Positions 1 through 64,000 of a stretch of 64,000 nucleotides of DNA are shown here, one piece after another. Both the position numbers and the translations under genes were made by a program. The stretch lies in NCBI RefSeq assembly GCF_009827615.1, contig NZ_WTYU01000002.1:665020-729019 (forward strand). Direction: 5' to 3'. Position 1 is the first letter of the stretch. The number at the start of each line of letters is the position of its first letter. This stretch comes from Allopontixanthobacter confluentis. GTDB lineage: Bacteria > Pseudomonadota > Alphaproteobacteria > Sphingomonadales > Sphingomonadaceae. The notes under the pieces were generated by a model, which saw only the letters and a program-made list of their open reading frames with translations, did not search any database and was not told the DNA's origin.

Positions 1-993
1 CGCATCGGCCAGTTGCGGCAACAGATGCACATCAGCCAGCGCCAGCAGATCGCCCACACCGCTGGCCGGTTGCAAGGGGTGAAACTGAATATTGCGCAAG
101 CCTTTGGCGCGTATTTCCAGCTGGCTTCGTTCCGGCCCGTTGCCGCAGATGACAAAGGCAAGATCGGTCCGGCCATGCAGCAGGCGCGCGCAGTCAATAA
201 TGGTTTCCAGCCCCTGCTTTCTGCCAATATTGCCAGAATAGAGCGCGATTTTCTTGCCCTGCAATCCCCATTCCCGCGCCAGCCTGTCCGGGTCTGCCGC
301 AGCCGCGCTGTCTTCGTGATTGGCCCAGTTCCGCAATTGCATGATGCGCGGCGGTGGCACTCCCTTTTGCGCCAGCCGGTCGCACATGTTGGGGCTGATC
401 GAACTGACCATATCGGCACCACGCAGCATCACGCCTTCAAGCCCCAATGCTGCCCGCGCTACCAACCCCTTTCCTGCCAGGCCCTTTCGGTCGAGTTCAG
501 GCCGGCCCAGAAGACCAGTGGCGAGCGCGGTTTCCACTTCGAAATCCTGCACATGCAGCCACAGTTTCGCGCCCGAAAGCCGCGCTGCTGCCCAGGCCAC
601 GGGCATGGCCATCATGGCCGGGGCGACGGCAAACACCACATCAGGCCGCCGTTGCAGGGCATGTTTCAAGGCAGGAAAAGCGGCTGCGGCTGCAAAGCTG
701 GCATGGTGCAGCAATCGTCTGGGGCCAGTCGGGCACTGCGGCACATAATGGGGGACGCGGGCAACGCGCACGCCCTGTTCCGCCGCTGATGTCCATCCGG
801 CATAGCCAGGCTGGCGCTGCCATTGCGGATAATAGGGCGCGCCTGCCACCACATCCACTTGCCAGCCATCTGCTGCCAGCATCTGTGCCATCCCGGCGCT
901 GTAAGGGCCGATGCCGATTTCTTCCGGGGCGTAATTCAGGCTCAGCATCAGGATGCGCGGTGGGCGCGGGGTGCCGGGGCGCGCCTTACCCAT
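1..993 (-). CDS. WcaI-like glycosyltransferase (partial, C-terminus beyond window)
   Basis: Probable cytoplasmic glycosyltransferase of the WcaI (colanic acid) GT4-type family that adds a sugar to the lipid-linked exopolysaccharide repeat unit. The visible 331 codons begin MGKARPG and soon carry the family's N-terminal block LSLNYAPEEIGIGPYS followed by GAPYYPQW. A mid-protein SPNM...LRNWANH stretch and a C-terminal-domain start ALYSGNIGRKQGLETI are also visible. The ATG at 993 overlaps the fcl stop codon by 8 nt, so the two are translationally coupled in the gmd-fcl operon. The gene runs off the left edge, so the end of the second Rossmann domain is not seen. The exact donor is unknown; GDP-fucose is an inference from the neighbours. 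Confidence 0.85.
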   Translation of the reverse strand, partial: MGKARPGTPRPPRILMLSLNYAPEEIGIGPYSAGMAQMLAADGWQVDVVAGAPYYPQWQRQPGYAGWTSAAEQGVRVARVPHYVPQCPTGPRRLLHHASFAAAAAFPALKHALQRRPDVVFAVAPAMMAMPVAWAAARLSGAKLWLHVQDFEVETALATGLLGRPELDRKGLAGKGLVARAALGLEGVMLRGADMVSSISPNMCDRLAQKGVPPPRIMQLRNWANHEDSAAAADPDRLAREWGLQGKKIALYSGNIGRKQGLETIIDCARLLHGRTDLAFVICGNGPERSQLEIRAKGLRNIQFHPLQPASGVGDLLALADVHLLPQLADA

Positions 994-1948
994 CCATCTG
1001 CACCTGCCGCAGGTTGCCGCTGGCGAGAAACTGGCGGTAGGCATCCTCAATTCCGCGTTCGAGCGCAATTTCCGGCTGCCACCCCATGGACCGCAGCAGG
1101 CTGGAATCCATCAGTTTGCGCGGTGTGCCGTCGGGCTTCGAAGTGTCGAACTGCAACGTCCCTGTAAATCCGACAACATTGGCCACCATCTGCGCCAGCG
1201 CGGCAATGGCAATGTCCGAACCGTAACCCACATTGACATGGCTGTGCCCGGAATAATTCTGCATCAGGAAGACGCAGGCATCGGCCATATCATCCACATG
1301 AAGAAATTCGCGCAATGGCGCGCCGGAGCCCCAGACAGTCATGGTCTGATCCCCGTTCACCCGTGCATCATGGGCTTTTCGAATAAGGGCTGGCAGGACA
1401 TGGCTGGTAGCCAGATCAAAATTATCCCCCGGCCCATACATATTGGTCGGCATGGCACTGATGAAATCGCACCCATATTCCTGGCGGTATGCCTGGCACA
1501 ATTTGATGCCGGCAATCTTGGCCACGGCATACCATTCATTGGTCGGCTCCAGCGGGCCAGTCAAAAGCGCGTCTTCGCAAATGGGCTGCGGGGCCATGCG
1601 CGGATAGATGCAGGACGAACCCAGAAACAGCAGCTTGCCGCATTGCGTCTGCCGCGCAGCATCGATGATATTCGCCTCGATCATCAGATTATCGTATAGA
1701 AACTGGGCGGGGTAGCGGTCATTCGCGGCAATTCCCCCGACCCGCGCTGCGGCGCAGAACACCGCATCGGGCCGGTTTTTCGCAAACCAGTCGCGCACCA
1801 TCGCCTGTTCGCGCAAATCTACCGTGCGCGGCGCTGTCAGAATTTCGCACCCTTCGGATGCCAGCCGCCGCACCAGCGCAGAACCAGCCATGCCGCCGTG
1901 GCCCGCCACGTAAACGCGTTTTGCGCGCAGGCTATATTCGCCCGCCAT
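986..1948 (-). CDS. fcl: GDP-L-fucose synthase
   Basis: Converts GDP-4-keto-6-deoxy-mannose (the Gmd product) to GDP-L-fucose by epimerisation and NADPH-dependent reduction. The 320-residue length is normal for the family. Visible motifs are the nucleotide-binding VYVAGHGGMAGSALVRRL near the N-terminus, a catalytic SSCIYP segment, the YAVAKIAGIKL Tyr-x3-Lys pair and PTNMYGPGDNFD. The ATG at 1948 is chosen because it starts just before the Rossmann motif and overlaps the previous stop codon by one base; the reading frame stays open further upstream but is not conserved-looking. It lies downstream of gmd in the same leftward operon. Confidence 0.95.
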   Translation of the reverse strand: MAGEYSLRAKRVYVAGHGGMAGSALVRRLASEGCEILTAPRTVDLREQAMVRDWFAKNRPDAVFCAAARVGGIAANDRYPAQFLYDNLMIEANIIDAARQTQCGKLLFLGSSCIYPRMAPQPICEDALLTGPLEPTNEWYAVAKIAGIKLCQAYRQEYGCDFISAMPTNMYGPGDNFDLATSHVLPALIRKAHDARVNGDQTMTVWGSGAPLREFLHVDDMADACVFLMQNYSGHSHVNVGYGSDIAIAALAQMVANVVGFTGTLQFDTSKPDGTPRKLMDSSLLRSMGWQPEIALERGIEDAYRQFLASGNLRQVQMDG

Positions 1949-2907
1949 CAGGTGTAACGGCTGAGTTTGACAGGGTGGATATACAGCCAGTCGGCCGGGA
2001 AATTCGCGCAAAGATGGTCCAGGCTGCCATCCAGCAGGCCGGCATGGCGGGCCTTGTCCGCGGCATTCCACAATTCCACACCGCACAAGCCGTGCGGGTC
2101 GGTCCGCGCCGGATTTTCATCATGAAAATGGCTGTTGGCGCAAAGTTCGGTTTTCACGCTGTCAGCGGCCAGCGCCAATGCGGTGGGCACGGCCACTTCG
2201 GCAAATATGTTGAGCGCGGCAAACACGCCGCAATAATGCACGAAATCATCAATGGCTTCAGCCGGAATAACCAGAAAATCGGAATAACCTGCCAGCAGCG
2301 GATATTCCGCAGGCTGGCCGCGCAGGCTGATGGCATCCAGAAAGCTGCGCTTGGCCTTTTTAGCCTGGGCAAGACGCGCAGCCAGGCCCATGCGCCGGGC
2401 CCGTGTGCCGGGGGCGGGAAACCGGATGCCCAGCTTGCGAAAGCGCGCCTCTGCCTAGGCCGCATCGGGCAGCAGCGCGGCAGTATCCAGCATTCGGCTG
2501 GAACGGCGGAACGTGGCTGCCACTTCGCCGGCCCATGGCCATGCAAAGCGCAATGCGTCAGCGGAAATCAGGTTCTTGATATAGGCTTGCCCCGGCGCCA
2601 GTTTCAGCGCGGCGACAAGGTTATTTTCATCGATCTGAGGGTTCAGCAGCAGATCGTCCGGCACCACGACATAATGGGTGATGCCCGGTTCCACCCAGTC
2701 ACGCGCGGATTGCGCCAGATGGCCGGAAAAATTGCGCCCCTGTTCCGCCACCCGCGATATGCGCGGCCCCGGCTGGCTGGCAAAGGGCATGATGAAATGG
2801 CGGTTGGCAAATCTGCCGCCGTATATACGGTCAAGCATCGGCATATTCGCCTCGAACCGATGGTTGAACAGGAAGAGCGCCTTTATCTGCGGGCCACAAT
2901 TGCTCAT
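1948..2907 (-). pseudogene. Glycan-cluster gene of unknown function interrupted by an in-frame amber codon
   Basis: One reading frame of 320 codons is divided by a single TAG at 2455-2457 (codon 151). The first half begins MSNCGPQIKALFLFNHRFEANM and ends LLPDAA. The same frame continues after the stop as AEARFRKLGIRF and runs to LSRYT. No frameshift is needed, so it reads as one protein of about 318 residues with a nonsense codon. If the halves are translated separately, the second would start at an internal ATG at 2391. The start overlaps the upstream STELLO-like gene by 4 nt and the end overlaps fcl by 1 nt, so the operon is intact around it. I cannot name the family; the opening is reminiscent of hypothetical proteins found beside DUF288 glycosyltransferases. 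A sequencing error is a real alternative. Confidence 0.7.
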
Positions 2908-3959
2908 GGCATGGCGGCCAGATCTGCCAGCCAGGCATCCAGCAATGGCAATTCATCCGCGCCGACATGGCTATCTGCCACCAGCCGTGCATAGCACTTG
3001 CGCAAATTGGCGGGAATGGCCTCGACCCCGCTGTCCAGATCAAGGCTGGCCAGCGCTTCGCCAATGGCGCGATTGTTCAGATAGCCGGGAATTTCTTCGG
3101 CAAAATCCTTCATCAGATCATGGTCGTTGCGGTCCTGACTGACGGTGGCTTCGCGGAACAGGATGCTCCACCCGCACGTCCACGCAATGCGCTGGGCAAC
3201 AAAACTGCGCCAGATGTCTGTCATCCGGAAACTGCAATGGGCAGGCAGATACAGCAGCGCATAGGCGGCGCGGTAATGCACCGTGTTCTGGCTGTTATAG
3301 GGGCACCAGCTGCCATGCCCCAGCGCCAGCCGTTTTGCCCCGCTGTCAAAATCGAACGGCAGCGGATAGGTCAGCCGGTAAATGGCATCCACATCAGGAT
3401 TGGCATCTGCCAGCCCCTGCTGGATGGGGGCATCCACCAATGTTGGCGGCGGCAGCTGTGGCAGCGGATCGCGCACTGCATCCAGCGGCAGGCCGCGGGG
3501 CCAGATGGGCGTCTGGCTGTAAAACCCATAGACATTGGTCCAGCCATTGCCGGTAATCTGCGGCACGCTGCTATGGCGCGGCAGGGGCCGGTAAAATTCT
3601 TCGCGCGGAAAATTATCATCGTCAGTTTCGACAATGAAATCAGCGCCAGCGCGAATAGCCACCAGATAGGCAATGTTCTTGCGCGCATAATGGCGTTCCG
3701 GACACAGTTGCGCAAAGGCAAAGCCCGTTTCCCGCTGCGCTTCGATGCCGTAATAATCACAGCCTTCCAGCGCGAAATCCGCCGGGCTTTTGGTGTCACC
3801 CGCCACCACGAAATGCAGACCCAGCCGAGCCGCGTCCGATGCCAGCTGACGCAGCACGGCGTTGGGCGCGGAAATTGTGGTGACAGCCAGCGCGCCTTTT
3901 CCTGGCATAGCGTGGGCGCCTGTATCTGGTGTCGGGCTGATGCCGGGTGTACTGCTCAT
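2904..3959 (-). CDS. STELLO-like (DUF288) putative glycosyltransferase
   Basis: Putative nucleotide-sugar-dependent glycosyltransferase of 351 residues. After a short leader it has AVTTISAPNAVLRQLASDAA, then FVVAGDTKSPADF, PERHYARKNIAYLVAIRAGA and an acidic ETDDDNF motif at about residues 115-121, which is the expected metal/nucleotide-sugar site. Later comes NPDVDAIYRLT followed by PLPFDFDS, which I associate with the STELLO/DUF288 family known from plants and nematodes. There is no signal peptide or membrane helix, so it should act in the cytoplasm. It starts 3 nt after the gmd stop and overlaps the next gene by 4 nt. Donor and acceptor are unknown. The position between gmd and fcl suggests the fucose-containing repeat unit. 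Confidence 0.7.
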   Translation of the reverse strand: MSSTPGISPTPDTGAHAMPGKGALAVTTISAPNAVLRQLASDAARLGLHFVVAGDTKSPADFALEGCDYYGIEAQRETGFAFAQLCPERHYARKNIAYLVAIRAGADFIVETDDDNFPREEFYRPLPRHSSVPQITGNGWTNVYGFYSQTPIWPRGLPLDAVRDPLPQLPPPTLVDAPIQQGLADANPDVDAIYRLTYPLPFDFDSGAKRLALGHGSWCPYNSQNTVHYRAAYALLYLPAHCSFRMTDIWRSFVAQRIAWTCGWSILFREATVSQDRNDHDLMKDFAEEIPGYLNNRAIGEALASLDLDSGVEAIPANLRKCYARLVADSHVGADELPLLDAWLADLAAMP

Positions 3960-3962
3960 GCC

Positions 3963-5033
3963 CTAGTCGCCTTTCGCAATCGGCGCCTGGCGCATCAGTT
4001 CAAGATCTGCGGTGGTCATTTCGCGTGCCAGTTCGCGGGCGCTGGTTTCGTGCCGCCAGCCCAGCTTTTCCCGCGCCTTGGCCGGATCGCCCAGCAGGAT
4101 GGCGACTTCGGTGGGGCGGAAATAACGCGGGTCCACTTCCACCAGACACTGACCTGTGGCCTGGCAATAGGCTTTCTCGGCCAGCCCCTCACCCCGAAAC
4201 TCGATCGGCTTTCCGGCGTCTTCGAAGCACCAGCGGACAAAATCGCGCACCGACGTTGTCTCGCCTGTTGCCAGCACATAATCGCCCGGTTCATCCTGCT
4301 GCATCATCATCCACATGCCGCGCACATATTCGCGGGCGTGGCCCCAGTCACGCATGGCATCCAGATTGCCGAGATAGAGTTTGTCCTGCCGGCCCAGCAC
4401 GATGGCCGCAGCCCCGCGGGTAATCTTGCGCGTAACAAAGGTTTCGCCGCGCAGCGGGCTTTCGTGGTTGAACAAAATGCCGTTCGATGCATGCATTCCG
4501 TATGCTTCGCGGTAATTCACGACCATCCAGTAGGCATAGAGCTTGGCCGCGGCATAGGGGCTGCGGGGGTAGAATGGCGTGGTTTCGTTCTGCGGCGTTT
4601 CCTGCGCCAGCCCGTAAAGTTCGGACGTGGATGCCTGATAGAAGCGTGCGGTTTTCTCCAGTCCCAAAATGCGCATGGCTTCCAGCAGGCGCAGCGTTCC
4701 CAGCCCATCTGCATTGGCGGTATATTCAGGCGTTTCGAAACTGACCTGCACATGGCTTTGCGCTGCCAGATTGTAGATTTCATCCGGCTGGGTTTCCTGC
4801 ACCAGCCGGATCAGGTTGGTGGCATCGGTCATGTCGCCATAATGCAGCACGAAACGCTGGTCAGGATCGTGCGGGTCCTGATAAATATCCTCGATCCGGC
4901 CGGTATTGAACGAAGACGACCGGCGCTTCAGCCCGTGAACTTCATAGCCCTTTTCCAGCAGCAGCCGTGCCAGATAGGCACCGTCCTGGCCCGTGATACC
5001 TGTTACCAGCGCACGCTTCGTTCGTTCGGCCAA
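3963..5033 (-). CDS. gmd: GDP-mannose 4,6-dehydratase
   Basis: Catalyses the first committed step to GDP-L-fucose, GDP-D-mannose to GDP-4-keto-6-deoxy-D-mannose. The 356-residue protein shows the NAD(P)-binding [19 protein letters not shown], then [17 protein letters not shown], the NLAAQSHV motif, the YGLAQETPQ loop and the catalytic [10 protein letters not shown] Tyr-x3-Lys. The [15 protein letters not shown] and [18 protein letters not shown] segments are also diagnostic. It is the promoter-proximal gene of the leftward operon gmd-STELLO-like-(broken gene)-fcl-wcaI-like, and it is divergent from the export operon. Confidence 0.97.
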
Positions 5034-5222
5034 TTCACTCTTTCCCTTGATAATTGTGCGGCCTTAGCCACCGGCTGGCAGGTTGTGCAACTGCCTTGCC
5101 AAGGTTCCAGCCCACCAATTGGGCAGCACGGCGGTGTTACAGGTTTCACGCTGCTGCAAATGTGACTAGGGTGACGCACGGCCGCTTAACATTGTCGAAC
5201 CAGGGCCCGGACGATCCCGACC
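5034..5222. promoter_or_regulatory. Divergent intergenic region between gmd and the assembly operon
   Basis: These 189 bases separate the leftward nucleotide-sugar operon from the rightward assembly operon, so both promoters are expected here. I see an imperfect inverted repeat around 5089-5103 (CTGCCTTGCCAAGG) but no convincing -35/-10 pair. No open frame here looks coding. Confidence 0.4.
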
Positions 5223-6614
5223 ATGAAGCAAGATCATTTTCCGATGCAGATGGCGGGCAACGTCAGCCGTTTGCCGCAGGTTTTGCCGCTGGAGCATGGC
5301 CGGATCCGGGCGTATCTGGTGCTGCTGGTTGCGGATCTGGGGCTGCTCTATGGCGGGTTCCTGCTGGCAGGCGCACTATACCTGGGTGAATTCCCTTCGG
5401 CGGTGGCAAGTCTGGAAGCGCAATTGCTGGCGCCATTGTTCCTGACCATTGCACTGTATCAGAATGTCTATGCCACACGTTCGCTGATGGATTGGCGGTT
5501 TGTGGTGCTGCGGCTGTTGCTGGCGCTGGCGATCAGTTCGGCATTGCTCATCTTTTTCACTTTCTATTTCAAGTCGACCACCAGCTTCTCGCGCGCGGTA
5601 TTCACGCTGGGGCTGGGTTTCAGTTTCATCTTCATGGCGGCATTGCGGACAGGCGCGATCTGGTGGCTGCGGCGCAAATGGGGGCCAACCCCGTTCAATG
5701 TCCTGCTGCTGGACGCTGGCGGGCCCGCAGTGGATATTGCCCATGCCATCCATGTCGATGCAGCGGCCCATGGCCTGCTGCCCAGCACGGATAATCCGCA
5801 TCATATCGACCGCATTGGCCGATATATGCTGCATATGGACAGCGTGATTGTCAGTTGCCCGCCGGATGAACGCGAAAACTGGGCGCGCCTGTTGCGCGCC
5901 ACCGGCATTCAGGGCGAAATCGTGAGCGAGACGCTGCACGGGCTGGGCGCCATCGGCCTGAACCAATACGAACATTGCACGTCGCTGGTGGTATCAACCG
6001 GCCCCCTGGGCCTGCGGGCGCGCATTTTGAAACGCGGGTTCGACATCGGCTTTGCCAGCCTGGCGCTGGTGGTACTTTCGCCGCTTCTGCTGATTACCGG
6101 CCTGCTGGTGAAACTGAACGATGGCGGGCCGGTCATTTTTGTCCAGCAGCGGATGGGCTGGGGCAACCGCTATTTCTCGATCTACAAGTTCCGCACCATG
6201 TCCGTTGCCTCGGCAGATGCGTCGGGGGGGCGGTCCGCTTCTCGCGACGATGAACGGATCACCCGGATCGGGCGGTTCCTGCGCCGGACCAGCATTGATG
6301 AACTGCCGCAATTGTTCAACATTCTGCTGGGCAATATGAGCATTGTCGGCCCGCGCCCGCACGCGCTGGGCTCCCAAGCGGGCGAAAAACTGTTCTGGGA
6401 AGTGGATGGGCGGTACTGGCGGCGGCACGCCCTGAAACCGGGGCTGACAGGCCTGGCGCAAATCCGCGGTTTTCGCGGGGCAACAGCGGATGAAAGCGAT
6501 CTTTCCGACAGGCTCCATGCTGATCTGGAATATATCGCCCGGTGGAGCTTGTGGCGCGATATTGCAATCATTGCCGCAACTACCAGGGTCATGGTGCATA
6601 GCCGCGCTTATTGA
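5223..6614 (+). CDS. Undecaprenyl-phosphate sugar phosphotransferase (WcaJ-like)
   Basis: Integral membrane enzyme that starts repeat-unit synthesis by moving a sugar phosphate (usually glucose-1-P) onto undecaprenyl phosphate. The 463 residues comprise about four N-terminal hydrophobic helices (roughly 30-140), a soluble region, another hydrophobic segment near 275-295 after KRGFDIG, and the C-terminal bacterial sugar-transferase domain. That domain shows [36 protein letters not shown] and [12 protein letters not shown], all family hallmarks. Length and layout match the WcaJ/ExoY type. It is the first gene of the rightward operon. Sugar specificity cannot be read from the sequence. Confidence 0.93.
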
Positions 6615-6735
6615 GGGGAGGGCGGGGGCGCAAATATGACATCAGCCTGTTCGCCTGCCAACTGGCCAGAAACAGGATATTTTTGACTTTATCCCCTAAT
6701 CTGGCAAAAGACCGCGCAACTGATCAGTAGGACGC

Positions 6736-7044
6736 GTGACTTTGGCAAATTTGAAGATTTCAGCGGCACTCATTGCTGGCACCTTGTTGCTGGCCGCGCC
6801 GCTGCAGGCGCAGGCCACGCGATCTGCGGATGCAGTCCCCAGTGCCGGGGCTACGCAGCAGGCAGACGCCAAGCTTCCCCGCCAGAAAGCGAGCAAGCGT
6901 AAGGCAATTACCCGCCAGAGCATGCCGGATTCCGAAAGCGGCCTTGCCGCCAAGGGCGGCGCCGCAGCCTTAGGTTTGCTGCTGGCTGCCACGCTGGGTG
7001 TTCTTCCGGGAGTTGATTCTTCGGGGAATGACAGCCCCGGCTGA
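6736..7044 (+). CDS. Small exported or membrane protein of the EPS operon, unknown function
   Basis: A 102-residue protein with a GTG start. It has an N-terminal signal-like segment (ISAALIAGTLLLAAPLQAQA, residues about 8-27), a basic middle rich in Lys/Arg (KLPRQKASKRKAI) and a second hydrophobic stretch near the C-terminus (AAALGLLLAATLGVLPG). It sits between the priming transferase and the polymerase, only 20 nt before the latter. I recognise no domain. By position it may be an accessory to polymerisation or export. The GTG start is chosen because it opens directly on the signal segment. Confidence 0.6.
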   Translation: MTLANLKISAALIAGTLLLAAPLQAQATRSADAVPSAGATQQADAKLPRQKASKRKAITRQSMPDSESGLAAKGGAAALGLLLAATLGVLPGVDSSGNDSPG

Positions 7045-7064
7045 TTGTCAGTCGGGAGTTTGAT

Positions 7065-8522
7065 GTGCCAGCGCTGGCATCACCCAGAAACAATCCGATA
7101 ATGTGGGCCGCTGGCCTTGTGCTGGCCGTGTCGCTTGTCTTTGGCGGCGGCGGCTCGCCCAATCCGTGGTCGGAAATGGTGGTCCAGTTTGCGGCAGGCG
7201 CTGTGCTGCTGTGGCTGCTGTTGGCGCGCAGCATTGCCCGTTCCCCCGCCCGCACCCCCGGCACCACCCCCGCCGTCATCCTCCGCCCCGCCCGCGCTAA
7301 AGTTTCGCGTTCCGCCATGTGGCTGATCGCCATCGTCCTGGTGGTGCCGGCAGTGCAGCTGGTGCCATTGCCCCCTGCGCTGTGGCAGGCCATGCCGGGC
7401 CGCGCCCCTGAAATTGCCGCACTTGATCTTGCCGGTATGGCGCAAAGCTGGCGCCCATGGTCGGTCTCTCCCCATCTGACGCTGGCGGGCTTATTGGCCT
7501 TGGTGCCGCCGGTCATGCTGTTTGCGCTGACCTGTATGCTGGGGCTGCAAGGCCAGAAAATGTTGCTGGCCATAATCGTCGCCACCGGGCTTGCTGCGGT
7601 GCTGCTTGGCGCCCTTCAGGTGGCCAGCGGCGGGAGGGAATTTTATCTTTACAGCCAGGTCCATACGCCGTGGGTCACCGGGTTTTTCGCCAATCGCAAT
7701 GCTGCGGCTGATTTTTTTCTGATTTCAGGTCTGGCGGCCGCCGCACTGTTGCTGCCCCCACGGCCCATACCCGGCGATCCGCAGGCGCATACAGTCACTG
7801 GCCCTGTAATCATTGGTCTCGTCGTGATGGTCGCTGTGCTGATGTTGGCGACCGTGCTGACCGGATCGCGCACCAGTATCGCGCTGATACTGGTGGCCCT
7901 GGCCGCGCAGGCATGGCTGGCCATTCCGCTTTTTCGCATGGTGGCGGGCCAGAATGGATGGGCCCCAATAGCGCGCGCCGTGCTGATCGCGGCCATGGTG
8001 TCTGCCGCCATTTATGTTGGCTTGCGCGGTAATGCGGAAATTGCCGTAGTGGCCAGCCGGTTTGGGGCGACCACGGATTTCCGGTCTGAATTATGGGCTG
8101 ACACATGGTATGCCATCAGGCAATTCTGGCCGTGGGGCGCAGGCATCGGGACATTCGTACCCGTGTTTGTGGCAGGCGAACGGCTGGAAGTGGTCGATGC
8201 GACAATGCCCAACCGCGCGCATAATGATTATCTGGAATTTTTGCTCGAAACAGGCGTGATCGCGCCTTTCATTCTGGCGGCCATCACTCTCATCCTGAGC
8301 CGTGCAGCATGGCACCATTGGCGCGCCGCGCCAGATCGCCGGCCGCTGCTGGTGTTTGCAGCGGGCACGCTGGTACTTATCGCGCTGCATTCGCTGGTTG
8401 ATTATCCGCTGCGCAATATGGCGCTGTCTGCCGTTGCGGCAGTGGCCGCAGGCTTGCTTGTCGGGCAGAAAACCACCAAAGGCTCTGCGGCGCAGCAGCG
8501 TGCCTGCAAGGGATCAGACTAG
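7065..8522 (+). CDS. O-antigen ligase/polymerase (Wzy-like) membrane protein
   Basis: Polytopic inner-membrane protein of 485 residues with about ten or more hydrophobic helices and one large periplasmic loop. Typical features of the Wzy/WaaL superfamily are VTGFFANRNAAADFFLISGL in the middle, TGSRTSIALILVALAAQAW, and a loop ending PNRAHNDYLEFLLETGV, the usual region of the functional residues. It most likely polymerises the repeat units on the periplasmic face. It follows the small membrane protein by 20 nt and precedes the Wza-like gene by 3 nt. The annotated start is GTG at 7065; an ATG at 7101 (MWAAGL) is an alternative that still keeps the first helix. Confidence 0.88.
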   Translation: MPALASPRNNPIMWAAGLVLAVSLVFGGGGSPNPWSEMVVQFAAGAVLLWLLLARSIARSPARTPGTTPAVILRPARAKVSRSAMWLIAIVLVVPAVQLVPLPPALWQAMPGRAPEIAALDLAGMAQSWRPWSVSPHLTLAGLLALVPPVMLFALTCMLGLQGQKMLLAIIVATGLAAVLLGALQVASGGREFYLYSQVHTPWVTGFFANRNAAADFFLISGLAAAALLLPPRPIPGDPQAHTVTGPVIIGLVVMVAVLMLATVLTGSRTSIALILVALAAQAWLAIPLFRMVAGQNGWAPIARAVLIAAMVSAAIYVGLRGNAEIAVVASRFGATTDFRSELWADTWYAIRQFWPWGAGIGTFVPVFVAGERLEVVDATMPNRAHNDYLEFLLETGVIAPFILAAITLILSRAAWHHWRAAPDRRPLLVFAAGTLVLIALHSLVDYPLRNMALSAVAAVAAGLLVGQKTTKGSAAQQRACKGSD

Positions 8523-8525
8523 GCC

Positions 8526-9224
8526 ATGATGACAAGACCGCTGCAAAATTGTGCAGCTCTGGCCCTGCTTGGCCTATTTTCAGCCTGTCAGAGCGGGTTT
8601 CACCCGGCAGTGGAAAGCGGCAGCGCAGGCTATGATGCCATTGCCGTTCCTGCAGACCAGTCACTGCCCACACGCTATGCCCTTCGGCGGGGCGATGTCG
8701 TGAGCGTGGAAGTGTTTCAGGAACCGGAACTGACCCAGACACGCATCACGATCGACAATGGCGGCAATCTCAACCTGCCGCTGATCGGCGAAATTCAGGC
8801 CGCCGGTGTCAGTGCGGCGGATCTTGGCCGCACCATCCAGCAGGCCTATGGCCGGCGTTATCTGCGCGATCCCCAGGTGACCGTGGTGGTGAATGAAAGC
8901 CAGCCCTACACCTATTCTGTGGAAGGACAGGTCGCCTTGCCCGGCGTTTATGCCCACGCAGAAGGCATGACATTGCTGGGTGCAATCGCGCAGGCACGCA
9001 GCCCCACCCAGGTTGCGCGGCTGGACCAGATTGTGGTGTTCCGCACGGTGGAAGGCCAGCGCATCGGCGGGGTTTTCGATCTTCAGGCAATCCGCGAAGG
9101 ATCGCTGCCCGATCCGGTGATTATGCCGGGTGATGTGATTGTGGTGGGCTATTCGCAGCTGCGCGGCACCTACCGCGACATTTTGCAGGCAGCCCCGCTG
9201 ATCGGGGTGTTCCGGCCCTTTTGA
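8526..9224 (+). CDS. Polysaccharide export lipoprotein (GumB/Wza-like)
   Basis: Outer-membrane polysaccharide export protein. The N-terminus is a lipoprotein signal ending in LFSAC (Cys at about residue 21). A Poly_export domain follows (YALRRGDVVSVEVFQEPEL), then SLBB-type segments (YTYSVEGQVALPGVYAHAEG and PGDVIVVGYSQ). At 232 residues it is much shorter than E. coli Wza and closer to GumB, lacking the long C-terminal helix that forms the Wza outer-membrane pore. It is 3 nt behind the polymerase gene and 89 nt ahead of the Wzc-type kinase, its expected partner. Confidence 0.93.
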   Translation: MMTRPLQNCAALALLGLFSACQSGFHPAVESGSAGYDAIAVPADQSLPTRYALRRGDVVSVEVFQEPELTQTRITIDNGGNLNLPLIGEIQAAGVSAADLGRTIQQAYGRRYLRDPQVTVVVNESQPYTYSVEGQVALPGVYAHAEGMTLLGAIAQARSPTQVARLDQIVVFRTVEGQRIGGVFDLQAIREGSLPDPVIMPGDVIVVGYSQLRGTYRDILQAAPLIGVFRPF

Positions 9225-9313
9225 ATAAGGCCGGGCCTGAATGAAGAGCGGGTCTGCGAGAGAGCCTGCCATAATATCTGCGAATAATTTTTTCGCGAAA
9301 GGATCAGATCGAC

Positions 9314-11515
9314 GTGGCGGCAAATTCGCTGAGCGCAAGAGAACGGCAACAAGTGCAGCAGGCGTACTCTGCGCTGCCGGGCGAAACGGGTGACAATCCG
9401 TTCAGCGCCAATTTGCGTTATGCGCTTGCTGCATTGCGGCGCCATTTGTGGATGGCTGCGGGCATTGTCGGCTTCGCGGTCGCGGCGGCTGTCATCATCA
9501 CCCTGCTCGACACGCCGCGTTTTACGGCCACCACCAGCGTCCAGATCAACGACCAGAGTGAAAAAGTGCTGGGCGATGAGCTGGATGGGGGGACCACTGA
9601 AACATCAGATTGGGACACCGACCGTTTCCTGAATACCCAGCTCGATATTCTTCGCAGCCGCGCCCTTGCGCTGCGCGTGTCGCGCGCGCTCGATCTTGAT
9701 GGCAATGCGGCTTTTCTTGGCGCGATGGAAGTTTCCGGCCAGAGTGAAGGCATGGATGGCCGCGCCCGGCAGGAACAGGTGCTGGATCTGCTGCGCAGCA
9801 ACATGAATGTGAACCTGCCACGGTCTACCCGCATTGCCGGCATTGGTTTTACCAGCACCGACCCGCAAATGTCAGCGCGTATTGCCAATAGTTTTGCCGA
9901 GGAATTCATTCAGTCAAACCTGCAACGGCGTTTCGACAGCACCGCATATGCGCGCAATTTTGTGGCGGAACAATTGGAAGAAGCGCGCAGCCGGCTGGAA
10001 TCGTCCGAACGGGAATTGAACGATTATGCGCGGCAGGCAGGGCTGATCCGCACGCGCAATTCCACGTCGGAAGATAGCACTTCGTCAGGGTCGGGCAGCA
10101 TTACCGCCAGCAGCCTGATGCAGTTGAGCGATGCGGCCAACCAGGCGCAGGCCGCCCGCGTTCAGGCAGAAACACGCTGGGCCGCCGAACAGGCTGTGCC
10201 GCTGTTTTCATCGCAAGTGGTGCTGGCCGATCCGACCGTCCAGTCTCTCATGACGAAACGCGCAGAAGTGCAGGGCAATCTGCAAACCGCGCGCGAGCGG
10301 TATCTGCCGGACCATCCCACTGTCACGCGCCTGCAAGCCGATCTTGCCTCCACCGAAGCGCAGTTGAACCGCACGGCCGGCAATGTGCGCAATTCCATCC
10401 GCGCCGATCTGGTGGCGGCGCGCGCGGCGGAAAAGCAATTGCAGGCGCAGGTCAAACGGCTGGAAGGCGCCACGCTGGCGGAGCAGGACAAATCCGTGCG
10501 GTATAATACGCTGGCCCGCGAAGCGGATACCAACCGGTCGATCTATGACGGCCTGCTGCAGCGATACCGCGAATTGAATGCCTCTGCCGGGGTGGCCACC
10601 AGCAATCTGTCGATCATCGACAAGGCCGATCCGCCGCTGGTTCCTTCATCGCCCGATTTGCTGCGTAATTTGGCTGTTGCCCTGCTGCTGGGCTTAAGTC
10701 TGGCAGGGGCCGCGGTGTTCCTGCGTGACCAGCTGGATGATGTGATCCGCGTGCCGGAAGATGTCGAAGGCAAGCTGGGTCTGCCGCTGCTGGGCGTCAT
10801 ACCACGCAGCCAGATAGACAGCCCCGCGCAGGAACTGGAAGATGCCAAATCCCCCATGACCGAAGCGTATAATTCGCTGCGGGGATCGCTGCTCTATTCC
10901 ACGCAGGACGGCTTGCCCAAAATTATCGCCGTCACCAGCGCCCAGCCAACCGAAGGCAAAAGCACCACCAGCCTGGCGCTGGCGCAAGCGTTTGGCAAAC
11001 TGGGAATGCGCGCAGTGCTGATTGATGCGGATCTGCGCCGCCCATCGCTCCACACCAGTGCAGGCGTGGCCAATGAACGCGGTCTGTCAGACCTTCTGAC
11101 AGGGCAGGCCCTGGCCGCCGACATATCGGTGCAGGTGGCTTCGGGCCCGTTTGATCTTATTCCTTCCGGCCCGCTGCCGCCCGGGCCGGCAGAACTGGTG
11201 GCATCGCCCCGCATGGCGCAATTGCTGGAAGAGCTGTCTGCGGCCTATGATGTGGTGATTATCGACAGCCCGCCGGTGCTGGGGCTGGCAGATGCGCCGA
11301 TGATCGCGGCCTTGGCCGATGGCACGATGTTCGTGGTGGAAGCAGGCCGGGCCCGCAGCGCGCAAGTCAAGGCAGCGCTGCGCCGCCTGCGCGGGACAGA
11401 CCCTGTCCTGCTGGGCGCGCTGCTGACCAAATTTGATCCTGAACAGGCCGGAAACCGGTATTCCGCCTATTATGGCCGTGAATATTATCGCTACGCCGAC
11501 GGGGCGCGTGGCTGA
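9314..11515 (+). CDS. Polysaccharide co-polymerase with tyrosine autokinase domain (Wzc-type)
   Basis: Inner-membrane chain-length regulator and BY-kinase of 733 residues. A Wzz domain follows the first membrane helix (about residues 48-66) and a coiled-coil-rich periplasmic part spans about 200-420. A second helix lies at about 450-470. The cytoplasmic kinase has Walker A SAQPTEGKSTTSLALA (about 540-555), Walker A' VLIDADLRRPS (about 569-579) and Walker B VVIIDSPPVLGLAD (from about 647). The last 18 residues hold a tyrosine cluster, YSAYYGREYYRY, the autophosphorylation tail. The start is GTG at 9314. No cognate low-molecular-weight phosphatase is in the window. Confidence 0.95.
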   Translation: MAANSLSARERQQVQQAYSALPGETGDNPFSANLRYALAALRRHLWMAAGIVGFAVAAAVIITLLDTPRFTATTSVQINDQSEKVLGDELDGGTTETSDWDTDRFLNTQLDILRSRALALRVSRALDLDGNAAFLGAMEVSGQSEGMDGRARQEQVLDLLRSNMNVNLPRSTRIAGIGFTSTDPQMSARIANSFAEEFIQSNLQRRFDSTAYARNFVAEQLEEARSRLESSERELNDYARQAGLIRTRNSTSEDSTSSGSGSITASSLMQLSDAANQAQAARVQAETRWAAEQAVPLFSSQVVLADPTVQSLMTKRAEVQGNLQTARERYLPDHPTVTRLQADLASTEAQLNRTAGNVRNSIRADLVAARAAEKQLQAQVKRLEGATLAEQDKSVRYNTLAREADTNRSIYDGLLQRYRELNASAGVATSNLSIIDKADPPLVPSSPDLLRNLAVALLLGLSLAGAAVFLRDQLDDVIRVPEDVEGKLGLPLLGVIPRSQIDSPAQELEDAKSPMTEAYNSLRGSLLYSTQDGLPKIIAVTSAQPTEGKSTTSLALAQAFGKLGMRAVLIDADLRRPSLHTSAGVANERGLSDLLTGQALAADISVQVASGPFDLIPSGPLPPGPAELVASPRMAQLLEELSAAYDVVIIDSPPVLGLADAPMIAALADGTMFVVEAGRARSAQVKAALRRLRGTDPVLLGALLTKFDPEQAGNRYSAYYGREYYRYADGARG

Positions 11516-12738
11516 TGCCGCGTCCTGCCATACAGCTGGCAGGGTTTTCGTCGCTGGCCGCGCGCGGCGCGGTGGTGGCGTTGGTGCTGGCCTATGCGGT
11601 GTCGGTGTGGGGTAGCGGTTTTGACCGGCTGGCCGAAACGCGGCCTGTGGCATCGCAGCCGATGGTGTCCCGGCTGGTGCCTGCGCTCTTCCGCAATGCT
11701 GCACATCGCGCTGATGCAGCGCGGGCTATGGCGCAGGGCAGGCCGGATATTGCCCACGCAGCCGCCTTGGCAGCGCTTGACCATGATCCGCTGCACCGCC
11801 AGCCAGCGGCGCTATTGGGCGCAGCATTATTGGCGCAAGGTGATTTTACCGCTGCGGAGCAGGCATTTCGGGTGGCCGCAAACATGGGGTGGCGTGATCC
11901 TATGACGCAGGCCTATTGGTATGATGCGGCCATCCGCCAGCGTGATTATGGCCGCGCTGCCCAGCGTGTGGACGCCATTCTTCGCGCCAATCCAAGGGCG
12001 CCTGCCCTTGATGATCTGGTGCAGCCGATGACGCAGACGGCAACAGGACGGGCCGCGCTGGCGCAGCAGATGGCAGCAGACCCTGCATGGTTGGATGGCT
12101 ATCTGAACGCGCCTGTACGGCTGGACGATGAGATTATGATTGCGCGCAGCGGTATGATCGCGGCAGCAGGCGCTGCGGGCCTGAATCTGGGCTGCGAACG
12201 CCCAACCCATTTCACGGCGGACCTGTTGCGGCGCGGTCTGCGGGCGGAAGCGCTGGCCATATGGCAGGCCCATTGCCCGCACCGGGCTGCATCAGGTGGT
12301 TTGCTGAATGGCCGTTTCGATTATGCGGCATCTGAAAGTGGCGCTGCACCATTTGGCTGGCAGCGCCGCGGCTCTGGCGATGTGGATATGCGGTTTGTCC
12401 CGGCCAAGGGGGGCGGGCAGGCGGCAAAAATCAGCAATTCCGGCGCAATCAGCCGCGTTTTCCTGACGCAGGCGATCAGTCTGGAACCGGGCCGCTATCT
12501 GTTGCGGGCCGATGTGACGGCGCAAAACGGGCCGGTCAGCGGGCAGGTCGCGGCATCGGCGGCGTGCGGGGGCGCGGTCATCATCCCCCTCCCTGCCGAG
12601 GGCGATATAGCGGCTGGCGGGCAATGGCTGAATATAGGCGCCTGCGGGTTGCAGACGCTGGGCTTGTGGGTACGGCCCGGGGCCGCAGTGACCATTCAGA
12701 ATGTGCGGCTGGATGGGGGCCCTTCACAGCGGCGCTGA
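11515..12738 (+). CDS. Tetratricopeptide-repeat protein of the EPS operon
   Basis: A 407-residue protein whose ATG overlaps the Wzc-type stop codon by one base, so it is the last gene of the assembly operon. One N-terminal membrane helix (about residues 10-28) should anchor it with the rest in the periplasm. Helical TPR-like repeats follow (AAALAALDHDPLHRQPAALL, ALLAQGDFTAAEQAF, about 70-160). The C-terminal part contains LLNGRFDYAAS then PFGWQRRGSGDVDM, which resembles a beta-sandwich carbohydrate-binding fold. A scaffolding or glycan-binding role in export is inferred; no catalytic motif is seen. Confidence 0.8.
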   Translation: MPRPAIQLAGFSSLAARGAVVALVLAYAVSVWGSGFDRLAETRPVASQPMVSRLVPALFRNAAHRADAARAMAQGRPDIAHAAALAALDHDPLHRQPAALLGAALLAQGDFTAAEQAFRVAANMGWRDPMTQAYWYDAAIRQRDYGRAAQRVDAILRANPRAPALDDLVQPMTQTATGRAALAQQMAADPAWLDGYLNAPVRLDDEIMIARSGMIAAAGAAGLNLGCERPTHFTADLLRRGLRAEALAIWQAHCPHRAASGGLLNGRFDYAASESGAAPFGWQRRGSGDVDMRFVPAKGGGQAAKISNSGAISRVFLTQAISLEPGRYLLRADVTAQNGPVSGQVAASAACGGAVIIPLPAEGDIAAGGQWLNIGACGLQTLGLWVRPGAAVTIQNVRLDGGPSQRR

Positions 12739-12741
12739 CGA

Positions 12742-13323
12742 TCAGCCGCTTGGCTGGCTGTCATTACCATTATGTGGGACACGGTCCTTGATCTTTTGGG
12801 CAGGATTGCCGCGATAGACGGCCATGGCTTCCCCATTACCAAACAGGGCCGCCCGCGCTGCCAGCACGCAGCCGGGGGCCATGGTCACACCCGGGCCAAC
12901 AAAAGCTTCGGCAGCGACCCAGCAGCCATTTTCGATCCGCACCGGGCGCAATACAAGTTTGAACGCCGGATCGGAAAGGGAATGGGTGCTGGCGCAAATA
13001 TGCGCGCGCTGGCTGATGACGCAATTGGCACCAATGGTAATCTGTCCCTGATTATACAGCCGTGCGCCCGGCCCGATCAGGGCGTTTTCCCCAATTTCAA
13101 GATTGCGCGGCAGCCAGATGCGAACGGACGCATGGATCCGCGCATTGCGGCCGATGCGTGCCCCGAATGCCCGCAGCAGCAGCCTGCGCCAGCCATGCAG
13201 CGGCGGCGGGGTAAAGCGCGCAAGGACCAGCCAGACCGTGCCGAAAATTATCCGTTCCAGCTTGTTCATGAGGGAAAAGCTCGGCCCGGCCGCATGCGGG
13301 TCAAAATCGTCGAAACCGGTCAT
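12742..13323 (-). CDS. WcaF-like sugar O-acetyltransferase
   Basis: Left-handed beta-helix (hexapeptide) acetyltransferase that probably O-acetylates the exopolysaccharide or its lipid-linked unit using acetyl-CoA. The 193-residue protein has hexapeptide repeats (IGENALIGPGARLYNQGQ, IENGCWVAAEAFVGPGV, LAARAALFGNGE) and the WcaF signature HICASTHSLSDPAFKL containing the catalytic His. The ATG at 13323 is selected because it overlaps the upstream glycosyltransferase stop by 4 nt and leads directly into the domain. It converges tail-to-tail with the TPR gene, 3 nt apart. Confidence 0.88.
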   Translation of the reverse strand: MTGFDDFDPHAAGPSFSLMNKLERIIFGTVWLVLARFTPPPLHGWRRLLLRAFGARIGRNARIHASVRIWLPRNLEIGENALIGPGARLYNQGQITIGANCVISQRAHICASTHSLSDPAFKLVLRPVRIENGCWVAAEAFVGPGVTMAPGCVLAARAALFGNGEAMAVYRGNPAQKIKDRVPHNGNDSQPSG

Positions 13324-14489
13324 GCACCAAGCTTCCCGCTGGCAAGCGCGCCATATACAGTGCGCCATTGCTGCGCTGTGGTGCTGGCTGCAAATGGCCC
13401 GTTGGCCAGATCCGTCGCCGCGCCGGACATGGCGCGCCATTCCATGGGGGGCAGCGCCAATGCGCGGCGCAGCGCTGCGGCAATGCTGTCAGCCTGCGTG
13501 CCGCAGTCCGCAGCGGCACCGCTGCTGAAACCCTCCGGCAAATGGCAGGCGCGGCTCATCAATGTCGGCACACCATTGGCCCATGCTTCCAATATGGCCA
13601 CCGGCAGGCCTTCACTCAGCGAAGGCAGCGCCATAAAGCGGGCGCGGGCCAATAATTCCTGCTTGGCTGCGCCATGGACGGGGCCAATGTAACGCACATT
13701 TCCGGGTGCGGCTGCCACCAGCTTTTCAAGCGCTGCCACTTCGCCACCATCGCCCCATCCCGCGATGGTCAGGCGCGCTTCACCGGCATCGCTGGCAGAC
13801 AATTGCCCCCAGCCTGCCACCAGCGCCGCAAGGTTCTTTTTCGGGTGGATACGACCAATGAAAATGACTTCCGGTGCGGGAAAATCAGCGGCGTGGCTGC
13901 GCGCTGCCGGCGCGGGATTGGGGATGGTCCGGATGGTGGCTGCGCCTGTCTCGCGTGCAATATCCTGCGCTTCATCGCTGGTCAGCGCGTGGAAAGCTGC
14001 GGCCCTGCGCCAGCCTGACCGTTCGTAGAACCTGCGCGCCAACGCCTTTTTCCAGCGTCCTCGCGCCATAATCCACGGGTCCAGCATACCATGAGGGGAG
14101 ATGATATAGAGCCTGCCAGTGCGCTGCGCCCACACCGCACCAGCGCGGGAGGGATACATCCAGATGCCGTGCAGATGCATCACATCGCATTCTGCCTGCA
14201 TCATCTGTTTGTGCATATCCTTTGCATAGCCGAATATTGCCGGGCCCTGCCGGCTGGCAAGATGGGTTTCATAATTGGCAAATCGGGCGGCCTGCGCATC
14301 TGTTTTGGCATCGCGCAGGGCGAAAATGACCGGCACTGCGCCCATGTCGCGGATGATCGCGGCCTGCGACAGGACCGCCTCTGCCACCCCGCCGCCAAGC
14401 GTGGAAACAGATGCCGTCAACAGGCCAATCCGCTTGCCGGCCACACTGCCGGTTATACTGGCGGCCACACTGGCGCCCGGCGTGCTCAA
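13320..14489 (-). CDS. Glycosyltransferase family 4 (group 1)
   Basis: Cytoplasmic GT-B-fold retaining glycosyltransferase of 389 residues. The N-terminal domain has GLLTASVSTLGGGVAEAVLS and CDVMHLHGIWMYPSR with SPHGMLDPW. The C-terminal donor domain has VIFIGRIHPKKNLAALVAGW and the E-x7-E motif in LSEGLPVAILEAWANGVP. It is the first gene of a two-gene leftward unit with the WcaF-like acetyltransferase and is divergent from the GT2 gene at 14640. Donor and acceptor are unknown. Confidence 0.9.
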   Translation of the reverse strand: MSTPGASVAASITGSVAGKRIGLLTASVSTLGGGVAEAVLSQAAIIRDMGAVPVIFALRDAKTDAQAARFANYETHLASRQGPAIFGYAKDMHKQMMQAECDVMHLHGIWMYPSRAGAVWAQRTGRLYIISPHGMLDPWIMARGRWKKALARRFYERSGWRRAAAFHALTSDEAQDIARETGAATIRTIPNPAPAARSHAADFPAPEVIFIGRIHPKKNLAALVAGWGQLSASDAGEARLTIAGWGDGGEVAALEKLVAAAPGNVRYIGPVHGAAKQELLARARFMALPSLSEGLPVAILEAWANGVPTLMSRACHLPEGFSSGAAADCGTQADSIAAALRRALALPPMEWRAMSGAATDLANGPFAASTTAQQWRTVYGALASGKLGA

Positions 14490-14639
14490 AACTTGGCCCT
14501 GTTCATGGTGCCAGCCTTAGAAGCTGTCCGCCGCGGCGGCAAGAAATGCGCGTGTTGGCCGTCGAGAGGAGTGCGTAGAACTTCCGGAGGTTGCATTGGG
14601 CTTCCAACCGTGCGCCAATCCTGCGAAGCGTGCGGCATC

Positions 14640-15578
14640 ATGCCTGCCCCTGCAACTTCCCCTGCACCATACCTTGGCCCGGGCCGATCCCCGCGCATCA
14701 GTGTCATCTGCATTTTTCATAATGCGGATGTTTTTCTGGCTGAAGCGATCGGCAGCGTGCTGGCGCAGACATGGCAGGATTTTGAAATGCTGCTGGTGGA
14801 TGACGGTTCCACCGATAAAAGCGCAGCCATTGCACAGACATTCGCCGATGGCGCGCCGCACCGCATCCGCCTGCTGGCCCATGCAGGCAACGCCAATCGG
14901 GGCATGAGCGCATCGCGCAATCTGGGTATCGCGCATTCTGCCGGTGATCTTGTGGCATTCATTGATGCTGACGATGTGTGGCGCACGCACAAGCTGGAAC
15001 AGCAGGCCGCCCTGCTGGACCGATTGCCGCAGGCAGGCATGGTGTGCGGCACGGTGAATTACTGGCGCGGTTGGAATGGCGGGCAGGACAGGCTGGTGCC
15101 AACCGGCCATGTCACCGATGCGCTGGCATATGCGCCCGATCTGCTGCTGTCGCTTTATCCGCTGGGCCGGGCCGGGGCGCCTTGCCCGTCCGATCTGCTG
15201 ATCAGGCGCAGCACGATCGAGGCTGCTGGCGGGTTTGAGGATGCGTTTACCGGCCTTTACGAAGATCAGGCATTTTGCGTGAAAGCCTATCTGGCAGCGC
15301 CGGTCTATTTCGCCAGCAATGTCTGGCTGGATTACCGGCAGCACGCAGGCAGCGCTGTCGCCACTGCCCATCGCACAGGCACGCAGGCGCGCAGGCGGCA
15401 GGAATTTCTCGGCTGGTTTGCAGCCCATGTCGCGCGCCGTGAATTTCCGGGCAAGGCGCAGGTTCAGCAGGCCATCAGGCGGGAAAACTGGCTTGCGCGC
15501 CATCGGCTGACGGCAAGAATTTACCGCCGCCTAGCGAAAATAGCGCGTCCGCAGAAAAGTCGACAGGCGCGGAAATGA
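14640..15578 (+). CDS. Glycosyltransferase family 2
   Basis: GT-A-fold inverting glycosyltransferase of 312 residues. Visible motifs are ISVICIFHNADVFLAEAIGS, the first Asp motif LLVDDGSTDKSA, the DXD-type AFIDADDVWR and a later GGFEDAFTGLYEDQAF acceptor/catalytic segment. The ATG at 14640 is preferred because it leads straight into the domain, although no strong ribosome-binding site precedes it. The frame extends upstream through low-quality sequence antisense to the neighbouring gene. Its last 48 bases overlap the 3' end of the convergent GT2-deacetylase gene. Confidence 0.88.
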   Translation: MPAPATSPAPYLGPGRSPRISVICIFHNADVFLAEAIGSVLAQTWQDFEMLLVDDGSTDKSAAIAQTFADGAPHRIRLLAHAGNANRGMSASRNLGIAHSAGDLVAFIDADDVWRTHKLEQQAALLDRLPQAGMVCGTVNYWRGWNGGQDRLVPTGHVTDALAYAPDLLLSLYPLGRAGAPCPSDLLIRRSTIEAAGGFEDAFTGLYEDQAFCVKAYLAAPVYFASNVWLDYRQHAGSAVATAHRTGTQARRRQEFLGWFAAHVARREFPGKAQVQQAIRRENWLARHRLTARIYRRLAKIARPQKSRQARK

Positions 15579-17294
15579 CGTCTTGAGCCAGAACCGCCAT
15601 GGCGTATCGCTGGCGAGCATTTCCACCCGCGGAATATCGTGCAAATTATCCGTCAGCCGCGCGGTCTTGTCCGCCAGTCCGAAAGCGGCATCATAGCCTG
15701 CCTGACTGACCGCGCTGATGCTGCGGGCATCCCTGCCGCCATAGGGATAGGCAAAGAAGCGCGGGCGTTTGCCCATCATCTGCGTAAAATCCTGCGCCGC
15801 GCCGGCCGTTTCAGCATATAGCGCATCATCATCCAAATCTGGCATGAACCGGTGGCTGCGCGAATGGCAGCCAAGCGCCACCCCGTACCGCTCAAGTTCG
15901 CCAAGGCCCGCTATGTCCAGCAGGCCAAGTTTCTTGGTGCCGATTGCCTGATCCCATTCATTGGTTCCGCTTGCCATGGCGGTCACGCAGAATGCCAGTG
16001 CCGGAATACCGGCTGGCGCCAGAATGTCGCGGGCGGCATCCAGCAAATCGGTGTAACAATCGTCAAATGTCAGCAGCACCGGTCGCGGCGGCAGCGGCGC
16101 AGCGCGCTGGTAATGGGCCAGTACATCGTCCGCGCTGACAAAGGAGAAGCCGCGTTTTTTCAATGCCGCAAGGTGCGTTTGGAAACGCGCTGGGCCGATG
16201 CTGTAATCTGCCAGAACGGCATCGTCGCCATGGTCGGCAATGGCGTGGTAACACAGCACCAGCAGCGGTGTTTCATCAGCCAGCCCGCCAGATGCGCGCA
16301 CGCCGGACCAATAGAAAACCTGCCGTGCACCATAATACAGGCGCGCAATATGCCGGTTTGAGCGTAGCGGTGTTTTCAAGGCTGTCCCGGCCAGCAGTGC
16401 GGCGGCGCTGGCCAACAGCTTCGGCAGCAGTGGTATGCGGGCAAGCGGGCGATACACCAGCCGCGTCATTTTCGTGCCCCCATGGTTGAGGGCGTAAAGA
16501 GCGCGGGTCCAGCCGGGGTGGCGGCGGGCAAATTTCACATCGGCCCGCGCTGACAGATAGGCGCGCTCAAGATTTTCCCGCGCGGAGACGATGTAACGGT
16601 GATGGCTGACCGCATCCGGATTGAACCGCACATCATGGTGTTGCAGCAGACGCACGCCAAAATCGGCATCTTCCTGTCCATAATTACCGCCGTGGGTATA
16701 GCTGGTGTCGAACCCGCCCAGCCGGGCAAACACCGCCCGGCGCACTGACAGATGCCCGCCAGCCATGTGAAACGGAGTCAGCGGCGCATCACCTTGCGAA
16801 TCTGTCGCGGAATCGGCGGCCCACACCGCGATGCCTTCGGTCAGGAAGCCGGGGGGAGATGCCGGGTCGAGCGGGATATTACCCAGCACGGCTTCGGCCC
16901 CTGCGGCATGGCTTTGGGCGTGCCGGGTCAGAATATCGGGGCGGCAGATCATGTCATCATCAAGAAACAGCACGATTTCACCCGTGGCTTCGGCGGCCCC
17001 CTGGTTGCGGGCATGGCCAAGCCCGCCATTGGCCTGCTCGATAACCTGCATTGGGACTGGCAGCGAAGCCGATATTTGCCGCAAGGCAGCGACTGTCCCG
17101 TCGGTGGAGCCATCCACCACCACGACCAGATCGAACGGGCCGCCATAGGAGATGTCCGCAATTGCCCGCACCGCATCGCACACCATTTCGCGCCGCTGAA
17201 AAGTGGGGATGACGATGGTGAAAGACAGCGGCGGCGGTGTGTCTGTGAGCGCTCTGTCTGTGACTGGCGTGTCTGCCAGGGGTGTGTCTGTCAT
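15531..17294 (-). CDS. Fusion of GT2 glycosyltransferase and NodB-type polysaccharide deacetylase
   Basis: A 587-residue two-domain protein. The N-terminus is a Thr/Asp/Pro-rich leader with repeated DTP. The GT2 domain (about 23-260) has TIVIPTFQRREMV, VVVDGSTDGT, LFLDDDM and GQEDADFGVRL. A linker with a hydrophobic patch (about 295-315) follows. The C-terminal carbohydrate esterase 4 domain (about 345-587) shows LLTFDDCYTDLLDAA, metal-ligand LGCHSRSHRFM and FAYPYGGRDARS. It may add an N-acetylated sugar and deacetylate it, or deacetylate another residue. The start overlaps the ABC transporter stop by 4 nt, linking the two in one transcript. Confidence 0.9.
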   Translation of the reverse strand: MTDTPLADTPVTDRALTDTPPPLSFTIVIPTFQRREMVCDAVRAIADISYGGPFDLVVVVDGSTDGTVAALRQISASLPVPMQVIEQANGGLGHARNQGAAEATGEIVLFLDDDMICRPDILTRHAQSHAAGAEAVLGNIPLDPASPPGFLTEGIAVWAADSATDSQGDAPLTPFHMAGGHLSVRRAVFARLGGFDTSYTHGGNYGQEDADFGVRLLQHHDVRFNPDAVSHHRYIVSARENLERAYLSARADVKFARRHPGWTRALYALNHGGTKMTRLVYRPLARIPLLPKLLASAAALLAGTALKTPLRSNRHIARLYYGARQVFYWSGVRASGGLADETPLLVLCYHAIADHGDDAVLADYSIGPARFQTHLAALKKRGFSFVSADDVLAHYQRAAPLPPRPVLLTFDDCYTDLLDAARDILAPAGIPALAFCVTAMASGTNEWDQAIGTKKLGLLDIAGLGELERYGVALGCHSRSHRFMPDLDDDALYAETAGAAQDFTQMMGKRPRFFAYPYGGRDARSISAVSQAGYDAAFGLADKTARLTDNLHDIPRVEMLASDTPWRFWLKTSFPRLSTFLRTRYFR

Positions 17295-19189
17295 GGGCGC
17301 TGACCGGCCATGGCGCGGTAATATGCCAGGCTTTGAACCGGGCCTGTTTCGACGATTTTACCGCCATCCAGCACAATGCCATAATCGCACGCAGCAAGGG
17401 TGCTGCGCCGGTGGCTGATGACAAGCGCGGTAGTAAAATGCCGGCGCTGCGCCAGCAATTGCATGATGTGCTGTTCCGACATGGCATCCACCGAATTGGT
17501 CGCTTCATCCAGGATCAACACATCGGGCCGCCGCAGCATGGCGCGCGCCAGGCCAATCCGCTGGCGCTGGCCGCCCGACAGGGACAGGCCGCTCATGCCA
17601 ACTTCGGTTTCCAGCCCGTCCGCCAGCGCATGGGCAAATTCGGACACGCCGGCATCCTGTGCCGCCTGTGCGACATCCTCCGCGCTGGCATCGGGCCTGC
17701 CATAGCGGATATTGTCGGCAATGGAGCCTTGGGTGAGGCCTGTATTCTGCCCTGCAATGGCCATGCGGCTGCGCCACAGCGCCGGGGCAATATCCGTTGC
17801 CGCAATATCGCCCACCTGCACCGCACCTGTTGATGGTTCGAGCAAGCGACAGACCAGATTGGCAAGGGTGGTCTTGCCGCTGCCGGAAGGGCCGATCAGC
17901 GCGGTGATACTGCCCGGTTCCAGGGTAAAACTGACATTGCTGATGGCCGCCTGATCTTGTGCCCCATCATCGCTGTCCACCGGATCGCCCGCTACCGCAT
18001 CTCTGGCCGGAAAGGCATAGGATACGCCGCGAAAATGGATCGGCTGGTCAATCCGGAAGTCTTGCTGGGCCAACTGTGCGCGCGGCCCTTCCTGTTGCAG
18101 CAGCCATTGGACTTCGCTGATGGGACCCTGCACCGATGCCATGCCCGTGCGCGCCTGACTGATGACATGGGCGTGGGGCTGGGCGCGTGACAACAGCAGC
18201 AGAAATGTGGTCACTTCGGCAATGGACAGCTGGAACCGGTAGGCGGCAATCAGGATGGCAATGAAAATCAGCGCGATGAACAGGTCCACCGTCGGCAGCA
18301 CGAATGCGGCCAGTCGCCGCGCGGCAAACATGCGGCTGCCAACCTGCGCTGAGGCGTTTTCAAACTGGCGCTGTTCGGCCTGTTGCTGCCCGAAAATGCG
18401 GATCACCCGCATGGCGTTGACAATGGCCAGCATCCGGTCGCCCAGCGCGTGGTTGGCGTCAGTGGCACTCAGGCTGAGGGATTTCTGCCGCCGTTCCAGC
18501 ATCAGCAGCGCCATTTGCACCAGCACTGCCCCTGCCAGCACAATCAGGAAAAGGCGCCAGTCCACCCAGACAAGCAGGGCGCAAAACACCAGCAGTCCGG
18601 CGGCGGCAGGCACCATGGTCAGCGCGGATTTGACCGCATCGGACACAGACCAGCTATCGGCGGAAATGATCTGCACCAGCCGCGAAGCCTGGTGCTTCAG
18701 GAAAAACGGGTAATCCAGCGCCAATATCCGTGCGGACAAGGCATTGCGGATATCGCGGCCCATTTTCACCTCGATATTGGCGATGAGGATATTGTTGGCC
18801 GCCTGCACAAGCCCGCGCAGCAGCACCAGCGTGACGACCACGCTCGCCAGCGCTAGCATCCTGTCCTGCGGATCAAGCGCGATGACCAGTTCCGCGATGG
18901 AGCGGATTGGCTGCGGCAAGGCGGCTGGCAATGATGCGCCGCCTGACAGGGATAATGCCGCCAGCGGGACTAGCATGCCGATGCCGATACCTTCCAGCAG
19001 GCTGGCCAGCAGGCCCAACAAGGCGACCAGTGGCAGCAGGGGCGCATATGCGGAAATTACAGGCGCAAATACAGACCGCGCATTCTGGAACAGGCCCGCA
19101 TATTCCGGCCCACTATGCAGGGGCCCAGTATGTTCCGGCGCAATCTGTGCAGGAATAAAGTTTTTCAGTTTGCCGCCGGATGCCATCAT
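17291..19189 (-). CDS. ABC transporter with fused permease and ATPase domains
   Basis: Half-size exporter of 632 residues. The transmembrane domain (about 45-340) has six hydrophobic helices and the ATPase is at about 390-632. The nucleotide-binding domain shows Walker A LIGPSGSGKTTLANLVCRL (about 430-448), signature LSGGQRQRIGLARAML, Walker B DVLILDEATNSVD and the H-loop ALVISHR. It resembles MsbA/HlyB-type lipid-linked glycan exporters. It is followed with a 4-nt overlap by the GT2-deacetylase fusion. No Wzx flippase is visible in this locus, so a role in moving glycan precursors is possible, but another exported substrate cannot be excluded. Confidence 0.92.
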   Translation of the reverse strand: MMASGGKLKNFIPAQIAPEHTGPLHSGPEYAGLFQNARSVFAPVISAYAPLLPLVALLGLLASLLEGIGIGMLVPLAALSLSGGASLPAALPQPIRSIAELVIALDPQDRMLALASVVVTLVLLRGLVQAANNILIANIEVKMGRDIRNALSARILALDYPFFLKHQASRLVQIISADSWSVSDAVKSALTMVPAAAGLLVFCALLVWVDWRLFLIVLAGAVLVQMALLMLERRQKSLSLSATDANHALGDRMLAIVNAMRVIRIFGQQQAEQRQFENASAQVGSRMFAARRLAAFVLPTVDLFIALIFIAILIAAYRFQLSIAEVTTFLLLLSRAQPHAHVISQARTGMASVQGPISEVQWLLQQEGPRAQLAQQDFRIDQPIHFRGVSYAFPARDAVAGDPVDSDDGAQDQAAISNVSFTLEPGSITALIGPSGSGKTTLANLVCRLLEPSTGAVQVGDIAATDIAPALWRSRMAIAGQNTGLTQGSIADNIRYGRPDASAEDVAQAAQDAGVSEFAHALADGLETEVGMSGLSLSGGQRQRIGLARAMLRRPDVLILDEATNSVDAMSEQHIMQLLAQRRHFTTALVISHRRSTLAACDYGIVLDGGKIVETGPVQSLAYYRAMAGQRP

Positions 19190-19214
19190 CCCTTACTACC
19201 AAGGGGTCGATGCA

Positions 19215-20837
19215 GTGAATACAGGAAACAAGCGTATTTCAGCGCCAGCCCCGCCGCCCCATAATGCTGATGTCGCCATTGTCGTAACCAGCCATAATTA
19301 CGCGCGTTTTCTTGGCGATGCGCTGGCCAGTATTGCGGCGCAAACCGTCCCTGCGGCTGAAATCTTCGTGATTGACGATGGTTCGCATGATAATCCTGCG
19401 GAGGTGACCGGGAAATTTCCGGCTGTTCAACTGGTTGAAACAGGCCATCAGGGCATTTCGGCAGCGCGCAATCAGGGGCTGCGCCTCGCAGTATCGCCCT
19501 ATATCCTGTTTCTGGATGCTGATGACGTGCTGCGGCCCGATGCGATTGCCGCAGGGCTGGATTGCATGGCTGCCAACCGGGGCGCAGGGTTTGTCTATGG
19601 CGCGCACCGGCTGGTAAACGGCCAGTTGGGCGCGCCGCAAGGCCCCCGGCTGAAGCGCAGCGGGCCGCTGGCCTACCGCGAATTGCTGCGCGATAATCTG
19701 GTGGGGATGCATGGCACGGTTTTGTATGACCGCGAAAAACTCCTTGCTTGCGGCGGCTTTGACCCTGCGCTGGAACGGAGCGAGGACTACGATGCCTATT
19801 TGCGCATGGCGCGCCGTTTTCGAATTGCGAGCCATGCCCATGTCGTGGCGGATTACCGGCAGCATGGCGGCAATCTGTCGCTGGATGCAGCGCATATGCT
19901 GCGCTGGACCATCAGGGTGCATGATGCCCACCGCCCACCCCAATCTGACGGGCCGGAATTTGCCGCATGGCGCGCAGGCAGTGTTTTCTGGAAAAACGCC
20001 TTTGCCAATTCTGTGTGGAAGAACCGCGGCGCTAAAGCTACGCCGCGGTGGAGCCAGAGGGTCAGCATGATGCGCAGCGCGCCGCGAACAACATTGATGG
20101 CCGCCCTGCGGCAGCTGGCAGTCAGCATCCTGCCAGGACCGGTGGCTGATGCCTTGCGCCGTGTGCGCCGCAAGGCTGTGCATCCCCGCATCGGCCAGGT
20201 GGATTTTGGTGATCTGGCCCGCATTGCGCCTGTCAGCCGGGGCTTTGGCTATGCGCGGGGGACGCCGGTGGACCGCTATTACATCGAGGCATTTCTGGCC
20301 CGGCACCGCGCCGATATTCGCGGGCGGGTGCTGGAAGTGGGCGATGATCATTACAGCCGCCTTTTTGGGGCAGGCATCACGCGGCAGGATGTGCTCAATC
20401 TGGCGGAGGATTATCCCGGCACCACCATCACCGGCGATCTGGCCGAAGCCGGCGTGCTGGAGCCCGCTAGTTTCGACTGCATCATCATCTCCCAGACGCT
20501 GCAATATATCTACGATCTGCCAGCAGGGGTGGCGCAGTTGAAACAGGCATTGAAGCCGGGCGGGGTCATTCTGGCCACCGCGCCTGCAATCACCCCGATT
20601 GATTGCGATGACTGGGGCGAAAACTGGTTCTGGTCATTTACCGCGCAATCCGCCCGCCGCTTGTTTGGCGATGCTTTTGGCCCGGAAAATGTCGCTGTGT
20701 CAGCGCGCGGCAACGCATTTGCCGCCACTTGCTTCCTGCAAGGCATCGCGGTTGAGGAAGTGGGGCCTGACTGGCTCGACCCGGATGATGCGGCCTATCC
20801 GGTCAACATCACCATCAGGGCGGTTCATTCAGCCTGA
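19215..20837 (+). CDS. Fusion of GT2 glycosyltransferase and SAM-dependent methyltransferase
   Basis: A 540-residue two-domain protein. The N-terminal GT2 domain (about 14-235) has VAIVVTSHNYARFLGDALAS, FVIDDGSHDN, ILFLDADDVLRPD and a late GGFDPALERSEDYD. The C-terminal half (about 330-500) looks like a class I methyltransferase: GRVLEVGDDHYSRLFG in place of motif I, then IIISQTLQYIYDLP and LKPGGVILATAP. It may cap a growing chain by glycosylation followed by methylation. The GTG at 19215 is chosen because AAGGGG lies 8 nt upstream and the domain begins soon after. It diverges from the ABC transporter. Confidence 0.85.
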   Translation: MNTGNKRISAPAPPPHNADVAIVVTSHNYARFLGDALASIAAQTVPAAEIFVIDDGSHDNPAEVTGKFPAVQLVETGHQGISAARNQGLRLAVSPYILFLDADDVLRPDAIAAGLDCMAANRGAGFVYGAHRLVNGQLGAPQGPRLKRSGPLAYRELLRDNLVGMHGTVLYDREKLLACGGFDPALERSEDYDAYLRMARRFRIASHAHVVADYRQHGGNLSLDAAHMLRWTIRVHDAHRPPQSDGPEFAAWRAGSVFWKNAFANSVWKNRGAKATPRWSQRVSMMRSAPRTTLMAALRQLAVSILPGPVADALRRVRRKAVHPRIGQVDFGDLARIAPVSRGFGYARGTPVDRYYIEAFLARHRADIRGRVLEVGDDHYSRLFGAGITRQDVLNLAEDYPGTTITGDLAEAGVLEPASFDCIIISQTLQYIYDLPAGVAQLKQALKPGGVILATAPAITPIDCDDWGENWFWSFTAQSARRLFGDAFGPENVAVSARGNAFAATCFLQGIAVEEVGPDWLDPDDAAYPVNITIRAVHSA

Positions 20838-20870
20838 CAAGCGAAAGGTTCAGGCCTGCATCGGCCCGCG

Positions 20871-21440
20871 TCAGTTTTGCGGAACGCTGAATGATCCGGT
20901 GACGCGGCCGCCCGACCGCACTGCGCCGGGTTCGCCGGTGACAGAGGATGACCCCGAGGCGCTGCCATCCACGCTGGATACACCGCTTTGCAAGTCAATC
21001 ACCAACCGCCCGCCGTTCAGCGTGTCCGTGCCGCGCTTCAGGCGCACATTGCCGGCCATGGTGATGATGCGGCGGTTGAAATCATATACGGCCACATCGC
21101 CGCTGGCCGCTTCGCTGCCGCGCGTCACCTGCACCCCGCCTGTGGCAGTGATGCGCTGGATCTTGAGCGAGCCTGCATCGGAATAATTCACCAGCGTGCG
21201 CGCCGCGCGCACCCGCAGGCCGGCTTGCGTGATATCGACATTGCCCGACAGGACGACACGGTTCTGCCGGTCCTGCAATTCGATCCTGTCCGCCCCGTAA
21301 TTGACCGGCGCGTTGGAATTATGCGCGGCGATGGCCTGTGCGTGCAATTGCATCCCGCCAAACGCTGCCACGGTGAGGGCAAAGCCGGTCAGCGCCGAAC
21401 GTGCCGCTACAGATAGATGTGCCGGAATTGGGTTGTTCAT
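20871..21440 (-). CDS. lptA: LPS transport periplasmic protein LptA
   Basis: Periplasmic bridge protein that carries lipopolysaccharide from LptC to LptD. The 189 residues start with a signal peptide (LTGFALTVAAFGGMQLHAQA). The OstA-like beta-jellyroll follows, with the usual alternation ADRIELQDRQNRVVLSGNVD, ITATGGVQVTRG and GDVAVYDFNRRIITMAGNVR. The C-terminal tail is Gly/Ser-rich. The ATG overlaps the lptC stop codon by one base. It is the last gene of the leftward rnd-lptC-lptA unit; lptB, often next in alphaproteobacteria, is absent here. Confidence 0.9.
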   Translation of the reverse strand: MNNPIPAHLSVAARSALTGFALTVAAFGGMQLHAQAIAAHNSNAPVNYGADRIELQDRQNRVVLSGNVDITQAGLRVRAARTLVNYSDAGSLKIQRITATGGVQVTRGSEAASGDVAVYDFNRRIITMAGNVRLKRGTDTLNGGRLVIDLQSGVSSVDGSASGSSSVTGEPGAVRSGGRVTGSFSVPQN

Positions 21441-22099
21441 CAGGGCATCCTAAGCTTGCCGGGAATCATGCGCATTTTCGCATTGCCATCCAGCGTAACA
21501 GTTCGGGCGGAAAGATCAGCTTCAATCCGGTTGGCAGAAAATGTGCCGGCCGGCACTTCGCCGCTGACGCCGCCTTCGCCAACCAGCCTTCTGCTTTCCA
21601 GGTTAATCGACACATTGCTTGCCACCATGGAATATCCATCAGCCGCGGTCAGCCGCAAAGGGCCGATCACCGACACTACTTGCTGGTCGATATTATAGGC
21701 CCCTGCATCCGCCACGATCCGCGCCGGACCGTCAGGCAGCAGCAGGCCTGCCACCAGATCGCGCATCCGCACAATGCCTTCTGCGCCGGAACGCTGCACT
21801 GCCTCGCCCGCCGTGAGGGAAAAGGGCTGGCCGTCATTATCCTTGCCCCGGTACATCGCATTATCCACCCGCAGCCGCTCGTCGATCATGGCGACCTTGT
21901 TCCGGTCGAGCAGAAAACTGATTTCGCCGCGCGGACTGAGCGGGGTAATCACCATCAACGCTGCCAGCACGCCAACCGCCATGGGCAGGGCGCGGGCCAG
22001 AAAGCCGACCAGCCTGTCATGCGATCCGCCCGGCGCAGCAAAACCCTGCCGCCGGGAGCGCAATTGCCGTGCCTTGGAGGTTTCGATCTCGGAAGTCAT
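21440..22099 (-). CDS. lptC: LPS export system protein LptC
   Basis: Bitopic inner-membrane component of the Lpt bridge, receiving LPS from LptB2FG and passing it to LptA. The 219 residues have one N-terminal helix (LARALPMAVGVLAALMVITP, about 34-53) and a periplasmic beta-jellyroll with repeats such as AGAYNIDQQVVSVIGPLRL and SANRIEADLSARTVTLDGNA. The family is weakly conserved in sequence, so the call rests on topology, fold pattern and the adjacent lptA. It lies 24 nt downstream of the RNase D-like gene. Confidence 0.85.
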   Translation of the reverse strand: MTSEIETSKARQLRSRRQGFAAPGGSHDRLVGFLARALPMAVGVLAALMVITPLSPRGEISFLLDRNKVAMIDERLRVDNAMYRGKDNDGQPFSLTAGEAVQRSGAEGIVRMRDLVAGLLLPDGPARIVADAGAYNIDQQVVSVIGPLRLTAADGYSMVASNVSINLESRRLVGEGGVSGEVPAGTFSANRIEADLSARTVTLDGNAKMRMIPGKLRMP

Positions 22100-22123
22100 G
22101 ATGGTGCGATACGGCCTGCCAGA

Positions 22124-22741
22124 TTACATGTGGCTGAAGATGTCGTGTTCGGCCCAGCCAGCCAGGTCAAGCCGTGCGCGGGTCGGCAGAAATTCAAAGC
22201 ACGCCTGCGCCAGATGGGTGCGATCCTCGCGTGCCAGCCGCACTTCCAGAATGTCCTTCAGCCGGTGAAGGAACCGCACGTCAGACGCCGCATAATCGCG
22301 CTGCGCATCGTTGATTTCATCTGCGCCCCAATCGGAAGATTGCTGCTGCTTGGAAATGTCCGCGCCGAGCAATTCATTGACGAGGTTTTTGAGGCCATGC
22401 CGGTCGGTATAGGTGCGCGTCATCTTGCTGGCGATCTTGGTGCAGAACACAGGCGAAGCTTCCACGCCCAGATAATGTTCAATCGCCGCCAGGTCGAAAC
22501 GGGCGAAATGATACAGTTTCAGGCGCGATTTATCGGCCAGGACCGCTTTCAGATTGGGCGCGTCGAATTCGCTGTCCTTGCCGAAGCGGACCAGATGTTC
22601 ATCCCCCTGCCCATCGCTGATCTGCACCAGGCACAGGCGGTCGCGCGGAGTGATAAGCCCCATGGTTTCGGTGTCGACTGCGACCGGCCCGGGTGCAAGC
22701 ACGTCTGCGGGAAGGTCTTCTTCATGAAAATATACTGCCAT
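22124..22741 (-). CDS. rnd: RNase D-family 3'-5' exonuclease
   Basis: DEDD-family 3'-5' exoribonuclease expected to trim tRNA and other RNA 3' ends. The 205 residues contain Exo I VAVDTETMGL, Exo II in KLYHFARFDLAAIEHYLG and Exo III around RDYAASDVRFLHRLKDI with the conserved Tyr and Asp. It is about half the length of E. coli RNase D and lacks the HRDC domains, which is common in alphaproteobacteria. It is first in the operon with lptC and lptA, and divergent from ung. Confidence 0.88.
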   Translation of the reverse strand: MAVYFHEEDLPADVLAPGPVAVDTETMGLITPRDRLCLVQISDGQGDEHLVRFGKDSEFDAPNLKAVLADKSRLKLYHFARFDLAAIEHYLGVEASPVFCTKIASKMTRTYTDRHGLKNLVNELLGADISKQQQSSDWGADEINDAQRDYAASDVRFLHRLKDILEVRLAREDRTHLAQACFEFLPTRARLDLAGWAEHDIFSHM

Positions 22742-22817
22742 AGCGGCTCCCTAGTCTCATTGGTGAGGGAGGGAAAGAGGTTGCTGCCTTTGCCGGGCCT
22801 TGCGATAATCGCGCCAG

Positions 22818-23504
22818 ATGACCGATGAACAGATCCCCGAAAGCTGGCGCGCTGCATTGACGGGCGTGCTGGATACGCCGGCATCCCGGCAACTGGGCCA
22901 GTGGTTGCGGCAGGAAGAAGCTGCCGGGAAGCAGATTTTTCCGCCCCGCAGCCAATGGTGGCGGGCGCTGGAACTCACCCCGCCTGATGCTGTCAAAGTG
23001 GTGATATTGGGGCAGGACCCCTATCATGGCGCAGGCCAGGCGCATGGCTTGTCGTTTTCCGTGCCTGACGGGGTGAAAGTGCCGCCGTCGCTGGCCAATA
23101 TCTACAAGGAACTGGGCAGTGATTGCGGCATCCCGCGGCCTGCCCATGGCAATCTGGAAGGCTGGGCGCGGCAGGGCGTGCTGTTGCTTAACACGTCGCT
23201 CAGCGTGGAAGCGGGGCAGGCAGGCAGCCATGCACGGCGCGGTTGGGAAGCGATTACCGGGGCAGCAATGGCGGCGGTGGCAGCCAGCAGCCTGCCCACC
23301 GTATTCATCCTGTGGGGCAACCATGCCCAGGCCGCCGCAGCGCGCATTCCTGCGCTGGGCAGCACGGGCCGCCATCTGGTGCTGAAATCAGCCCACCCAA
23401 GCCCGCTTTCTGCCCATCGCGGGTTTCTGGGGTCAAAGCCGTTCAGCCGGGCCAACCAGTTTCTGGAAGCACATGGCCGCACCCCGATCGACTGGCGGGC
23501 GTGA
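22818..23504 (+). CDS. ung: Uracil-DNA glycosylase (family 1)
   Basis: Removes uracil from DNA to start base-excision repair. The 228-residue length is typical. The water-activating motif GQDPYHGAGQAHGLSFSV has the catalytic Asp at residue 67. LLLNTSLSVEAGQAGSH and the DNA-intercalating HPSPLSAHRGFLGSKPFS loop are present. It is monocistronic by context, divergent from rnd and convergent with gltD. Confidence 0.97.
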   Translation: MTDEQIPESWRAALTGVLDTPASRQLGQWLRQEEAAGKQIFPPRSQWWRALELTPPDAVKVVILGQDPYHGAGQAHGLSFSVPDGVKVPPSLANIYKELGSDCGIPRPAHGNLEGWARQGVLLLNTSLSVEAGQAGSHARRGWEAITGAAMAAVAASSLPTVFILWGNHAQAAAARIPALGSTGRHLVLKSAHPSPLSAHRGFLGSKPFSRANQFLEAHGRTPIDWRA

Positions 23505-23569
23505 AATATCGTGGGCGGATGCAAAACCAAGCCACACCAGCGCCTGATCCGCAAAGCAGGCCCGCCTGA

Positions 23570-25006
23570 TTAACGCGGAAGCTGGGTTTCCCCCATCAGT
23601 GCCATGTCCACGCTGCGCGCACATTGGCGCCCTTCGCGGATTGCCCATACCACCAGTGACTGGCCGCGGCGCATATCACCGCAGGTAAAGACGTTCGGCT
23701 CGCTGGTGGCATAATCATCGGTATTGGCTGCCACTGCGCCGCGGTCCGTCAGTTCGACACCGGCCCGGTCCAGCAGGCCGCGTTTCTTGGGGCCGGTAAA
23801 GCCCATGGCCAACAGGATCAGGTCGGCAGGCAGAACAAATGTGCTGCCTTCCACTTCCTGCATTTTGCCGCCGTCCCATTGCAGGCGGACGCATTCCAGA
23901 CCGGTCACGATGCCGTCCTGGCCAATCACCCGCTTGGTCAGCACGGACCAGTCGCGGCCCACGCCTTCTTCGTGGCTGGACGATGTGCGCAGTTTCAGCG
24001 GCCAGTCAGGCCAGGTCAGCATCTTGTCTTCATGCGCGGGCGGCTGCGGCATGATTTCCAGCTGGACAACGCTGGCCGCGCCTTGCCGGTTGGAAGTGCC
24101 GACACAATCCGATCCCGTATCGCCGCCGCCGATCACGATCACATGCTTGCCCGTTGCCGTCAGCGATCCACGTGGGGCGGCGCGCACTTCGTCATCGCCT
24201 GCATTGCGCTTGTTCTGCTGGGTCAGAAATTCCATCGCCAGCCTGACGCCGGGCAATTCCGCGCCGGGAATTTCCAGCGGCCGCGCTTCTTCCGCGCCGC
24301 CTGACAGCACGATGGCGTCGAAATTTTCATTCAGCGAATTGAACGAGATATCCACCCCGACTTCGGCAGAGGTGCGGAAAGTGACCCCTTCGGCTTCCAT
24401 CTGCACTGCCCGGCGGTTGATGAGATGTTTTTCCATCTTGAAATCAGGAATGCCGTAGCGCAGCAGGCCGCCAATACGGTCGTTCTTTTCAAACACGGTC
24501 ACGGCATGGCCTGCGCGGGCCAGTTGCTGGGCGCAGGCGAGGCCCGCCGGGCCAGACCCGACCACGGCGATGGATTTGCCGGTTTCGGCAGCAGGCACCA
24601 CCGGCTTGATCCAGTCATTTTCCCACCCGCGATCCACAATCGCACATTCGATGGATTTGATGGTTACCGGGGCATCGATGATGTTGAGTGTGCAGCTTGC
24701 CTCGCACGGGGCAGGGCAGATGCGGCCGGTGAATTCCGGGAAATTATTGGTCGAATGCAGCACGTCGAGCGCGTTCTGCCAGTCCCCTTCATAGACCAGG
24801 TGGTTCCAGTCCGGGATGATATTATTCACCGGGCAACCATTGTGACAATAAGGAATGCCGCAATCCATACAGCGCGCGGCCTGTTTTTTCAGCGCCGCTT
24901 CATCATGCGGAATGGCGAATTCGCGGTAATGCGTCAGGCGTTCCTTGGGGTCCGCATAGGTGCGGTCCTCACGCTCGAATTCGAGAAAGCCGGTATCTTT
25001 GCCCAT
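23570..25006 (-). CDS. gltD: Glutamate synthase small (beta) subunit
   Basis: NADPH-oxidising subunit that passes electrons to GltB for conversion of glutamine and 2-oxoglutarate to two glutamates. The 478-residue protein has two N-terminal 4Fe-4S cysteine clusters ([18 protein letters not shown] and [11 protein letters not shown]). It has an FAD-binding [20 protein letters not shown] with [12 protein letters not shown], and an NADPH-binding [15 protein letters not shown]. The ATG at 25006 is used because it lies 16 nt past the gltB stop and gives the standard N-terminus [12 protein letters not shown]; the longer frame would overlap gltB. Confidence 0.96.
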
Positions 25007-25022
25007 CTGCTTACGATCCCAA

Positions 25023-28000
25023 TTATTCTGCGGCCACGGTGGCTGCTTCGTTGCGCTCTGTTTCCAGATTGCGCAGCGCTGCGGCATAATCGCGCGGCAT
25101 GATCTTGACGAATTTTGGCAGGCATTCCGCCCAATTGTCGAGGATGAAGGACGCCCGCGCGCTGCCTGTGTGCAGCTTGTGACGCTCCACCAGGATTTTC
25201 AGACGTTCTGCATCATGGCGCAGCATATCGCCCATGCCTGCATCGCTGACGCTGCGGGCCCGCTGCTGCGGCCGGCCCGTGCCATCATCATCGTCTGGCG
25301 TTGCCGAAACCGGCAGCAGGTCCACCTGCGCCTGGTTGCACAGATCGGCAAAATTATCAGCCTCGTCATAGACATAGGCGATACCGCCCGACATGCCCGC
25401 GGCAAAATTGCGCCCGGTCCTGCCCAGCACCACCACCACGCCGCCGGTCATATATTCGCACGTATGGTCGCCTGTTCCTTCCGCCACTGCGATGGCACCG
25501 GAATTGCGCACGGCAAAGCGTTCGCCGCCAACGCCGCCAAAATATGCCTCGCCCGATATGGCGCCATAAAGGACCGTATTACCGACGATGATGTTCTTCG
25601 TCGGATCGCGGTCCACGCCTTCGGGCTGGCGCACGATAATGCGGCCGCCCGACAGCCCTTTGCCAACATAATCATTGGCATCGCCCGTCAGATCCAGCGT
25701 GACGCCGTGGGCCAGCCATGCGCCGAAGCTCTGTCCGGCAACGCCGGTCAGATTGATGCGGATGGTGTCCGCCTTCAGCCCGGCATGGCCGTATTTCCTG
25801 GCGATTTCGCCCGACAGCATGGCGCCGACAGTACGGTTCACATTGCGGATTTCATGGCTGATCTGGACAGCTTCGCCATGCAGCAACGCAGGCTGGCAGG
25901 CTACGATCAGTTCATTGTCCATGGCCGCAGCAAGGCCATGGTCCTGGCTTTGCGTATGATGCAGCGACTGGTTTTCATGCAGCGGCACCTGATGCAGCAG
26001 GCGGGACAGGTCGACCCCTTCTGCCTTCCAGTGCCGTTCCACCCGGCGCATGTCGATCAGATCGACCCGGCCAACCATTTCATCCAGCGTGGCAAAGCCC
26101 ATTTCGGCCATGATCCCGCGCAGTTCTTCGGCCACGAAGAAGAAATAATTGATGATGTGTTCGGGCAGGCCGGTGAAGCGCGCGCGCAGCACAGGGTCCT
26201 GCGTGGCCACGCCCACCGGGCAGGTGTTGAGATGGCATTTGCGCATCATGATACAGCCTGCCGCAATCAGCGGGGCAGTGGCAAAGCCGAATTCATCCGC
26301 GCCCAGCAATGCGCCAATCGCCACATCACGCCCGGTGCGCAGCCCGCCATCGACCTGCACCGCGATGCGGCTGCGCAAATCATTCAGCAGCAATGTCTGC
26401 TGGGTTTCGGCCAGGCCGATTTCCCACGGGCTGCCAGCGTGGGTCAGGCTGGTCAGCGGGGAGGCGCCCGTACCCCCTTCATAGCCCGAAATAGTCACAT
26501 GGTCGGCCCGCGCCTTGGATACGCCCGCCGCAACCGTGCCCACGCCCACTTCGGACACCAGCTTCACGGAAATGCGCGCCGCCGTGTTCACATTTTTCAG
26601 ATCGTGGATCAGCTGTGCCAAATCCTCGATCGAATAGATGTCATGGTGCGGCGGCGGGGAAATCAGGCCCACGCCCGGCGTGGAATGGCGCACGGCGGCA
26701 ATGGCCTTGTCCACCTTGTGGCCCGGCAACTGCCCGCCTTCGCCCGGCTTTGCACCCTGCGCCATCTTGATCTGGATATCGTCGGCATTGACCAGATATT
26801 CCGTGGTCACGCCAAAGCGGCCACTGGCCACCTGCTTGATGGCCGAACGCATGGAATCGCCATTGTCCATCGGTGTGAACCGGTCCACTTCCTCCCCGCC
26901 TTCACCGGTGTTGGACCGTGCGCCCATGCGGTTCATGGCAATCGCCATGGTGGTATGCGCTTCACGGCTGATGGAGCCAAAGCTCATCGCGCCGGTTGAA
27001 AAGCGTTTCACGATTTCGGCTGCCGGTTCCACCTGGGAAATATCCAGCGGCGTGTCAGCTTTATGCAGTTCCATCAGCCCGCGGATGGTCAGCAGGCGTT
27101 CGGACTGTTCGTTGATGGATTTGGCAAATTCGTCGTAATTTTTCGGATCATTGCCGCGCACGGCATGCTGAAGATTGGCGATATTGGCCGGTGTCCAGGC
27201 GTGGCTTTCCCCGCGCACGCGGTATTGATAGACGCCGCCTACATCCAGCATGGTGCGGTATAGCGGGTTGTCGCCATAGGCGATCATGTGGCGCTGCACG
27301 GCTTCTTCGGCCACTTCGATCAGGCCGATGCCTTCGATGGTGGTGGCAGTGCCCTTGAAATAGGCATCGATGAAATCGGAACTGAGGCCAACCGCGTCGA
27401 AAATCTGCGCGCCGCAATAGGACTGGTAGGTCGAAATGCCCATCTTGGACATGACCTTGAGGATGCCCTTGCCCACCGCCTTGATGAAGTTGCTTTCAAC
27501 TTGCCTGGCGGTCAGGCCGGGGTGCTTTGTCTCGCGCAGCTGTTCCAGCGTTTCGAAGGCAACATAGGGGTTGATCGCTTCTGCGCCATAACCTGCCAGC
27601 ACGCAGAAATGATGCACTTCGCGCGCTTCGCCTGTTTCAACCACCAGGCCAGTCTGCATCCGTAGGCCCTGACGGACCAGATGATGATGCACCGCAGCTG
27701 TCGCCAGGGCGGCAGGGATGGGAATCCGGTCCGGCCCCTGCGCGCGGTCGGACAGCACCAGGATATTATGGTCCTGCAGCACGGCTTCGGTTGCGGCCCA
27801 GCACATTTCCTTCAGCGCCATGGCAAGACCCTTGGCGCCTTTCTTGGCTTTCCAGGTGATGTCGATGGTTTCGGTGCGGAATGCGCCATCCAGCGCCCCT
27901 TCGACCGAACGGATCTTGGCCAGATCTTCATTGGTCAGGATCGGCTGCGTCACTTCCAGCCGTTTATGCGTGCCGGCATCGCGGCCCAGCAGATTGGGGC

Positions 28001-29690
28001 GCGGGCCGATCATGGACAGCAGGCTCATCACCAGTTCCTCGCGGATCGGGTCGATCGGCGGATTGGTGACCTGCGCGAAGTTCTGCTTGAAATAATCATA
28101 CAGCAAGCGGCTGCGGTCCGACAGGACAGCAATCGGCGTGTCAGTGCCCATGGAGCCAATCGGGTCTTCACCCAAAGCTGCCATCGGCTCGAGGAATTTG
28201 AAAATATCTTCCTGCGTGTAACCGAAAGCCTGCTGGCGTTGCAGCAATTCGGTGGAATGGCCCGGCACTTCGGCCAGTTCCGGGTCGATCTGGTCAAGAT
28301 CGCCCAGCTTGTACTGCGCTTTTTCCAGCCATTGCGCATAGGGGTGCGCGCCGGCCAGATCGGCCTTCAGTTCCTCATCCTCGATGATGCGGCCCTGTTC
28401 CAGATCGATCAGCAGCATCCGGCCCGGTTGCAGGCGCCATTTGCGAGTGATGTCTTCTTCGGCAAAGGGCAGCACGCCGCTTTCCGATGCCAGGCACACC
28501 AGATCATCCTTGGTGACGCAAAAACGCGCCGGACGCAGGCCGTTACGGTCCAGCGTTGCGCCAATCTGGCGGCCATCGGTAAAGGCCACTGCCGCAGGGC
28601 CATCCCATGGCTCCATCAGGGCCGCGTGATATTCGTAAAATGCGCGGCGCGCCGGGTCCATCAGCGGGTTTTTCGCCCATGCTTCCGGCATCAGCATCAT
28701 CATCGCATGGGCGAGGCTGTATCCGCCCGCCAGCAGTAGTTCGAGCGCATTGTCGAGGCAGGCCGTGTCAGACTGGCCATGCGGGATCAGCGGCCACATC
28801 TTGTCGAGGTCAGGGCCGAGCAGTTCGGATTCCATCGTCCGGCGGCGCGCATTCATCCAGTTCACATTGCCGCGAACCGTGTTGATTTCGCCATTATGCG
28901 CAATCAGCCGGTAAGGGTGCGCCAGCCGCCAGCTGGGGAATGTGTTGGTGGAAAACCGCTGATGCACCAGCCCCAGCGCGCTGACGCAGTCAGGATCGCG
29001 CAAATCGTCGTAACAACTGCCCACCTGGGTCGCCAGCAGCAGGCCCTTGTACACAATCGTCCGGCTGGAAAAGCTCGGGATATACATGGACACAAGGCCG
29101 GGCAGATCATGCTTTTCCGCCAGCTTGATCAGGGGGTTCAAGGTCTGCTTGCGGATCACGATCAGCTTGCGTTCGAACGCATCCTGATCGGCGCAATTGT
29201 CGCCGCGCGCCACGATGCACTGGCGCATGACCGGCATGGAGGAAATAACCGCCTTGCCCAGCCCGTCCAGCGTAACCGGCACATCGCGCCAGCCGACCAG
29301 TTTCTGGCCTTCCTTGGCAATGAATTTTTCCAGCTGTTCGGTCACAAAATCACGCGCTGCTGCGTCCTGCGGCATGAAACACATGGCCACGGCGTATTCG
29401 CCCGGTGCGGGCAGATCATGGCCCTGCGCATTAGCCCATTTGCGGATCAGCGGATCAGGAATTTGCAGCAGAATGCCCGCACCATCGCCCAGCAACGGGT
29501 CTGCGCCCACGGCGCCGCGATGGTCCAGATTGGCCAGAATTTCCAGCGCCTGCGTTACGATGCCGTGGCTTTTGACGCCCTTGATGTGCGCGATCAGCCC
29601 GACGCCGCATGCATCATGCTCGTTCCTCGGATCGTATAATCCAGCCTTCTGGCCAGTATGCTGCACGCGTGGGGGCGCAGGGTAGCCCAT
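25023..29690 (-). CDS. gltB: Glutamate synthase large (alpha) subunit
   Basis: Large subunit of NADPH-dependent glutamate synthase, 1555 residues from the chosen start. The glutaminase domain begins with [14 protein letters not shown]. Its Cys28 should be exposed by removal of a 27-residue propeptide and act as nucleophile. The FMN-binding synthase domain contains [10 protein letters not shown] and the 3Fe-4S motif [20 protein letters not shown]. The C-terminal beta-helix has the expected Gly-rich repeats ([31 protein letters not shown]). The ATG at 29690 fits the propeptide length; the frame stays open about 31 codons further. It is co-transcribed with gltD. Confidence 0.97.
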
Positions 29691-29880
29691 CAAAATTCCA
29701 TTCCTGTCAGGTGCCGGGCCAGCAGCTGTCAAAGCCGCCTCTCGGCAATCAAATGCGACTTTTTTGGCTGCCAGACGCAGCAAAAATATCGTTCGCCCTA
29801 TTAATGACGACAGGAAGTGGTTTTTGCAACTGCGAAGAAAGAAGTAATCTTACGGGCCGCGATAGATAATCCTGAGGGTA
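29691..29880. promoter_or_regulatory. gltB upstream region
   Basis: About 190 bases lie between the start of gltB and the end of the next leftward gene. The gltBD promoter is expected here. The stretch around 29755-29850 is AT-richer than its surroundings (runs such as TTTTTTGG and AAAAATATCG), but I cannot assign a -35/-10 pair or an Lrp-, NtrC- or similar site with confidence. Confidence 0.35.
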
Positions 29881-30870
29881 TCAGGCGGCTCCGCTCATCC
29901 GCTGCAGCTTAGCCAGCGCATCACGCAAGGCGCGTTCTGTCTCGGCAGGGTTGCCTGTTTCAGCAGAATTGGCTGTTTCAGCAGGATTGGCCCTAAAATC
30001 TGTCTGGTCGCCGGTGGCAGCGCCATGATCGGCCACAATTCGGGGCCGTTCAAAGGGGCGGCGCGGATTGCCGGCCATGAAATCAGCCGGGAAAATTTCC
30101 TGCGCCGATGCGGGGTGCTGCCTGCTTGCCGCATCCGAGGATTGCGGCGGGTTATAGCGTTGCAGGGACAGGGCAAAGCGTTCCACCAGTTCGACCATGC
30201 CCATTTCCGGCAGCGGTTTTGCCAGCAGAATATCGGCGGCAGAAGGCGGGCGCGGCGTTTCGACATTCTGCGCTGCGGGCGCGACTTCGTGATCGGTCGG
30301 TTCAGGCGCCCATGCAGTCACTGGTGATGGCTCGCTCTCGAATACCGCTGCTGGCGGACATGCATCAGTGCCGTCAGCTTCTTCGGCGTCGGCCATCTCG
30401 TCGATGGTCATCTCGTGGTCGGCCATCTCGCCGCCCGGCAGATAGGCGCCCAGCGGCCTGTCGAAGCCTTCTTCGCCCAGTTCCTCATGCGCGGAGATGA
30501 AATATTGGGTTTCTTTCCTGGCATTCACGCTGCGGCCGGCTGCGGGCTGCGCGATGATGCGCGCCAGAACAAAGCCGATCAGCCCCCCGGCACAGGCTGT
30601 CACAATGGACAGGGCCACGCGGGCCGTCTGGCCTAGGGGCGCTGCGGCTGCGGGCACATAATCTGCCACGCGCGCCGCACTTACCGCGGTTTCGACAAGT
30701 GCATCTGGCAGCAGGAAGCAGACGATCCCCAAAAGGGCGGCGAACCACACGGCAACCATCGCGGGAAAAGCCCGATGCGAACGCACCGATGGCTTTCTCT
30801 TGCCACCACCTGTCACAGCTTTTGCGTCAATATTGCCCGTTTCGGCCAAGCCGATAGAATTATGTGTCAC
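29881..30870 (-). CDS. Membrane protein of unknown function with acidic, repeat-bearing tail
   Basis: A 329-residue protein with a GTG start. A basic N-terminus is followed by two hydrophobic helices (VAVWFAALLGIVCFLLPDAL and VALSIVTACAGGLIGFVLA, about 40-110). A long cytoplasmic-looking tail rich in Asp, Glu, Ala and Pro follows. The C-terminus contains three copies of a six-residue repeat resembling NPAETA, encoded by an 18-bp tandem repeat at 29939-29992, then a helical end (RALRDALAKLQRM). I recognise no domain. It lies 76 nt downstream of the exosortase-associated glycosyltransferase and may be in the same transcript. Confidence 0.65.
   Translation of the reverse strand: MTHNSIGLAETGNIDAKAVTGGGKRKPSVRSHRAFPAMVAVWFAALLGIVCFLLPDALVETAVSAARVADYVPAAAAPLGQTARVALSIVTACAGGLIGFVLARIIAQPAAGRSVNARKETQYFISAHEELGEEGFDRPLGAYLPGGEMADHEMTIDEMADAEEADGTDACPPAAVFESEPSPVTAWAPEPTDHEVAPAAQNVETPRPPSAADILLAKPLPEMGMVELVERFALSLQRYNPPQSSDAASRQHPASAQEIFPADFMAGNPRRPFERPRIVADHGAATGDQTDFRANPAETANSAETGNPAETERALRDALAKLQRMSGAA
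29939..29992. repeat. 18-bp tandem repeat, three copies, in-frame
   Basis: Three consecutive 18-base units (29939-29956, 29957-29974, 29975-29992) share the core TTTCAGCAGRATTGGC with a few substitutions. They encode a hexapeptide repeat near the C-terminus of the membrane protein at 29881-30870. Confidence 0.85.
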
Positions 30871-30946
30871 TGTGGACTGCCCCTGTTACGTCGACGTTTT
30901 CCGGCCCAAAGCGCAAGGCTGTGCCCCAAACTTGCCAGCGTGCCAT

Positions 30947-32221
30947 TCAGGCCGCTCTGGACAGAATCCCGTCAGTCCCACGGTCTATCAAATGTTGGTA
31001 AACGGACTGATAACGACAAATATTGCGCGCCCAGTCATGGTGCGTCTGCACATGGGCCAGCGCCCGCGCGCGCATCTGGTCCCAATCGGCCCTGTTATCG
31101 GCCAGATCGGCCAGCGCATCGGCAATTGCCGCAGGGTCATCGGCAACAAACAGCGTGCCGGTAACGCCGTCACTTATCAGTTCCTTGTGGCCGCCCACAT
31201 CCGATGCCGCCACAATCCGGCCCTGCGCCATCGCCTCCAACGGCTTGAGCGGCGTCACCAGATCTGTCAGGCGGCTCTGCTTGCGCGGATAGGCCAGGAT
31301 GTCGATCAGCGAATAATAGCTGTCCACCACATCATGCGGAACGCGGCCGGTAAAAATGATGGCATCTGCCGCAGGTGAGGCCGCGGCCTGCTGGCGCAAG
31401 GCTGCATCCATCGGTCCGCCGCCCACCAGCAGCAATTTCGCGCCGGGCTGGCGCGTGCGCAGGCGCGGCATTGCGGCAATCAGATCATCCAGCCCTTCAT
31501 AATCGTAAAAGCTGCCGATGAAGCCGATGACGGGGCCAAAGCCGGTGGAGCCAGGGCCAGCAAGAGCGCCAATGCCCAGCCTTTGTGCCAGCGCATCATC
31601 ACGCGGGCCGGGATCGCCAAACAGGGCCATGTCCACGCCATTGGGCGAAATGCCGATTTTTCCGGCAGAAAAGCCCCGCCCGACCAGATCGTCACGCAGG
31701 CCATGGCAAATGGTGAAAACGGCATCGGCCCCTGCCACCACGCGGTTTTCCAGGGCGCGGGTGGCCCGGTATTTGAGCGATCCTTCGCGCCCGGTCAGAT
31801 TGCCGACCGCCGCATCTTCCCAGAAAGCGCGGATTTCATAAACCAGTGGAATGGTATGTTTGCGTGCGGCGCGCATGGCTGCGAGGCCGCATAATGCGGG
31901 TGAATGGGCGTGCAGCACATCGGGCCGCCATTGGTCGATAACGCGGTCGATCGCTTCGGCAAACCGCGTGATTTCACGCCATTCGCGCATCCCCGCAGGG
32001 CCAGAAGATGTGCCGGTGGTGCGATGGAAAGTCAGCCCGTCAATCTCCTCCGCCGCAGGCCCGCCATGCCGGTTATCAGGACCGGCATGGTGACGCAGGC
32101 CGGTAATGCCGCGCACATCCATGCCTGCTGCCTGCTGGCTTTTCAAAATGGCGCGCGTGCGGAAGGTATATCCGCTTTGCAGAGGCAGGGAATGGTCGAG
32201 AATATGCAGCACACGGGTCAT
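30947..32221 (-). CDS. Exosortase-A-associated glycosyltransferase (TIGR04063-like)
   Basis: GT4-type glycosyltransferase of 424 residues. The opening VLHILDHSLPLQSGYTFRTR is, as I recall it, the signature of the PEP-CTERM/exosortase-A-associated family typified by Daro_2409. The donor domain has GFIGSFYDYEGLDDLIAAMP, the equivalent of the E-x7-E region around PLKPLEAMAQGRIVAASDVG, and the CHGLRDDLVGRG/ISPNGVD segment. Known members lie in loci for an exopolysaccharide linked to exosortase A. Here the exosortase is not in the window, but the divergently transcribed ligase at 32503 belongs to the same system. Confidence 0.87.
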   Translation of the reverse strand: MTRVLHILDHSLPLQSGYTFRTRAILKSQQAAGMDVRGITGLRHHAGPDNRHGGPAAEEIDGLTFHRTTGTSSGPAGMREWREITRFAEAIDRVIDQWRPDVLHAHSPALCGLAAMRAARKHTIPLVYEIRAFWEDAAVGNLTGREGSLKYRATRALENRVVAGADAVFTICHGLRDDLVGRGFSAGKIGISPNGVDMALFGDPGPRDDALAQRLGIGALAGPGSTGFGPVIGFIGSFYDYEGLDDLIAAMPRLRTRQPGAKLLLVGGGPMDAALRQQAAASPAADAIIFTGRVPHDVVDSYYSLIDILAYPRKQSRLTDLVTPLKPLEAMAQGRIVAASDVGGHKELISDGVTGTLFVADDPAAIADALADLADNRADWDQMRARALAHVQTHHDWARNICRYQSVYQHLIDRGTDGILSRAA

Positions 32222-32260
32222 GCAGGCCTGTCTGCCACAACACCCTTAACGTGCCGTCAA

Positions 32261-32282
32261 CTGCCTGCTGCTAGGCAGGCTG
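32261..32282. promoter_or_regulatory. Short inverted repeat in divergent intergenic region
   Basis: GCCTGC (32263-32268) and GCAGGC (32275-32280) form a perfect 6-bp inverted repeat with a 6-base spacer between the divergent glycosyltransferase and ligase transcription units. It could be an operator or a weak hairpin; nothing further can be said. Confidence 0.3.
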
Positions 32283-32305
32283 CCGATGTTGCCCGAAAGG
32301 CCCGC

Positions 32306-32497
32306 TTGCCCGTGATCGATTATTTTGCCCTTGCTGTTGCGCATGCTCTGATCGCGATTGCGGTGTACCGGATGGCGGGCAATCCTGCGCTGGATGATGA
32401 CGATCTGTCCGATTCGGGCACCAACGACACTGCTCGCAGCGCTGTCAGCCCTGTCAGCACTGGCGTAAACACCGCAACCGGCGAGGCTTCGCGCTAG
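32306..32497 (+). CDS. Small membrane protein preceding the O-glycosylation ligase
   Basis: A 63-residue frame beginning with TTG, preceded at 5 nt by GAAAGG as a possible ribosome-binding site. It contains one hydrophobic segment (VIDYFALAVAHALIAIAVYR, about 3-22), an acidic turn (ALDDDDLSDSG) and a Ser/Thr-rich tail. It ends 5 nt before the ligase ATG, so translational coupling is plausible. An in-frame GTG two codons later is another possible start. I recognise no family, and the call depends on position and on the membrane-protein character of the peptide. Confidence 0.5.
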   Translation: MPVIDYFALAVAHALIAIAVYRMAGNPALDDDDLSDSGTNDTARSAVSPVSTGVNTATGEASR

Positions 32498-32502
32498 CCG
32501 CC

Positions 32503-33936
32503 ATGCTGGATCTGGCGCTTTTTCTGTGTATTGCTGCATTTCTGGCAGCAGGCATCCGGCGGCCCTTTATCTGGGTGCTGGCCTATCTTTACATCGACAT
32601 TCTCTCGCCGCAGAAAATCGGCTGGTCGCTGACGCAGGCGCTGCCGGTGTCGCTGATCGCATTCTGCGCGGCATTTGGTGGCTGGTTGCTGACCGATCCC
32701 AAGCGCGGCAGCCGCTTTACATTCCGCCAGTTTCTGCTGCTGGCGCTGCTGGCCTATTGCGCCATCACCACTGCCAACGCGGATTTTCCGGTTGATGCGG
32801 CCAATAAATGGGCGTGGGTCTGGAAAGCGATGGTGTTTGCGATATTCTTCCCGCTGGCTCTGACCACGCGCCTGCGCATCGAAGGTGCTGCGCTGATCAT
32901 GCTGTTGAGCGCGTCCGCCATCTATATCACTGCCGGGATCAAGACTGTGCTGTCGGGCGGCGGTTATGGGTCGCTCAGCCTGTTTGTGAACGACAATAGC
33001 GGCCTTTATGAAAGTTCCGTGCTGGCCTGCATGGGCATTGCGATTATCCCGCTGATCCTGTGGTTTACCCGGCATGGCACGGTGTTTGCGCCGGACTGGC
33101 GAGTCAAACTATTCGGCTATGCGCTCATCTTTGCCTGCCTGCTGGTGCCAGTGGGCACAGAAGCGCGCACGGGCCTGGTGTGCATTGGCGTGCTGGCGGT
33201 GTTGCTGCTGCGCGATTCGCGCAGGCGGCTGGCCTTTATTGGCGCCGCAGCGCTGGTGGCCACTGTATCGCTGCCATTCCTGCCGACCAGTTTTTACGAT
33301 CGCATGTCCACCCTGACAGCGCCCAGCCGTGACGAATCGGCATCGACCCGCGTGGCGGTGTGGAAATGGACGCTGGATTATGCGCGGGATAACCCGTTTG
33401 GCGGCGGTTTTGACGCATTTCGCGGGAACAAGTTCACCTATGAACTGCCCGTGGTCAAGGGCAGCGGAAATACGCAGGCCTACCGTTACAACCGCGTGAC
33501 TGACGAAGGCCGCGCCTATCATTCTGCCTATTTCGAAGTGCTGGGCGAACAGGGCTGGATCGGCCTTGCCATCTGGCTGATGCTGCAGTTTACCGGCCTG
33601 TGGCAGATGGAGCGTATCCGCCGCCGCTGGCGTAACCGAACCGCGCCGGGCGAGATGTGGCAGGCCCCGCTGGCCAGCGCCCTGCAATATGCGCAGATCA
33701 TCTATCTGGTCGGCGCCCTGTTTACCGGCATTGCCTATCAACCGCTGATGCTGATGATTGTGGGCCTGCAAATTGCCCTCGCCACCTTGCTGGGCAAGGC
33801 GCAGCCACACCTCCTGGCATCTGGCAATGCAGGGGGGCGGCACCCTGCGGCGGGAAAACAGACCGCAGGCGCGCGCCATGCAGCGCTGCATGCCGGGCAA
33901 GCGGCACCTGCCCGGCAGACGGGCGGGCCAACATGA
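32503..33936 (+). CDS. Putative O-glycosylation ligase, exosortase-A-associated (TIGR03097-like)
   Basis: Polytopic inner-membrane protein of 477 residues related to Wzy/WaaL O-antigen ligases. The N-terminus PFIWVLAYLYIDILSPQKIG and the centre FVNDNSGLYESSVLACMGIA fit the exosortase-A-associated ligase family as I know it. The large periplasmic loop has DNPFGGGFDAFRGN and ends GRAYHSAYFEVLGEQGWIG, the usual functional region. About ten or more helices are visible. The C-terminal 45 residues are hydrophilic and rich in Gly, Ala and His. It overlaps the following acyltransferase gene by 4 nt. Confidence 0.88.
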   Translation: MLDLALFLCIAAFLAAGIRRPFIWVLAYLYIDILSPQKIGWSLTQALPVSLIAFCAAFGGWLLTDPKRGSRFTFRQFLLLALLAYCAITTANADFPVDAANKWAWVWKAMVFAIFFPLALTTRLRIEGAALIMLLSASAIYITAGIKTVLSGGGYGSLSLFVNDNSGLYESSVLACMGIAIIPLILWFTRHGTVFAPDWRVKLFGYALIFACLLVPVGTEARTGLVCIGVLAVLLLRDSRRRLAFIGAAALVATVSLPFLPTSFYDRMSTLTAPSRDESASTRVAVWKWTLDYARDNPFGGGFDAFRGNKFTYELPVVKGSGNTQAYRYNRVTDEGRAYHSAYFEVLGEQGWIGLAIWLMLQFTGLWQMERIRRRWRNRTAPGEMWQAPLASALQYAQIIYLVGALFTGIAYQPLMLMIVGLQIALATLLGKAQPHLLASGNAGGRHPAAGKQTAGARHAALHAGQAAPARQTGGPT

Positions 33937-35078
33937 CCATGCCGCCTGCCATTGGCCCAGCGACGTTACCTGCCTCTGCTTCCAGCCCAGCTTCTGGCCA
34001 GCGCCCGATCCACGCGCTGACCGGCCTGCGCGGCGTGGCTGCGTGGTGCGTGGTTTTCTATCACATCCGATACAGCCTGACAGCGATCCTGCCTGCGTCT
34101 GCAATCGAATTTATGGCCAAGGGCTATCTCGCGGTTGATCTGTTCTTTCTGCTGTCGGGCTTTGTCATGTGGCTCAATTACGGGGCAGTCTTTACCAGCG
34201 GCGGATTGCGCGCCGCGCCGCGTTTCTGGTGGAAGCGTTTTGCCCGGATCTGGCCGCTTCATGCACTGGTTCTGTCGGCAATGGTGGTTTTTGCCCTCGC
34301 CGTGCTGCTGACCGGACGCGATGCTTCGGCCTATCCGGTCGGGGAATTGCCGCTGCATATTCTGCTGATGCAGAACTGGGGCATGACCGGGCAACTGGCA
34401 TGGAACCACCCGGCATGGTCGATCAGTGCGGAATTTGCCGCCTATCTGCTGTTTCCGCTGCTGGTGACAGCAGTGCCATGGCCGCGCATCGGGACATGGG
34501 TGCTGGCGGGCGTTGCAGCGGGGCTGGCAATGGGTCTTTACCTGATTTTTGCACTGCAGGGCCACGCCACCTTGGGGGCGGATATCACGCATCTGGGCTT
34601 GTGGCGCTGTCTGGCGCAATTTTCGATGGGCGCGGTGCTGGCGCTTGTGTGGCAGCGCCATGGCGGGCAAACCATGGCTTTGGCGGCATGGGGGGCCTGC
34701 GCTGCCATCTTGGCAATCGCTTTGCTGGCAGATCTGCCAGAAACAGCCTTTGTCCCGGCCCTGTTTGCAGCGGGCCTGCTGGCATTGGCGAGCGACCGGG
34801 GCGCGGCCGGGCGGCTGTTTGCGGCACGCCCGCTGCGCTGGCTGGGTGACATAAGCTATGCCACCTATCTGCTGCATTTCTTCGGCTTTGTGCTGTTCAA
34901 ACTGATGTTTGTGGATGCCAGCCTGCAAATGGGCTGGTGGCAATTGCTGGCATTTGGGGCCCTGTTGCTGGCTGCATCCGACGCGGTTTTCCGCTGGTTT
35001 GAAAAGCCTGCCCAGCGCTGGCTGAATACGCATTCGCCGCGATTCGCGCAGCGGCAGTCAGGCGCGGCGGCCCGCTGA
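33933..35078 (+). CDS. Acyltransferase family 3 membrane protein
   Basis: Integral membrane acyltransferase of 381 residues, probably O-acylating a surface sugar. The N-terminal IHALTGLRGVAAWCVVFYHI carries the conserved Arg and the catalytic-type His. YLAVDLFFLLSGFVMWLNYG and FARIWPLHALVL follow as in other family-3 members, and about ten helices can be traced. The ATG at 33933 overlaps the ligase stop by 4 nt, which sets the start; the frame is open further upstream but antisense-like. The link to the ligase suggests it decorates the same glycan. Confidence 0.9.
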   Translation: MTMPPAIGPATLPASASSPASGQRPIHALTGLRGVAAWCVVFYHIRYSLTAILPASAIEFMAKGYLAVDLFFLLSGFVMWLNYGAVFTSGGLRAAPRFWWKRFARIWPLHALVLSAMVVFALAVLLTGRDASAYPVGELPLHILLMQNWGMTGQLAWNHPAWSISAEFAAYLLFPLLVTAVPWPRIGTWVLAGVAAGLAMGLYLIFALQGHATLGADITHLGLWRCLAQFSMGAVLALVWQRHGGQTMALAAWGACAAILAIALLADLPETAFVPALFAAGLLALASDRGAAGRLFAARPLRWLGDISYATYLLHFFGFVLFKLMFVDASLQMGWWQLLAFGALLLAASDAVFRWFEKPAQRWLNTHSPRFAQRQSGAAAR

Positions 35079-35118
35079 AGCCGGTTTGCCGGTGCCAACG
35101 GTTGCGGCAAGTCTTGAT

Positions 35119-35131
35119 TGCCGTAACGGCA
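35119..35131. promoter_or_regulatory. Perfect short palindrome upstream of maoC
   Basis: TGCCGT and ACGGCA flank a single A, in the 134-base gap before the MaoC gene. It could be an operator for a fatty-acid type regulator, or part of a terminator for the acyltransferase gene. The sequence alone does not decide. Confidence 0.35.
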
Positions 35132-35212
35132 GGCTCGGGCGCGTTGCGCAAAGCCTTCCAAGGTGCCATGTAGCGGCCATTCCCATCGTAACAGCGGTTA
35201 GAGGAGAGGCAT

Positions 35213-35662
35213 ATGAGCCCACAGGATATTGCAGCAAAAATTGGCGAAAACATCGGCACCAGCGAATGGGTCGAAATGAGCCAGGACCGGATCAACAAAT
35301 TCGCTGATGCGACAGGTGATCACCAGTTCATCCATCTCGACGAAGAAAAAGCCAAGATGACGCCGTTTGGCGGCACCATCGCCCACGGCTTTCTGACCTT
35401 GTCGATGATCCCCTATCTCACGGCCAATTCCGATGTGCCGCGTGTGGATGGCATCAAGATGGCCGTGAATTATGGCGGCAACAAAACCCGTTTCATCTCG
35501 CCAGTGCGATCGGGCAAGCGCATTCGCGGCCATTGGAAGCTGACCGAAATGACGGAAAAGCGCCCCGGCCAGTGGCAGCAATCGTGCGAAATCACCATCG
35601 AGATCGAAGGCGAGGAAAAACCTGCCCTGATCTGTGAATGGATGACCCAGTATTTTGTCTGA
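35213..35662 (+). CDS. MaoC-family (R)-enoyl-CoA hydratase/dehydratase
   Basis: Hot-dog-fold hydratase of 149 residues, related to MaoC and NodN. The catalytic region reads INKFADATGDHQFIHLDEEK with the Asp-x4-His pair, followed by TPFGGTIAHGFLTLSMIP. A strong GAGGAGAG ribosome-binding site precedes the ATG. It lies 47 nt ahead of a thiolase, so the two probably act together in acyl-CoA turnover; some family members feed (R)-3-hydroxyacyl-CoA to PHA synthesis. Substrate chain length is not known. Confidence 0.88.
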   Translation: MSPQDIAAKIGENIGTSEWVEMSQDRINKFADATGDHQFIHLDEEKAKMTPFGGTIAHGFLTLSMIPYLTANSDVPRVDGIKMAVNYGGNKTRFISPVRSGKRIRGHWKLTEMTEKRPGQWQQSCEITIEIEGEEKPALICEWMTQYFV

Positions 35663-35709
35663 ACCCCTCCCCGGGATCGACCATCAAAGTTTAATTCAAG
35701 GAAATACCT

Positions 35710-36888
35710 ATGCGTGACGCAGTCATCGTCTCCACCGCCCGCACGGCCATTGGCCGGGCCTATAAGGGCGCTTTCAATTCCACATCGGGCGCCACGCTTG
35801 GTGCCTATTCCCTGAAACCGGCGCTGGAACGCGCTGGCATCGACGGCGCGGAAGTCGACGATGTGCTGTGGGGCTCCGCATTGCAGCAGGGCACACAGGC
35901 AGGCAATCTGGGCCGCCAGGTGGCGCTGCGCGCGGGTCTGCCCATTTCCGTTTCGGGCATGACCATGGACCGCCAGTGTTCTTCGGGCCTGATGTCCATT
36001 GCCACTGCCGCCAAGCAGGTGATTGTCGACCGTATGGATATCGTTGCTGCTGGCGGGCAGGAATCAATCAGCCTCGTGCAGACGCCGGAAATGCGCGTCG
36101 CGCCTGACCGCGAACTGATGGCGATGCACCAGTCCATCTACATGCCCATGCTGCAAACCGCCGAAACGGTGGCATCACGCTATGGCATCACCCGCGAAGC
36201 GATGGATGAATATGCCCTGCAGTCGCAAATGCGCACTGCCGCTGCCCAGCAGGCGGGCAAATTCGATGATGAAATCGTGCCCGTCACCACCACCCACAAG
36301 GTGAAGGACAAGGAAAGCGGCGAAATCAGCGATGTTGAAATCACCATTGCCAAGGATGAAGGCAACCGTCCCGAAACCACGCTGGAAGGGCTGTCCAGCC
36401 TGAAGCCGGTGATGGGCCCTGACATGACGATCACGGCCGGTAATGCGTCGCAGCTGTCCGATGGTTCCAGCGCTTGCGTGGTGATGGAAGCCAAGGCCGC
36501 TGAAAAGCGCGGGCTGACCCCGCTGGGCCGCTATGTCGGCATGGCTGTGGCCGGCACGGAGCCTGATGAAATGGGCATCGGCCCCATTTATGCCATCCCC
36601 AAGCTGCTCGAACGGTTCGACCTCAAGGTCAGCGATATCGGCCTGTGGGAACTGAATGAAGCATTCGCCGTGCAGGTGATCTATTGCCGTGACAAGCTGG
36701 GCATCGATAACGATCTGCTCAACGTCAATGGCGGCTCCATCTCCATCGGCCATCCCTATGGCATGACCGGCGCACGCTGCACCGGCCACGCGCTGATCGA
36801 AGGCAAGCGCCGCGGTGCCAAATACGCAGTCGTCACCATGTGTGTCGGCGGCGGCATGGGCGCAGCGGGCCTGTTCGAAATCTTCTGA
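35710..36888 (+). CDS. Acetyl-CoA acyltransferase (thiolase)
   Basis: Thiolase of 392 residues. The nucleophile is Cys90 in TMDRQCSSG, the His is in [16 protein letters not shown] and the second Cys is in [19 protein letters not shown] is also present. The divergence of HPYGMTGAR from the common HPxGxSGAR suggests an acyl-CoA acyltransferase of fatty-acid oxidation rather than a PhaA biosynthetic enzyme, though this is not decisive. It follows maoC and is followed by a strong terminator hairpin. Confidence 0.92.
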
Positions 36889-36910
36889 GAGCGGAACATT
36901 TCGCTGAATT

Positions 36911-36960
36911 GCGGCGTTTCGGGGCATGGTTTTCTTGCCCCCGAAGCGCCGCTTTTCTTT
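36911..36960 (+). terminator. Strong rho-independent terminator after the thiolase gene
   Basis: Arms GCGGCGTTTCGGGGCA (36911-36926) and TGCCCCCGAAGCGCCGC (36936-36952) pair almost perfectly and are followed by TTTTCTTTTG. The hairpin contains the start codon (36926-36928) and the first codons of the downstream lipoprotein gene. Confidence 0.85.
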
Positions 36961-37582
36961 TGCCGCCACACTGGCTCCGGTCCTTGCCGCGCTGCTGCTG
37001 GCTGGCTGCGGGCCTTCCGGACAGGGCCAGCAACAAGAGGGCGAAGCTTCCACCAGCACCAATCAACCAGCGCCCGTGTCCGATGACGCGCAAGCGAGCA
37101 CGGTCGCCGCGCCAGAACGGTTCAGTTCTGCATATGGCAAGCTGCAATTCGATGATTGCACGGTGACTCGAGAAGCTACCGAGGGTTACTTTGTTGACCG
37201 GCGCTGCCCGGGCCGAGAGGGCATCGCCATTTTCCTGCATGACGGCGATGGCCGCTACGATCTGGATGCGGGCGTTCCCAACGACCAGTTCCAGAGCATC
37301 GGCGCGTTCAATTCGATTGGCGATACGCTGGAATGGCGGCTGGATAATGAAACTGCCTTTGCGGTGATTTTCCGCCTGTATGACGCGACACGTGAAGATC
37401 GCGGGCGTTCGGTTCTGGCGGTCGAGAAAATCGGCGCCGCAAATTCTCCGGGATGCCGCGTGGCGCAGATTGCCGGTGACACACCGCAGGCCAATCAGCG
37501 CGCACGCGCCGTCGCCGATACTGCAGCCGCCAGTTTCGACTGCACTTCAGGCAAGATCAGTTTCATCGGCGATGCCCGTTAA
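36926..37582 (+). CDS. Putative lipoprotein of unknown function
   Basis: A 218-residue protein with a basic N-terminus (PPKRRFSF), a hydrophobic segment and a lipobox LLLAGC with Cys at about residue 28. A Gln/Ser/Thr-rich linker follows, then a globular part containing CTVTREATEGYFVDRRCPG and later NSPGCRVAQIAG, with several conserved-looking cysteines. No domain is recognised. The ATG lies inside the thiolase terminator, but no later start in this frame would keep the basic segment of the signal peptide, so it is retained. The mRNA must therefore start within or just before the hairpin, or read through it. Confidence 0.75.
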   Translation: MVFLPPKRRFSFAATLAPVLAALLLAGCGPSGQGQQQEGEASTSTNQPAPVSDDAQASTVAAPERFSSAYGKLQFDDCTVTREATEGYFVDRRCPGREGIAIFLHDGDGRYDLDAGVPNDQFQSIGAFNSIGDTLEWRLDNETAFAVIFRLYDATREDRGRSVLAVEKIGAANSPGCRVAQIAGDTPQANQRARAVADTAAASFDCTSGKISFIGDAR

Positions 37583-37643
37583 GGCGCTTGCCTTTATCCC
37601 GTTTACGCCGCATTTTTGCGAATGATGTAAAGGAATTGGCCAG

Positions 37644-38264
37644 ATGGGCATCGTGGAAATTCTGGGTATCGCAGGCAGTGTCAGCCTGCTGTCCGGCTGG
37701 CGGCTGTATCTCAGCATCGTGGCCACGGGCCTCGCCATGCAATGGGGCGCCATTCCGCTGCCTGACCATCTTGCCAGTCTGCAGGTTCTGGCCAGCCCAT
37801 GGGTGATCGGCATTGCCGGCGTTGCAGCCATAACCGAATTCTTCGCAGACAAGGTGGCATGGCTCGATAGTATCTGGGACACCGTGCATACGCTGATCCG
37901 GCCTGTGGGCGGCGCCTTGCTGGCGCTGGCCATCGTCGATCCGTCGGACCCGGCCACGCAGGTTATCGCCTTTATTCTGGGCGGCGGCGGCGCGCTGTTG
38001 GCGCATGGCGGCAAGGCGGGTGCGCGGGCGGTTATCAACACCAGCCCGGAACCTGTTACCAATGTGGCAATGTCGGCAGCAGAAGATGTGGCCACCGCCG
38101 GTCTGCTCTATGCCGCTTACGAATATCCCTATGCCGCAGGCGCGATTGCGCTGGCATTGCTGGGCCTGTCAATCTGGCTGCTGATGCTGGCTCGGCGCGT
38201 AATACGGCGCATTTTCAACGCCGGGAAATTCAATGCCGGAAAAAAAGCCCCGCCTGCGGTGTAA
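37644..38264 (+). CDS. DUF4126-family membrane protein
   Basis: Multi-pass membrane protein of 206 residues with four or five hydrophobic helices. The pattern GSVSLLSGWRLYLSIVATGL, then ITEFFADKVAWLDSIWDTVH and LLAHGGKAGARAVINTSPEP, is what I associate with DUF4126. Function is unknown. The C-terminus is basic (RRVIRRIFNAGKFNAGKK) with a short GKFNAGK duplication. It converges with phaZ, and a shared terminator overlaps its last codons. Confidence 0.8.
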   Translation: MGIVEILGIAGSVSLLSGWRLYLSIVATGLAMQWGAIPLPDHLASLQVLASPWVIGIAGVAAITEFFADKVAWLDSIWDTVHTLIRPVGGALLALAIVDPSDPATQVIAFILGGGGALLAHGGKAGARAVINTSPEPVTNVAMSAAEDVATAGLLYAAYEYPYAAGAIALALLGLSIWLLMLARRVIRRIFNAGKFNAGKKAPPAV

Positions 38265-38276
38265 ACCGGCAGGCGG
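38240..38276 (-). terminator. Terminator of phaZ (leftward)
   Basis: The arms CCGCCTGC (38250-38257) and GCAGGCGG (38269-38276), with extra GGT/ACC pairing inside, form a stable hairpin. On the minus strand it is followed by seven T residues (38240-38246). TTTT at 38282-38285 may allow weak rightward termination as well. Confidence 0.85.
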
Positions 38277-38294
38277 CGCACTTTTCAGCACCCG

Positions 38295-39548
38295 TCAGGA
38301 AACTGCCTTGAGGTTTGCTTTGCCGGATGCGCCATGTTTGGCGAAGAAGGCTTCTGCAACCGGCGCGACCTTGTCGCGCCAGCGGCTGCCGTTGAATATG
38401 CCGTAATGTCCCGCGCCTTCGGCCAGATAATACTGCTTCTGGCCCGCTTTCAGGCCGGTGGCCAGATCAAGCGCGGCCTTGGTTTGGCCGATGCCGGAAA
38501 TATCGTCCCGCTCGCCTTCGACAGCCAAAATGGCGGTTTGGGTAATCCTGCCCAGATCCACCACCTTGCCGCGATGTTCGAAGCTGCCGTTGGGGATGGA
38601 ATGTTTCTGGAACACTTCTTCCACCGTCTGCAGATAGAATTCTGCCGTCATGTCGCAGACAGACCGGTATTCTTCGTAGAAATCCTTGGTCGCATCGGCG
38701 CTGGCATCATTGCCGGCGTTGATATGTTTGAACATTTCATAATGGCTCTGCATATGCGCGCCCAAGTTCATGCTCATGAAACTCGCCAGTTGCAGGAAGC
38801 CGGGATAAACGCGCCTGCCTGCACCGCGGTAGCTCATCGGGACCGTGGCAATCACGGTCTGGCGGAACCATGCAATCGGGCGTTCCATCGCCAGATCATT
38901 CACCGTGGTCGGAGATTTGCGCGTATCAATCGGGCCGCCCATCATGGTCAGGGTGACAGGGGCGGCAGGATTTTTGTCCGCATTCATCAGCGCCGTTGCT
39001 GCCAGCGCCGGAACAGATGGCTGGCACACCGCCATCATATGCGCGCCCGGGCCAATGAATTCGAGGAATTCGATCAGATAATCGATGTAATCATCGAGAT
39101 CGAAGCTGCCTTCGCTGGTCGGCACGGTGCGGGCATCCGCCCAGTCGGTGATATAAACCTCGCAGCTTTCGATCATCCGTTCGACAGTGCCGCGCAAAAG
39201 CGTGGCGTAATGGCCGCTCATCGGGGCCACAATCAGCAGTTTCGGCGCGTTTTTCGGCAAGCCTTCGCGGGTAAATCTGAGCAGATCGCCGAACGGCTTG
39301 GTCAGCACGATGGATTCGGTCACGCCATGCGACTTACCGCTGATGGCAACGCTTTCGATGCCGAATTCAGGCTTGCCGCGCGGCGCTGCTGCATGGGCGA
39401 AAACTTCAAGTGCAGAGGCGGCTGCGGGGCCAAGGCCCATATAACCCATTGGCAACAGGGGGTTGCCCAGCATTTCTGCGCCAATGGAGGCCATGGCGCT
39501 GGCGCTGCTCAGCCATGCGCGCTGTAATTCATGTGCGTGATAGAGCAA
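38295..39548 (-). CDS. phaZ: Intracellular polyhydroxyalkanoate depolymerase
   Basis: Degrades stored PHB/PHA granules to hydroxyacyl units in the cytoplasm. The 417-residue alpha/beta hydrolase has the family motif HMMAVCQPSVPALAAT with nucleophile Cys175. APMSGHYATLLRGTVERMI, VYITDWADAR and the His-bearing EGAGHYGIFNGSRWR end follow the family pattern. The start is taken as TTG at 39548 because AGGGA sits 7 nt upstream and it gives MLYHAHELQRAWL, the usual family N-terminus; the frame continues upstream to an ATG at 39602. It is divergent from the ABC exporter. Confidence 0.93.
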   Translation of the reverse strand: MLYHAHELQRAWLSSASAMASIGAEMLGNPLLPMGYMGLGPAAASALEVFAHAAAPRGKPEFGIESVAISGKSHGVTESIVLTKPFGDLLRFTREGLPKNAPKLLIVAPMSGHYATLLRGTVERMIESCEVYITDWADARTVPTSEGSFDLDDYIDYLIEFLEFIGPGAHMMAVCQPSVPALAATALMNADKNPAAPVTLTMMGGPIDTRKSPTTVNDLAMERPIAWFRQTVIATVPMSYRGAGRRVYPGFLQLASFMSMNLGAHMQSHYEMFKHINAGNDASADATKDFYEEYRSVCDMTAEFYLQTVEEVFQKHSIPNGSFEHRGKVVDLGRITQTAILAVEGERDDISGIGQTKAALDLATGLKAGQKQYYLAEGAGHYGIFNGSRWRDKVAPVAEAFFAKHGASGKANLKAVS

Positions 39549-39714
39549 AATCTGTTCCCTGCGGCCCGGTATGTTTATTGATGTTGCGACGGTCAGTTCC
39601 ATGGGCATGGTGACCATATTCATTCCATTGTGCAACGCATCATTTTGCCATTGGTGCCGCAATCCGGTCAGCAGGGAGTGGATTTTGCTGTGGCACAGGT
39701 CTAGTCAGCCCGCG

Positions 39715-41640
39715 ATGGACCAGCCGATCTCGCCCGCCGAACGCGCCGCAACACAGCTTCCGCCCGGCGGACTGTCCGGCCCCGAATTTGAAACGCCTTC
39801 TGCCGCTGGCGCATATTCTGGCGGGGAAGGACATTCTGGCGGGGAAGCGCATTCGGGCGGTGTTCAGCCGGATGAAGCCAGACCTGCACGCACGCTTGGC
39901 CCGCTGAAGATGATCTGGGCGGAAATGTATAAATATCCCGGCCATACTGCGATGGCGCTGCTGGCCCTTCTGGTTACGGCCAGCGCGACACTGGCGATCC
40001 CTGCCGGGTTCAAGCTGATCATCGACAATGGTTTCAGCGCAGGCGGCGATCCATCCGATATTGGCCGCTGGTTCCGCTATCTGCTATTGATCGTGGTGGT
40101 GCTGGCAATTGGCACCGCGCTGCGGTTCTATTTCGTCAGCTGGCTGGGGGAACGGGTGGTTGCGGATATCCGGCTGAAAGTGCAGGATAATCTCCTTCGC
40201 CTGGCGCCGTCTTTCTACGAGGAAAACAGCCCCAAGGAAATTTCCAGCAGGATGACGGCGGATACCGCGCTTATCGAACAGGTGGTCGGCACCACTGTGT
40301 CTGTCGCCCTGCGTAATGTGCTGATGGGCCTGGGCGGCACTGCCTATCTGTTCTGGCTGGCCCCGCAACTGACCATCTGGCTGGTGGTGGCTATTCCGCT
40401 CATCATCCTGCCGATTGCCTATTTCGGCAGGCGGGTGCGGAACATTTCGCGCACCAGCCAGGACCGCGTTGCCGATGTGGGTGCCATGGTCACAGAAACG
40501 CTGGGCGCGATGAAGATCGTTCAGGCGTTCAACCAGGAAGCCCGCGAAAACACGCGCTTTTCAAGTGCCGTCGAAGCCATTTTCGATACGGCCAAGCGGC
40601 GCATCATGTTGCGTGCGGCGATGACTTCGATCATCATCATGTTCATTTTCGGCTCTATCACGCTTATCCTGTGGCGCGGTGCATTGGGCGTTTCCACGGG
40701 CGAAATCAGCGGCGGCACGATTGCAGCCTTTGTCTTTACGGCCGCGCTGGTGGCGGGTGCATTTGGCGCGCTGACCGAAGTATATGGCGATTTGCTGCGC
40801 GGCGCAGGCGCAGCCAGCAGGCTGAATGAACTGCTCAATGAAAAACCTGCCATTGCGCCGCCTGCACGGCCCGAACTGTTGCCGCAGCCGCCACGCGGCA
40901 GCCTGTCGTTCCGCAATGTCACGTTCCGTTATCCGACCCGGCTCGAAGTTGCGGCGCTGAAGGATTTCAGCCTTGAGGTGGAACCGGGCGAAACCGTGGC
41001 CATCGTCGGCCCGTCAGGCGCAGGCAAGTCCACCATTTTCCAGCTGGCAGAACGGTTTTATGATCCGCAGGCAGGCTCCATCCGCATCGACGGGGTGCCG
41101 CTGACCAGCGCCGACCCCGCCGAAATCCGCCGCCGCATGGCTTTGGTGCCGCAGGACGGCATCCTGTTTTCCGCCAATGCGCGGGATAATCTGCGCTACG
41201 GCGAATGGGACGCCACTGACGAAGATATCTGGGAAGCGGCCCGCGCTGCCAATGCGGAAACCTTCCTGCGCGATCTGCCCGACGGGCTGGATACCTATCT
41301 GGGCGAAGGCGGGGCGCGCCTTTCCGGCGGGCAGCAGCAGCGCATCGCCATTGCCCGCGCGCTGCTGCGCGATGCCCCCATATTGCTGCTGGATGAAGCC
41401 ACCAGCGCACTGGATGCGCAGAGCGAACAATTGGTCCAGCAGGCGCTCGACCGGTTGATGGAAAACCGCACGACACTGGTTATCGCGCACCGGCTGGCCA
41501 CCGTCCGCAAGGCAGACCGGATCGTGGTGCTGGAAGGCGGCCAGATTGTGGAACAGGGCACGCATGCCCAATTGTCCGATGCTGGCGGGCTTTACGCGCG
41601 GCTGGCGTCGCTGCAATTTGCCAATCACGAGCCAGGCTAA
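39715..41640 (+). CDS. ABC exporter with fused permease and ATPase domains
   Basis: Half-transporter of 641 residues. The N-terminal 60 residues are hydrophilic and include three copies of a six-residue repeat around HSGGE (residues 33-50). The six-helix membrane domain (about 75-370) and the ATPase (about 395-641) follow. The ATPase has Walker A IVGPSGAGKSTIFQLAERF, Q-loop ALVPQDGILFSAN, signature LSGGQQQRIAIARALL, Walker B ILLLDEATSALD and H-loop LVIAHRLAT. It resembles MsbA-like exporters; the substrate is unknown. The start is the ATG at 39715 because the frame upstream is antisense to phaZ. Confidence 0.92.
   Translation: MDQPISPAERAATQLPPGGLSGPEFETPSAAGAYSGGEGHSGGEAHSGGVQPDEARPARTLGPLKMIWAEMYKYPGHTAMALLALLVTASATLAIPAGFKLIIDNGFSAGGDPSDIGRWFRYLLLIVVVLAIGTALRFYFVSWLGERVVADIRLKVQDNLLRLAPSFYEENSPKEISSRMTADTALIEQVVGTTVSVALRNVLMGLGGTAYLFWLAPQLTIWLVVAIPLIILPIAYFGRRVRNISRTSQDRVADVGAMVTETLGAMKIVQAFNQEARENTRFSSAVEAIFDTAKRRIMLRAAMTSIIIMFIFGSITLILWRGALGVSTGEISGGTIAAFVFTAALVAGAFGALTEVYGDLLRGAGAASRLNELLNEKPAIAPPARPELLPQPPRGSLSFRNVTFRYPTRLEVAALKDFSLEVEPGETVAIVGPSGAGKSTIFQLAERFYDPQAGSIRIDGVPLTSADPAEIRRRMALVPQDGILFSANARDNLRYGEWDATDEDIWEAARAANAETFLRDLPDGLDTYLGEGGARLSGGQQQRIAIARALLRDAPILLLDEATSALDAQSEQLVQQALDRLMENRTTLVIAHRLATVRKADRIVVLEGGQIVEQGTHAQLSDAGGLYARLASLQFANHEPG
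39811..39864. repeat. 18-bp tandem repeat, three copies, in-frame in ABC exporter
   Basis: Units 39811-39828, 39829-39846 and 39847-39864 share CATTCTGGCGGGGAA with changes. They encode the six-residue repeat [A/G][Y/H]SGG[E/V] in the non-conserved cytoplasmic leader of the exporter. Confidence 0.85.
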
Positions 41641-41810
41641 CAACACGCCGGCCCTTTAACACACCGGTCCGGCAATGCGCGGGCTTGAATCAAAAAGCCA
41701 GAGCGTGCCTGCGCGCAGTAAAATTACGTTCAGCCTGTGTTTTTCGACAAAGGTCTATGTCTGGTCGACGAGCGGCAATGGCCGAAGGCGTCCTTTCGAC
41801 TATGCCCGAT

Positions 41811-41844
41811 GCACTGGGCCCAACCCACTTGGCCCAACCCACTT
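41811..41844. repeat. 14-bp tandem repeat upstream of the M13 peptidase gene
   Basis: A 14-base period runs GCACTGGGCCCAAC, CCACTTGGCCCAAC, CCACTT. The phase GGCCCAACCCACTT is perfectly duplicated at 41817-41830 and 41831-41844. It ends 48 bases before the peptidase start codon, inside the 251-base gap 41641-41891, which otherwise shows no gene. Confidence 0.85.
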
Positions 41845-41891
41845 AATCTTCTGGCCCGCAGCAGGCCATCAACTGACTGGAGTCGCACCAT

Positions 41892-44018
41892 ATGATCAAG
41901 ACGATCCTCGCCGCCGGGGGCAGCGCGCTTGCGCTGGCGCTGGCCACACCCGCACTCGCACAGGATACCGCCAGCGAAACGCAGGCCACCCCCACCATGA
42001 GCTTCGGCAAATGGGGCGTTGATCCCGACGCGCTGGATAAAGCCGTTGATCCCGGTGACGATTTCTTCAAATATGTAAATGGCAAATGGCTGGATGAAAA
42101 TCCGCTGCCGGCTGAATATTCACGCTTCGGCGCGTTCAACCTGCTCGGCGAAAAATCCACTGTCGATGTAAAGGCCGTGGTTGACGATCTTATTGCCGCC
42201 AACCCCGCGCCGGGCACTTCTGAACGCCGTATCGTGGATGCCTATCAGACATTCCTCGATACAGATGCGATTGATGCTGCTGGCCTCGCACCTGTTAACC
42301 CCTATCTGTATGAAATCTATGGCGCGAACACGCTTGGCAAGCTGGCTGACCTGTGGGGCAAGCCCGGCTTCGCAGCCCCGGTTGGCGCATTTGTCACCGT
42401 GGACCAGAAGCAGCCTGATACCTATGTCGCCTATGTCGGCAGTGGCGGGCTGGGTCTGCCTGACCGCCAGTATTACCTGGATGAGAGCGAAAAGGGCCGC
42501 GATATCCAGCAGAAATATCGCGATTACCTGACGTTCCTGTTCAAGGAAGCCGGGTTTGGCGATGCCGCGCTGACCGCGCAGGTTGTCTATGATTTTGAAG
42601 ACACCATTGCCCGCGAAATTTCGTGGGACCGCACCGTCAGCCGCAACCGCGATCTGTCCTACAATGCCGTGACCCCGGCTGAACTCAAGACCATGGCGGG
42701 CACTTTCCCGCTGCAGACCATGCTCGACACAGCAGGGCTGGGCAACGCGCCCAAATTCGTGGTGCCGCAAATCCAGCCGACCGCAGAAGAAATTGCCGCG
42801 CTGGGCCTGACACCGGAATATGTCGCCATGATTGGCAAGGGCACGCCCGGCATGTTCGATCTGATTTCCAGCACCCCTGTTGCAACATTGCAGGCATGGA
42901 CGGTTGCCCGGTTCCTGACTGGCAATTCATCCGCCATGCCGACACGTTTTGACGAGGCGAATTTCGATTTCTTCGGCAAGACCCTGCGCGGCCAGCCAGA
43001 ACAGCGTCCGCGCTGGAAGCGGGCGATCAGCGAAGTGGAAAGCCACCTGGGTGAAGTTCTCGGCAAAAGCTATGTCGAGCGTAACTTCCCGGCCGAAAAC
43101 AAGGCCGCAATGGTGGATCTGGTCGAAAACCTGCGTATCGCCATGGCGCAAAGCATTGATGAACTGAACTGGATGGGCGCTGAAACCAAGGTTGAAGCCA
43201 TGGCCAAGCTGGCGGCATTCGATCCCAAGATCGGCTACCGCGACAATCTGGAAACCTATGATGGTCTGGCAATTGTGGCCGGCAATCCGATTGCCAACCG
43301 CATGGCCGCTGCCAAATGGGGCTGGGAATATAACATCGCCCAGCTGGGCGGGCCGATTGACCGCACGGAATGGGGCATGCTGCCGCAGACGGTGAATGCC
43401 TATTACAACCCGACCAAGAACGAAATCGTGTTCCCTGCTGCCATTTTGCAGCAGCCCTTCTTCGGCATCACTGCCGATGCGGCGGTCAATTATGGCGGCA
43501 TTGGCGGCGTGATTGGCCACGAAATGGGCCACGGCTTTGACGATCAGGGTTCCAAAAGTGATGGCACGGGCCTGCTGCGCAACTGGTGGCAGCCTGATGA
43601 TCTGGCGAATTTCACCAAGCTGACTGATGCGCTGGTGACGCAGTATGACGCGTTCTGCCCGCTGGATGATGGCAAAACCTGCGTCAATGGCCGCCTGACC
43701 CTGGGCGAGAATATTGGCGATCTGGGCGGCCTCAGCCTTGCCTACCGCGCTTACAAGCTGTCGCTCGATGGCAAGGAAGACAAGGTGATTGACGGGCTGA
43801 CCGGCGACCAGCGCTTCTTCCTGGCATGGGCGCAGGTATGGCGTTCCTCGCAGCGTGAAGACAATGCCCGCCAGCGTCTGCGCACCGACCCGCACAGCCC
43901 GGAAGAATTCCGCGTTAACGGCATCGTGCGCAACATGGATGCCTGGTACAAGGCGTTCAACGTCACTCCTGACGATGCACTGTATCTGGCCCCTGAAAAG
44001 CGCCTGTCCATCTGGTAA
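41892..44018 (+). CDS. M13-family zinc metallopeptidase (PepO/neprilysin-like)
   Basis: Exported zinc endopeptidase of 708 residues. A signal peptide (about 1-23, ending TPALAQ) precedes the mature part, which starts near FGKWGVDPDALDKAV and has PGDDFFKYVNGKWL. Catalytic residues are His543, Glu544 and His547 in HEMGH, with the third ligand Glu606 in ENIGDLGG. NAYYNPTKNEIVFPAAIL is the conserved substrate-binding segment. It ends in the usual short CxxW-like tail region, here RLSIW. The gene stands alone and is followed by a clear terminator. Confidence 0.96.
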   Translation: MIKTILAAGGSALALALATPALAQDTASETQATPTMSFGKWGVDPDALDKAVDPGDDFFKYVNGKWLDENPLPAEYSRFGAFNLLGEKSTVDVKAVVDDLIAANPAPGTSERRIVDAYQTFLDTDAIDAAGLAPVNPYLYEIYGANTLGKLADLWGKPGFAAPVGAFVTVDQKQPDTYVAYVGSGGLGLPDRQYYLDESEKGRDIQQKYRDYLTFLFKEAGFGDAALTAQVVYDFEDTIAREISWDRTVSRNRDLSYNAVTPAELKTMAGTFPLQTMLDTAGLGNAPKFVVPQIQPTAEEIAALGLTPEYVAMIGKGTPGMFDLISSTPVATLQAWTVARFLTGNSSAMPTRFDEANFDFFGKTLRGQPEQRPRWKRAISEVESHLGEVLGKSYVERNFPAENKAAMVDLVENLRIAMAQSIDELNWMGAETKVEAMAKLAAFDPKIGYRDNLETYDGLAIVAGNPIANRMAAAKWGWEYNIAQLGGPIDRTEWGMLPQTVNAYYNPTKNEIVFPAAILQQPFFGITADAAVNYGGIGGVIGHEMGHGFDDQGSKSDGTGLLRNWWQPDDLANFTKLTDALVTQYDAFCPLDDGKTCVNGRLTLGENIGDLGGLSLAYRAYKLSLDGKEDKVIDGLTGDQRFFLAWAQVWRSSQREDNARQRLRTDPHSPEEFRVNGIVRNMDAWYKAFNVTPDDALYLAPEKRLSIW

Positions 44019-44043
44019 GGCGCGGTGCTTTAGTTTGAAAATA

Positions 44044-44088
44044 AGCGCCCCTTCTGCCCGGTAATCCGGTGCAGGAGGGGCGCTTTTT
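44044..44088 (+). terminator. Rho-independent terminator after the M13 peptidase gene
   Basis: AGCGCCCCTTCTGC pairs with GCAGGAGGGGCGCT around an inner CCGG-TAAT-CCGG stem (44044-44084), followed by TTTTT at 44084-44088. Confidence 0.92.
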
Positions 44089-44147
44089 CATGGGCGGCGT
44101 CATTTTTGGTTTTGAATCGCGCCGCGCCTCCTTCATGAGCGCGAGCC

Positions 44148-44960
44148 ATGGACCTGACACTTACTGCAATTCTGCTCGGCATTGTCGAGGGGCTGACCGA
44201 ATTCGTTCCGGTTTCCTCGACAGGCCATCTTATTCTGGCATCCGAACTGTTCGGCTATGATGCATCGCAATGGGCGATGTTCAACGTGGTCATCCAGCTG
44301 GGTGCGATTCTGGCCGTGGTGGTCCAATATTGGCGCACCTTCTGGAAGGCCGGCATGGGCGTGCTGAAACTGGAAGCAGAAGGCCTGCGATTCGCGCGCA
44401 ATATCCTGCTGGCGTTCCTGCCTTCTGCGGTGCTGGGGCTGGCGCTAAAAGATTATATCGACATCATGCTGGGCAGCCCGTCGGTCGTGGCATGGGCGCT
44501 GATTGTGGGCGGCATCGCCATTCTGGCAATCGAAAAAGTTGCCAAGCCCGGCGAAGACGGCGGCGTGGCAGACATGCCTGTCAAACAGGCGCTGGGCGTG
44601 GGGCTGGCCCAATGTGTGGCCATGATCCCCGGTGTCAGCCGCTCTGGCGCAACCATCATGGGCGCGCTGGCCATGGGAATTAACCGCAAGACGGCGGCTG
44701 AATTTTCCTTCTTCCTCGCGGTGCCCACCATGATTGGCGCGTCCACGCTCGAAATCGCCACCAAGGGTGATCAGCTGATGGCCGGCACCAGCACGGTCGG
44801 CTGGTGGGAAATTGCGGTTGGCTTCATCGTCAGCTTCATCGTGGCGCTGGGCGTAATTCGGCTGTTTGTGGCCTATGTCAGCCGCCACGGCTTTGCGCCC
44901 TTTGCATGGTATCGGATCGTGATTGGCAGCGCTGCGGTCATCTGGCTGATGCTGCGCTGA
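44148..44960 (+). CDS. uppP: Undecaprenyl-diphosphatase UppP (BacA)
   Basis: Membrane phosphatase that recycles undecaprenyl pyrophosphate for peptidoglycan and surface glycan synthesis. The 270 residues form about eight helices. Family motifs are GIVEGLTEFVPVSSTGHLIL near the N-terminus with the catalytic-type Glu, and CVAMIPGVSRSGATIMGAL in the middle with the conserved Arg-Ser. It supplies carrier lipid to the glycan loci in this window but is not in their operons. Confidence 0.96.
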   Translation: MDLTLTAILLGIVEGLTEFVPVSSTGHLILASELFGYDASQWAMFNVVIQLGAILAVVVQYWRTFWKAGMGVLKLEAEGLRFARNILLAFLPSAVLGLALKDYIDIMLGSPSVVAWALIVGGIAILAIEKVAKPGEDGGVADMPVKQALGVGLAQCVAMIPGVSRSGATIMGALAMGINRKTAAEFSFFLAVPTMIGASTLEIATKGDQLMAGTSTVGWWEIAVGFIVSFIVALGVIRLFVAYVSRHGFAPFAWYRIVIGSAAVIWLMLR

Positions 44961-45143
44961 CAATGAGCCTGGGGCCTGCTCAGGGGCGCGGAAATTTTTT
45001 CCCACACAATCAGACAGGCGTCCACAAACTACCCTCGGTTCGTCGCAAAATCGGAACCAAAACGCTCCGGCTGGTTTGTTTCGGTTAACACAAGCCGGAT
45101 TTGCTGATCGGGCAGGATTGATTTGATAAACGAGATTTGAGTA

Positions 45144-45398
45144 ATGGGTCTGACAGTTTTGATCGTGGTGGGAGGCATCATCGGGTGGCTCGCTTCGATT
45201 CTCACCCGCACAGATGACCGCCAGGGAATTGTTTCAAACATTGCCGTGGGCATGGTTTCAGCGATTCTTTCGGCCATAATGGTTGACGGCAGCGCGTTTC
45301 TGGGTGCCGTCAGCCCTATTGGATTGTTTGCTTCTTTTGCAGGCTCGACAGTGCTTTTGTCACTTTTCGGCCTCTACCGCCGGAAAATGGTGCGCTAA
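45144..45398 (+). CDS. GlsB/YeaQ/YmgE-family small membrane protein
   Basis: An 84-residue protein with three hydrophobic segments. It opens GLTVLIVVGGIIGWLASILT and has the Gly-rich GIVSNIAVGMVSAILSAIM, the pattern of the transglycosylase-associated (Tag) or GlsB/YeaQ/YmgE family. It ends in basic YRRKMVR. Members are often stress-induced, but the biochemical role is not established. Confidence 0.8.
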   Translation: MGLTVLIVVGGIIGWLASILTRTDDRQGIVSNIAVGMVSAILSAIMVDGSAFLGAVSPIGLFASFAGSTVLLSLFGLYRRKMVR

Positions 45399-45484
45399 GG
45401 CGGGTATTAGGAAAATTTAGCACTTACCAGCAGGGGTTTAGCATTGTATGCAGACCTCCCAATTCTACCAAGGGGAATGAGATT

Positions 45485-45742
45485 ATGAAAAGCATTTTTA
45501 AAGCAGCTATGGTTTCTTCGGTCGCAGCAATGAGCCTCGGCCTTGCAGCATGCGACAGCGCAGCTGAAAACCAGATGGAAGACGAAGCGACAGCAATCGA
45601 CGAAGCTGCTGAAGCTCAGGCTGACAACATGGAAGCCGCTGGCGCTTCTGAAGCTGCTGTTGAAGCAGTTGAAGAGCAGGGCGAAGAAACCAAGGACGCC
45701 ATGGAAGAGCAGGCTGACAACATGGACGCCGCTCCACAATAA
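45485..45742 (+). CDS. Small Ala/Glu-rich lipoprotein
   Basis: An 85-residue protein with a lipoprotein signal ending LGLAAC (Cys at about residue 23). The acidic mature part is rich in Ala and Glu, expected to be helical or coiled coil, with a duplicated QADNMEAAG/QADNMDAAP motif. GGGGAAT upstream serves as a ribosome-binding site and a strong terminator follows, so it is a compact independent gene. It is entericidin-like in size only; no domain is recognised. Confidence 0.8.
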   Translation: MKSIFKAAMVSSVAAMSLGLAACDSAAENQMEDEATAIDEAAEAQADNMEAAGASEAAVEAVEEQGEETKDAMEEQADNMDAAPQ

Positions 45743-45764
45743 GCGTTTCGCCAGGTTAAGAAAT

Positions 45765-45795
45765 CCGGCGTCGGGACATCCCGGCGCCGGTTTTT
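45765..45795 (+). terminator. Rho-independent terminator after the small lipoprotein gene
   Basis: CCGGCGTCGGGA pairs with the CCCGGCGCCGG arm across a 4-base loop (45765-45790), followed by TTTTT at 45791-45795. Confidence 0.9.
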
Positions 45796-45883
45796 CTTTG
45801 TCTGCAATACTGGATTGAGGCTGACTCGATCTGAGGCTGGCTTCACCTCTCGAAATCAGGCCAATAGGTGCGATAAAGCAGGA

Positions 45884-46822
45884 TCAGACCGGCGCTGCGC
45901 CGCTGCCTCTGCCGCCCCGCAGAAGATATTCCTGCGTGCCGCGGTTGATCACATTATCCACGTCAATCACTGCTGAATTGGCGTAGGTGAAGCCGGGCGG
46001 CAGGCTTTTATAGAGCCGGTCAAAATCACGCTCGACCGTCTGGCGATAGAGATCTTCAAAACTTTCGATCACGAAATATGTCGGCTGCAAGTCGCTGATG
46101 ACATAATCGGTCCGCATTACCCGGTCGACATTCAGCATGATCCGGTTGGGGCTTTGCGCTTCCACTGCATAGACCACTTCGGTCGGGCCAGAGAGAATGC
46201 CCGCGCCATAGGCGCGCACATCCGCGCCTTCCATCATCAGGCCAAATTCAACCGTATACCAATAGAGTGCGCCCAGCGCCTTCAGCCGGTTGTACCGCAT
46301 GGCTTTCCAGCCTGCGCGGCCATATTCCTGCATGTAATCGGCATAGACCGGATCGGTCAGCATCGGCACATGGCCGAACACATCGTGGAATACATCGGGT
46401 TCCTGGATGTAATCGAAGGTCTCGCGCGTGCGGATGAAATTGCCCGCGGGGAAACGGCGGTTCGCCAGATGCCAGAAAAACACATGGTCGGGAATGAGCA
46501 TAGGCACGGGCACCACGCTCCACCCCGTCAGCGCGCCCAGTTCTTCTGACAAGCGGCCAAATTCAGGGACGCCGCCTTTGCCAAGATCAAGTTTCTCCAG
46601 CCCGTTCATGAACGCGGTTGCGGCACGGCCGGGCAGGACTTTCATCTGCCGGTCGAACAATTCGTTCCAGATCAGATCATCCTGGGCATCATATCGGGCC
46701 TGTTCCGGCTCCAGCCAGTCATCCCCCAGATGCGCGGGCTTTTTCAGCGGCGCTGTGAAGACATCTGCCGGCATTTCGGGCAGTTTGATAAAATCGCGGG
46801 ATGGTTCGATGTTCGTGGTCAT
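45884..46822 (-). CDS. phhA: Phenylalanine 4-monooxygenase
   Basis: Iron- and tetrahydropterin-dependent enzyme hydroxylating phenylalanine to tyrosine. The 312-residue bacterial form has RTRETFDYIQEPDVFHDVFG and the metal ligands in HDVFGHVPMLTDP (two His), with the third ligand Glu expected in WYTVEFGLM. LSGPTEVVYAVE is also conserved. It is divergent from ppk2 with only 68 bases between. No pterin-recycling dehydratase gene lies next to it. Confidence 0.95.
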   Translation of the reverse strand: MTTNIEPSRDFIKLPEMPADVFTAPLKKPAHLGDDWLEPEQARYDAQDDLIWNELFDRQMKVLPGRAATAFMNGLEKLDLGKGGVPEFGRLSEELGALTGWSVVPVPMLIPDHVFFWHLANRRFPAGNFIRTRETFDYIQEPDVFHDVFGHVPMLTDPVYADYMQEYGRAGWKAMRYNRLKALGALYWYTVEFGLMMEGADVRAYGAGILSGPTEVVYAVEAQSPNRIMLNVDRVMRTDYVISDLQPTYFVIESFEDLYRQTVERDFDRLYKSLPPGFTYANSAVIDVDNVINRGTQEYLLRGGRGSGAAPV

Positions 46823-46890
46823 AATATGGTCTTGCCGATAGCATCGCTGGGCTTAACTGACAAATAACAGTAAATTGACAGGAGCGGTAT

Positions 46891-47667
46891 TTGGGCAAGC
46901 TGAAGGGCAAGGAATACGCAGAACTGCTGGAGCCGCTGGAAGTGGAGCTGGTGGCAATGGCCCGCTGGGCGCAGCAGACAGGCGCGCGTATTGTGGTGCT
47001 GTTCGAGGGGCGCGACACTGCGGGCAAGGGCGGGGCAATTCGGGCCGTTTCGGAGCAATTGAATCCGCGCCAGTGCCGCATCGCCGCGCTGGCGAAGCCC
47101 AGCGAGAGGGAACAGTCGCAATGGTATTTCCAGCGCTATATCGCGCATCTGCCCGGGGCAGGGGAAATCGTGCTGTTTGACCGCAGCTGGTATAACCGCG
47201 CGGGCGTGGAAAAAGTCATGAATTATGCCGACGACGCGCAGATTGCCCTTTTTCTCGAACAGGCGCCCGAGTTTGAAAAAATGCTGGTGAACGACGGCAT
47301 ACTATTGTTCAAATACTGGCTGACCACCGATCAGGACAAGCAGGAAGAACGACTGGCGGAGCGGCTGGATGACCCGCTGAAACGCTGGAAACTGTCGCCA
47401 ATCGACCTTGCCGCGCGCGAGAAATATGATGATTACACACAAGCGCGCGAAGCAATGCTGAAAGCCACCCACACACGCCATGCGCCGTGGACGCTGGTGG
47501 ATTTCAACGATCAGAAACGCGGGCGGCTGACCCTGATAAGCGATCTTCTGGCGCGGTTGCCCGACACGCATTTCGATCCGCCCGCGCTGGATTTTCCGCC
47601 GCTTGCGGATGCACCGCGGCAAGAAAGCTATTCTGTGCTGAAACCGATCAAACCATTCAAGGGCTGA
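46891..47667 (+). CDS. ppk2: Polyphosphate kinase 2
   Basis: Phosphotransfer between polyphosphate and nucleoside diphosphates, in the cytoplasm. The single-domain 258-residue protein has Walker A FEGRDTAGKGGAI, then PSEREQSQWYFQRYI, the Walker B-like LFDRSWYNRAGVE, and a lid segment with DPLKRWKLSPIDL and PWTLVDFNDQKRGRL. These are the hallmarks of class I PPK2. The start is TTG at 46891, supported by AGGAG 7 nt upstream; no ATG fits. Confidence 0.94.
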   Translation: MGKLKGKEYAELLEPLEVELVAMARWAQQTGARIVVLFEGRDTAGKGGAIRAVSEQLNPRQCRIAALAKPSEREQSQWYFQRYIAHLPGAGEIVLFDRSWYNRAGVEKVMNYADDAQIALFLEQAPEFEKMLVNDGILLFKYWLTTDQDKQEERLAERLDDPLKRWKLSPIDLAAREKYDDYTQAREAMLKATHTRHAPWTLVDFNDQKRGRLTLISDLLARLPDTHFDPPALDFPPLADAPRQESYSVLKPIKPFKG

Positions 47668-47689
47668 CGCATCGCCGGTGGGCCTGAAC

Positions 47690-48919
47690 TCAGCTGGCGC
47701 GTTCAAAAATGGCTGCCATGCCCTGACCGCCGCCGATGCACATGGTTTCAAGGCCGAAGCGCACTTCGCGCCGCTGCATTTCATGCGCCATGTCCGCCAG
47801 AATGCGTCCTCCGGTTGCGCCAATCGGGTGGCCCAGCGAAATGCCGGAGCCATTGACGTTGAGCATATCGCGCCGGCTGTCGTCATCAGACCAGCCCCAG
47901 CCTTTCAGCACGGCCAGCACCTGCGGGGCGAATGCCTCGTTCAGTTCCACCATGCCGATATCGTCCCAGCCCATGCCGCTGCGGGTAAACAGGCGGTCAA
48001 CCGCTGGCACAGGGCCAATGCCCATGCGTGATGGGTCGCAGCCTGCCGCGGCCCAGCCATGCAGCCACAGCATCGGTTCCAGCCCCAGTTCTTCAAGTTT
48101 GTCTTCGGCCACGACCAGACAGGCCGATGCCGCGTCATTCTGCTGGCTGGCATTGCCTGCCGTCACCACGGCGTCAGGGTTGGTCTTGCCTTCGATGGCG
48201 CGAAGGGCGCCCAGGCTTTCCATGCTGGCATCGGCGCGGAAACCTTCGTCCTTGGCAAATACCACCGGATCGCCCCGGCGCTGGGGGATTTCCACCGGCA
48301 CCAGTTGCGCGTCAAACTTGCCTTCATCCCATGCCGCCGCAGCGCGTTGGTGGCTGCGCACGGCATATGCATCCGAAGCTTCGCGGCTGATGCCATAATC
48401 CTTCGCCAGGTTTTCCGCCGTTTCGATCATGCCGCTGATCACGCCGAACCGTTCGATCGGCTGCGACATCAGCCGCCCGCGCGTCAGCCGGTCATGCAGG
48501 GTCATGTCGCCAAAGCGCACACCCTGACGCAGATCGGTGGTGTAATGTTCGACGTTGGACATGCTTTCCACGCCGCCTGCCACCACCACGTCAGCCGCGC
48601 CGGTCTGCACCATCATTGCTGCATTGACGACCGATTGCAGGCCCGAACCGCACCGCCGGTCCACCTGATAGCCGGGCACTTCCAGCGGCAGGCCCGCTGC
48701 CAGCCAGCTCCAATGGCCGATGGCTGGCGCTTCGGCGCTGCCATATCCCTGGCTGAAAATCACATCATCGACCCGCTCGGGATCAATGCCGCTGCGTTCC
48801 ACCAGTGCTTTCAGGATGATGGCACCCAGCGCGCCTGCTTCCAGCGGGGCAAGCGCGCCCAGGAATTTGCCCACGGGCGTGCGCAGGGGGCTGACGATGG
48901 CGGCGCGGCGTAATTGCAT
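47690..48919 (-). CDS. Acetyl-CoA C-acetyltransferase (thiolase)
   Basis: Thiolase of 409 residues. The nucleophile is Cys90 in QVDRRCGSGLQSV, the His is in GSGISLGHPIGATGGR and the second Cys is in ETMCIGGGQGMAA. NEAFAPQ is present. It is the last gene of a leftward three-gene unit (acyl-CoA dehydrogenase, CaiB-type CoA transferase, thiolase), 37 nt after the CoA transferase. That context points to acyl-CoA catabolism. Confidence 0.93.
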   Translation of the reverse strand: MQLRRAAIVSPLRTPVGKFLGALAPLEAGALGAIILKALVERSGIDPERVDDVIFSQGYGSAEAPAIGHWSWLAAGLPLEVPGYQVDRRCGSGLQSVVNAAMMVQTGAADVVVAGGVESMSNVEHYTTDLRQGVRFGDMTLHDRLTRGRLMSQPIERFGVISGMIETAENLAKDYGISREASDAYAVRSHQRAAAAWDEGKFDAQLVPVEIPQRRGDPVVFAKDEGFRADASMESLGALRAIEGKTNPDAVVTAGNASQQNDAASACLVVAEDKLEELGLEPMLWLHGWAAAGCDPSRMGIGPVPAVDRLFTRSGMGWDDIGMVELNEAFAPQVLAVLKGWGWSDDDSRRDMLNVNGSGISLGHPIGATGGRILADMAHEMQRREVRFGLETMCIGGGQGMAAIFERAS

Positions 48920-48956
48920 GGATTTCTGTCCCGAGGTTTATGTCGACGTGTTAGTT

Positions 48957-50186
48957 TCAGGGCGTTTGGGCATCGCTGGTGGCGACGATGCCGGAATCGA
49001 TCAGTTTGGCGATTTCGCCGGAACCCAGCCCCAGCTTTTCCACCAGCACTTCTTCGCTGTGCTGGCCCAGATAGGGCGCGGGGCGGGGCGCGCCGCGTTC
49101 CTGCGCGGGCATATTCGCAAACGGTCCGGCGGCAGGATATTCGAACCCGCTCGGGTTGCCGGGCGACGGGCCAAACAGCGGGTTTTCCGCCACCAGCTGC
49201 GGATCGTTCGCGGCTTCGTGCATGGTCCGGTATCGTTCGAATGTGGCCCCGGCGCTGGTCAGCCGGTCTGCCAGCGGCGCATAATCCAGTTTGCCGATCG
49301 CATCCTGAAACAGATCGAACAATTCTGCGCGGTGGGTGAAGCGATTGTGGTCGCTGGTTTCGAAACTGACCCCATGGCGTGTTTCGATCGCGGCAATTCC
49401 GGCACTGAGATCCAGCGCATCAACCAGTGCCTGCCATTGTTTGTTGGTCAGCGCCGCCAGCATCATGCGCTGGCCATCAGCCGTGCGGAAATCCCGCCCG
49501 AAAGCGCCCCAGATGGCATTGCCCAGCCGTTCACGGTCACTGCCGCGATAGAGCATTTCTGCCATGGCACCACTGTTGGCAACGGTGCCGATGGCCACAT
49601 CGCCCAGCGGAATACGCACTTCGCCGCCTTCGCCAGTCATGTCGCGGTGGCGCAGGGCCGCCATCAGGGCAAAAGCGGTATAGGCGCCGGTGATGAAATC
49701 CCATGCGGGCAACATCTGGTTCACTGGCGGGGGGCTGGCGCCCATGTCCACAGGACCGGTCATCAGGGGGTATCCGCTGGCGGCATTGACGGTGAAATCC
49801 ATCGCCTGACGCCCATCGTGCCAGCCCATGATGCGCACGGTTATCATGTCCGCCCGGCCTTCGGCCAGCCGGGCATGGGCCAGGAAGCTTTGTTCCGGCA
49901 CATTGGTGATCAGCTGGCCGGTCCGCCGCGCCAGTTCCGCCACCAGCTCGCGCCCTTCGCCAGACCGCAGGTTCAGCGCCACGCTTTTCTTCGCGCGGTT
50001 GAGGTTTTCCCACGAAAGCGACCGGCCTTCCTCGGTCAGCAGATAGCGGTCATAATCCAGCCCGCCGCCAATCTGGTCCACCCGGATGACTTCCGCGCCC
50101 ATCTGCGCGCAATACAGCCCTGCCGTGGGCGAGGCGACGAAGCTGGATACTTCGATGACCGACAGGCCGGACAGCATCTGATACAT
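48957..50186 (-). CDS. CaiB/BaiF family CoA transferase
   Basis: Class III CoA transferase of 409 residues. The N-terminal LSVIEVSSFVASPTAGLYCA and GAEVIRVDQIGGGLDYD match the family, followed by NRAKKSVALNLRSGEG. The catalytic Asp would be that in GGLDYD or the later MGASPPPVN region; this is uncertain. Substrate is unknown. The ATG overlaps the acyl-CoA dehydrogenase stop by one base, showing tight coupling. Confidence 0.9.
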   Translation of the reverse strand: MYQMLSGLSVIEVSSFVASPTAGLYCAQMGAEVIRVDQIGGGLDYDRYLLTEEGRSLSWENLNRAKKSVALNLRSGEGRELVAELARRTGQLITNVPEQSFLAHARLAEGRADMITVRIMGWHDGRQAMDFTVNAASGYPLMTGPVDMGASPPPVNQMLPAWDFITGAYTAFALMAALRHRDMTGEGGEVRIPLGDVAIGTVANSGAMAEMLYRGSDRERLGNAIWGAFGRDFRTADGQRMMLAALTNKQWQALVDALDLSAGIAAIETRHGVSFETSDHNRFTHRAELFDLFQDAIGKLDYAPLADRLTSAGATFERYRTMHEAANDPQLVAENPLFGPSPGNPSGFEYPAAGPFANMPAQERGAPRPAPYLGQHSEEVLVEKLGLGSGEIAKLIDSGIVATSDAQTP

Positions 50187-51358
50187 CAGGCAGCAGCCCC
50201 GGCAGCAAATTCGCGCAGCATGTTCTTGGCAATGACCAGTTGCAGGATTTGCGTGGTGCCTTCGTAGATGGTGTAGATCCGGCTATCGCGGTAGAACCGT
50301 TCTGCTTCATATTCGGCCAGATAGCCTGCGCCGCCGTGGATCTGCACGCAGCGGTCAGCCACGCGGTTGCACATTTCGGAAGCGAACATCTTGGCGCTGG
50401 CACATTCGATGATGGCCTTGCCCGCATTCGCCCTGGCGCTGGCATCGCGCAACATACATTCCGCAGCGTAGATTTCCGCCCTGCTGTCGGCCAGCATGGC
50501 CTGGATCAGCTGGAAATTGGCAATCGGTTCGCCAAAGGCCTTGCGTTCACTGGCATAGCGCAGCGCCGTATCGAGGATGCGCTGGGCATAGCCGCAACTG
50601 GCAGCCGCCACGGACAGGCGGCCATTGTCGAGGCTCTGCATGGCCGTGGCAAAGCCCTTGCCTTCTTCGCCGCCCAGCAGTGCATCGCCCGGCAGCTTTA
50701 CTTCATCCAGATAGATGTCGGCAATATGGCTGCCGGACTGGCCCATCTTGCGGTCAGGCTTGCCCACCGAAATGCCGGCGCTGTCCATCGGCACCAGGAA
50801 AGCGGACACATGGGCGTTCTTGGCCAGCGTTTCCTGACTGGTGCGGGCCATGATCAGGCCCAGTTTGGCATGGGGCGCATTGGTGATGTAGCGTTTGGAG
50901 CCATTGAGGACGTAGCCATTGCCATCCTTGCGCGCCGTCGTGGCCATGGCCGCGCTGTCTGAACCAGAACCCGGTTCGGTCAGGCCGAAACAGGCGATTT
51001 CACCTGCCGCAAGGCGGGGCAACCATTCCGCTTTCTGTTCTTCGGTGCCTGAATTTTTCAGCGCGGAACATACCATGCCAAGGTTGATCGAGGTGATCGA
51101 GCGATAGGCGGGCAGGGCATAGCTCAGCACCCGGATCGTCTCGACATATTGCGGCACATTCATGCCCGAACCGCCATATTCTTCCGGCATGGTGAGGCCA
51201 AACAGGCCCATTTCGCGCATTTCGTCGATCAGATCCTCGGGGATGCGGTCATTTTCGATGACATCGGCTTCTGCCGGGATCAGCCGTTCGCGGACATAAC
51301 GTTTCAGCTGGTCGATGAACTGGTCGAAAATCTCTGGGTCCATGCCGGTTGCGGACAT
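50186..51358 (-). CDS. Acyl-CoA dehydrogenase
   Basis: FAD-dependent dehydrogenase of 390 residues, first gene of the leftward acyl-CoA catabolic unit. Visible are ACFGLTEPGSGSDSAAM, GLIMARTS after the KRYITNA motif, and the C-terminal catalytic/FAD part QIHGGAGYLAEYEAERFYRD followed by YEGTTQILQLVIAK with the usual Glu base. Chain-length specificity cannot be read. The gene starts 52 bases after the neighbouring lipoprotein gene ends upstream, so it probably has its own promoter there. Confidence 0.94.
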   Translation of the reverse strand: MSATGMDPEIFDQFIDQLKRYVRERLIPAEADVIENDRIPEDLIDEMREMGLFGLTMPEEYGGSGMNVPQYVETIRVLSYALPAYRSITSINLGMVCSALKNSGTEEQKAEWLPRLAAGEIACFGLTEPGSGSDSAAMATTARKDGNGYVLNGSKRYITNAPHAKLGLIMARTSQETLAKNAHVSAFLVPMDSAGISVGKPDRKMGQSGSHIADIYLDEVKLPGDALLGGEEGKGFATAMQSLDNGRLSVAAASCGYAQRILDTALRYASERKAFGEPIANFQLIQAMLADSRAEIYAAECMLRDASARANAGKAIIECASAKMFASEMCNRVADRCVQIHGGAGYLAEYEAERFYRDSRIYTIYEGTTQILQLVIAKNMLREFAAGAAA

Positions 51359-51410
51359 AATGCTTTCCTCTCCTGTCCCCCTGCTGTGCAGGCGGGACGG
51401 TGTTGCGAAT

Positions 51411-51638
51411 TTACGGTGCGGGTTGTTCCCTGCCGGGTGCAGGGTCGCGGGACTGGTTCATGGCTTCAGGCGGCAGACGCTGCGCTTCGATCATTTCGGC
51501 GGCCTCTTCCAGCGCCTGCGCCTCGCTCGCACTGGCGCTGCCGGGGGCGTCATCAGATGAAGCGCCGCCGCAACCGGCCAGCAGGCAGGCGGCTGTCAGG
51601 GGAAGGGCGATGAAAGCCAGCGTGGTGGTGCGTTTCAT
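51411..51638 (-). CDS. Small lipoprotein, Ser/Ala/Glu-rich
   Basis: A 75-residue protein beginning MKRTTTLAFIA with a lipoprotein signal ending LLAGC. The short acidic mature part (EAQALEEAAEMIEAQRL) is probably helical, followed by a Pro-rich end. The ATG at 51638 is chosen as the one at the basic signal-peptide start; the frame extends upstream through a terminator hairpin and is not coding there. Function is unknown. Confidence 0.7.
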   Translation of the reverse strand: MKRTTTLAFIALPLTAACLLAGCGGASSDDAPGSASASEAQALEEAAEMIEAQRLPPEAMNQSRDPAPGREQPAP

Positions 51639-51670
51639 TTCGCCACCATAGCGCCAATGGCACAAAGGAA

Positions 51671-51704
51671 AAGCGGGCGAATCGCCAATCCGATCCGCCC
51701 GCTT
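51671..51704 (-). terminator. Terminator of the 104-residue lipoprotein gene (leftward)
   Basis: AAGCGGGCG (51671-51679) and CGCCCGCTT (51696-51704) are perfect 9-bp arms. On the minus strand they are followed by TTTTCCTTT, as expected for intrinsic termination of the gene ending at 51771. Confidence 0.75.
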
Positions 51705-51770
51705 CAAAAAAGCAGCCCGCTTGCCGCATCACACGGCGCGTTGCTGGCCCAGCCTGTTAGTGTTTACGGC

Positions 51771-52085
51771 TTATTCCTGTTCAGCAGTCGTGCTGGCAGT
51801 TCCGGCAGCCACGGCCGCCACATCGGCAGCAGCAGCAGCAGCAGCTTCGCCTGCGGCATCCGCTTCATTGGCAACAGGGTCAGTCGCAGCAGGCGCAGGG
51901 GCAGTATCAACCGCATTGGCCTGCGTGTCTTCGACAGGTGTTTCAACAACCGCTTCCATGGCGTCATTGGCGGGCATTTCGACCGTGTCGGCTTCTGCCT
52001 CGACCGACGCATCATCCGAACTGCCACAGGCAGACAGCGCCAGAACGGCAAGCGAGGCAAAAGCGGCAGTGGTAAACTTGTTCAT
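51771..52085 (-). CDS. Small Ala-rich lipoprotein
   Basis: A 104-residue protein starting MNKFTTAAF with a lipoprotein signal ending LALSAC. The mature part is acidic and then extremely Ala-rich, including a run of seven Ala encoded partly by (GCA)6 on the plus strand. No domain is recognised. The ATG at 52085 is chosen at the signal peptide; the frame continues upstream antisense to recQ. Composition resembles the lipoproteins at 45485 and 51411. Confidence 0.75.
   Translation of the reverse strand: MNKFTTAAFASLAVLALSACGSSDDASVEAEADTVEMPANDAMEAVVETPVEDTQANAVDTAPAPAATDPVANEADAAGEAAAAAAADVAAVAAGTASTTAEQE
51826..51843. repeat. (GCA)6 trinucleotide microsatellite in lipoprotein gene
   Basis: Six uninterrupted GCA units on the plus strand, encoding poly-alanine in the minus-strand lipoprotein gene. 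Length changes would keep the frame. Confidence 0.8.
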
Positions 52086-52205
52086 CGTGAAAAATCTCCG
52101 AATGGGGTTGCTGGCGCGTTCTAGCGGCGCGGAAATGTATCGGCAAATGCAATTCGCCCACCGGTATCGCAGGATGGGCCATTCACCCATGGCCATGGTT
52201 CTGCC

Positions 52206-54062
52206 ATGGGCCATGCCATGCATGATCTGCCGAATGAATATGCCCCACTTGACGCCATGAACTCTGACGCCATGAACCCTGATGCCATGAATGAGGCGCG
52301 CGCGCATTTGCGCAGTATTTTCGGCTTTGACGATTTTCGCGGGCGCCAGTCCGAAGTGGTGGAACGGGTGATGGGCGGCAAATCCACACTTGCCGTCATG
52401 CCGACCGGCGCGGGCAAATCGCTTACCTATCAGCTTCCGGCCACTGTGCTGGATGGCACCTGCCTTGTGGTATCGCCGCTGATTGCGCTGATGCATGATC
52501 AGCTGCGCTCGGCGCGGGCCAATGGCATCCGCGCCGCCACGCTGACCAGCGCCGACGCTGACTGGCGTGAAACGATGGACGCATTCCGGGCGGGCCAGCT
52601 TGATCTGCTGTATGTCGCGCCGGAACGGGCCAGCCAGCCGCAATTCCGCGATTTGCTGGCATCATCCCCGCTGTCGCTGTTTGCCATCGACGAAGCGCAT
52701 TGCGTGTCCGAATGGGGGCATGATTTTAGGCCGGATTACCGGCAGTTGCGCCCGTTGATGGATGCTTTTGCCCATGTTCCGCGTCTGGCGCTGACCGCCA
52801 CGGCTGATGAACACACCCGCGCGGATATACTGGCCCAGCTGGGCATTCCTGCATCGGGCATGGTGATTGCCGGGTTTGATCGGCCCAATATCCGTTACAC
52901 CATCCGCCACCGTGACAGCGCGGCAAAGCAGATTATCGGATTGATGGCGGAAAATCCGGGGCCGGGAATTGTCTATGCCCCCACCCGCCGCAAGGTAGAA
53001 GCCCTGGCCCAGCAGCTGTCCGCCAGCACCGGACGAAAGGTGCTGGCCTATCATGCCGGACTGCCAGCAGAAGAACGCGCGGCCAATCAGGCGGCATTCG
53101 TGGCGAGCGAGGATATAGTGATCTGCGCCACCATCGCCTTTGGCATGGGGATCGACAAACCCGATGTGCGGTTCGTGGCCCACGCCGGCATCCCCAAATC
53201 AATCGAGGCCTATTATCAGGAAACAGGCCGTGCCGGGCGCGACGGGGATCCGGCCAATGCGGTGATGCTGTGGGGCGCAGGCGATTTTGCGCAGGCCCGC
53301 CAGCGGCTGGGCGAATTGCCCGAAGACCGGCGCACTGGCGAGCGGACACGGCTGGATGCGCTGGCCGCGCTGGTGGAAACGTCTGGCTGCCGCCGGGCCT
53401 TGCTGCTGCGGCATTTTGGCGAAAATCCGCCGGAAAATTGCGGCAATTGCGACAATTGCCTCAACCCGCCCAAAGTGGCCGATATAACGCAGGTGGCGCG
53501 CAAGCTGCTGTCTGCCGTGTACCGCACCGGTCAGAGCTTCGGTTTCGGCCACATCCAGAAAGTGCTGACCGGCAGCGCGGATGACCGCGTGCGCCAGCGC
53601 GGGCATGACCAGCTAAGCGTGTTCGGCATTGTCGGCGCGGATGAAGCCGCCTTGCTGCAACCCATATCCCGGGCATTGCAGGCCCGCGGCGCACTGGTGG
53701 CGACTGACCATGGCGGGCTGGCGCTGGGCGGCAATGCACCGGCCATTTTAAAAGGCGAACAATCGGTTGAAATGGTGCTGCCCCCCACACGCGGCAGCAC
53801 GGCAAAGGGCGGGCGCAAGCGCGGGGACAGCGGCGCCAACCCCGTGGGCGACCCCCTGTTCGAGGCGCTGCGCGATTTGCGCCGCGAAATCGCCACCGAA
53901 GCGCAAATGCCGCCCTACGTCATTTTTCATGACGCAACCTTGCGCGAACTGGCCGCAAAGCGGCCAACCGACCGGGCGGAAATGGCAAGCGTCAGCGGCG
54001 TGGGTGCGCGCAAGCTGGACGCCTATGGCGATGCGTTTCTGGCAGTCATTCGGCAATATTGA
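52206..54062 (+). CDS. recQ: ATP-dependent DNA helicase RecQ
   Basis: 3'-5' DNA helicase for recombination and replication-fork repair. The 618 residues have Walker A MPTGAGKSLTYQLPA, DEAH box FAIDEAHCVSEWGHDFRPDY, motif V/VI region ATIAFGMGIDKPDVRFV and YYQETGRAGRDGDPA, and zinc-binding cysteines in NCGNCDNCL. A winged-helix RQC part and a C-terminal HRDC domain (LRELAAKRPTDRAEMASVSG) follow. The N-terminal leader contains three 15-bp repeats, each with an in-frame ATG (52257, 52272, 52287). The true start may therefore be any of these or the ATG at 52206. Confidence 0.95.
   Translation: MGHAMHDLPNEYAPLDAMNSDAMNPDAMNEARAHLRSIFGFDDFRGRQSEVVERVMGGKSTLAVMPTGAGKSLTYQLPATVLDGTCLVVSPLIALMHDQLRSARANGIRAATLTSADADWRETMDAFRAGQLDLLYVAPERASQPQFRDLLASSPLSLFAIDEAHCVSEWGHDFRPDYRQLRPLMDAFAHVPRLALTATADEHTRADILAQLGIPASGMVIAGFDRPNIRYTIRHRDSAAKQIIGLMAENPGPGIVYAPTRRKVEALAQQLSASTGRKVLAYHAGLPAEERAANQAAFVASEDIVICATIAFGMGIDKPDVRFVAHAGIPKSIEAYYQETGRAGRDGDPANAVMLWGAGDFAQARQRLGELPEDRRTGERTRLDALAALVETSGCRRALLLRHFGENPPENCGNCDNCLNPPKVADITQVARKLLSAVYRTGQSFGFGHIQKVLTGSADDRVRQRGHDQLSVFGIVGADEAALLQPISRALQARGALVATDHGGLALGGNAPAILKGEQSVEMVLPPTRGSTAKGGRKRGDSGANPVGDPLFEALRDLRREIATEAQMPPYVIFHDATLRELAAKRPTDRAEMASVSGVGARKLDAYGDAFLAVIRQY
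52251..52295. repeat. 15-bp tandem repeat, three copies, at the recQ N-terminus
   Basis: Units 52251-52265, 52266-52280 and 52281-52295 follow GACGCCATGAACYCT with few changes. They encode DAMN-S, DAMN-P, DAMN-E and supply three alternative start codons. Confidence 0.85.
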
Positions 54063-54072
54063 CAATTCGCAA

Positions 54073-54108
54073 CTTTGATATAAATATGATATCATAGTCA
54101 TATCAAAG
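54073..54108. promoter_or_regulatory. 36-bp near-perfect palindrome upstream of the SPFH gene (candidate operator)
   Basis: Outer arms CTTTGATAT (54073-54081) and ATATCAAAG (54100-54108) flank the perfect 12-bp palindrome TATGATATCATA (54085-54096). Only the two 3-base spacers break the symmetry. It is strikingly AT-rich against the GC-rich surroundings. Its right end runs into the AAGGAG ribosome-binding site (54106-54111) of the gene starting at 54119, and it begins 11 bases after the recQ stop. An autoregulated operator for the downstream ribbon-helix-helix protein is the simplest reading. Confidence 0.75.
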
Positions 54109-54118
54109 GAGATTCGTC

Positions 54119-55033
54119 ATGGCCCATTCCACAGGGGGAATGAACATCAGCCGCGAAAGCGGCGCAAAAAGTTACAATGGCTATATCATGCTGTTGGTCA
54201 TCCTCGCGCTGCTGGCATTATGCGCGTGGACCCTCAGCAGCGGTTTCCCGCCGCAAGGCGCCGCCAGGGACGAAAAACTCGCCTTTGTCGGCACCGCCAT
54301 TGGCAGCCTGCTGGTGGTGATACTGGTGGCATCGGGCTTCTTCATGCTCCAGCCCAACCAGGCTGCGGTAATCACGCTGTTTGGGGAATATCGCGGTTCC
54401 GAACGGACAGAGGGGCTGCGCTGGGTATGGCCGTGGATGATGCGCAAGAAACTGTCTGCCCGCGCCAACAACATCCATTCCGAACGGGTGAAAGTGAACG
54501 ATCTGCGCGGCAACCCCATCGAAATCGCCTGCAACGTCGTGTGGCGCGTGCGGGATACGGCGCAGGCCAGTTTCGACGTCGATGATTTCCGCGAATTCGT
54601 GAACATCCAGATCGAGGCAGGTCTGCGGACCATCGGCTCGCGTTACCCCTATGATGATATCGAACATGACGAAACCACGCTTCGCGGCGGGGCGGACATC
54701 ATCAATCCGGAATTGCAGGCCGAATTGAACGAACGGCTTGAGGTTGCCGGAATCGTGGTGGACGAAGCGGGGCTGACCCATCTTGCCTATGCACCCGAAA
54801 TTGCCGGCGCCATGCTGCGCCGCCAGCAGGCAGATGCGGTGATTGCCGCCCGTGCCAAGTTGGTCATGGGGGCAGTGGGCATGGTGGAAGATGCGCTGGC
54901 GAAACTGAGCCAGGACGGCATTGTGGAACTGGACGGTGACCGGCGGGCAACCATGGTTTCAAACCTGATGGTGGTCCTGTGCGGGGAACGCGATGTGCAG
55001 CCAGTTGTCAATGCAGGGACGCTTTACCAGTAA
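54119..55033 (+). CDS. SPFH (stomatin/prohibitin)-domain membrane protein
   Basis: A 304-residue membrane protein with two N-terminal hydrophobic helices (about 22-40 and 58-78). The SPFH/band-7 domain follows, beginning QPNQAAVITLFGEYRG, with VNDLRGNPIEIACNVVWRV and DEAGLTHLAYAPEIAGAMLRR, then a helical tail. SPFH proteins form membrane-microdomain cages, but the specific role is unknown. It has a strong AAGGAG site 7 nt upstream, sits behind a 36-bp palindrome and is followed after 18 nt by an Arc-like DNA-binding protein gene. Confidence 0.9.
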   Translation: MAHSTGGMNISRESGAKSYNGYIMLLVILALLALCAWTLSSGFPPQGAARDEKLAFVGTAIGSLLVVILVASGFFMLQPNQAAVITLFGEYRGSERTEGLRWVWPWMMRKKLSARANNIHSERVKVNDLRGNPIEIACNVVWRVRDTAQASFDVDDFREFVNIQIEAGLRTIGSRYPYDDIEHDETTLRGGADIINPELQAELNERLEVAGIVVDEAGLTHLAYAPEIAGAMLRRQQADAVIAARAKLVMGAVGMVEDALAKLSQDGIVELDGDRRATMVSNLMVVLCGERDVQPVVNAGTLYQ

Positions 55034-55051
55034 CGCGAAGGGTTAGACCTG

Positions 55052-55252
55052 ATGCCCACTTCTGCCAGAAAAGCCTTTGCGCTCCGTCTCGACCCGGCAG
55101 TCCATGCCGCGGTCGAACGGCTGGCGGGGGCAGAATTGCGATCTGCCAATGCGCAGATCGAAATCCTTCTGCGCGAGGCGCTGCAAAAGCGGGGGCTGAA
55201 GGTAGGCACATCGGAAAAGCCGCGCCGGGGCAGGCCAGCGCAGGGCGATTGA
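55052..55252 (+). CDS. Arc-like ribbon-helix-helix DNA-binding protein
   Basis: A 66-residue basic protein. The strand KAFALRLDPAVHAAVERLA and the helix AELRSANAQIEILLREALQK form the ribbon-helix-helix dimer pattern of Arc/CopG-type repressors. A basic tail (KPRRGRPAQG) follows. It is 18 nt downstream of the SPFH gene and surely co-transcribed. It is the natural candidate to bind the palindrome at 54073-54108 and control the pair. No toxin-like partner is adjacent. Confidence 0.8.
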   Translation: MPTSARKAFALRLDPAVHAAVERLAGAELRSANAQIEILLREALQKRGLKVGTSEKPRRGRPAQGD

Positions 55253-55313
55253 AAGGCTCAGGCGCAGTTGGCCAGTGATGAATAATTAACCAAACTTGGT
55301 CCAAACCGGTGTC

Positions 55314-56306
55314 ATGGAAAAAGCCTTTCGCCCGATGGAACGCCGCATGCCTGACCGCCCGTCCGCCGTGCTGGCAGGCGTGATCGTGGCCTTTGCCATT
55401 GCCGCCATTCCGGTTGCCGCCGTGCTGGCCCAGACATCAGGGCCGTTCATGCTGCGCGAAACAGGCCAGCAGTTTGAAAATCTGCAACAGGCCATCAATG
55501 CCATCGGCGCAGGGCAGGGCACAATTGCCATTGCGCCCGGCACTTACCATGAATGTGCCGTGCAAACGGCGGGATCTGTCCATTACGATGCGGTCACCGC
55601 CGGCACCGTCACATTTGCCCGCACCACTTGCGAAGGCAAGGCAGCGCTGGTCCTGCGGGGCCGCAGCGCCGCTGTATCCGGCATCATCTTCAAAAATATG
55701 GCCGTGCCCGATTTCAACGGCGCAGGCATCCGGCTGGAACAGGGCAATCTCGATATCAGCCAGAGCTGGTTTGCAGACAGCCAGCAGGGCATTTTGTCAG
55801 GCAATGACAGCAATGGCCGCATCACCATCGACAAGGTAACATTTTCCGGCCTCGGCACGTGCGAAGGCCCGGGCGGCTGCGCGCATTCAATCTATATCGG
55901 CGATTATGGCACAGTGCAGATTACGCGGAGCCGGTTCGAGAAAGGACGCGGCGGCCATTATGTAAAGGCGCGCGCACGCACGGTGGACATCACGGCATCC
56001 AGCTTTGACGACAGCGGCGGACGCGCCACCAATTACATGATCGACCTGCCCGCAGGCGCGGCAGGCACCATCACCGGCAACTGGTTTGTGCAGGGGCAGG
56101 ACAAGGAAAATTACTCGGCTTTTATCGCGGTGGGGGCAGAGCAGAGATTGCACGCCTCTGACGGCCTCGCCATCAGCGGCAATGATGCGCGGCTGGCCGC
56201 AGACGTGTCGCGCAGCACCACTTTTGTGGCGGACTGGTCGGGTGATGCGCTTGTGCTGGGGCCAAATATGCTTGGCCGGGGCCTCATCCCGTTTGACCGC
56301 CGGTAA
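55314..56306 (+). CDS. Exported right-handed beta-helix repeat protein
   Basis: A 330-residue protein with an N-terminal signal or anchor (LAGVIVAFAIAAIPVAAVLA). Pectate-lyase-like short repeats follow: GQGTIAIAPGTYHECAVQ at the opening, then GAGIRLEQGNLDISQSWF, HSIYIGDYGTVQITRSRF and YVKARARTVDITASSF. This predicts a parallel beta-helix, possibly acting on or binding polysaccharide. No catalytic residues can be assigned. The ATG at 55314 is preferred; a TTG at 55296 is an alternative. It is not clearly in the SPFH operon (80-base gap). Confidence 0.8.
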   Translation: MEKAFRPMERRMPDRPSAVLAGVIVAFAIAAIPVAAVLAQTSGPFMLRETGQQFENLQQAINAIGAGQGTIAIAPGTYHECAVQTAGSVHYDAVTAGTVTFARTTCEGKAALVLRGRSAAVSGIIFKNMAVPDFNGAGIRLEQGNLDISQSWFADSQQGILSGNDSNGRITIDKVTFSGLGTCEGPGGCAHSIYIGDYGTVQITRSRFEKGRGGHYVKARARTVDITASSFDDSGGRATNYMIDLPAGAAGTITGNWFVQGQDKENYSAFIAVGAEQRLHASDGLAISGNDARLAADVSRSTTFVADWSGDALVLGPNMLGRGLIPFDRR

Positions 56307-56377
56307 CAGGGCCTGCCGCTCGTCACCGGAACTTCTGCCCCGCCTCACCTGTTGTATGGGGTGAAGGAGAATGCACA

Positions 56378-56641
56378 ATGGCCGGTGGCTGGGCGCGGGA
56401 TGGCGCCGTTCAGGATCAGATTGACGATACGATAAGCGACGCTGTCAAGGCGGCGCGCCTGCAAATGCCGCGCGGCGACAGTGCGGAATATTGTGACGAT
56501 TGCGGCGAGCCTGTGCCCGAAAAACGCCGTGCGGCATTGCCGGGTGTGCGCACCTGCGTCAGCTGCCAATCCGTGCGTGACGGGGCGGTCCGCCATTCGG
56601 CCATCAATCGCCGTGGCAGCAAGGATAGCCAGCTGCGTTGA
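56378..56641 (+). CDS. DksA/TraR-family C4-type zinc-finger protein
   Basis: An 87-residue protein with the DksA/TraR zinc finger CDDCGEPVPEKRRAALPGVR followed by CVSCQ, giving the Cys-x2-Cys and Cys-x2-Cys pairs. It lacks the long coiled coil of DksA, so it is a short TraR-like form that may act on RNA polymerase, though this is not shown. The N-terminus has Asp residues (QDQIDDTISDA) as in such proteins. It precedes psd by 80 bases. Confidence 0.85.
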   Translation: MAGGWARDGAVQDQIDDTISDAVKAARLQMPRGDSAEYCDDCGEPVPEKRRAALPGVRTCVSCQSVRDGAVRHSAINRRGSKDSQLR

Positions 56642-56721
56642 TCGCTTGCGCTGTGCGGTTTAGAGCAGCGCTTTACCGCTCAATTCCCCGCTTCCATCCC
56701 CGTTCAAATCGGAACATATCA

Positions 56722-57600
56722 ATGGCGACAGGCCCGTTCATCTGGTTACAGCACATTGCGCCGCAGCATGCGCTTTCAAAGCTGGCAGGGTCACTGGCCA
56801 GCAGCCGCACACCATGGATAAAGAACCGGCTTATTCGCCAGTTCATCAGCGCCTATAACGTCAACATGGCCGAAGCGGCGCAGGGCGCGTCTGATTATGC
56901 GTCCTTCAATGATTTTTTCACGCGCGCGCTCAAACCCGGCGCGCGGCCGATTGCGGATCCGCAGCACAGCATCGTCAGCCCGGCTGACGGCGCGATCAGC
57001 CAGCTGGGCCGGATCGACAATGGCCGCATCGTGCAGGCGAAGGGGCAAAGCTATTCAGCGGCGGAACTGCTGGGCGGTGACGAGGCGCTGGCAGCCCGGT
57101 TTGATGGCGGCGCGTTCATGACAATCTATCTTTCCCCCAGCGATTATCACCGAGTGCATATGCCGGTGGGCGGGACGCTTGCGTCCACCACGTACATCCC
57201 CGGTGCACTATTTTCGGTCAACCAGCAGACCGCAGCCGGTGTGCCGCGGCTGTTTGCCCGCAATGAACGCCTGTCCTGCGTGTTTGATACAGACCTTGGC
57301 AGCGTTGCCAGCGTGATGGTGGGTGCCATGATTGTCGCCAGCATCGAAACCGTCTGGTCGGGGCGTGTGGCTGCCCACGGCAAGCATATCATCCACACAG
57401 ATTTTGACGCGAAGTCGCAGCGCGATTCTGCCCTCAGTGCGGAACCGGCACCCATGTTGGCAGCGGGGGAGGAAATGGGCCGGTTCCTGCTCGGCTCCAC
57501 CGTCATTCTGCTGTTTGAACCCGGCCGGATCGAATGGCTTGCCGAACTGGCCCCCACAGATAAGGTGCGCATGGGCCAGGCAATCGCGCGCAGGCTGTAA
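56722..57600 (+). CDS. psd: Phosphatidylserine decarboxylase
   Basis: Membrane-associated pyruvoyl enzyme making phosphatidylethanolamine from phosphatidylserine. The 292-residue protein has FNDFFTRALKPGARPI, SPADGAISQLG, IYLSPSDYHRVHMPVGG and the self-cleavage motif LGST at residues 257-260, where Ser259 becomes the pyruvoyl group. GKHIIHTDFD also fits. The ATG at 56722 begins the typical N-terminus; the frame is open a little further upstream. It is convergent with ribA, 7 bases apart. Confidence 0.95.
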   Translation: MATGPFIWLQHIAPQHALSKLAGSLASSRTPWIKNRLIRQFISAYNVNMAEAAQGASDYASFNDFFTRALKPGARPIADPQHSIVSPADGAISQLGRIDNGRIVQAKGQSYSAAELLGGDEALAARFDGGAFMTIYLSPSDYHRVHMPVGGTLASTTYIPGALFSVNQQTAAGVPRLFARNERLSCVFDTDLGSVASVMVGAMIVASIETVWSGRVAAHGKHIIHTDFDAKSQRDSALSAEPAPMLAAGEEMGRFLLGSTVILLFEPGRIEWLAELAPTDKVRMGQAIARRL

Positions 57601-57607
57601 CTCGGCC

Positions 57608-58645
57608 TCAGTCCAGAATATGGCCAGACCGGTCACGCTTGGTATCAAGATAGCGGGCATTATGCAGATTGGGCGGTAATTGATGCGCGACCCGCTCCGT
57701 AATGTGCACGCCTGCCTCTTCCAGCGCTGCAACCTTGCGCGGATTATTGGTCATCAGCCTGATTTCATCCACGCCCAGCAGCGCCAGCATGCGGGCAGCC
57801 GTGCCAAAATCGCGCGCTTCGTCGGGCAGGCCCAGGCGCTGGTTCGCATCCACTGTGTCAAACCCCTGATCCTGCAACCGATAGGCGCGCAGCTTGTTGA
57901 CCAGGCCAATGCCCCGCCCTTCCTGCCGCATATAGAGCAGCACGCCCCAGCCGCCTGATCTGGCTTCATCTGCCATCGCTTGCAGGGCGGCATCAAGCTG
58001 CGGCCCGCAATCGCATTTGAGACTGCCGAGAATATCGCCAGTCAGACATTCGGAATGCAGGCGGACCAGCGGCGCCCGATCGGATGATTGCTCGCCGATA
58101 ATCAGCGCGACATGTTCGCGCGTATCATCGGCGCTGCGAAACGCGACGATCTGCGCGTCCTCGCACGCGGCCACCGGCAAATGCGCGCGGGCAGCGATGA
58201 CGAGATTGGCCGCATTGGCCCATTCCGCAATATCTTCTGCGGCTACTGGCTGCGCTTCGCCTGCATCTGCCGGGTTGACCAGAAATGCCGGCAATATGCC
58301 CGCCAGCCGTGCAAGTTCCAGCGCGGCCTGCGCCTGCGCTGTCCACGGCAGGTTTTCCGCCAGAAACGGCCCTTTCAATGGCGTCAGAAGATCAAGCGAG
58401 GGATCAGCTATGGCGCGCGCGGTGGACAGGGTAAATGGCGCTGCGCCCTTGATGAGCACGGGGGCATGGGGCGCAGCCGCTTCGCGCTGGTTGACCAGTT
58501 TGAGAGTGGCCGCGCGGGCGGAAGAAATGAGCATCTGCGGCGCAGCAGCATCAGCAGAAATCGCCGTTTCTGCCGGCAGTAATATCGGCCCGCCCGCCAT
58601 CGCCAGCGGCCAGCCATGGCGCAAGGCGTCAATCGCCTGTGCCAC
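57608..58645 (-). CDS. ribA: GTP cyclohydrolase II
   Basis: First enzyme of riboflavin synthesis, converting GTP to the diaminopyrimidinone phosphate. The C-terminal about 200 residues are the classical domain: zinc cysteines in HSECLTGDILGSLKCDCGPQ, catalytic YMRQEGRGIGLVNKLRAYRL, and LTNNPRK-type RLMTNNPRKVAAL. The N-terminal about 140 residues look like a degenerate DHBP-synthase-like extension, as in other alphaproteobacterial RibA. The GTG start has no ribosome-binding site. The frame continues 17 codons to a CTG that overlaps the xthA stop, so the true start may be 58696. Confidence 0.92.
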   Translation of the reverse strand: MAQAIDALRHGWPLAMAGGPILLPAETAISADAAAPQMLISSARAATLKLVNQREAAAPHAPVLIKGAAPFTLSTARAIADPSLDLLTPLKGPFLAENLPWTAQAQAALELARLAGILPAFLVNPADAGEAQPVAAEDIAEWANAANLVIAARAHLPVAACEDAQIVAFRSADDTREHVALIIGEQSSDRAPLVRLHSECLTGDILGSLKCDCGPQLDAALQAMADEARSGGWGVLLYMRQEGRGIGLVNKLRAYRLQDQGFDTVDANQRLGLPDEARDFGTAARMLALLGVDEIRLMTNNPRKVAALEEAGVHITERVAHQLPPNLHNARYLDTKRDRSGHILD

Positions 58646-58692
58646 GCGCCGTGCAGGGGACGCAGGCGCCGGTGCGGAAGGCGGGGGAAGCT

Positions 58693-59487
58693 TCAGAGAT
58701 CAATCTCCGTCACCAGCGGCACATGGTCCGATGGTTTTTCCCAGCCGCGGCAGTCTTCAAACACCTGATGGCCAACCGTGGCCGCGGCCAGTTCCGGCGA
58801 TGCCCACATATGGTCCAGCCGCCGCCCGCGATCATTCACGCGCCAGTCCTTGGAACGGTAGGACCACCAGCTGTAATAGCGTTCCGGATCACGGATATGC
58901 TGGCGGCCAACGTCAACAAAACCATGGGCATCCTGAAACCGCTTCAGCGTTTCCACTTCCAGCGGGGTGTGGCTAACCACTTTCAGCAATTGCTTGTGGC
59001 CCCATACGTCGCTTTCCAGCGGGGCAATGTTGAAATCACCCACGATCATGGTGGGCCGGTCCACTGTGTCCGCCCAGCGCGTCATCCGTTCGAGAAAATC
59101 CAGCTTCTGGCCGAATTTTACATTCTGCTCGCGGTCCGGAATATCGCCGCCGGCGGGAATATAGACATTTTCCAGCACCATGCCCTGGCCTGCGCCCAGC
59201 AGTTCCACCCCCACATGGCGGGCTTCGCCATTATCCTGCCAGTTGTGGCGCGAAATCTCTTTCAGCGGAATGCGGCTGACGGTGGCGACGCCGTGGTAGC
59301 CCTTCTGCCCGTGCACCGCGTGGTGGGTATAACCCAGCGCATTGAAAGCGTCATAAGGGAACAGTTCTTCTACCGTCTTGATTTCCTGCAAGGACAGCAC
59401 GTCGGGCGCCTGTTCTTTCAGAAACCGTTCGACGATCGGCATCCGCAGGCGGACCGAATTGATGTTCCAGGAAGCAATCTTGATCAT
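58693..59487 (-). CDS. xthA: Exodeoxyribonuclease III
   Basis: AP endonuclease and 3' exonuclease for base-excision repair. The 264 residues show the family motifs KIASWNINSVRLR, LSLQEIKT, VYIPAGGD, VGDFNIAP with catalytic Asp and Asn, a loop YYSWWSYR, and the end RRLDHMWAS plus PSDHVPLVTEI with catalytic His. It is upstream of ribA with which it may be coupled. It also pairs functionally with ung elsewhere in the window. Confidence 0.96.
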   Translation of the reverse strand: MIKIASWNINSVRLRMPIVERFLKEQAPDVLSLQEIKTVEELFPYDAFNALGYTHHAVHGQKGYHGVATVSRIPLKEISRHNWQDNGEARHVGVELLGAGQGMVLENVYIPAGGDIPDREQNVKFGQKLDFLERMTRWADTVDRPTMIVGDFNIAPLESDVWGHKQLLKVVSHTPLEVETLKRFQDAHGFVDVGRQHIRDPERYYSWWSYRSKDWRVNDRGRRLDHMWASPELAAATVGHQVFEDCRGWEKPSDHVPLVTEIDL

Positions 59488-59584
59488 GGTCGCGGGGATA
59501 GGCGGGGGCGCTGCCGCTGTCTATCGCGGGGTGTCCGCCAGCCTGCAAAAACCTTGCGGATGGTCACCGGAAATTCGCTGGCAT

Positions 59585-59636
59585 GCACTTTGGCCAATGG
59601 ACTTTGGCCAATGCACTTCGGCCAATGCACTTCGGG
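59585..59636. repeat. 14-bp tandem repeat between xthA and lolA
   Basis: Units GCACTTTGGCCAAT (59585-59598), GGACTTTGGCCAAT (59599-59612), GCACTTCGGCCAAT (59613-59626) and a partial GCACTTCGGG form about 3.7 copies. The unit resembles the 14-bp repeat at 41811-41844. Confidence 0.85.
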
Positions 59637-59640
59637 CAGC

Positions 59641-59677
59641 AAAAAACCCTCGCGCCGGGGGCATTGGCACGAGGGTT
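59641..59677 (-). terminator. Leftward terminator downstream of lolA
   Basis: AACCCTCG (59645-59652) and CGAGGGTT (59670-59677) form an 8-bp stem. On the minus strand it is followed by a run of T residues (59641-59646), so it should end the lolA transcript about 175 bases after the stop codon. Confidence 0.75.
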
Positions 59678-59852
59678 CCTTATCAGCGTTCGTCACGCTT
59701 TTGCAAAGCGACCTTCACAAAGGTAGGGCAACAGGGGGGAAACCCGCCTTCAGCCGCTCTGTCTGATTAATAATAGTCCTGTTTGGCTTTCTGGCCAATG
59801 AACAAGTTCGCGCCTTTTGTCGCAAGCTGCCCACTGTGCACGGTTCAGCCGT

Positions 59853-60515
59853 TCATCGCGGACGACGAGACGTTACACGCGGATCGCGGTAGCTGAACGC
59901 GCTGTCATTTACCGCCACGCCATAACGGTGATTCTTGAGCCGGACCGTGGTGCGATTGTTCTGCGAATCAAGCGCCACCCAATTGGTCAGTTGCAAACCG
60001 CCCGGGGCTGACGCGTTGCGCACGAAAATCATCGTGATCACGCCGAATTCCGGATGCTTGGGGTCGCGCACTTCCACGCTGATGACGTTACTACTGCTGG
60101 TCGGGATCAGCTTGCCATATTTGGCAATGTCGCGGCCCGGATCGAGCAATGCGCCAAGCGGCGAATTCTTGATCGGCCAGCGCTGGACCTGCTTTACCTC
60201 GTAATCCACCATGGTCAGCGATTTGCCGTTTGACACCACCAGAATGGGGACATCCTTCTGGTACTGGAAGCGGATCTTGCCGGGGCGTTTCAGCGTCATC
60301 ACCCCGGCCAGAGTCTGGCCCTGCCGGTCAGTCTGGGTGAAATCGGCCTTCATCGTGGAAATGCCGCGCAATGCCGAAACAGCCTTGTCGAGGTCGCCCT
60401 GGGCAGCCTCGACAGGCGAAACGGGTGCAAGCACCGCAACGGGGAGGGCAAAGGCCATGGCGCCGGCAATCGCGGCGTGGACAGGCTTGTGAAAAATCGA
60501 GGTCAAAATGTTCAT
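59853..60515 (-). CDS. lolA: Outer-membrane lipoprotein carrier protein LolA
   Basis: Periplasmic chaperone that carries lipoproteins from the inner to the outer membrane. The 220 residues start with a signal peptide (AAIAGAMAFALPVAVLAPV, with cleavage near VEA-AQG). ISTMKADFTQTDRQGQTLAG and LKRPGKIRFQYQKDVPILVV form the opening of the beta-barrel fold, as in other alphaproteobacterial LolA. The many small lipoproteins in this window are its likely cargo. The ATG at 60515 is chosen because it precedes the signal peptide directly. Confidence 0.9.
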   Translation of the reverse strand: MNILTSIFHKPVHAAIAGAMAFALPVAVLAPVSPVEAAQGDLDKAVSALRGISTMKADFTQTDRQGQTLAGVMTLKRPGKIRFQYQKDVPILVVSNGKSLTMVDYEVKQVQRWPIKNSPLGALLDPGRDIAKYGKLIPTSSSNVISVEVRDPKHPEFGVITMIFVRNASAPGGLQLTNWVALDSQNNRTTVRLKNHRYGVAVNDSAFSYRDPRVTSRRPR

Positions 60516-60550
60516 GCTCCGGCTATTAGCTACGCAGCATTGAACTGTCA

Positions 60551-60578
60551 CTGAATGGCGGTGGTTCCCGCCGTTCAG
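60551..60578 (-). terminator. Hairpin just after rpmG, possible terminator
   Basis: CTGAATGGCGG (60551-60561) and CCGCCGTTCAG (60568-60578) form a strong stem with one mismatch immediately past the rpmG stop. There is no T run on the minus strand, so it may instead stabilise the mRNA 3' end. Confidence 0.5.
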
Positions 60579-60579
60579 A

Positions 60580-60747
60580 TTACTTGATCTTGGCTTCCTT
60601 GAACTCGACATGCTTGCGCACGACGGGATCATATTTGCGGAAGGTCATCTTTTCCGTAATGTTCCGGGGATTCTTCTTCGTGGTGTAATAGAAGCCGGTG
60701 TCAGCGGTCGAGACCAGCTTGATCTTTACGGTTGCAGGTTTCGCCAT
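60580..60747 (-). CDS. rpmG: 50S ribosomal protein L33
   Basis: A 55-residue ribosomal protein that begins [19 protein letters not shown] and ends [24 protein letters not shown] and [16 protein letters not shown] are the conserved L33 sequence. It has no zinc-binding cysteine pairs, so it is the zinc-independent (C-) form. The 163-base region before it (60748-60910) should hold its promoter; a TTGACT at about 60869-60874 on the minus strand is a possible -35 element. Confidence 0.96.
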
Positions 60748-60910
60748 GGCGGGTTCCTAAAATCTTGTCAGGGGCCACAGGGACATTCCCGGCGGCGCAG
60801 AATAAGCTAAGGCGACGCGCCAGCGCCGCCCTTCAAGCCGCGGCCATTGGGACAGGGCGGCGTAAAAGTCAAGCGCGATCGACTGCCGGAATTGCCCGTT
60901 TCGCGGCGCT

Positions 60911-61315
60911 TCACCACTCAATCTTGCCGCGATTGGCCTTCACCGTGCCGCGGTTCTTCTTGCCCTTGATGCGGGCTTCCTTGTTGATTCGGTTGACCCT
61001 GCTTTTCTTGCGGACGCGCGGCGCGTGCTGCGCGTCTTCCAGCATTTGCGTCAGCCGCTTGCGCGCATCTTCCCGATTCGCTTCCTGGGTACGGTAATTG
61101 CGCGCGGTCAGCACAATCTCGCCTTTGGAGGTCATTCTGCTGCCGGCAATGGTTTTCAGCCGGTTGAACACCGCCGGTTCCAGCCGCAGCGCAAATACAT
61201 CGAGCCGCAATTGCACGGCCGTTGCCACCTTGTTGACATTCTGCCCGCCCGGGCCGGAGGAAGCGATAAAACTTTCCTCCATCAGTGCCAGGGCGCGCTC
61301 GATGATGTCAGCCAT
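60911..61315 (-). CDS. arfB: Alternative ribosome-rescue factor ArfB (peptidyl-tRNA hydrolase)
   Basis: Rescues ribosomes stalled on mRNAs lacking a stop codon by hydrolysing peptidyl-tRNA. The 134 residues carry the GGQ motif at 23-25 in SGPGGQNVNKVAT and the long basic C-terminal tail (RVRKKSRVNRINKEARIKGK) that enters the mRNA channel. The ATG at 61315 overlaps the stop of the upstream pseudouridine synthase gene by 8 bases, making a three-gene unit with pabBC. Confidence 0.94.
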   Translation of the reverse strand: MADIIERALALMEESFIASSGPGGQNVNKVATAVQLRLDVFALRLEPAVFNRLKTIAGSRMTSKGEIVLTARNYRTQEANREDARKRLTQMLEDAQHAPRVRKKSRVNRINKEARIKGKKNRGTVKANRGKIEW

Positions 61316-62000
61316 TATCGAAGGTGGGCGCATCTACAACAGGATCGCTGAAGCCCAGCTTGATGAAATCAGCGGGCAGCGGGGCAAGCGCGGTAATGGG
61401 CGGTTTGCCAGCGCGGGGCACCGTCAGGCCGGCGGCATGCAGCATGGTGCGCGGCGCATTGCTGTTGCCGCTGGCGGCGTCACCATATACAGGATCACCC
61501 AGCAGGGGTTTGCCCAAACCGGCTTCGGCATGGACACGAATCTGGTGGGTGCGGCCGGTTTCGGGCCGGAATTCCACCAGCGTATTGCCGCCCTGCACGT
61601 CGATCCGCCGCCAATGGGTGACAGATGGCTTGCCCTTGCGTGCGGCAATCATTCGCCAGCCTTTTTCCGCGCTGCTGATTTTCGACAGCGCCAGTTCAAT
61701 CGTGCCTTCCGCTTCATCCAGCTCGCCAGCGATTATGCCCAAGTATCGCTTGGTCACCAGACGGTCTTCAAACGCCTTGGAAAACCGCGTCAGCGCCTTG
61801 GCATTGCGCGCCAGCAGCAGGCAGCCGGATGTATCGGTATCCAGCCGGTGCACGGCTGCGGGTGGGCGCTGGAAGCCCAGTTTCAAATCTTCGTAATGGT
61901 CTTCCAGCGCGGGCCCGCCCTTGCGCGGCCGGTCGATCGAGAGGCCAGCAGGCTTGTTGATCACCAGCGCTTCGCCGTCTTCGAACAAAATCGGAATCAT
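61308..62000 (-). CDS. RluA-family RNA pseudouridine synthase
   Basis: Isomerises uridine to pseudouridine in rRNA or tRNA. The 230 residues have the family core AVHRLDTDTSGCLLLAR with catalytic Asp54, then KRYLGIIAGELDEAEG and PETGRTHQIRVHAEAGLGKP. It lacks an S4 domain and is short, as in the RluA/TruC-like subgroup; the exact target is not clear. The ATG overlaps the pabBC stop by 4 nt, which fixes the start. The frame is open upstream in pabBC antisense-like sequence. Confidence 0.92.
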   Translation of the reverse strand: MIPILFEDGEALVINKPAGLSIDRPRKGGPALEDHYEDLKLGFQRPPAAVHRLDTDTSGCLLLARNAKALTRFSKAFEDRLVTKRYLGIIAGELDEAEGTIELALSKISSAEKGWRMIAARKGKPSVTHWRRIDVQGGNTLVEFRPETGRTHQIRVHAEAGLGKPLLGDPVYGDAASGNSNAPRTMLHAAGLTVPRAGKPPITALAPLPADFIKLGFSDPVVDAPTFDNG

Positions 62001-63820
62001 GATGTGAATTTCGCTTTCATCAGGCCACGGACAGCATTGCCCAGCAGAAATCCCTCGTCGAGATCGGCCAACTGCAATTGTGATTCGCGCGCCTTGCCCG
62101 TTTCGATCAGCGACCGGCGCAGCACGCCGGGCAGCAGGCCCAGGCTGGCGGGCGGGGTCAGCAATACACCGTCCCGCTCGATAAAGATATTGGTCCAGCA
62201 CCCTTCCGTCAGCAGCCCGTCATCACGCATGAACAGGGCTTCCCCCGCGCCTTCAGCACGCGCAACATCCAGGGCTGCCTCGTAAAAACCGCGGTCGCTG
62301 GTCTTGTGGCGCAAACGCCAGTCGCCTGAATCTACCGGAACGGGCAGCACAATGCAGGACAGCGGGCAGGACAGCGGCTGGCCGGGTGCAGTGTTCAATT
62401 CCTGTGCTTCCAGCGCAATTGCGCCGCTGCGGGCCAGTAACAGGCGGACCTTGGCCGGGGCTTCCAGTTCGAAACACAACGCCTGTATCTGGTTGCGCGT
62501 CTGGTGACGGTCAAAGGCAAAGCCCAGTTCAGCCGCGCTCAATTTCATGCGTTCAAGGTGCAGTTCCAGCAGTGCCATGCCGGTATCCGGGTCGAACCGC
62601 ATGGATTCGATCAAATCAAAGCCAGCAGCCACATATTCGGGGGAAGATTGCCGCGCAAAACCGCCCTTGAGGATTGATTCGCGCCATTCAGGCATGGCTT
62701 CGCTATCTGCGACAATGGCGGAGCCCACGCCCAGGACTGCCGTGCCCTGGTTGTTTTCGACAGGGGTCAGCCGCAGGGTGCGGATGGCGACATTGAAGGC
62801 CGCATCGCCATTGGCATCAATCCGGCCCATGGCGCCGCAATAGGGGCCGCGCGCATCGCGTTCGGCCTCGTTGATAAGCTCCATCGCGCGGATTTTGGGC
62901 GCGCCGGTGATGGAACCACAGGGGAAAATAGCACGAATGAGATCGGCCGCGCCCTTGCCCGGTTGCAGGCGGGCGCGAACGGTGGACACCATCTGGTGGA
63001 CGGTGGGGTAGGATTCGACCGAAAATGGCGCATCCACCCGCACGCTGCCCGCTTCGGCCACGCGCGACAGATCGTTGCGCATCAGGTCCACGATCATCAG
63101 GTTTTCGGCCTTGTCCTTCACCGAACCGGCCAGTTCCTGCGCCAATGCCTCGTCCTGGCCCTCGTCTGTCCCGCGCGGGCGGGTGCCTTTCATCGGCTTG
63201 ACCTTGGCGGCATCCCCGTTGAGGCTGAAAAACAATTCCGGTGACAGGCTGAGCAGCCAATGCGCGCCGTCATAAACCATCCCGCCATAGCCGGCGCTGG
63301 CGGCGGGCCGCAGCGCGGCATACAGCGCCACGGGATCGCCGCGATAGCTGCCCACAAGGCGCAAGGTCATGTTGGCCTGATATATATCGCCCGCGCGTAT
63401 CGCATTCTGCAAGGCGTCGAATGCCTCGACATAGGCGCCGGGTGATAGCTGCGGCTCCAACGGGCCGAGGGACGCCGCGCCTTCCATGTTTTGCGCCAGC
63501 CAGTCAGCCATGGCCGCAGGCTTCATGACTTGATGGGTTTCAAACAGGCTCAGCCACACCAGCGGCCCTGCTGCGCCGCTGCGGGCATCGGCCAGCCCCT
63601 GCAATCTGGGTTCCAGCGCCAGCCCCGCTTCATAGGCGATATAGCCTGCCAGCGTGCCGCCTCCTGCAAGCCGCGCTGCATCGGCGGCATCCAGCACTGC
63701 CGACACTTCGCCGGGGTGGCGGGCCACGAATATGCGGCTGGGCCTTTCATACAGATGCGCGTCGGCAGCATGGGTGCTGCGTGCATCGTCGAGCAGGACA
63801 AAGGGTTGCCGGTCGGCCAT
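61997..63820 (-). CDS. Aminodeoxychorismate synthase component I fused to 4-amino-4-deoxychorismate lyase
   Basis: Bifunctional PabB-PabC protein of 607 residues for p-aminobenzoate (folate) synthesis. The N-terminal chorismate-binding part (about 1-390) has GDIYQANMTLRLVGSY, FSLNGD, KPMKGTRPRGTDEGQDEALA, MIVDLMRNDLSRVAE and FPCGSITGAPKIRAMELINE with the catalytic Lys. The C-terminal PLP-fold lyase (about 400-607) has LLTEGCWTNIFIERDGVLL and LPGVLRRSLIETGKA. The glutaminase partner PabA is not in the window. It is first gene of the leftward unit with the RluA-family gene and arfB. Confidence 0.95.
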   Translation of the reverse strand: MADRQPFVLLDDARSTHAADAHLYERPSRIFVARHPGEVSAVLDAADAARLAGGGTLAGYIAYEAGLALEPRLQGLADARSGAAGPLVWLSLFETHQVMKPAAMADWLAQNMEGAASLGPLEPQLSPGAYVEAFDALQNAIRAGDIYQANMTLRLVGSYRGDPVALYAALRPAASAGYGGMVYDGAHWLLSLSPELFFSLNGDAAKVKPMKGTRPRGTDEGQDEALAQELAGSVKDKAENLMIVDLMRNDLSRVAEAGSVRVDAPFSVESYPTVHQMVSTVRARLQPGKGAADLIRAIFPCGSITGAPKIRAMELINEAERDARGPYCGAMGRIDANGDAAFNVAIRTLRLTPVENNQGTAVLGVGSAIVADSEAMPEWRESILKGGFARQSSPEYVAAGFDLIESMRFDPDTGMALLELHLERMKLSAAELGFAFDRHQTRNQIQALCFELEAPAKVRLLLARSGAIALEAQELNTAPGQPLSCPLSCIVLPVPVDSGDWRLRHKTSDRGFYEAALDVARAEGAGEALFMRDDGLLTEGCWTNIFIERDGVLLTPPASLGLLPGVLRRSLIETGKARESQLQLADLDEGFLLGNAVRGLMKAKFTS

Positions 63821-63935
63821 GGGGATGCCTTAGCCGCTTGTTCGCGCAAGTCGAGATGCTTGACCGCTTGCAGGCTACTAAGCCACACACGCCGCAGCGT
63901 CTGGACAGGCGGGTTGCAACGGGAGTGAAGCAAGA

Positions 63936-64000
63936 GTGAGCGATATTTTTCTGGGCCTTGGCGCCAATGGCGAAAGGCAGAGCCTCAATCTTTCCCGTGC
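63936..64000 (+). CDS. HerA-like (DUF853) ATPase, N-terminal fragment
   Basis: Only 21 codons are visible before the window ends, beginning with GTG: SDIFLGLGANGERQSLNLSR. This opening resembles the start of the YjgR/DUF853 HerA-like ATPases, where the Walker A motif would follow a few residues later. The upstream 115 bases are divergent from pabBC. The call is tentative because of the short length. Confidence 0.5.
   Translation, partial: MSDIFLGLGANGERQSLNLSR

Follow-up and report, generated by a model that had tools for sequence, protein, structure and literature searches.

In Allopontixanthobacter confluentis, the start codon of a lipoprotein gene lies within a terminator-like hairpin behind the thiolase gene, and an exact match to the promoter motif of EcfG, the general stress response sigma factor of alphaproteobacteria, extends into the 5' arm of the same hairpin. 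We consider it rather probable that the stress promoter, the terminator and the start together constitute a nested double lock of 70 bases, by which the lipoprotein would be produced under stress only. The locus of this marine-type bacterium has been analysed in a window of 64,000 nucleotides (G000:C2:665020-729019, where G000 is the A. confluentis source genome), and its features are compiled in Table 1.

Table 1. Features around the lipoprotein gene start, in window positions.
Feature	Position	Strand	Remarks
MaoC-like dehydratase gene, upstream of thiolase	35213..35662	+	Pfam PF01575, E 5e-27
Thiolase gene	35710..36888	+	Pfam Thiolase_N + Thiolase_C; orthologs in 6/6 genus genomes
Predicted sigma-EcfG promoter, whole match	36893..36918	+	GGAAC-N17-CGTT
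GGAAC, -35 box of the predicted promoter	36893..36897	+	exact match, directly behind the thiolase stop
Terminator hairpin, predicted	36911..36952	+	5' arm 36911-36926, loop 36927-36935, 3' arm 36936-36952
CGTT, -10 box of the predicted promoter	36915..36918	+	in hairpin 5' arm; 17 nt after GGAAC
Lipoprotein gene	36926..37582	+	218 aa; signal peptide MVFLPPKRRFSFAATLAPVLAALLLAGC; lipobox Cys codon 37007-37009
ATG, lipoprotein gene start codon	36926..36928	+	within hairpin; first usable start in frame
T tract TTTTCTTTT	36953..36961	+	directly 3' of hairpin

The start codon within the thiolase hairpin

The thiolase and lipoprotein genes are located on the same strand with 37 nt between them, and the thiolase stop codon is found outside the hairpin. 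A near-perfect hairpin with a T tract had been noticed at this place in the preliminary description, and the folding analysis has confirmed it: a 5' arm of 16 nt (GCGGCGTTTCGGGGCA) pairs with a 3' arm of 17 nt (TGCCCCCGAAGCGCCGC) that contains one bulged C. The 91-nt stretch around the hairpin has a predicted energy of -44.8 kcal/mol as compared to -28.7 ± 3.3 kcal/mol in 200 dinucleotide shuffles (z -4.92), of which none has been as good. A strict scan for hairpins followed by T tracts has given 68 matches in 464 kb of G000, only six of which are more stable than this one. A first terminator scan has not returned it, probably because the loop of 9 nt exceeds the limit of 3-8 nt used there. 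The possibility of a repeat element has been rejected, as the arm pair occurs a single time within the 64-kb window. In its stable GC-rich stem followed by TTTTCTTTT, just past the stop codon, the structure resembles intrinsic (Rho-independent) terminators, from which it differs by its 9-nt loop and by holding the start codon of the next gene and a -10 box. Judged from these sequence features, it probably ends the thiolase transcript.

The ATG is composed of the final base of the 5' arm and two loop bases, and the first codons, as had likewise been described, span the loop and the 3' arm; the 3' arm codes for the basic KRR of the n-region, the T tract for the subsequent FSF. A misannotated start has been considered and rejected. 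The reading frame opens just six codons upstream, behind an in-frame TGA at 36905-36907, no ATG, GTG or TTG has been found in frame 5' of the hairpin, and the only candidates before the lipobox cysteine, ATG 36926 and TTG 36935, are both situated inside it. As no start candidate exists between the TGA and the hairpin, the start must be in the hairpin. A start well downstream, which the preliminary description had named as the case against its reading, is excluded in A. confluentis, where no start codon is present there, and is realised in other genera. No clear Shine-Dalgarno sequence precedes the ATG.

Regarding the gene product, KRR, a hydrophobic stretch and the lipobox LLAGC succeed one another as in bacterial lipoproteins, and the lipobox cysteine (Cys28) is invariant among the orthologs aligned (alignments A1 and A2). 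The domain search has given just a sub-threshold match to DUF3558 (17 bits vs a cut-off of 34.1), and a structure search against the PDB has returned 0 matches at E ≤ 0.001; the AlphaFold model used has a mean pLDDT of 72.7, with residues 9-60 below 50.

The rarity of starts in terminators of G000 can be given only roughly. A coding filter leaves 62 of the 68 strict matches, and the five starts listed in this filtered scan all fall within longer frames; the thiolase hairpin itself has been removed wrongly by the filter, presumably owing to an antisense open frame across it. Unfiltered, the scan contains 14 start candidates without an earlier in-frame start before the hairpin, including ATG 36926 and TTG 36935, and we take the remaining 12 to be mostly antisense frames.

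The candidate sigma-EcfG promoter

Within about 100 bp upstream of the lipoprotein CDS, a perfect match to GGAAC-N16/17-CGTT has been found, with 7 nt between its end and the ATG. For Sphingopyxis granuli, the EcfG consensus has been given as GGAAC-N16-CGTT (PMC7083833). For Sphingomonas melonis it is GGAAC-N17-20-GTT, and some of the motifs listed there are only 2, 8 or 10 nt away from the predicted CDS (PMC6599016). The candidate shares with these sphingomonad promoters the boxes, the spacing and the nearness to the start codon, and differs from them in that its -10 box forms part of a terminator stem. The same exact GGAAC-N17-CGTT, with an identical spacing of 17 nt, is located 8 nt before the ATG in Allopontixanthobacter sediminis (G004, NZ_WTYL01000002).

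The exact motif is not enriched in the genome (42 matches vs 80 for a reversed control), and the case for EcfG therefore rests on position and conservation, the latter referring to two genomes of one genus. Between these, GGAAC has been kept in 5/5 positions, whereas just 2/13 of the first spacer positions are identical; the third codon positions of the thiolase gene are 67% identical. When the upstream 110 nt of the two species, G000 and G004, were shuffled 300 times, 0 and 1 of the shuffles contained an exact 9/9 site. The genomic count would agree with a chance match, in which case the gene would be driven by another, unrecognised promoter within the hairpin or 5' of it, and the same holds for L034, L035 and L036, in which no credible EcfG site has been seen (best 5-6 of 9). 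Against this stand the exact sites at identical spacing in two species, the rarity of such sites in shuffles and the conservation of boxes amid a randomised spacer, and we regard a chance match as unlikely. A sigma-70 promoter for the lipoprotein gene has been rejected, since a simple consensus scan of positions 35000-39000 has found none on the + strand.

Among the 68 strict hairpins of G000, only the one at 36911-36952 overlaps with an exact EcfG motif, and in the four genus members without the lipoprotein gene no exact site has been seen between thiolase and hairpin. The genome encodes NepR (PF18557 at G000:C2:911346-911450, 60.5 bits, above the cut-off), which is preceded on its own strand by an exact EcfG motif at a distance of ∼150 bases, and another exact motif precedes a frame which we take to be PhyR.

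Across the 23 orthologs described below, the site is exact in 2 (both g1), 8/9 in 10 and at most 7/9 in 11, and part of the 8/9 sites are made up by the loop and tail of terminators. The site is weak in L037 and L038, and in g5 the sequence TGAAC-N16-CGTT precedes the Shine-Dalgarno sequence and ATG. In L019, L023, L025, L026 and L030, which have a separate terminator, the GNRA loop GGAAA and the tail CGTT together yield an 8/9 match, located 23-36 nt before the lipoprotein ATG. Such matches may indicate that a promoter is superimposed on the terminator, or that terminator sequences are biased. The idea that the terminators of the family look like EcfG promoters in general has also been considered: matches of this kind number 13 in 175 kb of family loci, a redundant set chosen around and enriched for the lipoprotein locus, vs 3 in 464 kb of G000, from which we conclude nothing.

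Start position and predicted start opening among relatives

A family search in 397 genomes has given matches in 30, of which 23 have been taken as orthologs (E below 1e-60) and 7 weaker ones (L041-L047) have been dropped. According to calls made by eye on the folds, the start is within the hairpin in 10 of the 23, from five lineages of the family: G000 and G004 (g1), four of g5, L034, L037 and L038 (g7), and L035 (g86). In another 7 the gene start is found 3' of a terminator that precedes it, and in these lineages the lipoprotein gene has its own ribosome site. The comparison with related genomes, as proposed in the preliminary description, has recovered the arrangement in the first group and a different one in the second. 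The other 6 comprise L036, which starts 2 nt past the thiolase stop, and five with an intervening gene and no such hairpin. Overall, thiolase is immediately upstream in 17/23 orthologs, and another gene is between in 6.

The opening energy has been calculated as the cost to free positions -16 to +6 around the start, with the long read-through RNA spanning -130 to +60. In this RNA, opening takes 30.4 kcal/mol in G000 and 27.3 kcal/mol in G004, and the start codon of G000 alone is 0.44 unpaired even there, because it borders the loop. For short RNAs, with a transcription start position assumed relative to CGTT, the predicted energy falls to only 2.1-2.6 kcal/mol in G000 (first base 0-2 nt before the ATG) and to 0.9-9.3 kcal/mol in G004 (0-3 nt), where it is set by the exact first base: the start is still paired if the RNA begins 2-3 nt upstream (6.0-9.3 kcal/mol), and a clear lock of the phage T4 type is predicted only for RNA whose first base is that of the ATG or the one preceding it. 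In g5 the corresponding change is from 30.1-33.6 to 6.5-12.9 kcal/mol, and all seven relatives with a start downstream of the terminator show 6.0-10.1 kcal/mol. From the energies of long and short RNA it follows that the long RNA is predicted to be locked and the short one open. The suggestion that read-through would hide the start codon and that transcripts begun inside the hairpin would free it hence agrees with the predictions, with an EcfG-type match placed accordingly and a drop from 30.4 to about 2 kcal/mol.

Taking into account that the two genes are same-strand neighbours at a distance of 37 nt, and that thiolase adjoins the gene in most orthologs, read-through of the thiolase operon might be the main source of lipoprotein expression, with the hairpin serving as attenuator or translational coupler. 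The missing Shine-Dalgarno sequence, the 30 kcal/mol to open the start, the thiolase stop outside the hairpin and the intervening gene in six orthologs make this very improbable. In L037, moreover, a gene has been inserted, and the start hairpin is found at the lipoprotein gene and not at thiolase. The inserted gene of ∼317-352 aa, found between thiolase and lipoprotein in L027, L028 and L037 of genus g7, has a product of the form MxGRWPxLDF...SVYxTVHAxLQVIGKLPTRALPWCNHSWH, which presumably resembles DUF5996.

The chief rival of the nested lock is passive genome compaction, by which shrinking intergenic space would have pushed terminator and start together; the start would be hidden without a regulatory role, and the 3' arm (CGC/AAG codons) and U tract would happen to suit a basic n-region and a Phe-rich start. 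We hold this to be possible but not probable. Spacings between thiolase stop and start are indeed shorter for in-hairpin genes directly behind thiolase (34-71 nt) than for those with a downstream start (68-142 nt), the coding start in g5 (CGCCGCCCTTTCGTTT, RRPFV) is similar to the 3' arm plus tail (GCCGCCCTTTTCGTTT) of the terminator that L019 has separately, and the T tract is degenerate in 4/10 in-hairpin orthologs (G004, L035, L037, L038). Termination in G004 is doubtful because of its degenerate tract (CTTCGCAGC). Against compaction stand the 5' arm of G004, which is still complementary where the T tract has decayed and where neither coding nor termination demands it, and the four g5 species, in which not only the ATG but also the Shine-Dalgarno sequence AAGGAGAA is kept locked in the 3' arm (30-34 kcal/mol). 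By eye, only one-sided changes have been seen in the g5 stem (C-G to U-G, G-U to A-U) and no compensatory ones.

On the protein tree, many deep branches of which are weak, 5 changes are required to explain the in-hairpin state (4-5 among bootstrap trees), a value reached or undercut in 18/500 shuffles, and at least 2 changes are forced by well-supported branches. A wider reading, which we find rather doubtful, would be that this family has repeatedly, with about five origins at the same locus, turned a terminator into a terminator-promoter-start module: the 3' arm and U tract would have been exapted to encode a signal-peptide n-region and the 5' arm would carry or follow a stress-sigma promoter, so that one inverted repeat would end the upstream RNA, silence read-through and be bypassed solely by the stress RNA polymerase.

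Within the genus, a strong hairpin follows thiolase in 6/6 genomes, of which G000 and G003 also have a T tract, and the lipoprotein gene is behind thiolase in just two, G000 and G004. It has been lost in the other four (L009, L011, L012, L013). In G003 (L009) the canonical terminator has been kept and is followed by a DUF4126-type gene; in L011, L012 and L013 a depolymerase gene on the opposite strand comes directly next.

Proposed insulation from the thiolase operon and known systems

For the nested lock, one may postulate the following course. The thiolase transcript would terminate at the hairpin, and in RNA that reads through, the lipoprotein start would, according to the fold prediction, be shut in the hairpin without a clear Shine-Dalgarno sequence. 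Sequence and conservation suggest that the gene is driven by its own sigma-EcfG promoter, and as the -10 box is located in the 5' arm, the EcfG RNA would begin very near the ATG, a few bases away at most, and lack nearly the whole 5' arm. The 7 nt from CGTT to ATG point to an mRNA that is translated with no leader or almost none. Leaderless mRNAs are present in the same order in Zymomonas mobilis, where they make up 119 of 2,675 TSS-gene pairs (PMC7566282). Only messages begun inside the hairpin would probably be translatable. As a net effect, the lipoprotein would be made under stress and be insulated from transcription of the thiolase operon. The preliminary description had proposed an unusual coupling of the two genes, which our analysis does not support: with a terminator, a sequestered start and a stress promoter of its own, the lipoprotein would be uncoupled from the operon, and insulation is the most likely role of the switch.

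In phage T4, the genes e, soc, 49 and I-TevI have sequestered starts, and late promoters are located in the 5' strand of the helix (PMC3014915). The likeness to gene e is that the long RNA hides the start in a helix, and that a promoter for another sigma factor, placed over the 5' strand, gives a short RNA without this helix. The lipoprotein lock differs by its location on a bacterial chromosome, by EcfG instead of gp55, by a hairpin that doubles as the T-tract terminator of the preceding gene and by a short RNA predicted to be leaderless. By this analogy the principle of the lock would be known, and the use of a neighbour's terminator, EcfG and the chromosomal setting would be what differs. 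In IS10 and IS50, the transposase is protected from read-through transcription by a hairpin that forms only in the read-through RNA and hides the start; these are mobile elements, and the hairpin is not the terminator of a neighbour. Among titles and abstract openings of the literature, we have recognised no description of a neighbour's terminator that contains an EcfG promoter or a bacterial start codon.

If the proposed course holds true, a bacterial gene would use the terminator of its neighbour as a translational lock that is bypassed only by an alternative sigma factor, a compact means to keep a stress gene silent. It further suggests a general reason for signal-peptide genes to begin on terminators, as a GC-rich stem reads as Arg/Lys/Pro codons and a U tract as Phe, and it serves as a warning that a gene start need not be an artefact when it falls inside a terminator.

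Two further strong hairpins have been observed in the window. The one at 44044-44084 (-37.7 kcal/mol on the + strand), which in the strict scan is the most stable of the window, has T-rich tails on both strands and is likely a bidirectional terminator, and a terminator hairpin at 51672-51703 on the - strand is located 33 nt upstream of the start of another small putative lipoprotein (MKRTTTLAFIALPLTAACLLAGCGG...).
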